This document shows positions 1-26,476 of a stretch of DNA of 26,476 nt, piece by piece (position 1 is the stretch's first letter; every line of letters begins with the position of its first letter). Below the pieces are notes generated by a model. That model saw only the letters and a program-made list of their open reading frames with translations. It was not told where the DNA came from and made no database searches. This stretch comes from a virus. The position numbers were made by a program, and so were the translations under genes. The stretch is taken from positions 1 through 26,476 of IMG/VR virus record IMGVR_UViG_3300042292_000005. One strand, written 5' to 3'.

Positions 1-139
1 AACGAGGATCAAGGACACCACCCATTGTTGTGAAGTCAAGTGACAGCGTGGAGCCATCGCCAAGACTATTCATCGTCAGCATGTCACCCATAGCACCGCG
101 AGACATGGGACGGTGGAAGCGGCCGAGTTTTGATCTCAT
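1..139 (-). CDS. Unknown protein, N-terminal part only (cut by left window edge)
   Basis: The start codon (139-137) shares one base with the stop of the 189-aa gene (TAATG), and the frame stays open to the window edge, giving 46 complete codons. The visible protein begins MRSKLGRFHRPMSRGAMGDM and continues through LTMNSLGDGSTLSLDF to GGVLDPR. It is rich in methionine, glycine and basic residues at the start. The one-base overlap, the same strand and the absence of stops support a real gene that is translationally coupled to its upstream neighbour. A weak GGA about 11 bases before the ATG could serve as ribosome binding site. I do not recognise the family. Its position after the spike genes suggests another virion or lysis-region protein, but that is inference from context only. 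Confidence 0.6.
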   Translation of the reverse strand, partial: MRSKLGRFHRPMSRGAMGDMLTMNSLGDGSTLSLDFTTMGGVLDPR

Positions 140-708
140 TAGATGTATCCGTAGAATGCGCCCATCTTTGGGGTGCTTGTGTTTGTTCCCTTGAATTGCA
201 ACATGATGTACTGATGACCAGTTGTGTCAATCAATGCTTCGGCAGGTTCAACAAGCGAGGCTGTTCCAGTTGCAGGGGTGTACAGATTCACGGTTGGGTA
301 GCCAGCAACAGCAGTCAACTTGCTAAACCAATAATGAGTTACACCGTCAACAGAAAGTGAAGAAACCGTTCCGGTAGTCAACTCCACCTGGATCTCAGCA
401 ATAACCGAAGGAATGTAGACAACCGTTCCTACTGTCTGCGTGTAAGTGGTGTAGCCAACAACGCGGAAACATCCACCCGTAAAGTTGGCGTTGGTTGGCG
501 CAGTGGTCGTTGTTGAGCAGAACGGCTGAATACGCAACAGACTTGGCTTGTCGCCAAGATTGCTAGGGATCAGGAAGTTCTGCCCAGTAGTGGTAGGTGC
601 AGTAACCGTAGGTTGCACAACGGAATACGCACCACCGCTAGTAATAGCAATAGGGCCTGTCGTTAGGTAACTTGGCTTTTCAGTAGCGATAGTAATGTCT
701 TGTGGCAT
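139..708 (-). CDS. Unknown Thr/Ser/Gly-rich protein, possible virion surface protein
   Basis: A 189-aa reading frame with a good ribosome binding site (AAAGGAAACCC before the ATG) lies 9 bases after the stop of the coiled-coil membrane protein gene. The protein is rich in Thr, Ser, Val, Gly and Ala, contains runs such as TTTTAPT, and alternates hydrophobic and polar residues in a way that suggests beta-strands. There is no signal peptide and no membrane helix. One pair of cysteines flanks the Thr-rich stretch (FCSTTTTAPTNANFTGGC). I do not recognise a family. The composition resembles phage capsid-decoration, head-fibre or tail-fibre-tip proteins, and it sits downstream of the receptor-binding genes, so a virion surface role is plausible but unproven. 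Confidence 0.75.
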   Translation of the reverse strand: MPQDITIATEKPSYLTTGPIAITSGGAYSVVQPTVTAPTTTGQNFLIPSNLGDKPSLLRIQPFCSTTTTAPTNANFTGGCFRVVGYTTYTQTVGTVVYIPSVIAEIQVELTTGTVSSLSVDGVTHYWFSKLTAVAGYPTVNLYTPATGTASLVEPAEALIDTTGHQYIMLQFKGTNTSTPKMGAFYGYI

Positions 709-717
709 GGGTTTCCT

Positions 718-942
718 TTAGGTGAATACGCGAATGAAGAAACTAGCAGCGAGGCTCATGCCGGCTCCAATAGCCGCTGACCAACCGAGCATGTAGCCGC
801 GTGAGTATTCAAGAGATCGGATGCGCTCGTCGTGTTCCTTCAGAGCAGCCGAGTGTTGAGTGTGCATTGAGAGCAACGAATCCACCTTGCCTTCTAGGCG
901 ACCAATGGCGAGAAACAGTTCTTCGTTGTGGGTGGAGGTCAT
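718..942 (-). CDS. Small coiled-coil plus transmembrane protein, XhlA/holin-accessory-like
   Basis: This 74-aa protein has two parts. Residues 1-48 are charged and helical with heptad-like spacing (GRLEGKVDSLLSMH, then EHDERIRSLEYSR). Residues 50-70 form a single hydrophobic helix (MLGWSAAIGAGMSLAASFF), followed by a short basic tail. The layout, an amphipathic coiled coil with an E-RI-x-LE-type motif followed by a C-terminal membrane helix, is that of XhlA-type haemolysin/holin-accessory proteins and many unnamed small phage membrane proteins. I infer a role in lysis or in membrane tethering. No endolysin or spanin gene is visible beside it within the window. The start is preceded by AAAGAA, a fair ribosome binding site, and the 84-aa gene ends 8 bases upstream. 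The membrane topology is clear; the lysis role is uncertain. Confidence 0.75.
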   Translation of the reverse strand: MTSTHNEELFLAIGRLEGKVDSLLSMHTQHSAALKEHDERIRSLEYSRGYMLGWSAAIGAGMSLAASFFIRVFT

Positions 943-950
943 GTGGTTCT

Positions 951-1205
951 TTAGCAGTCGGTTGCGTTCAAGAACTCAGGGAGCGTCTTCAAATGCAGGT
1001 AGGCCTGTTTAATCGGGTTCTCGCCTGTGATGTCATAGGCGCACACAAACCCGTCATCGCCAAATGCAGGGAATGAAACATCCTTGTACGCACGGACGCG
1101 GAAAGTCATTGATGCGTTGGTAATCAACGAAATGCTTTCAACGCGGTGGTATGCGTTTGTTGCTTCAAAGCCCTGCGGTGATGTTGTTGTCTTTGAGAGT
1201 GCCAT
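951..1205 (-). CDS. Conserved-looking 84-aa phage protein of unknown function
   Basis: I chose the ATG at 1205 (MALSKTTTSPQGFEATNAYH) rather than the upstream ATG at 1289, because 1205 has an AAGGAAC ribosome binding site and begins just after the stop of the spike gene (1219-1221). The longer form would overlap that gene by 71 bases. The protein is soluble and predicted mostly beta (MTFRVRAYKD, DGFVCAYDITG), with a helical C-terminus ending KTLPEFLNATDC. It carries no known catalytic motif. I recall similar short proteins (NAYHRVE near the start, NPI-QAY and LKTLPEF-ATDC at the end) as unnamed genes beside tail genes in other phages; this is memory, not a search. A decayed relative of its last 14 codons lies at 2518-2562, directly before the same spike gene, so the gene family appears to be linked to the spike genes. 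Confidence 0.85.
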   Translation of the reverse strand: MALSKTTTSPQGFEATNAYHRVESISLITNASMTFRVRAYKDVSFPAFGDDGFVCAYDITGENPIKQAYLHLKTLPEFLNATDC

Positions 1206-1218
1206 GTTGTGTTCCTTA

Positions 1219-2508
1219 TTACTTTCCAACCCAGCCAGTATTCCCGGCTCCTGATTCTTTGACATACAAACTAGTACCAGCACCGCCATCGGTTCTCATA
1301 AACAGACTTCCGACAGATGCTGTAATCGCACCCTCGGGCGTTCCTGTTCCTGAATTGATCTTTGGCCCTGTCTTTGATTGCAACGAACCATCGGTATTCA
1401 TAACCCATTGCTGCACCGAGTTAATTAGGAATTGATGAACGCCCGTAACACCAGCAAGATATTGAATAGATGCGCCAAGAACATTGTTGATTTGCAAATT
1501 ATTTGCGGAACTCAAACTCACAGATATTCTGTCTGAGATTAAACCACCAACTTTTTGAAACACATATCCGCTGCCAAAGCCTGTGTCTTGGATAAGTGTC
1601 TCACCTACAAATCTTGTTTGTCCGCACGATCCACCAGTACTATTTACAATAAGTGAGTTTGAGCAATTGCTCATTGCAACTGTTCCACCAGCCATTGTTG
1701 ACTCAAATGTAATGGTGCTGCCGGTTGTTTGGATTACTTGAGAGAAGTTTGAAAAACTTCCACCAACAGAAATGTTGGCGCATCTTGCACCACTTACTGT
1801 AAATCCACCTGCGCCAGCGGATACCGCTACGGATCCCGTAAGTTTTCCACATTGAATCGAAGTCAACAAACTTGCGCCAGTATTTGTTAATAGAATTCCA
1901 CCGTTAAATGTTCCAGTAGTAATTCCGTAAAGCCAATTGTAAATAGATGCGGCTGCTGTACTTCCAATTTCAATGCAGTATCCGGTTGCAGTAACGTCAC
2001 TTGTTTGCCAATTACCGTTTGTTCCAATAATTTTCTGACCACTGCCAGTAGCAAGCAACGCCCGTCCTTCTGCCCATACAGATCCGCAATTCAAATATGA
2101 ACAGTTGTTTCCACTTGTTACAAGGTTGTTCCCAGTAAATGCTGGCGAACTTGACGTTCCACCGTAAAACAATAAATCTTTAAATGTCAACGATTGACCC
2201 GTACATGTAAGCAACGGGCCGTTTGCATTCTTCATTAGGAATGCTTGACCGTATCCATGAAACGATTGCGAGTTTGTTGACTGCGTTAAATTGTTGACAC
2301 GGTAAGTGCCTTCGGGAAACACAATGTTTTTGCCCGTATTGATAGCCGCCTGAATCGCAACCGTATCATCGGTTGTGCCATCACCAACCGCGCCAAAGTC
2401 TTTCACGCTCACCGTGTCGCGGAACTTCGTCAGCGCGGTGCGCTGGACTGCGCCCGTGCCGGCGGCTAGGAACGTGACTTGCTCGGATGTTGGCTTGGTG
2501 TTGGGCAT
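1219..2508 (-). CDS. Tailspike-like protein with pectate-lyase-type beta-helix, no virion anchor
   Basis: This 429-aa protein opens with a short linker, then at residues 28-60 shows the hallmark of the Pectate_lyase_3 family (FRDTVSVKDFGAVGDG, then a D-D-T-AIQAAI segment and FPEGTYRV). The next 250 residues or so are Gly/Ser/Asn/Thr-rich with short hydrophobic strands, as in a right-handed beta-helix. The C-terminal 50 residues (KINSGTGTPEGAITA...SLFMRTDGGAGTSLYVKES...GWVGK) match a tip segment common in phage fibres. Spikes of this type bind or cut cell-surface polysaccharide. Unlike the 855-aa protein it lacks a T7-type N-terminal anchor, so it must attach through a partner, perhaps the 855-aa fibre as a branched spike. 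Its linker and fold start are shared with that fibre. The central part is AT-richer than the ends, suggesting a swapped receptor-binding region. The ribosome binding site is AAGGA. Confidence 0.85.
   Translation of the reverse strand: MPNTKPTSEQVTFLAAGTGAVQRTALTKFRDTVSVKDFGAVGDGTTDDTVAIQAAINTGKNIVFPEGTYRVNNLTQSTNSQSFHGYGQAFLMKNANGPLLTCTGQSLTFKDLLFYGGTSSSPAFTGNNLVTSGNNCSYLNCGSVWAEGRALLATGSGQKIIGTNGNWQTSDVTATGYCIEIGSTAAASIYNWLYGITTGTFNGGILLTNTGASLLTSIQCGKLTGSVAVSAGAGGFTVSGARCANISVGGSFSNFSQVIQTTGSTITFESTMAGGTVAMSNCSNSLIVNSTGGSCGQTRFVGETLIQDTGFGSGYVFQKVGGLISDRISVSLSSANNLQINNVLGASIQYLAGVTGVHQFLINSVQQWVMNTDGSLQSKTGPKINSGTGTPEGAITASVGSLFMRTDGGAGTSLYVKESGAGNTGWVGK
2346..2478 (-). repeat. Spike hinge module, copy in the 429-aa spike gene
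   Basis: This 133-bp stretch aligns without gaps to 4237-4369 in the 855-aa fibre gene (constant offset of 1891 bases). The encoded peptides share VTF...AGxGA...RTA..KFRD.VSVKDFGAVGDG.T.DT.AIQAA. It is both the start of the beta-helix fold and a likely recombination hinge. Confidence 0.8.
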
Positions 2509-2517
2509 GGGGAGTCC

Positions 2518-2562
2518 TTAGCAGTCGGTGGCAGTGGCGAACTCAGGCAAGTTCTTGATGTG
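2518..2562 (-). pseudogene. Remnant of the 84-aa gene family (last 14 codons plus stop)
   Basis: Read on the minus strand in frame, this intergenic stretch encodes HIKNLPEFATATDC followed by TAA. The 84-aa gene ends HLKTLPEFLNATDC then TAA (951-953). Ten of the 14 residues are identical, and the DNA shares exact blocks such as CCTGAGTTC and ACCGACTGCTAA. An in-frame TGA lies immediately before the first codon, and the stop of the fibre gene (2567-2569) begins five bases upstream, so no open gene remains. I interpret this as the 3' end of a former homologue of the 84-aa gene whose body was lost by deletion or when the fibre gene's end was replaced. Its stop codon overlaps the AAGGA ribosome binding site of the 429-aa spike gene, which may be why this piece was kept. 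Confidence 0.8.
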
Positions 2563-2566
2563 TCAA

Positions 2567-5134
2567 TTACAAGGTAAGGTTTGTAAAGTTCAAATAATGA
2601 ATCGCTACCCGAATTACACCACCAGTAAATGCAGAAGTCTTTGACGTAATCAGCAAGTTTGTAGCACTTGCATAATTAATTGGCGTAGTTGCGGTGCTGT
2701 TTGTTACAGCAGTTACCGTAGTGCCTTGGGTGATAGTAAAGATACTTGCGTATCTAGTCAGGTCGGCAGCAACACCAATTTCAAATCCGGTCGCTCCAGT
2801 AATTGCGGTTGTCACAATTGCCGACACACCAACAACAACAGCACCTGCTGGAATAGCAGATGTCAGCGTAACTGTTGCGCCTGACAACGCGGCCGTATCA
2901 ACAATCTTTGTAATGACCGCAGCGCGGCTACCCTTAATTTGCGTGTTGTAGAAAGTTTTATTTGTTAACGGCTGAAATGCTGGGTCGTAAATTGTGCAAT
3001 CTGTAAAACTTGCTGCGCTGTTAAATGGACTATCAGATGTAGAAGTACTACTTCCACGCAATTGCGTTGACATTAAAGACACCAAACTAGTGGCGTTTGT
3101 ATACAAATTAAACGGAGTTGCTGTTCCAAAGTCGCAGTTTTTAATAGAAGACGTACCAATTAGACCCGGAGCAACATAATAAAACCCACGGGTCTTAGCA
3201 CCGGAGCCTGGGTAATACTTAAATCCACTGATGTCTAGGCCTTGAACTGTTCCGTAATTGCTTCCGCTAGAATATGCAAAGACGTATATTTCGCCGTTTG
3301 CACTATTTTCTGCTGTTGTTTGGGAACTACGGTCAAGCGTTCCAGTGACCTTGATGTTCTTAAAGAAGAACGTCTGTTCCCAATTGTTTGGGTAACTTGG
3401 TTGGTAAGGTGTAAAATTATTGTAAAGACCAAATGCGGAAATTTTTGATGCAATAGTATCTGAAGACTTTACATACAAGTCAAAGTTAAGATTCTCAAAC
3501 AAAGTCCCAGCGTCACCGCGAGACATAGAAATAACAGAACAAAAACTATTATCAATGTATATGGTGCTGCCTAAATCATGTGCAACAATATCAAGGTCTG
3601 AACATCCCCTAGACGTTCCTGTTGGATAGCCTTGATTGTTTGTAGTTGCGTCTGTAATAAGAACTTGGCTTGGCGCAAGGTATTGGTTCTTGAAGTACGC
3701 ACGAACGCGTCCACCACGAACGCCAGCAAGATACGCAGAGCGGTGACTGCTTTCAGCATTTAATAGTAAATCTACGTTGGTTGCTAAATAAAATGCAACT
3801 GGATAGCCGCATTCAAACGTGTTCAAAGTAGCACGAATGTTGTTGTTTTCACCCTGCGTGTAATCAGTGTAATCACCAGCCCGAATGCCATATCGAAGAT
3901 ATTTCAAGTTGGCATTAATTGAAATGTTAGAGCAATTCGTTGACAAATTGACAAACGTAGCACCTCGATAACCAACGCCAATTGTTGGATCTGACTTGCT
4001 AACAATTGGTTGACCTTCGTAACTAATGCCTTCAATGCTAATGTCTGTGCATGAAACAAATTGAAAGACAATGCTCAAAGGTTCAGTGGCGTATGTGCGA
4101 CTGTCATACAACTTTGCACCGTCACCAGTAATGCGAATTTTGTTGTTACTGGTGTAAGTGACCATTGAGGTCGATTCAGGCCAAGTAATCAGGTATGTTC
4201 CTCGCGGATAAAAAACGCTTGTACTAGCAGCGTGTGCCGCTTGAATAGCAGCCGTGTCGTTTGTCACCCCATCCCCTACCGCGCCGAAGTCCTTAACGCT
4301 GACAACGTCGCGGAACTTAGCCTGAGCGGTACGCATCGTCGCGCCCGCGCCGGCAGGAACAAAGGTGACAAGCGAGGAATCTGTTGTACCAATCGCCGAT
4401 GTCAGGAAGTTGACAACCTCAATGTTGTCAGTTCCCGCGACCGGGGCTGCGCTAAACGTCAGCGTTGTGCCGGCAATCGTGTAGGTGTCGCGCTGCTGAT
4501 AGATGCCACCAATGAACACCTCGCAGGAGTTGCCAAGCGCACCGGGGTCTGAAGCAAGCGTGAACGCCACCTGCGACCCTGTGCCGCTGAACTGCTGACG
4601 GGTGATTGAGGTAGGCGAACCAGGCGATCCTGCCGTGACCACCGTTGGCTCGCCCGTTGCGTCAAACACAAGGAACGAGTTGGCGCGAGCGGCTGCGGTT
4701 GGCAACTCCATGTCAAGGCTTAGGCCGTCAGAGATCGGGATCTTGATAGACCGTGTCAATTCGTCAGCCATCTGCTGAATCTGAATCGTTGCCCGGTCGA
4801 GCGCGTCCGTGATGACTTCAGGGTAGAAGCCACCCTGGTTGGTCAGGTCGGTCGGTTGCAGGTTCGCAATATCCGAGGTAATGACCATCGTGAACCCGGT
4901 CGCCAGTACGGCAAGGAGCGTCACGTTGCCACCGGGATTGCTGTCTTGGTCGGTGTTCAATGACACCGTGTAGTCGGTGTTCAATATCAGCGTGGACTCA
5001 AGTCCCGTTGACGAGTCAGCGCGAACAACTTGCAAGTTTGAAGCGGCAAATATCTTAAAAGCGTACGGGAATACAGTTGCTGTGCCTGTGCCTATAAACG
5101 GCCCAGCGATTCGTACTGTTGAACTAATCGTCAT
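2567..5134 (-). CDS. Tail fibre/tailspike with T7-type anchor and pectate-lyase-like beta-helix
   Basis: This 855-aa protein is the main receptor-binding candidate. Residues 1-135 resemble the virion-anchoring N-terminus of the T7 gp17 fibre family (VFPYAFKIF near residue 20, then LTNQGGFYPEVITDALDRAT and IQQMADEL). Residues 180-245 form a small beta-domain (FSGTGSQVAFTLA...FIGGIYQQRDTY). Residues 265-310 carry the pectate-lyase-3 start (FRDVVSVKDFGAVGDG), followed by a long Asn/Ser/Thr/Gly-rich beta-helix region. The last 115 residues or so (ALSGATVTLTSAIPAGAVVV...TGATGFEIG) match a C-terminal domain seen on many phage fibres. The AGGAG ribosome binding site is clear. The gene follows the giant gp16-like gene, as gp17 follows gp16 in T7. 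The beta-helix part is markedly AT-richer than the anchor, a sign of module exchange. Enzymatic activity on polysaccharide is possible, but no catalytic residues can be assigned. Confidence 0.9.
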   Translation of the reverse strand: MTISSTVRIAGPFIGTGTATVFPYAFKIFAASNLQVVRADSSTGLESTLILNTDYTVSLNTDQDSNPGGNVTLLAVLATGFTMVITSDIANLQPTDLTNQGGFYPEVITDALDRATIQIQQMADELTRSIKIPISDGLSLDMELPTAAARANSFLVFDATGEPTVVTAGSPGSPTSITRQQFSGTGSQVAFTLASDPGALGNSCEVFIGGIYQQRDTYTIAGTTLTFSAAPVAGTDNIEVVNFLTSAIGTTDSSLVTFVPAGAGATMRTAQAKFRDVVSVKDFGAVGDGVTNDTAAIQAAHAASTSVFYPRGTYLITWPESTSMVTYTSNNKIRITGDGAKLYDSRTYATEPLSIVFQFVSCTDISIEGISYEGQPIVSKSDPTIGVGYRGATFVNLSTNCSNISINANLKYLRYGIRAGDYTDYTQGENNNIRATLNTFECGYPVAFYLATNVDLLLNAESSHRSAYLAGVRGGRVRAYFKNQYLAPSQVLITDATTNNQGYPTGTSRGCSDLDIVAHDLGSTIYIDNSFCSVISMSRGDAGTLFENLNFDLYVKSSDTIASKISAFGLYNNFTPYQPSYPNNWEQTFFFKNIKVTGTLDRSSQTTAENSANGEIYVFAYSSGSNYGTVQGLDISGFKYYPGSGAKTRGFYYVAPGLIGTSSIKNCDFGTATPFNLYTNATSLVSLMSTQLRGSSTSTSDSPFNSAASFTDCTIYDPAFQPLTNKTFYNTQIKGSRAAVITKIVDTAALSGATVTLTSAIPAGAVVVGVSAIVTTAITGATGFEIGVAADLTRYASIFTITQGTTVTAVTNSTATTPINYASATNLLITSKTSAFTGGVIRVAIHYLNFTNLTL
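4237..4369 (-). repeat. Spike hinge module, copy in the 855-aa fibre gene
   Basis: This is the partner of 2346-2478, ungapped over 133 bp. It lies exactly where base composition changes from GC-rich (anchor side, above about 4240) to AT-rich (receptor-binding side), which supports its use as a crossover point. Confidence 0.8.
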
Positions 5135-5183
5135 GGGACTTGGCTCCTAAAGGTTGCTGAAAGAATATTCATTTGCATGTTCC

Positions 5184-5195
5184 ATACGGGTACTA
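5184..5195 (-). promoter_or_regulatory. 12-bp repeated intergenic element, copy 1
   Basis: The minus strand reads TAGTACCCGTAT directly after the TGA stop of the giant gene and 50 bases before the fibre start codon. The same 12 bases, in the same orientation, begin at the stop codon of the portal gene (23919-23908). These are two of the few true gaps between genes. It could be a promoter, an RNA-processing site or chance; no -35/-10 pair is evident. Confidence 0.4.
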
Positions 5196-8100
5196 TCACT
5201 TCTTCTTACTCTCTGCGCTTGGCACTCCAGTGATCAGTCCGCGCATGTAGTCGATTGCTCCGGTCGGCTCAATCTTCCCGCGTTCGACTTCCATTTGGTA
5301 ACCGATTGGGCGACCAAGGACAGACACGGGAACTCCGGTTGCATTCGTAATGAGTGTCAACACATCGCGCACGTTCCTGCCCGTGAGTTCCTTGTCATCG
5401 GACGCAAGGTTGACAACTGCCTTGCCAACGCCAACGGTCGATGCCTCAAGCGAACCAATTGATGGGCTGCTTGTGATTCGATCGTCATATGTCCGAGCGG
5501 TGAATCCTGCGGCGAATGCTGTGTACGCGGCAGACCCAAACGGAACCATTGCCGCACCCGCTCGTACCTGGCTACCAAAGAACCAATCGGCGACATCGTC
5601 GAGGTATCCATCGTCATCATCGTCCCACCCAGCACCGAGGGAACGAGCAATAGCGTCTGCCACCAAGGTGGGGGCAAGGAACCCAAGCATGTAGATTGAC
5701 ACCAACTTGCCCTTGTTGCCGCGCCAGCCAAGGTCGCGCAACACCTTGACATACTCGTCAGTATTCAGGTTGGCAAGCATGTTGAAGTAACCCGTGAACT
5801 GCACGAAGGTCTTGTAGAACGGCGAGCCAACCTCAAAGGCTGCAACGTCCTCTGCCGACATGCTTCCCTGCGTTGAACGGACGGCAGCGTCAGCCTGTTG
5901 GATAGCCTCGGCCTGTGCTTCGCTGTCAGAAAGAGTAGTACCAATTTCTGACAGCACCTGGTTGTACTTGCCGTTCCAAGTCACGATGTCAACGAAGTTC
6001 TGAAACGCTGACTGTAGGAAGTATCCGTGATGCTGCGACCACTTCTGAATCTTGTCAAACTTGCTAGGGTTCAACAGCAGGTCGTTCATCTGATCTTGGA
6101 TCTCAAAGATCTGCGAGTGCATGCGCTCGTTCATAAACGGAGACAGGCCGGCAATAGCCTCGGCGGTCTTGCGTGGGCTTGCAAGGTAAGTAAGCAGCGA
6201 GTCTTTCAGCGCACCCTTGGACACCTTGAGCGCAGACGGGAACAACCCGGTGACCTGCTGCAATGCGTTTCGCAGGTTGGCAAACATGATTGACATACCC
6301 GTGCGTGAGCGCAGGGTGCGCCAGAAGTTGTCAATGACCTTGTTCCTACCAGGCTCGTTTGTTGACTGACGGGCGGTTCGGTTTAGCCAAGGCAGCAACA
6401 TAAACTCGACAACGGTCGGGTCAATGCGGCTTAACTTGTCAGCAAACCCACGGTTGTTGACGATGCGTAGCGCGTCCTTGATAGCCGGTTGGATGTTGGC
6501 AAATCGCAACACATCATCAATGTGCTTCGCCATCAACCGTACGTCGAGGCTCAGTGGCTTGTTGTACTCAACGCGACTCTTGGTGAATCCCATGCCTGTA
6601 CTTGGCATAGATGACCGGAAGTCTGCGTCAAGTTCCTCGGCCTTCGCCTGACGCTGTGCGTCACGAACAATTGCCGCGTCTGTCTTTGCAGGAACGTACC
6701 CACCTCGGTATGTGCCGAACGTGTTTGTGAACTGCGTTGCTTCGACTTCCTTGAAGTAGTAGCCGTACAGGTCGCGGTGCGCCTTCTGCGCGATTGGCTT
6801 GATTTCCTCGTTGAGATCCCACACCGATTGCAAGAAGTCAAAGTCCTTCTTTGTCAACACGCCCTCGGCAATCATGCGCTGAACAAACGAGTCCCATCGT
6901 GTTGTGTCAAGAGTTCCGTCACTGTTGAGTGAACCCCATCCACGACCAACTAGCAACTTTTTGTAGTTACTCTCGTTACCAGTGTGCAGCATTGCGCCAA
7001 GCAGTTCAGCCTTGCCAATGCCACCGTTACCAACGCCGAACGTGTAGTCGATTTCCGGTGATGTAATCTTGCCAACAGGCAATTCAAGTGTGCTAACAAG
7101 GTCAACAAACCGCTTGACGTAGTTGTTGCGGTCTACTCGGTACGCGTTGACAGCGTCCTTCACAGGCCGATAGATGTACTTGGTAAACGCACCAACGCCA
7201 CCAGCACCGTCCGTTGCGTCTGCCCAGTTCTCGACTCGGCGCAGCAATGCCTTTGCGCTGTACAGGTGAGCAGCAAACTTCTGCTTGGTTGTCAGTGCGC
7301 TCTTCTCGCCTGGTACGGTTGTTGGTACGCCGATCTCATTCAGTCGTGCGTCGAGTTCTGACAACACACCATCAAGCGCGATCTTCTTGCCGGCAACGGT
7401 GATTTGCTTGTCACGCCGTGACTGCTCCCACAAAGCGTCAACGACATCGCGCAACATGCGGAAGTCGTTCATTGTCATCTGCGTGTAGTCCGGCAAACCA
7501 GTACTTGCTTGATCAATCAGCGGTTTGATCGTTGCATACATCTCAGGGTTGTATGCCTCAAGTTTTGCAATGTAATCGGCAGGGTTCTTGCCAACCTTTC
7601 CAAACCCGTAGTACGACAGGATTGCCCGTGCAGCGTCAACCAAGTCCATGTTGCGCGACTTGGCAATCTTCTCGTCAGAACCAAAGAACTTGCGGAAGTC
7701 CTTGAGTGCCTTGTCAACTTCCTCAAGCGCAGCGGTAGAAACCTTGACCAACTGGTTCTGAACTACTTGCGCTTGCTTGGCGCGAATGACCACCTGTGCC
7801 GGCTCGCGGTTTCCGTACTTTGCCGCGAACGCGTCCTGACGATCCTTGGCAGCGGTAGCAGCCTGGTCGCCCTTCTTGGTGGCTTCGGCAACGGCAGTTG
7901 CCTCGTCAACCCCAGCAGCGATCTGCTCGTTGTAGGAACGGGTGTAGGAGGTCTTACGAGCCTGTTCAGGAGTCTGACGCTGTTTGTAGGCATCGGCAGC
8001 ATCTCGTGCTGCACGAGCCTCTGCGGCGGCGTAATTGCTCGGTCTGATGTTCTCAATCTTCTGTGCGTTGACAATCGTGTTAGCAGCCAACCGCGCAGCG

Positions 8101-11100
8101 TCGGTAATCGCACGGACAGGGCGAGTAGCACTAGCAACAAATCGAGCCTCAACACCAATGAAACGCTCGCGAGCCTCATTGTGCAGTGCCTTTTGTACCT
8201 GCATCTCCATCTCGGCAGGGGTGTTCATGTCCCCGTACTCGGCAAGCATGCGAGCGTCGAGCCTACTGTCAACCTCTTCCTTGACAGGCTTGGCAGCAAG
8301 AAGCGCAAGAACCAACTCGTCACCGCTCTTGAAACCAAACATCTCGGCAACCATGTCGGGGTGCAAGCCATCTTCTGACAGCATTCCAAACTTGCCATAT
8401 CCCAACTTAGACAGGTTCTCGGCAGGGATCATCGACTTGACAATCGCTAGGTTTAACTTGTACTTGTCGCTGAAAACCACCATTTCGCCGTTTGCCACTC
8501 GACCCTTGCCAGTCTTGAGGACTGACATTGCCATGTACACAGGCTCGGCTGCAACCTCCTCAGCAATGTCGTTACGCATCTTGTCGCGGATGTCGTCGTG
8601 CTTGGCCTGCATTTCCTTGAGCAGTCGAGTACGGGCGTTTGACAGCCACTCCATCTGACGGAGACTTGCCTTGGTCAAGTCAGTCACGGACTGGTCGTGC
8701 GCTTCCTGCACCATCGCCTGGTACGCAGCCCACCGTGCATCGTCGTATCCGGACTGCTCTTGAGTCAAGAACAGCGGTGTCATGTTGTTGACAGACTCCG
8801 CGTATTTGATTTGCTTCTCAGTTGCCAACATGCGATCCATCACCCCCCGAATCTCGGGTGTCAGCATCGGCAGGTCTTCGCCAAACTTCTTACGGTAAAT
8901 GGCGTTGAGTTCATCGCGAATATTCTTGTAAATTGCTCGTAACCAAGCAGAGAATCGGTCGAACACACCCTGCATCTCAACGCTCGGCGACTTGCCTTCA
9001 AACAAATAGATTTCGTGGTTGTAAGCAAACGCCTCCCAATACTTGCGTTGCTCCTCAAACGTCATGGCATTCCACGCCGCAAGGTCTTTAATGCCAAGCC
9101 AGTCAAATATGATTTGCAAGTCAGCCGTGATTTGAGGAGGCGCACCAGGCTTGTTGGCGATATTGACATATGTCGCCATATAGAAATGTGCCATCTCATG
9201 CAGGTATGACGTTAGATCAGCAGCAGTGTTTAGCGTAACAATAAAGGTGCTGAGGTCAATCGACGCACGCGGCTTGCCGGATGGCATGGCTTGGAACAAC
9301 TGCTTGTTGATTACATTGATTGCGTCAGACTGTGCCTTGACCGCGTTGTCGTATTCAGTTACCGATTTACCATCGGTTGACTTATACAAACCCATGTACG
9401 CGTCATCTCGCGCCATAAACACAACATCAGGTTCTCCGTTATTAAACGCAGAGAATGTTTGCTTATCCCATCCTTCAGGCTTGAACTCGTCGTTCCATGC
9501 CATTCGTGATGCAACCACAAACCCATGCGGTGCATAGAAGTGTGCCAGCACCGTGTCGAATGCATCAAGTTTCGTTCCACCTGCGGACACTGCCAATTCA
9601 ATAAGCGCACGGCCGGAATTGTTTGCCGCAAACACCGAAACAATATCGCCGTCCGGCTTAACAGCAACGCCGGACTTGGCATCTGCCGACAAGAACAATC
9701 GCATTCCGCGATATTCCTTTGGCGTGTAAACGGCAACCGCTGCACCAAACGGTGACGCTTGCTTGTTCTCAATAATTGCAGCGTGAAATCTTTCCGATGC
9801 CGCTGCGGTATTGCCTAGTTCGTAGAAGGTTGGAGTTGCGTTTCCGGAACGCTTATACAGTTCAGCAAGACCAACACCAGCGACATACTCGCCGACAATT
9901 GGAACTCCTAGTCGATAAAGCCCTTCAGTATCTGCAACTGTTTGTCGCTCATACGAGAAGTGAGTGTCGAAAATTCCTTGCTGTCGGTTGAGTCGGGCGA
10001 ACTTTGTTGCTGACCCGCCGGCATAGAACTTTCGTTCAAGGGTGCTTGATCCATCGGGTAGGGCTGGGACTTCCCATTTGCTTGCAATGGCAACCGCATC
10101 GGCTGCGGATCTTGCACGATTGGCATTCTGCTCTCGAACAATTTCATCAACAATGCGTTTTCCCTCGCCTGTGCCGCCGGCAAGGTCTGCCCACTTGGCT
10201 GCTTGTTCATCAAGTCGCTGTTGATTGACTTCGGGTCTGGTGTACCAAGGGGCATTTGCGCTCTCCGTTACTTTGAATTGTGTCGGAACAACACCGTTCT
10301 TCGGCTGTTTGATGTTAGCAAGAAACTCCCGAAACGCCGAAACCGTAAACGAATAGGAGTTACCGGATGGTGTTTGGTACTGGAACCAAGGCATACCGGC
10401 CGCATTTCGGTTGTACATCGCACCGTATTCGTACGCGCCGTATTCGCCTTCTTTGCTTGCAACATTGGCAATAGCCTGATCGTCGCCCTTGGCATCGGCA
10501 AGGACTGCGGCAAGCGTTCCGTGCGAGGCCTCCTGCTGACTGAATGCAACCCATGTCTCCCAGTGATACCTGCCAACGCTTGCGTCCTGTGGGCGACCAA
10601 GTCGTGCGTAAAGATCATAGATCTTCAATTGCAGTTGTCGCTCTAACGCTTCATATACAAGAATTCCACGAACACCCTCAGTAATGTCATTCATTGACGA
10701 TCCTGAGATCTTCTTGCCCTGCTCGTTCATCGTCCCGTCATACAAATTCACACCAGGGAATCGACCGTCATCCCACAGTTGGCGAATCTGCACACGATCC
10801 AACACCATGACATCATCGAACCCGGCAACAAGCAGTGTGAAAGACATAACTTTGTTGTCAATGCCAACGCCCTCGCCAATCTTTGCAAATTCACGACGAA
10901 TGCTTTGCCCAGTTTGATTAGGATCTGAAAGCATGTCATGCAGGTTTTGCAAATGCGATTTGCCGTTGTCTCCAATCTTGCTCATCTTGAACAAGAAGTC
11001 TTTGCCAAAAGCGTTTAGGTTGTGAGTTGCTCCTGCACCTGGAAGTCCACTTCCCTTTGGCGCAGCGGATCTTGCCCACTTGTCATATGCTGGGAAGTCT

Positions 11101-14100
11101 TCCTCTGAGAATTTGCCCTCAGCGGCCATTCCAATCCACTCGGCAGATTTATCAAATGCATCGATAAACAAAGATTCTTGTCGATATGGGCTGACCCCAC
11201 GCGACAGGAATGACCACAGAATAAGTTTTGCCGTTGTAGTAACGCTCAACTCACCACTGATGTATGCCGCTCGCAATTCGGCGGCATTTTCAAACCCATA
11301 ATTTGCGTCATTTATTTGACCTTCAGTAAGTTTGCTGAGTGTATTGAACGAGCCATCTCCATTGATGCCCTTGATAAATGCGTATGGAGGAATCGGAACC
11401 TCATCCGATCCAAGCGCATACGCCATCATCTTCGTCCATTCCTCAATCGATTCGCCGGCCGTCGGGAACTTCGCAAGAATCCCATCGACATTGACTAATT
11501 GCTTGTCAGCGTTGTTGTTTTTGGTTCCTGTAAGAATCAATTTCTTTGCAGGTATTTCGGCATCGCCAACTACCTTGACGCGGAATGGCTTCCAAAAACC
11601 GAGTTTGGGTTCATCGCCAACGCCAACACCTGGCGAATCTGCGCCTGGCTCTGCCTTTGCTGCCTGTTCAAGAACTTGTGGTGCTACCTGCTGGCGAGAC
11701 AATGAAACCAATGCGCCAATTTCGTCCGTTGATTTTGCTGATCCAAACACATCAATCTTGTTTGAGTCGGTTGTGAAATACAACTTCTCGCCATCGGGCA
11801 TGACAAACACAATGCCATCGCTGCTGTTGGCAACCATCCGATCCATCGCTGCCTTTTTATTTTCGTAGAACTTCTTTGGATCAGTGACAACCTCAACGGT
11901 TGGATTCTCCATCCTGACCTGTGCGCCAAGAACCTCATTGGTTCGCTCAACTTGCGCTCCAGATACCTCGCTCCACAACTCTTTCAACTTGAATTCGTTT
12001 GCTAGTCGTGGGAACAATTGACGGTATTCGCGCACCATTTCTTGCGCGGCGTAGTAAACACTCTTGTCATCAGCGACATCGGACAGGCCTTCGGCAGTAA
12101 ATTCAACTTCGTTTAATTCAGAACCGTGGTAGTCAAAGGAAACCTTTTGCTCTGCTTCTGTCAACTTGCTTTCAATACTTTGAATGCGCTTGTTCAACGC
12201 AGCAGCAAGCGCGACAAGTTGATCGTCCTTTACTTGTTCCTTTGTAAACTTTGTCGGCCGCAACATGGCATAACGATTGGATGCTTGTTCTGAATCGTTA
12301 GTAAACCAAAACCCCTTGAGCGGGTCGGTGGACATTGGAGCAAATCCAAACCGTGATCGCTCGGCTGCGCCAGTGTCAATCTTTGTCGGATCAAACTTTG
12401 TAAACCCACCAGTGCGCGTTCCGTGAAACGCTGAAATTGTTACTGGCTTGCCTTCAACAAATTCATAAGTCTTAGATTTTTCGTCGGTGATTACATCAAC
12501 TTTAACGGCTTGTTCAAGCATTTGCTGCTGAGTCATTTGCTCCGCAGCAGCCTGGACAGCAGACTCAAATGCCTTGTTTGCGGTGTCCATGTCACCGCGA
12601 CCGCCAACCTCTCGGTCATACGCTTGTTCCTCACGGAATTGATCTAAAGCGTCTGCAAGTCCTTGCGGTGCTTCGTCTGAATCAATAAGACCCTCAATTG
12701 TGTCGGCAAGGTCATTGGTGGTTCCGTATTCTTCGCCGTCTAAATACTTGTTCCATGCTTCGGCAAGAACCGGATAAGACGGCTGCGGTGGCATTGCCGC
12801 TTGCTCAAGCGGGGCGGCTGCTGGTGCTGCCTGTCCTTCGCCAACTACCTTTGAGCCATACTTGTTGTGCCAATCAAGCGGAGTCATGTTGAAACGAGCC
12901 GACATGACTGTTGCAACAGCAGATGCCACAGAAGCCATTGACCGCGATTCTGACTCCGTGTACCTGCCAGTAGCAACCAATTGAGCGGTGACGCTGTCGG
13001 CTACGGCCTGTGCGCTTTGGTCAATAGCAGCGTCAGCCTTCATCAACTCCATTGCCGATTGCTTCATCTCCTCGACAATCTGCTCACGATCTTTGACGTA
13101 TTGGTTGTTCTCGGCAATTGACATGTCGTTCGGGTCAAATCGCATGTGTTCTTGCAATGCCTGACCAAACGCAAGGTCAGACAGACGGGCTGCGTATACG
13201 GATGTTGGAAACGCAAAGTCAATACCGCTCATGCCTTTTGCATCTGCAATCGCCTTGGTCACGCCTGGCAAGATGGTTTCAAGTTGCTGGGCAGATACAT
13301 TGTTCTTAGCCATTGCCTCGCGCAACTTCTCAATGTCAATGAATAAAGTGTGATTGGCTGTTCCACGCGCCTTCTCTTCAAACCACTCTTGGTATGAGCG
13401 CGGGTTGCGACCCTTCAACTTCGATTCTGAAGCGTTCTTGTCAATGTCCTTAAAGAACTGGCGTGTTGCCTTTGCTTTACTGGCGCGGCGAGCATCACTG
13501 ATGAAGTTTGCGCCGGGGAGGAAAGCACCCATGATTGCCATTCCCTGTCCAACTTCTATGAATGTGTCTACAAATTGCTTTGCTAGTTCGGCGCGACCTT
13601 TTTCAGACTTCCACTTCTCCTCGTACAGTGGATCGGTTGCCAACATCGCCATCTCTTGGACATAAGTACTAACAGCATCTTGGGCAAGTTCTGTTCCTAC
13701 TTCGGTTGTAACGCCAATTCCATACGACTGCAAGAATCGCTTGGTCACATCAAGCATTCCAGTTTGCTTCAATGTGTCAATGACTTGTCCTGCAACCTCG
13801 CGCTTAATCAACTTCTTTGCTTCGCCAGTCACAAACTTGAGCGGAAGAATTTCGAGTGCAGCCATAATTGCCCCACCAATTGGTGCAGCAACACGAGCCG
13901 TTTCTTCAGGAATGCCATCATCAAGCATGTCAATAAATAGGTTGCCGCCTTCAAGTTGAAATGACTGCACGACTCCGGCAGACATCACTCCCATTCCAGC
14001 ACCGGCAACCATTCCCGGAACCATGCCAATACCGCCTGTTGGCGCACCAAGCACTAGTCCACCCGCTACTGCGCCGTACAACGCCATCTCTGCTTGCTTT

Positions 14101-14801
14101 GGAATCGTTGACTCTATGTTGCCTTCAAGCGCACCGAAACTTTCTAAAAACCCACCACTTGCCCGAAGGTCAGCCATTTCCTGTGACTGTTGCGTTGCTT
14201 TCGCTCGCAGCGATTCCGGAATTGGAACGCCGCTATACGATGCTGCAAGCATGTCTGCGCCCGTGATACCGCGTTCGGTTGTCTTGTACCCGCGCTCTCG
14301 TCCAATCTTAAACTCCTCAATCCATGACAAGTCAGGGTTGATCTGCTCACCAGACTCCATAAGGTTTGGCAGGTCATCGTGCGCTACCGCAGCGAAGTCC
14401 TTGTTTGCCAACATACGGGCAAGCACAGGGTCGCGCTTGAACAGGTCAAGTTGTGCCAATCGGTCTGTCGCCAAACGCTGCTCAAGCAACTGCTTGTTGC
14501 GTGATGCAATGTCAGAACCAACCCCAGTCTCGTATCCAAGTCGCTGCGCTGCTGCTGCCTCTTCGGCGTTGCCGGCAGCGGCCTTAGAGATTGCCAAGTT
14601 CATAGCGTTAGTTTGGTCAGCAACACGCTGACGCGTCTGCTTGGCAATGGTGTCGGCAAAGTCATCGCCCGACGGCACAAAGTCAACCTGCTGCGCCATT
14701 GTGTTTGGCAACGCGGCAGATCCGGAACTGTTCAACGGGTCAATAGGATTCTGTGATGGGGCGTACTTGAAACTTGGATCGGTAATGTCTTTGTCCATCA
14801 T
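5196..14801 (-). CDS. Giant gp16-position virion protein with ADP-ribosyltransferase-like and zincin domains (polyvalent type)
   Basis: This 3201-aa protein sits where T7 encodes the ejected protein gp16 (about 1300 aa). Residues about 237-278, 303-321 and 415-433 are Gly/Ala-rich and hydrophobic and could insert in membranes. Residues about 788-1018 look like the ADP-ribosyltransferase domain of polyvalent proteins (SAFHGT with His793, GFWFTND...ASNRYAM, SSDGIVFV...EKLYFTTDSNKI). Residues about 1135-1500 hold a conserved-looking unknown segment with VMSFTLLV...VMVLDRVQIRQLW. Residues about 1672-1785 look acetyltransferase-like (GMRLFLSAD...GTKLDAFDTVLAHFYAPHGF). HEMAH at 1868-1872, with Glu1923 downstream, fits a zincin metallopeptidase. 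The rest is mostly helical, with a charged Ala-rich stretch at about 2258-2335 and a hydrophobic helix near 3030-3055. It overlaps the gp15-like gene (ATGA) and has an AGGA site. No transglycosylase motif was recognised. I infer ejection into the host with effector functions; the domain calls vary in certainty. Confidence 0.9.
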   Translation of the reverse strand: MMDKDITDPSFKYAPSQNPIDPLNSSGSAALPNTMAQQVDFVPSGDDFADTIAKQTRQRVADQTNAMNLAISKAAAGNAEEAAAAQRLGYETGVGSDIASRNKQLLEQRLATDRLAQLDLFKRDPVLARMLANKDFAAVAHDDLPNLMESGEQINPDLSWIEEFKIGRERGYKTTERGITGADMLAASYSGVPIPESLRAKATQQSQEMADLRASGGFLESFGALEGNIESTIPKQAEMALYGAVAGGLVLGAPTGGIGMVPGMVAGAGMGVMSAGVVQSFQLEGGNLFIDMLDDGIPEETARVAAPIGGAIMAALEILPLKFVTGEAKKLIKREVAGQVIDTLKQTGMLDVTKRFLQSYGIGVTTEVGTELAQDAVSTYVQEMAMLATDPLYEEKWKSEKGRAELAKQFVDTFIEVGQGMAIMGAFLPGANFISDARRASKAKATRQFFKDIDKNASESKLKGRNPRSYQEWFEEKARGTANHTLFIDIEKLREAMAKNNVSAQQLETILPGVTKAIADAKGMSGIDFAFPTSVYAARLSDLAFGQALQEHMRFDPNDMSIAENNQYVKDREQIVEEMKQSAMELMKADAAIDQSAQAVADSVTAQLVATGRYTESESRSMASVASAVATVMSARFNMTPLDWHNKYGSKVVGEGQAAPAAAPLEQAAMPPQPSYPVLAEAWNKYLDGEEYGTTNDLADTIEGLIDSDEAPQGLADALDQFREEQAYDREVGGRGDMDTANKAFESAVQAAAEQMTQQQMLEQAVKVDVITDEKSKTYEFVEGKPVTISAFHGTRTGGFTKFDPTKIDTGAAERSRFGFAPMSTDPLKGFWFTNDSEQASNRYAMLRPTKFTKEQVKDDQLVALAAALNKRIQSIESKLTEAEQKVSFDYHGSELNEVEFTAEGLSDVADDKSVYYAAQEMVREYRQLFPRLANEFKLKELWSEVSGAQVERTNEVLGAQVRMENPTVEVVTDPKKFYENKKAAMDRMVANSSDGIVFVMPDGEKLYFTTDSNKIDVFGSAKSTDEIGALVSLSRQQVAPQVLEQAAKAEPGADSPGVGVGDEPKLGFWKPFRVKVVGDAEIPAKKLILTGTKNNNADKQLVNVDGILAKFPTAGESIEEWTKMMAYALGSDEVPIPPYAFIKGINGDGSFNTLSKLTEGQINDANYGFENAAELRAAYISGELSVTTTAKLILWSFLSRGVSPYRQESLFIDAFDKSAEWIGMAAEGKFSEEDFPAYDKWARSAAPKGSGLPGAGATHNLNAFGKDFLFKMSKIGDNGKSHLQNLHDMLSDPNQTGQSIRREFAKIGEGVGIDNKVMSFTLLVAGFDDVMVLDRVQIRQLWDDGRFPGVNLYDGTMNEQGKKISGSSMNDITEGVRGILVYEALERQLQLKIYDLYARLGRPQDASVGRYHWETWVAFSQQEASHGTLAAVLADAKGDDQAIANVASKEGEYGAYEYGAMYNRNAAGMPWFQYQTPSGNSYSFTVSAFREFLANIKQPKNGVVPTQFKVTESANAPWYTRPEVNQQRLDEQAAKWADLAGGTGEGKRIVDEIVREQNANRARSAADAVAIASKWEVPALPDGSSTLERKFYAGGSATKFARLNRQQGIFDTHFSYERQTVADTEGLYRLGVPIVGEYVAGVGLAELYKRSGNATPTFYELGNTAAASERFHAAIIENKQASPFGAAVAVYTPKEYRGMRLFLSADAKSGVAVKPDGDIVSVFAANNSGRALIELAVSAGGTKLDAFDTVLAHFYAPHGFVVASRMAWNDEFKPEGWDKQTFSAFNNGEPDVVFMARDDAYMGLYKSTDGKSVTEYDNAVKAQSDAINVINKQLFQAMPSGKPRASIDLSTFIVTLNTAADLTSYLHEMAHFYMATYVNIANKPGAPPQITADLQIIFDWLGIKDLAAWNAMTFEEQRKYWEAFAYNHEIYLFEGKSPSVEMQGVFDRFSAWLRAIYKNIRDELNAIYRKKFGEDLPMLTPEIRGVMDRMLATEKQIKYAESVNNMTPLFLTQEQSGYDDARWAAYQAMVQEAHDQSVTDLTKASLRQMEWLSNARTRLLKEMQAKHDDIRDKMRNDIAEEVAAEPVYMAMSVLKTGKGRVANGEMVVFSDKYKLNLAIVKSMIPAENLSKLGYGKFGMLSEDGLHPDMVAEMFGFKSGDELVLALLAAKPVKEEVDSRLDARMLAEYGDMNTPAEMEMQVQKALHNEARERFIGVEARFVASATRPVRAITDAARLAANTIVNAQKIENIRPSNYAAAEARAARDAADAYKQRQTPEQARKTSYTRSYNEQIAAGVDEATAVAEATKKGDQAATAAKDRQDAFAAKYGNREPAQVVIRAKQAQVVQNQLVKVSTAALEEVDKALKDFRKFFGSDEKIAKSRNMDLVDAARAILSYYGFGKVGKNPADYIAKLEAYNPEMYATIKPLIDQASTGLPDYTQMTMNDFRMLRDVVDALWEQSRRDKQITVAGKKIALDGVLSELDARLNEIGVPTTVPGEKSALTTKQKFAAHLYSAKALLRRVENWADATDGAGGVGAFTKYIYRPVKDAVNAYRVDRNNYVKRFVDLVSTLELPVGKITSPEIDYTFGVGNGGIGKAELLGAMLHTGNESNYKKLLVGRGWGSLNSDGTLDTTRWDSFVQRMIAEGVLTKKDFDFLQSVWDLNEEIKPIAQKAHRDLYGYYFKEVEATQFTNTFGTYRGGYVPAKTDAAIVRDAQRQAKAEELDADFRSSMPSTGMGFTKSRVEYNKPLSLDVRLMAKHIDDVLRFANIQPAIKDALRIVNNRGFADKLSRIDPTVVEFMLLPWLNRTARQSTNEPGRNKVIDNFWRTLRSRTGMSIMFANLRNALQQVTGLFPSALKVSKGALKDSLLTYLASPRKTAEAIAGLSPFMNERMHSQIFEIQDQMNDLLLNPSKFDKIQKWSQHHGYFLQSAFQNFVDIVTWNGKYNQVLSEIGTTLSDSEAQAEAIQQADAAVRSTQGSMSAEDVAAFEVGSPFYKTFVQFTGYFNMLANLNTDEYVKVLRDLGWRGNKGKLVSIYMLGFLAPTLVADAIARSLGAGWDDDDDGYLDDVADWFFGSQVRAGAAMVPFGSAAYTAFAAGFTARTYDDRITSSPSIGSLEASTVGVGKAVVNLASDDKELTGRNVRDVLTLITNATGVPVSVLGRPIGYQMEVERGKIEPTGAIDYMRGLITGVPSAESKKK

Positions 14802-16858
14802 TTAGTTCCTAACTTGCCCATTGTTGACCATGCCTTTTCAATCTGACTTGGAGTTGGATTCCTGATGCCGTCAGCCTGAAGACTTTCAATAACTGCTGCT
14901 CGACGCTGGGGTGTAAGCGTCCGCATCTGCCCTTCTAACTCAGAAGGAGTGTAGATGGCGGCTGGCATTGGTTTGCTATCCCAAATCCAACCTGGCTTGT
15001 ACACGGTGTCAGCAATTGTCCTGTCAATGATCATTTGCTTTTGATCGCGATCTAACTTCTTGCCGCTGTCTGATTGCATCTCGTAAATCTTCTTCTCAAC
15101 GGCGACACGCATTTGTAACGACTGTTCCTTTGTCAACTCAATCTTTCCAACTGCAAGCGTCGCGTTGATCATGTCAGCATCGACTGTTGCTTCAATGAGT
15201 TTTCCGCTACCAACTTGGTCAAGCAGTTTGATAAATGTCTCGTTGGTCAACTTGGACTTGTTGGCAAATACATAGTCACGGGTCAGAATGCTTGGCTTCT
15301 CAGCAATCTGAAGCATGATGTCCATGTCGTTTGCTTTGCGCGTGTATCGAAGTGCGTCAGACTGTTGGTCAGGTGTAAGAGCAGCGAACATTGCTGGCGG
15401 GATGGCAGCGTTTGGGTCTGCTACTTGCATGCGTGTGACAGACTCAACAACGCGTTGGTTTTCTTGCGCTGCCATTGCGCGATCTTGTGAGTAACGCTGA
15501 CTGATTCGCTGTTTGACAGCATCCCTGATCTCGCGCCGATCAATTGACCCTGCGATAGCCAGTGCTTCTTGTTCGGTTTGCGGCCGTCGAGCGGCATCCC
15601 TGTTCATGGTGGGGTCAAGGGAGTTGACGTTACGAATGTCAATCGGTTCACCATTACGAACGATTCGATACGACACCGGGGTATCACTTCCAAATGATCC
15701 AATTGCCTCGCCGCGCTTTAGCCGTTGACCCTCAAACAATTGCGACTTGTCAACGCCTTCAAGAAACACTTCCGATCCGTCATCCATTCTGATCACGGTT
15801 TCTTTGCCATCCCTACCAATGACAATGCCGTCTGATGGGCTAACCACAGGAGTGCCAACCTCGGCAGTAATCGACACACCAACAGGCAATGTCTCGCCGT
15901 CCTTGCCAGGTCGAGTGACTAGAGTGATTGCCCCGCCCTTCACAGGCGACTCAAAGTTTGCTGTGCCGGCAGGTGTGTCAAGCGTGCCGCGTTCGTAGAT
16001 GCTGTCGGCAATCTCGCTCGTCATCTGTCGATCACGGTTTGCTGACACCGATGTCAACAGGCTTTGCGCTGCCTTCTCGTCAATGAGTCCGTTCTCTTTT
16101 TGACTAACAACGTAATCAAGCGCGGCCTTGTATTCGTCATTAAGCATAAGCCGATTGACAACGCCACCTGTAATAGCAGTAGTTACGCCGCGTTCCATTT
16201 CAAGCATCTGAAACGAGTTCAATGGAATGCCAACGCTCTTTGCGTATTCCCGCGTTTCATTGATTGCAGTCATTGCGCTTGCGTTAAACGCGCCAGTTGG
16301 CTGACCGTCTTGGTCAACCTGACCGCGTGATTGGTATTCGTTTACAGCGTTACTGATGTAGTTGACTGCGCGAGCCTGTGACTCGTTTGTAGCAAACCGA
16401 AATGCTTCTTTGCTCTTGTGATCAAGCATCTGCCCACGAAACTGAGCCATGTTTCGGGAAGTGGCTTGCATGAACATCGCCTTCTGCGTGTCATTTCCAA
16501 GTCCATCCATCACCGCATTTGCAGACGCTGACAGCGCGTCCTGTGTTGCTTGGTACTTGGTGTCGGCATCTTTGCCGTACGCGTTGAAGTAACCGTTCTG
16601 ACCGCGCAGCATGTCTTGCGCCTGTGTCAACCACTGTGTCTCAGCCTGTTTGGCGTTGCCGTCATTCAGGTTGTCCTGCATGATCGCGCCAATGCGGTAC
16701 TCCACATTGCCGGCTTGCACCAATGCGTTACCAAGTTCAACCGCTTGACCCGCTGCTAGGTTCTGTGCTGGCTGACCAGGCGTTGCCTCAAACGGTGCAA
16801 TACCCGCTTGTGATGAAATGTCGGCTTGTGGCACAAACGATGTTGGGACTGTTGGCAT
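14798..16858 (-). CDS. Internal virion protein, T7 gp15-like, with inactive-looking M23-like domain
   Basis: This 686-aa protein is slightly shorter than T7 gp15 and lies between gp14-like and gp16-like genes, as in T7. It is mostly helical and Gln/Ala-rich (for example residues 30-240 and 440-686), typical of ejection-core proteins that build a DNA conduit across the periplasm. Residues about 305-410 differ: the pattern VGTPVVSPSDGIVIG, then LFEGQRLKRGEAIGSFGSD, then VSYRIVRNGEPIDIRNV follows the beta-barrel of M23/lysostaphin-type peptidases, where the end normally reads HLHFEVR-NG-PVDP. The zinc-binding histidines are replaced (VSYRIV for HLHFEV), so it is probably a binding domain rather than an enzyme. 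The start codon has only a weak ribosome binding site and follows a small hairpin. The C-terminus overlaps the giant gene by 4 bases. Confidence 0.85.
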   Translation of the reverse strand: MPTVPTSFVPQADISSQAGIAPFEATPGQPAQNLAAGQAVELGNALVQAGNVEYRIGAIMQDNLNDGNAKQAETQWLTQAQDMLRGQNGYFNAYGKDADTKYQATQDALSASANAVMDGLGNDTQKAMFMQATSRNMAQFRGQMLDHKSKEAFRFATNESQARAVNYISNAVNEYQSRGQVDQDGQPTGAFNASAMTAINETREYAKSVGIPLNSFQMLEMERGVTTAITGGVVNRLMLNDEYKAALDYVVSQKENGLIDEKAAQSLLTSVSANRDRQMTSEIADSIYERGTLDTPAGTANFESPVKGGAITLVTRPGKDGETLPVGVSITAEVGTPVVSPSDGIVIGRDGKETVIRMDDGSEVFLEGVDKSQLFEGQRLKRGEAIGSFGSDTPVSYRIVRNGEPIDIRNVNSLDPTMNRDAARRPQTEQEALAIAGSIDRREIRDAVKQRISQRYSQDRAMAAQENQRVVESVTRMQVADPNAAIPPAMFAALTPDQQSDALRYTRKANDMDIMLQIAEKPSILTRDYVFANKSKLTNETFIKLLDQVGSGKLIEATVDADMINATLAVGKIELTKEQSLQMRVAVEKKIYEMQSDSGKKLDRDQKQMIIDRTIADTVYKPGWIWDSKPMPAAIYTPSELEGQMRTLTPQRRAAVIESLQADGIRNPTPSQIEKAWSTMGKLGTK

Positions 16859-16868
16859 GGTGTTTAAT

Positions 16869-16886
16869 CCCGTGGATTTTGACGGG
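16869..16886 (-). promoter_or_regulatory. Small hairpin before the gp15-like start codon
   Basis: CCCGT and ACGGG form a 5-bp stem with an 8-base loop in the 41-base gap upstream of the gp15-like gene. There is no T-run after it, so it is unlikely to be a terminator. Its 3' arm on the minus strand (ACGGG) includes the only G-rich bases that could act as ribosome binding site, so it might modulate translation. A 5-bp stem is weak evidence. Confidence 0.3.
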
Positions 16887-16899
16887 TTTGCTGTTGTTA

Positions 16900-17628
16900 T
16901 CAGAATCTGCGCTGTGACTGCGCGGCAATAAGTTCATCCATACGACGCTGTGTAGCCCACGTTGACCCAATACTTGAGGCACTACCAAGCAGACTGCTAA
17001 ACGAACTGGAGTACGGGCTGATTGTGCCAGCGGTAGCCATGAGGTTGTTTGCGCTTGTACCTGCGATCACACCTTGGTTGATGTAGTTGATCCGTTGCGC
17101 TCGCGCTGCCTCGGCCTGACGTACGGCGTTAGAACTGATGGTCAACTTGTCAATCTCCTTGATCAAGTCCATGCTTGCGGTGACCTCACGCGCACTGCCG
17201 ACACCACCCTGAATGCCTCGCGCTGCCATTGACGCGGTAGCCGATGCACGGCGTTGACCTGCACCCATCGTGTACTGACCGATTGCCCGTTCGCCGGCAA
17301 GCAACGACTGCTGCGCTTGCATCTCAGCACCGCGAGCGTTAATCGCTGACATCTGCGCTTGGAACCGTTGGTTCTGCGCTTGCATCTTGAGTTGCGTCTT
17401 CTGACTGTCAGCGGCGTAGAACGAACCGATTGCGCTGTTGACAGCACCGAACACCGACATGATCGAACCGCCCATCATCAGTGCTTCGCCGCTCGTCCAA
17501 CTTGTGCCGGCTGCACCGCCAACGGCAGGAAGCGTTGATCCACCCGCGCTGTACCCGGCAGGGGTTGGTGATGAACCGAGGATGTTCATCAGGCTGCTTG
17601 ACGATGCTGCGTATGCAAATGAACTCAT
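16900..17628 (-). CDS. Internal virion protein, T7 gp14-like
   Basis: This 242-aa protein lies between the nozzle and the gp15-like gene, the position of gp14 in T7 (196 aa). The N-terminus is Ser/Gly/Ala-rich and contains a hydrophobic stretch at about 48-70 (ALMMGGSIMSVFGAVNSAIG), suited to membrane insertion. Residues 75-185 are helical and rich in Gln, Ala and Met (QAQNQRFQAQMSAINARGAE, MQAQQSLLAGERAIGQY), a pattern typical of the gp14 family and related virion core proteins. Family knowledge: gp14 is ejected first and forms a pore in the outer membrane. The AGGAGA ribosome binding site lies just after the stop of the nozzle gene. Call made on position, size and composition rather than on a catalytic motif. 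Confidence 0.8.
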   Translation of the reverse strand: MSSFAYAASSSSLMNILGSSPTPAGYSAGGSTLPAVGGAAGTSWTSGEALMMGGSIMSVFGAVNSAIGSFYAADSQKTQLKMQAQNQRFQAQMSAINARGAEMQAQQSLLAGERAIGQYTMGAGQRRASATASMAARGIQGGVGSAREVTASMDLIKEIDKLTISSNAVRQAEAARAQRINYINQGVIAGTSANNLMATAGTISPYSSSFSSLLGSASSIGSTWATQRRMDELIAAQSQRRF

Positions 17629-17640
17629 GTCTTTCTCCTG

Positions 17641-20343
17641 TTAACTGCCGACAACAATCTCTGTGGTAATGCCGACAACGGTCAGCGGGAGCGGGTCGCT
17701 CTGCCGAATGTAGATCTGACCGGATTGCGCCCAGGTTGGTGTCATCACAACGCTGACTTCATCGGACTTTAGGGACGGCGGTGAACCGTACGGCTCGGTG
17801 GTGCGCTGCTTGACCTCTGTCAACTTGTTCTCGTCAGGCCCGACAAATACACCCGACGATTGGAACACCCGAATCCATGACTGATTGACGTTCTTCACGC
17901 GCCCCTGCGCGAATGCGTCGATGTTCAATGCCACTGGCAGGGTCTGTAGGTCGCTTTGGTACGGCAGACCAACGTGAACCACTACCGACGCACGTTCAAG
18001 GACTGCCACCCCCCCGGTCACCACCACCTGCGGCATGACCGCCCCGTCGGCAAGGATGCTGACCGTCTTACCCTCAAGATGCGACAGACCACTGACCGTA
18101 TCCCGTGCAAATGCCCACACAGCGGTCGGAGTTGCCCTGAGAGCGACCGGAATGACCTTGTCCACCTTGGCTGTTGCCACAGTCGCGGAACTCGTAGCGA
18201 GGATCTTGAGGCGATAGGAAGCACCTGTGGAATCTGTCAACACAATGGCATCCCCGACATCGGTGGTTGCTGGGTACACAAACAGGCTTGAGGAAGCAGT
18301 AATGGTCAGTACGTCTGCCGGCCCCCAGGTTGTGCCGCCTGTCACCGTGACGGTCATAGCGGTCAGGTTTGTGCCGTTGAACGTCGATCCCGCGTCCACG
18401 AAGAAGCAGTCTTTGAGCAGGTTGACCTGCCGAGTTGCCATCCGCTCAACGTATCGCACCGAGTTGCCGTTGATAGTGCGTCGAACAATAACGTACAGGG
18501 AGTCCTCGTTGCCTTCCGCAACAACGGTGCAGGACTCAAACACGCCGTCGGTGTCGTGCTGATGCCATGCACCGATCTGCTGTTCAGGGACATAGGTCAG
18601 CCCAAGCAGTTTGCCTGTCGTTGACACAAACCACAAGAGCGGCTGCGGCGACTTGGCGTAGCACATGTCAACAATGTTGAAGTTGTCGAACAGGTGTGCA
18701 GCGCGGATCGACAGGTCGCCAGTGATGAACCCGTTCGACTGCCATGAGTACCCCAACTCGCGAACGTGACCGCCTCTTGCAGCGCAGTACACCATGCTGT
18801 TGTTGATGATCTCAGGCTGCACGTTGCTCGCGCCAACGTACGACTGCGGACGGACAGACACCGTGGTCGGTGTGATCGCATCGCTGTTGATCGGGCTGAC
18901 GCGCCATTCCGCTGCGCTGGTCAGGAGGATCAACTGTGTCAACGGGATGACATGACGGATGGTGTTGGCTTCTCGCGCTGCGACACGGAAGTTGATTCGG
19001 TCATCGTCCTTGACAGGAAGCGAGTACGACATGTCGCTTTCAGTTCCTGAACGCGTCATCCACATGCTTTGTGGCTCGTTCGTTGTTCCGGCAAACACCC
19101 GACGCTGCTCAAAGTAACTCACGGCCTGTGGGTAGTTCCCTGCCGACATAAACACCGGGTCAACGATGGGAGGCGTGATCCCCATATCAGGCGCAATGTT
19201 GTTGTCATTGAACGAATTAGTATCTGATTGTCCGATATAACCATACAAACCATTTTGCTTCTTGTAGATGTTGTATCGCAATGCACCCGACACAGCCGTC
19301 CATGTCAGATCATTTGACGCGCCTGTCACATGCAGGTTGTTGTTTACTGTTCCCGAAGGACTAGCAACGCTTTCATCAAACCCGTTTGCTGCAATAGATG
19401 TGATGACGTAGTAGTTGTCAAGGTCTTGCGACTGGTTTGCGTACTGAACACTTCCACCACTTGTGTAAACACCAACAGGTGGATTGGTGCTGTTAAAGTG
19501 CGCCCCGGTCGTGTAATACTGAACTTCTAATTTAGTAGCAGGAGTTGCTTTATGGATGATCCAAAATCCATTTGCCTCTGTCATTCCAAGAACACCGCTA
19601 ATTTCAATTGGATCGCCAGCAGATAAATTATGTTCGGCAACGGTTGTAATTACCGCAATTGCGGCGTTTGTAATGCCCGAAATATTAATTGATCGACCGC
19701 GATTAGCAGTTACCGTTGGCGCACCAGGTGCTGCTACTGGCGACACAAATAAGATCGTTGACAGCGTCCATGTTGTTGCACCAAGCCGGCGCAATTCGCG
19801 TGGTGCGTAGTTTGGGTGGACGATGGTCAGCACATCGGCAGACTGCACATAGTGCAAATCGAACAGGTCAGCCTCTGCGTACGGGGTAGGGATCTCGTAC
19901 GCGGCTGAAGGAATCAGATACCAATACGTTGCATTGGTTGGCAGATTGCCTGTTGACGCAAGAATGCAATAGTAGTTGTTCCCCAAATAACTGACCATGC
20001 TTCCAACCGTGTATGGGGTCGCACCATTGTATGCCGCTCCAGTTCCTGCCAACAGCGTTGCACCTTGCGTGTGAAACCGGACGTACCCATCACCAAGTTC
20101 AAGCACCATCGTTTGCGTTGTGCTGAACGTAAACGGGATCAGTCGAGTGCGCTTTGCGCTGTTCTTGACTGCTCGCACAAATGATGTTCCGGGTCGGTTC
20201 TCTGCCGGGCCTTGCGGCATGGCAATGAAGTTTCGCAACTTTGCCGCCCCGGTTTGAAACTTGACATCGTCAATGCGTCCAAACATCTCAGGCGACAACT
20301 CGCCGCCGGCGAACGAACGGAAGAAGGTGCGTGTCATCGGCAT
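17641..20343 (-). CDS. Tail nozzle protein, T7 gp12-like, with inserted FCCH-like and Fn3-like domains
   Basis: This 900-aa protein starts with the family signature of podovirus tail tubular protein B (FRSFAGGELSPEMFGR, then KLRNFIAMPQGPAENRPGT, then TRLIPFTFSTTQTMVLELG). Its core continues after residue 400 (QAVSYFEQRRVFAGTTNEPQ, and later WRVSPINSDAITPTTVSVRP). T7 gp12 has 794 residues. The extra length comes from about 216-395: an FCCH-like beta-domain (EHNLSAGDPIEISGVLGMTE around 245-255) and a fibronectin-III-like domain (LTWTAVSGALRYNIYKKQNG, around 335-395). Both are common insertions in phage nozzle proteins and may touch host glycans or fibres. DNA for this insert is AT-richer than its flanks. 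The protein would form the lower tail tube through which DNA leaves. The AGGAAG ribosome binding site lies within the end of the gp11-like gene. Confidence 0.92.
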   Translation of the reverse strand: MPMTRTFFRSFAGGELSPEMFGRIDDVKFQTGAAKLRNFIAMPQGPAENRPGTSFVRAVKNSAKRTRLIPFTFSTTQTMVLELGDGYVRFHTQGATLLAGTGAAYNGATPYTVGSMVSYLGNNYYCILASTGNLPTNATYWYLIPSAAYEIPTPYAEADLFDLHYVQSADVLTIVHPNYAPRELRRLGATTWTLSTILFVSPVAAPGAPTVTANRGRSINISGITNAAIAVITTVAEHNLSAGDPIEISGVLGMTEANGFWIIHKATPATKLEVQYYTTGAHFNSTNPPVGVYTSGGSVQYANQSQDLDNYYVITSIAANGFDESVASPSGTVNNNLHVTGASNDLTWTAVSGALRYNIYKKQNGLYGYIGQSDTNSFNDNNIAPDMGITPPIVDPVFMSAGNYPQAVSYFEQRRVFAGTTNEPQSMWMTRSGTESDMSYSLPVKDDDRINFRVAAREANTIRHVIPLTQLILLTSAAEWRVSPINSDAITPTTVSVRPQSYVGASNVQPEIINNSMVYCAARGGHVRELGYSWQSNGFITGDLSIRAAHLFDNFNIVDMCYAKSPQPLLWFVSTTGKLLGLTYVPEQQIGAWHQHDTDGVFESCTVVAEGNEDSLYVIVRRTINGNSVRYVERMATRQVNLLKDCFFVDAGSTFNGTNLTAMTVTVTGGTTWGPADVLTITASSSLFVYPATTDVGDAIVLTDSTGASYRLKILATSSATVATAKVDKVIPVALRATPTAVWAFARDTVSGLSHLEGKTVSILADGAVMPQVVVTGGVAVLERASVVVHVGLPYQSDLQTLPVALNIDAFAQGRVKNVNQSWIRVFQSSGVFVGPDENKLTEVKQRTTEPYGSPPSLKSDEVSVVMTPTWAQSGQIYIRQSDPLPLTVVGITTEIVVGS

Positions 20344-20345
20344 GT

Positions 20346-21026
20346 TTATCTTCCTGCTGACCAGGGAACGATGTGTTCCACCTTGATGTTTCGCATGTTT
20401 GAGTCACTTGTTCGCGCCTGAGACAGATACCCAGCCATCATCTGTAGGCATCGCTTCGCTTCACCTGACCCGGTGTCGCCCTTGATGATCGGCCCTGCAA
20501 GCATTGATGCCAAGTGCCAAGACAACGTCATCACGAACAGCGGCGTGAATTTGGTCGGGTCAGACACAAGCGACTGATACCGGAGCATTGCGCTCGCCTG
20601 GTTGGTGTAAATCACACCCGCACCAAGGGTGTCAGCCTCAACGGCGTACGGCTGCGGGACGTACTGACCTGCCGCAATGAGCGGCGAGTAGTTGTGTCCA
20701 AATGACGGGCTGTCAGTAGGGACGAACTGCGTCGCGTAGTCGTTGGCAGCGTCAGGAGGCAGCACACTGACAATGGTCACGCAGTCACCAGGCACTGCGT
20801 ATGCGTACTCCCACTCCGGCCACACGTTGGTCACCTGTGCAAGATTGACACGCTTGGAACCGAAGTTCCAGTTGTGCATTTGCAGGAGTGAGTCGCGAGC
20901 AATGGGGTAGAAACGATGACACAACCCGGCTTGAAACGATGCTTCAGGCGGGTCAATGCTTGAGACTGTTGCCTCATCCCCGATGTGTGATAGAGCAAGG
21001 TTGCAGATGTCAACTTCCGATGCCAT
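20346..21026 (-). CDS. Tail adaptor protein, T7 gp11-like (tail tubular protein A)
   Basis: This 226-aa protein begins with the classic motif of the family (DICNLALSHIGDEATVSSID, then PPEASFQAGLCHRFYPIARD and LLQMHNWNFG), and a Leu/Ala-rich helical C-terminal part follows (LFVMTLSWHLASMLAGPIIK). T7 gp11 has 196 residues. The protein forms the ring between the portal and the nozzle. The ribosome binding site AGGAGGT (21037-21031) is the strongest in the window and lies between a stable hairpin and the start codon. Only two bases separate the stop from the nozzle start, so the two tail genes are likely translated together. Confidence 0.93.
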   Translation of the reverse strand: MASEVDICNLALSHIGDEATVSSIDPPEASFQAGLCHRFYPIARDSLLQMHNWNFGSKRVNLAQVTNVWPEWEYAYAVPGDCVTIVSVLPPDAANDYATQFVPTDSPSFGHNYSPLIAAGQYVPQPYAVEADTLGAGVIYTNQASAMLRYQSLVSDPTKFTPLFVMTLSWHLASMLAGPIIKGDTGSGEAKRCLQMMAGYLSQARTSDSNMRNIKVEHIVPWSAGR

Positions 21027-21045
21027 AGAAACCTCCTAGAAACAA

Positions 21046-21076
21046 GGGGGAGCCGTGGTTTCCCAACGACTCCCCC
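21046..21076 (-). terminator. Strong GNRA-capped hairpin between head and tail genes
   Basis: On the minus strand the 31 bases fold as GGGGGAG / CTCCCCC, then a T-G wobble pair, CGT / ACG, one bulged T, and GG-GAAA-CC. That is 13 pairs closed by a GAAA tetraloop. The following bases are TTGTTTC, a poor T-run. The GNRA loop exists only on the minus-strand RNA, the strand that is transcribed. Position matches the T7 terminator T-phi, which lies between the capsid gene and gp11. A partial terminator is likely; an mRNA-stabilising or processing hairpin is the alternative. Confidence 0.7.
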
Positions 21077-21100
21077 CATGCGGCAAATCAAATCAAAGAA

Positions 21101-21316
21101 TCAACCCTCGTCAACGTCCGCTTCATCATCCGAAGACTTACGCTTGCCCTTGGCTTTCCACTTCCTTCCGGAAGCATCAACCGTTGGCTCGCCGTTGCCT
21201 GTGCCTGTCACCAATTCGACACAGTCATTTGAATCTCCGTTGTACTCAAAGACATCACCTTCCTCGCGGATGGAGTTGTCGATGTAGCACTTAACTTTGG
21301 CGCGGTACATTGGCAT
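21101..21316 (-). CDS. Small acidic-tailed protein of unknown function
   Basis: This 71-aa protein lies between the cement gene and the tail adaptor. The N-terminal half (MPMYRAKVKCYIDNSIREEG) looks like a small beta-domain, with VFEYNGDSNDCVELV following. The second half is a hydrophilic tail: a basic stretch (KWKAKGKRKSS) and then an acidic end (DDEADVDEG). Short proteins of this design, a beta start and a charged tail, are common between capsid and tail genes in phages and are usually unnamed. The AGGATT ribosome binding site overlaps the end of the cement gene (stop at 21330-21332). Function unknown; a minor head or head-completion role is suggested by place only. Confidence 0.8.
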   Translation of the reverse strand: MPMYRAKVKCYIDNSIREEGDVFEYNGDSNDCVELVTGTGNGEPTVDASGRKWKAKGKRKSSDDEADVDEG

Positions 21317-21329
21317 GGTTGAATCCTAA

Positions 21330-21827
21330 TTACTGAACAGTAAATCCGGATGCGTAGAACTTCTTGCCATCCTGAATGTCAGAAGTGATGTAAGCGCACA
21401 CAGCACCTGTGGTTGGGGTTGAACCGATAGTGCTATATCGCGCTCCTAAGTACCGCGCACCAACACCTGAGCCGCCTGTTGCCTTGTAGATACCAGGCGT
21501 GAGGCGAACGTAGTACGAGTTTCCTGCTGGGGTCAGATCAGCAAGTGCAATTGCACCCGAAGATCCACCAGCAACAATGCCCGTAGTAAGAGCAGCATCC
21601 GTTGCGTAAATCACTTCAAACTGAAGCGAGGTGAGCGTGTTGTACGCTGCGGTAAGCGTAAACACCATGTACAGATCTTCGCCTTCGCCGATGTCGCGAG
21701 CAACGCCAAGATCAATACTGTTTGTGGAAACGACCGGGGTTCCCGCGACAGGCAAAGCAGCCTGTCCGGTGATTGATCCGGTTGCCGGAACAGTTCCGGA
21801 AACGACTGATAGTGATTCAATAATCAT
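21330..21827 (-). CDS. Capsid cement/decoration protein, Bbp16-like
   Basis: This 165-aa protein directly follows the major capsid gene. It is Thr/Gly/Ala/Val-rich and predicted mostly beta. The central pattern VSTNSIDLGVARDIGEGEDL, then YMVFTLTAAY and LQFEVIYATDAALT, with ARYLGARYST near residue 125, fits the Bbp16 family of BPP-1-like phages. Family knowledge: the BPP-1 protein sits on the outside of the shell and clamps neighbouring capsomers. An AAGGAA ribosome binding site precedes the ATG, inside a short imperfect hairpin. The role is supported by sequence pattern and by its place next to a BPP-1/epsilon15-type capsid gene. Confidence 0.82.
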   Translation of the reverse strand: MIIESLSVVSGTVPATGSITGQAALPVAGTPVVSTNSIDLGVARDIGEGEDLYMVFTLTAAYNTLTSLQFEVIYATDAALTTGIVAGGSSGAIALADLTPAGNSYYVRLTPGIYKATGGSGVGARYLGARYSTIGSTPTTGAVCAYITSDIQDGKKFYASGFTVQ

Positions 21828-21833
21828 GTGAGT

Positions 21834-21852
21834 AATTCCTTTCTAGGAAATT
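21834..21852 (-). promoter_or_regulatory. Short imperfect hairpin containing the cement gene ribosome binding site
   Basis: The minus strand reads AATTTCCTAGAAAGGAATT: AATT-CC pairs with GG-AATT with one bulged T. The 3' arm contains the AAGGAA site of the cement gene. It could tune the capsid/cement ratio. The stem is short and AT-rich, so this is tentative. Confidence 0.3.
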
Positions 21853-21855
21853 GAC

Positions 21856-22893
21856 TTAGGAAACTTGCGACTCGGTGTTGATGAGCGAATCGACCTTGCG
21901 GATTGGAACGCCTTGGAACGACAACCATGAGTTTGGCATACCAAACTGCGAAAGACCTTCGTTGACCTTGAGAACATACTGACTCTTGTCCATCGCCTGA
22001 ATGGCAAGACCACTATGAACAGTACGGTTCATGTAGAAGGCAGCGCGACCCATTGACAGATTTGGGATGCGGTAAATGGCGCGTGACATCATTTTGATAA
22101 GGTTGGTTGCAGCAGTTGCGGCCTGACCGTTTGTACCGGCAATCAAGTCGGTGGTGTTGATGTTGCAGATACGAACAACATAACGCCAGTCCTTCACAAC
22201 AAGACCGTTCTTCCACTGATAGCGGGTCGCATACGCTTGCATGCGGTTGCTGCTGTCGTAGACGGTCTGTTCGCCAAGATCCTCATGCACAAGTCCTGCC
22301 TTGGAACCCTTAGGGAACGGGCAGTACACGGTGTTGTCGCCCCACACAACGAGGTACACCGAGGTGCTTGCAGTGCCTGAGTATGTACTAGAACCCTTAG
22401 CGTCCAATACGTTGGCAATGTTGCCAGCACCAGTAAGTGCGGAGTAACGAGGAGCAAGACCAAGGTACGACTTTGGTTCGGTGGCAGGATTGCCGTAGAA
22501 CAAGGTCGTTGCCTGAGTTTGATTCATCGCCTCAAGGAATGCGGTGTCTTCGGACAAACGGAATTGAGCCGTGTTTCCGTTGAGCATTGCAAGATCCTTG
22601 TCAACTTCGGAACGAGCCTCAAGGATGCCGCATGCTTCGTCAACCTGTGCGGTCGATGACTTGCTGTTTGGGATGCCTTGATTGAGTGCGCGCCAATACA
22701 CGGTTGGAAGACCAGTACGAATGACTACGCGTTCGCCGGTTGGCAAATTGCCTTCCTTGAACACAGCGTCCTCAAGGACTTCGTTGGTTTGCGACAGAAG
22801 TTCGGCGATAATTGGAACGGTACCGTTTGGATCTAAACGCTTCGCCCAGTCGGCGAGTGTTAGATTGCTATTGCTATTTGCGATTACTGCCAT
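21856..22893 (-). CDS. Major capsid protein, BPP-1/epsilon15 type (HK97 fold expected)
   Basis: This 345-aa protein has the length expected of the epsilon15 gp7 / BPP-1 major capsid group (around 330 aa). It shows the group's typical opening, LTLADWAKRLDPNGTVPIIA followed by ELLSQTNEVLEDAVFKEGNL, then RVVIRTGLPTVYWRALNQGI, and a helical segment ending LEAMNQTQATTLFYGNP. The later part (KNGLVVKDWRYVVRICNINT, SRAIYRIPNL) also fits. Many copies would form the icosahedral shell. It is preceded by the scaffold-like gene with a 19-base gap and an AAGGAAAC ribosome binding site, and followed by the cement gene. It is not a close match to T7 gp10, although the surrounding gene order is T7-like. Confidence 0.92.
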   Translation of the reverse strand: MAVIANSNSNLTLADWAKRLDPNGTVPIIAELLSQTNEVLEDAVFKEGNLPTGERVVIRTGLPTVYWRALNQGIPNSKSSTAQVDEACGILEARSEVDKDLAMLNGNTAQFRLSEDTAFLEAMNQTQATTLFYGNPATEPKSYLGLAPRYSALTGAGNIANVLDAKGSSTYSGTASTSVYLVVWGDNTVYCPFPKGSKAGLVHEDLGEQTVYDSSNRMQAYATRYQWKNGLVVKDWRYVVRICNINTTDLIAGTNGQAATAATNLIKMMSRAIYRIPNLSMGRAAFYMNRTVHSGLAIQAMDKSQYVLKVNEGLSQFGMPNSWLSFQGVPIRKVDSLINTESQVS

Positions 22894-22912
22894 GTGAGTG
22901 TTTCCTTATAAA

Positions 22913-23578
22913 TTAGGACTGTTTGGAATAAAGGAAGGCTGCTTGGCTGGCGAAGTCTCGCGGCCGTCCCTGTGTAGGGGCTGCACCGTTTGCTTGTCCA
23001 ACGTAGCGGTCTTCGGAAATTGACTTACCCGCTCGGAACATAAACCGGATGAACTCCGGGTGATTTCCAAGACCGGATTCGTTCAGTAGTGATCGAAGTT
23101 CAGGTGTCCCGAACTGGTCGAGTGCTTTCTTCGCGGTGGACAGGTTCTCGGAGAGTTTCTCTCCCCCGAATTCCTTGTCAACCTTTGAACTGTCAGCCCA
23201 TTGTGTACGAAGTGTCTCGATCTGCTGGGCTTGACGCGCCTCCATCTTTGGAGCCATGCGGTCAAGTACCTTCTGTGCAGCATCTTGGGTCAGGTTCAAT
23301 TCCTTTGCAACTTCAGCGAATGCGGTTAGCACTTCTGCGTCGAATGCTTTGCCTTCTGAGGCTTTGAATTCGTACTTTTCGGGTGCGCCCTGTGGAGCGT
23401 CAACCTTTGTTGCGTCGGGTTCGACAGCCTTGGTTGCATCCGCAACTTGCTGTTCCTGTCCTTCAGTTGCCTTGCCACCGTAGAGCGCGTCAGCAATGCT
23501 TACATCGCTCTTGGGTGCAGCGTCAGCGACAGCAGTGTCATTGGTTGTTGCTGTTGTCGTTGTCAGTGTGTCTGCCAT
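22913..23578 (-). CDS. Capsid scaffold-like protein
   Basis: This 221-aa protein has a low-complexity, Thr/Ala/Asp-rich first 65 residues, then a motif common to phage scaffold/head-assembly proteins (EKYEFKASEGKAFDAEVLTA followed by EVAKELNLTQDAAQKVLDRM), a helical, Gln/Lys-rich middle, and a C-terminal segment NHPEFIRFMFRAGKSISED. It is encoded immediately before the major capsid gene, the usual place. Scaffolds guide shell assembly and then leave. The start lies inside the Bbp19-like gene (41-base overlap), with GAAGGAAC as ribosome binding site, so both are probably translated from one message at linked rates. No serine-protease triad was recognised, so a protease role is not claimed. Confidence 0.85.
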   Translation of the reverse strand: MADTLTTTTATTNDTAVADAAPKSDVSIADALYGGKATEGQEQQVADATKAVEPDATKVDAPQGAPEKYEFKASEGKAFDAEVLTAFAEVAKELNLTQDAAQKVLDRMAPKMEARQAQQIETLRTQWADSSKVDKEFGGEKLSENLSTAKKALDQFGTPELRSLLNESGLGNHPEFIRFMFRAGKSISEDRYVGQANGAAPTQGRPRDFASQAAFLYSKQS

Positions 23579-23879
23579 TGTGTTCCTTCACCATCGTTGG
23601 GTACAACTCCGGGCAAAGCGAGTGGATCATGTCGAGGGTACGCAGTCCAAAGTTCCGGTTTCCTTCTGCAAAGGCCATTGCCATTGCATTGGTGTTGAAA
23701 CTAAGCCTAAATACTCCAGCCTGATCAAGATGTCGCCACAAGAATCGGCGACCTCGCTTGCTACTCATCAACCACTTGATATCCGATTCCTCGATTTCCT
23801 TGGACAGTTTGTCGCGCAGATCGCGTTCTGCTTTCGTGCGCTCCTGTCCACGGATGTCGAGCGGGTCATAGTTGCTCAT
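23538..23879 (-). CDS. Bbp19-like phage head-region protein
   Basis: This 113-aa protein has a charged helical start (RTKAERDLRDKLSKEIEESD) followed by a conserved core: IKWLMSSKRGRRFLWRHLDQ, AGVFRLSFNTNAMAMAFAEG and RTLDMIHSLCPELYPTMVKE. This pattern (D-I-WLM..K-GRRF.WR.L..AGVF) is that of the Bbp19 family named from phage BPP-1, found between portal and scaffold genes in related phages. Its biochemical role is not established to my knowledge. The Asn/Asp-rich tail overlaps the scaffold gene. I see no ribosome binding site before the ATG. The 37-base gap to the portal gene contains the 12-bp repeated element. Confidence 0.85.
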   Translation of the reverse strand: MSNYDPLDIRGQERTKAERDLRDKLSKEIEESDIKWLMSSKRGRRFLWRHLDQAGVFRLSFNTNAMAMAFAEGNRNFGLRTLDMIHSLCPELYPTMVKEHNGRHTDNDNSNNQ

Positions 23880-23907
23880 TGGATAAATTTAGCGAGCGTT
23901 ATTCACA

Positions 23908-23919
23908 ATACGGGTACTA
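23908..23919 (-). promoter_or_regulatory. 12-bp repeated intergenic element, copy 2
   Basis: TAGTACCCGTAT on the minus strand begins with the portal stop codon (TAG) and runs into the gap before the Bbp19-like gene. It is identical to 5195-5184. The next bases (TGTGAATAACG here) do not match copy 1, so the shared part is just these 12 bases. Confidence 0.4.
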
Positions 23920-25632
23920 CACCTGAGAAGGTGACGGTGATCCGTACCCTGAGAATTGATTCATCACATCCATCAACGCGTTCTGACCGCCGCCAGTCGG
24001 AGCCTGTGCAAGATTCTTGGCGGTCTGACTTTCTTGCTGCATCATTGCGACCTGCTCCTTTGCAGCCATCGCCTTGTTCCGTGCGTCGCGGATCAGTGCC
24101 ACCTGCTTGTCGGCAACGATCAGACTTGGGTCAACACCGAGCATGTCGGAGTACGAGTCCACCCACTGGTCAGCGTCAAACTTGTCAAGCACATCAGGCT
24201 TGAAGGTAGCGACTTGACCGAGGTTCCCAACGAATCTGTCAACGCTGTTGGTTCCGATGGCGCGTTGAGCCTGGGCAAGCATTGACACGAACTCAACGCT
24301 CAAGTCCATGCCTTGCAGTTCGGGTGGTGCTGGCGGGACAATGCCGGCTGCAACCATGCGAGTAAAGGTGATGTCAATCAGCGGGTCAAGGAGTTCGTTG
24401 TGCAGACGCTCAAGCACCGGGCCGAGCATTAGCAGTTTCTCCTCATGCCGCTCTGCCACCTCAGTCGCCGTCATGCGGGTGTCGGTGGCGTTGGCAAGCA
24501 TCAGGAACAGGTCAGCGTAGAACGATCCGCGCACACGCTCGCGCACATCCTGAATGTCACCAAGCAGGTGTTGCAGGTTGAGGTTGACCTCAAACGCGGT
24601 CTTGATCCCTGAGTTGACACCATCGACAAACGTAATACCACCAGGCAACATCTCAACGTCGCGGTTCTTCATGTTCGCCGGGACTTGCAGCGGCGGTTTC
24701 GTCTGGTAATCGATGACCTGCGCCTTGCGTAGTTGTTCGTGTTGCAGTTGCTTGATGTCACCCAATGCTTCCATGCCAGGCGAGTTCCCGTAGATATCAC
24801 CCCCAACGGTTGACCAGCGAGGGACAAGGCATGGGAACTGAGCAAATCCACTTTCAGATAGGAACTTGTTTGGCTCTCCTCCGATCTCAAAGTAGTAACT
24901 AGCCCACGGCATATTCTTGTTGTCGCGCTTTGAATGATCGCGGTCAGCGCGAGGTTCAATCGCATGAATAATGCTGATCCATTGGTCAAGGGAACCCCTG
25001 TCGAATTGGTTCTGCACACTTGTCGAACAGTTCTTGTAGCCAAACTCTTTGACGAGTTCGCTGACGGTCTTTTCAAATTCTCGGTACAGGGTGCAAACGC
25101 GACCCTGATAGTCCGTGGCAATGCAATACTCGCCGCAAGTCACGGGGTACTGGTGGATGACATTAGTGAAGTCCGGCAGCACGATTGAGGCGGCCGTACC
25201 AAATGTCCCAAGTTCCTCGTACATTCCGTGCAATGCGCGATATGTGTTGGATCGTTGAAAGACCAACTGCATGCGCTTCGTGACATCATCAAGCCACAGT
25301 TTAACTGGCTGGTAGGAGTTCAACTCAGGGTCGGCGGTTCCGAGTCGAAACCACGGCCGCGCCGGCGAAGTTGCACCAGCCATCATCCCTGCACCGAGAG
25401 TTCGTAGGGCGCGAGTCCCTGTGTTGTCGTAAATGGCGTTATGTCGGCGGTGTCCTTTGTCGCGGTCTTGCGTGAAGTATCGACCATTGCGAGGAAGGAT
25501 GAAGGTTGTCAACTCCTGATAGTGCGCCCACCAAGACGCACGTTCAGACTTGAGTTGACCCCACCGCGTGAACAGCCTGTCGCGTGTTGGAGCGTTTTCG
25601 TACGAGTTGTTGTCGCCAGTGTATTGACTCAT
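23917..25632 (-). CDS. Portal (head-tail connector) protein, T7 gp8-like
   Basis: This 571-aa protein (T7 gp8: 536 aa) has the family pattern throughout. The start shows RDRLFTRWGQLKSERASWWA and ELTTFILPRNGRYF; then DNTGTRALRTLGAGMMAGAT followed by SPARPWFRLG; later ARYLD-type connector features are represented by VPRWSTVGGDIYGNSPGMEA and LGDIKQLQHEQLRKAQVIDY; and the clip/wing region has MTATEVAERHEEKLLMLGPV. A Gln/Met/Ala-rich helix closes the protein, as expected for the barrel end. Twelve copies would form the ring through which DNA is packaged and leaves. The AGGTGG ribosome binding site is made by the last codons of the preceding gene. No terminase is in view; it is probably beyond the right edge. 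Confidence 0.95.
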   Translation of the reverse strand: MSQYTGDNNSYENAPTRDRLFTRWGQLKSERASWWAHYQELTTFILPRNGRYFTQDRDKGHRRHNAIYDNTGTRALRTLGAGMMAGATSPARPWFRLGTADPELNSYQPVKLWLDDVTKRMQLVFQRSNTYRALHGMYEELGTFGTAASIVLPDFTNVIHQYPVTCGEYCIATDYQGRVCTLYREFEKTVSELVKEFGYKNCSTSVQNQFDRGSLDQWISIIHAIEPRADRDHSKRDNKNMPWASYYFEIGGEPNKFLSESGFAQFPCLVPRWSTVGGDIYGNSPGMEALGDIKQLQHEQLRKAQVIDYQTKPPLQVPANMKNRDVEMLPGGITFVDGVNSGIKTAFEVNLNLQHLLGDIQDVRERVRGSFYADLFLMLANATDTRMTATEVAERHEEKLLMLGPVLERLHNELLDPLIDITFTRMVAAGIVPPAPPELQGMDLSVEFVSMLAQAQRAIGTNSVDRFVGNLGQVATFKPDVLDKFDADQWVDSYSDMLGVDPSLIVADKQVALIRDARNKAMAAKEQVAMMQQESQTAKNLAQAPTGGGQNALMDVMNQFSGYGSPSPSQV

Positions 25633-25634
25633 GT

Positions 25635-26024
25635 TTATCCACCTAGCAGCGAACTGCGTCCGAGCGCGAGCGAGTTCGGGTCAACACCTGCCGGCCCGGT
25701 AAGCATTGTTCCTGACACACCACTACCTGCTGCCTTTGATGCACCTGCCATGATGCTGCTGACATCGGGTGAGCGGCGGTTGGCAGCGTTGATTGCCATC
25801 TCGCTTTGGCGTTGCTGGGAGGCTGCTGCTTGTGTTGCCTGAGCCTGCGCCTTCTTCTGTTGACGCATTGCGTCCTGTTGCGCCTGTTGTCCTGCCATTG
25901 CCGAAGCGGCAGACACACCAACCCCTGCGGCGGCTGCGCCGGCTCCGATTGCTGCTGCTCCGGTTGCTGCTGCTGCTGCTGATGATGCGCCAAGCGCAAG
26001 TCCAAGTGATGTAAATAGTGGCAT
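25635..26024 (-). CDS. Small Ala/Gln-rich protein with LGRSSLLGG end, possibly virion-associated
   Basis: I chose the ATG at 26024, which shares one base with the acetyltransferase stop (TAATG) and has an AAGGAAC site. An upstream ATG in the same frame at 26150 lies inside that gene and lacks support. The 129-aa protein has an Ala/Gly-rich hydrophobic first 50 residues (SSAAAAATGAAAIGAGAAAA), then a Gln/Ala-rich helical part (QQAQQDAMRQQKKAQAQATQ), and ends DPNSLALGRSSLLGG. The last residues recall the C-terminus of T7 gp7.3-type proteins (LSVARSS-GG), whose gene lies just before the portal in T7. On that basis it may be a minor, ejected virion protein. Sequence similarity is weak because of low complexity. 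Confidence 0.75.
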   Translation of the reverse strand: MPLFTSLGLALGASSAAAAATGAAAIGAGAAAAGVGVSAASAMAGQQAQQDAMRQQKKAQAQATQAAASQQRQSEMAINAANRRSPDVSSIMAGASKAAGSGVSGTMLTGPAGVDPNSLALGRSSLLGG

Positions 26025-26470
26025 TACAGTTCCTTTGCGTATGTTCGTTCGCTTGCCTGGAATCCCATCCGAGTGAGCATCCGCTCCACGGTGGTGTTGA
26101 CCATCAGGTCTGACATTGTGGCGACCTGTGCGCCTTGTTCCTTTGCCCACGCCTCGTAAGCCTTGACAAGCAGGATTGCTGCCCGGCTACCCCGTGCGTC
26201 TTCGTTTACCCACCATGCGAGTTCGTGCGCCATCTTGACACGGGGGCAGAACCAAATGGGGTTGATGATTGCGCCGAGCATGGCAACGATTACCCCACCA
26301 AGGTCAGCGACGAACACACACCCATGTTCCATGAGCGCGTGGATCGCGGCTTCCAGTTCCGTGTCGGTTGCGTTGATCATCGCTGCGTGTGGCGCGAAGT
26401 TGTGGAATTGCCTACTCATATGCGTAAGAACCTCCACATCGTCAATTGTTGCGCGGCGAATCGTCAGCAT
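26024..26470 (-). CDS. GNAT-family N-acetyltransferase
   Basis: This 148-aa protein has the GNAT layout: an N-terminal MLTIRRATIDDVEVLTHM, a strand pair (CVFVADLGGVIVAMLGAII), then HELAWWVNEDARGSRAAILL, which contains the acetyl-CoA-binding motif (RGSRAA in the R/Q-xx-G-x-G/A position), a helix, and the closing MLTRMGFQASERTYAKEL. The start is fixed because an in-frame TAA lies at 26476-26474, six bases upstream. GNAT genes are common just before the portal in podoviruses. The substrate is unknown; proposed roles in such phages include modifying host or virion proteins. The upstream ribosome binding site is outside the window. Confidence 0.9.
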   Translation of the reverse strand: MLTIRRATIDDVEVLTHMSRQFHNFAPHAAMINATDTELEAAIHALMEHGCVFVADLGGVIVAMLGAIINPIWFCPRVKMAHELAWWVNEDARGSRAAILLVKAYEAWAKEQGAQVATMSDLMVNTTVERMLTRMGFQASERTYAKEL

Positions 26471-26476
26471 AAATTA

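Follow-up and report, generated by a model that had tools for sequence, protein, structure and literature searches.

What are the 45 bases that lie between the tail fibre gene and the tail spike gene of a podovirus-like phage, and how did they come to lie there? The phage is known from a 26,476-base virus record, analysed here at full length and referred to as the window. Its structural genes are on the minus strand, in the order 3201-aa virion protein, 855-aa fibre, 429-aa spike, 84-aa small gene, 74-aa gene and 189-aa gene (features of the junction are listed in the table). An earlier note on this DNA had taken the 45 bases for the fossil of a lost gene resembling the end of the 84-aa gene. 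Mosaic exchange of receptor-binding genes is well known, and the borders of single events are usually erased; at this locus the remnant can be compared directly with intact counterparts and with several sister scars.

Features of the fibre-spike junction and its surroundings in the window
Feature	Position	Strand	Remark
Tail fibre gene, 855 aa	2567..5134	-	phrog_13893 at N-terminus
Shared anchor in fibre gene (KFRDVVSVKDFGAVGDG...AIQAA), left border of body swaps	4236..4353	-	
Fibre stop TAA plus 4 nt (TTGA), left edge of scar	2563..2569	-	fibre stop 2567-2569
Gene stump: last 14 codons and stop of PHROG 18037 small gene, no start codon	2518..2562	-	
Spike leader GGACTCCCC, Shine-Dalgarno-like GGA	2509..2517	-	
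Tail spike gene, 429 aa, pectate-lyase-like	1219..2508	-	PF12708
Shared anchor in spike gene (KFRDTVSVKDFGAVGDG...AIQAA)	2345..2463	-	
Intact small gene, 84 aa, PHROG 18037, paralogue of stump	951..1205	-	
74-aa gene, hydrophobic C-terminus	718..942	-	probable membrane segment, by eye

Through its fibre N-terminus the phage has named relatives in Limnohabitans phage DC33 and two freshwater podoviruses. DC33 (PQ492659.1, our locus L056) is 39 kb long; its virion gene measures 9.4 kb, and its tail fibre gene is related to that of the window phage. The record is filed under Inoviridae, a taxonomy that looks wrong. Elsewhere in the window, positions 5196-14801 encode the 3201-aa virion protein, which carries a Large polyvalent protein associated domain (PF18834), and positions 14798-16858 encode a protein of 686 aa; with its peptidase M23 domain (PF01551), the latter may be a cell-wall enzyme carried in the virion.

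Read on the minus strand from 2562 to 2518, the 45 bases translate to HIKNLPEFATATDC followed by a stop, and the 84-aa gene ends in HLKTLPEFLNATDC and a stop. With the stops aligned, 10 of the 14 residues are identical, as the earlier note had claimed. The equivalence of position that it had proposed holds as well: the stump starts 4 nt after the fibre stop and ends 9 nt before the spike ATG, and the 84-aa gene stops 8 nt before the ATG of the gene that follows it. The stump has no ATG and is immediately preceded by an in-frame TGA, and we therefore regard it not as a short gene but as a remnant. The small gene, hereafter also called the companion gene, falls into PHROG 18037 (phrog_18037 is matched by 41 of the 42 members aligned); a search with it returned 53 loci from viral contigs and one weak match from genome contigs. 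The stump lacks a full-length frame with a start codon; it matches the C-terminus of this family in frame up to the stop (HMM positions 71-84) and, like the intact genes of L062, L205, L213, L038 and L234, stands right behind the tail fibre gene. The last 29 residues of the family (ENPIKQAYLHLKTLPEF..A.DC) are strongly conserved and the body is variable. A regulatory site in this hyperconserved tail was considered and rejected, the tail being coding in intact homologues. At 45 nt, the stump is too short for a tree.

The stretch is short enough for a chance resemblance to be weighed, and the simulations make this next to negligible. Among 300 first-order Markov copies of the window, read in six frames with a stop required, the best match reached 8 of 15 positions versus 11 observed; with a family profile built from 33 small proteins, the stump scored 17.5 bits versus a maximum of 8.7 in 150 simulated windows. 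Its position, and the contiguous homology with L205 and L213 described below, argue against chance as well. We also consider it most improbable that the stump is a functional element serving spike expression, whether as a translated mini-ORF, a leader or an RNA structure. Such a role would fit the coupling of its stop and the Shine-Dalgarno-like GGA to the spike ATG, which recurs in other junctions with a CTAACGGACTCACC leader. However, the stump lacks a start codon; comparison with Rfam, promoter and terminator prediction and an analysis of fold stability found nothing (fold z-score +0.30); and the closest spike sisters, L001 and L273, do without it although their spike N-terminus is nearly the same as that of the window. 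In these two loci the fibre stop lies 2 nt (L001) and 8 nt (L273) before the spike ATG, and over its 429 aa the window spike is 95% identical to those of L001 and L055. A conserved cis-regulatory RNA element, which the earlier note had named as the finding that would speak against a lost gene, was rejected on the Rfam result, the fold score and the absence from L001 and L273. The spike leader itself is common to L064 (GGACTCCCCATGCC) and resembles CTAACGGACTCACC in L083, L117, L118, L136 and others.

As a check, the earlier note had proposed looking in relatives for a full-length homologue between fibre and spike. For this, 80 relatives of the fibre N-terminus and 80 of the spike N-terminus were fetched. 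Four lineages, L205, L213/L289, L038/L230 and L234, keep the small gene intact, flanked by members of the window's own fibre and spike families. In L205 the fibre gene (1175-3733) is followed by the small gene (3750-3998) and by the spike gene from 4001; in L213 the corresponding positions are 1505-3721, 3729-3992 and 4001, and the same small protein recurs at this place in L289, from a different sample. L038 (= L230) has the order fibre, small gene, spike and second small gene. L234 carries the small gene (3743-3997) just before the spike, its fibre not being read through. By upstream DNA, the closest locus is L062. Its identity to the window is 94%, both upstream and across the fibre N-terminus; it has no spike, and a complete small gene follows 9 nt after its fibre. 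A pattern search for the small-gene end TGCTAA placed 4-30 bases before the spike family gave chance matches only; with shorter gaps and the pattern TGCTGA, the contigs of L205, L234, L213 and, newly, L289 were returned.

Alignment at the DNA level places a break in homology at the scar: on the spike side the window is contiguous with L205 and L213, and on the fibre side it has no homology with them. With L205, the alignment starts one base inside the stump and runs unbroken across the stump and the spike N-terminus (76% over 222 bases); with L213, it runs from stump base 14 into the spike (80% over 173 bases). Because the remnant is contiguous with the spike downstream of it, it is best read as the leftover of a resident gene after replacement of the fibre end. 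The L213 small gene ends in HLKTLPEFATATDC, its last nine residues identical to those of the stump, and over codons 5-15 every difference between the two is synonymous, which implies that most of the divergence arose while the gene was still coding. These synonymous differences suggest that the small gene may have been cut recently relative to its divergence. Searches against named phages with 58 bases and with the 261-base junction gave no meaningful match.

Two routes to such a remnant had been offered by the earlier note: that a unit of spike gene and small gene was once doubled, or that a small gene once sat after the fibre and lost its body when the fibre end was replaced. The second is the better supported. 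A doubled unit does occur, L038 having exactly that layout, but a recent duplication of spike and small gene is not borne out by the window: DNA identity between the stump and the window's own 84-aa gene is 32/45, versus 36/45 for its best matches, in L213 and L207, and we conclude that the stump is the end of an old paralogue rather than a recent copy of its neighbour. On the same figures we rejected the idea that the present 84-aa gene was duplicated recently.

Replacement of a fibre end is in keeping with the structure of the fibre gene, whose N-terminal anchor is conserved and whose distal body is unique. Fibre and spike share the anchor KFRDxVSVKDFGAVGDG...AIQAA; the fibre copy is about 75% identical in DNA to the spike copy and to its counterparts in relatives, and homology of the fibre DNA to the compared relatives ends at or before 4236. 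The distal body had no relative in the viral contigs or among the fetched loci, and among named phages tblastn found distant Bacillus and Salmonella phage spikes only. As these searches turned up no phage sharing this fibre body, the sequence that came in cannot be read. In other phages, movement of bodies between the two positions is evident: in 17 of 77 fibres the distal body resembles a spike distal body in another phage, several of these matches being 97-99% identical over their full length.

Scars comparable to the stump are present at other junctions. L083 has the start of the 74-aa gene behind its fibre, and this matches the DNA behind the homologous L087 spike body for about 25 nt; L076 and L222 show the same pattern. 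Some body transfers, as these alignments show, carry a piece of the next gene. Remnants of the 74-aa gene start (e.g. MTSHHHDELFLA and a stop) precede the spike in L083, L117, L118, L216, L076 and L066, and in those junctions the intact 74-aa gene stands after the spike; the fibre-spike gap of L064 contains only the HHDEL part of that start. Remnants of a second gene start, MIKNLGG, follow a fibre or a small gene in L062, L063 and L067. A second small-gene stump is found in L040 (6187-6258), where MSANIK, the start of the neighbouring spike-type gene, is joined to TLPEFTNAVDC and a stop; it begins at the same codon as the window stump. At 9340-9480 in L136, a spike gene is reduced to a 46-codon N-terminal stump that runs straight into the 74-aa gene.

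Very probably, then, what survives in the 45 bases is the 3' end, no longer functional, of a companion gene that was once intact between fibre and spike and whose body was removed by an exchange of the fibre end. Such an exchange would have replaced the distal part of the fibre gene, with its left crossover in or near the VKDFGAVGDG anchor common to fibre and spike genes and its right crossover within the last codons of the companion gene. About 70 companion-gene codons would thereby have been removed and the tail left fused to the spike leader. We infer both that this was a one-step event and where exactly the crossovers lay. Phage recombinases recombine diverged sequences (PMC3945230). The window is a metagenomic contig in which the fibre-spike junction is known from the assembly alone, so that an assembly join there is conceivable in principle and is a caveat against reading it as an exchange.

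Two variants of this account differ in how the junction was formed. The companion gene may simply have lost about 225 bases by internal deletion, between a point just after the fibre stop and small-gene codon 70, with the fibre body replaced at another time. The mere 4 nt between fibre stop and stump and the complete appearance of the fibre C-terminus (phrog_15388 matched to position 342 of 345) are in line with this, but a fibre body unique to the window phage and body-transfer junctions with similar scars are both explained by one event, and we regard separate events as unlikely. The other variant, possible but with the balance tilted against it, is a chimeric scar in which the MIKNLGGVFG gene supplied the first codons (ATCAAGAACTT, IKNL) from its start, joined at a microhomology to the small-gene tail LPEFATATDC. 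L091 and L102 have exactly ATCAAGAACTT at their MIKNLGG start, and among 57 family tails I occurs at codon 2 in two and N at codon 4 in one; the MIKNLGG remnants mentioned above, and the L040 stump, which looks like such a chimera, point the same way. On the other hand, the first codon of the stump is CAC, the usual H of the family, in place of the ATG needed by the MIKNLGG gene, and family members with HIKT and HLKN exist. The first two to four codons of the stump (IKN) may thus derive from the start of a MIKNLGG... gene that arrived with the new fibre end. Neither variant excludes the reading of the stump as a remnant; both refine the main explanation, and the confidence placed in them overlaps with that placed in fibre-end exchange.

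Taken as the product of fibre-end exchange, the stump illustrates clearly how receptor-binding genes are exchanged but is nothing out of the ordinary, the process being known. The view of the earlier note that it documents how these genes are swapped is upheld by the intact relatives, the shared anchor, the moved bodies and the sister scars. Remnant, intact counterparts and scars together show fibre and spike bodies shuttling between two positions via the shared anchor, carrying or cutting the companion gene. A more doubtful extension is that the companion-gene end (KQAYLHLKTLPEF..A.DC, then the spike leader) is a recurrent crossover site, with bodies and companion genes moving as cassettes; their borders would be the VKDFGAVGDG anchor on the left and the companion tail or the next gene's start on the right. 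If true, the window and L040 stumps would be footprints that record which way each swap went.

In Kuttervirus (Ackermannviridae), tail spikes swap receptor-binding modules at the conserved motif GTTAVSL, as described in passages of PMC8432352. As in those passages, distal modules of the phages studied here follow a conserved motif, and the same module occurs at different spike positions across phages (PMC8432352). The anchor in the window is KFRDxVSVKDFGAVGDG instead of GTTAVSL, and the exchange took place between a fibre and a spike gene and left gene stumps, unlike the spike-spike swaps of Kuttervirus; intergenic scars are not treated in the passages concerned (PMC8432352). Distant Alteromonas phages (A5, V22 and P24) share modules of a tail fibre and its cognate chaperone, so that there, too, a small gene directly behind the fibre moves with the fibre between unrelated phages (PMC10579305). 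The Alteromonas chaperones, which belong to DUF4376, are 195-240 aa long and combine a helical body with a beta-hairpin (PMC10579305), whereas the proteins of the family in the window have 84-87 aa, four strands and a C-terminal helix, belong to PHROG 18037 and have a putative role.

The companion gene family is the least explored part of this system, and sits behind tail spikes in phages of several families. The window's small protein was modelled with a mean pLDDT of 88 as four strands and a C-terminal helix. Compared with solved structures, the model matched no known fold (best VIA-align Z 4.3, best Foldseek E 0.6), which does not by itself make the predicted fold new, and beyond solved folds its matches were uncharacterised viral proteins only. 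Judged by its position, the protein is probably a spike assembly helper. In named phages, genes like those of PHROG 18037 have the same placement as the stump and are intact there; the gene immediately before them is a tail spike or tail fibre gene or some other large gene. Carriers are Burkholderia phage HN02, DSL-LC05, Escherichia phages PDP46 and 24-32N, Vibrio phage 217E38-1, Taipeivirus KWBSE43-6 and Klebsiella phage Bullseye; in HN02 and 217E38-1, the large gene before the small gene has no annotation beyond hypothetical. For 24-32N, KWBSE43-6 and Bullseye the similarity is weak (E 0.007-0.06), and these three matches depend in part on the common placement. In KWBSE43-6 (L284, 975-6778), three tail spike genes stand one after another, and behind each comes a small gene of about 78-99 aa. 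Of these small genes, the middle one is the weak match to that of the window; this triple layout suggests a general spike-companion system.
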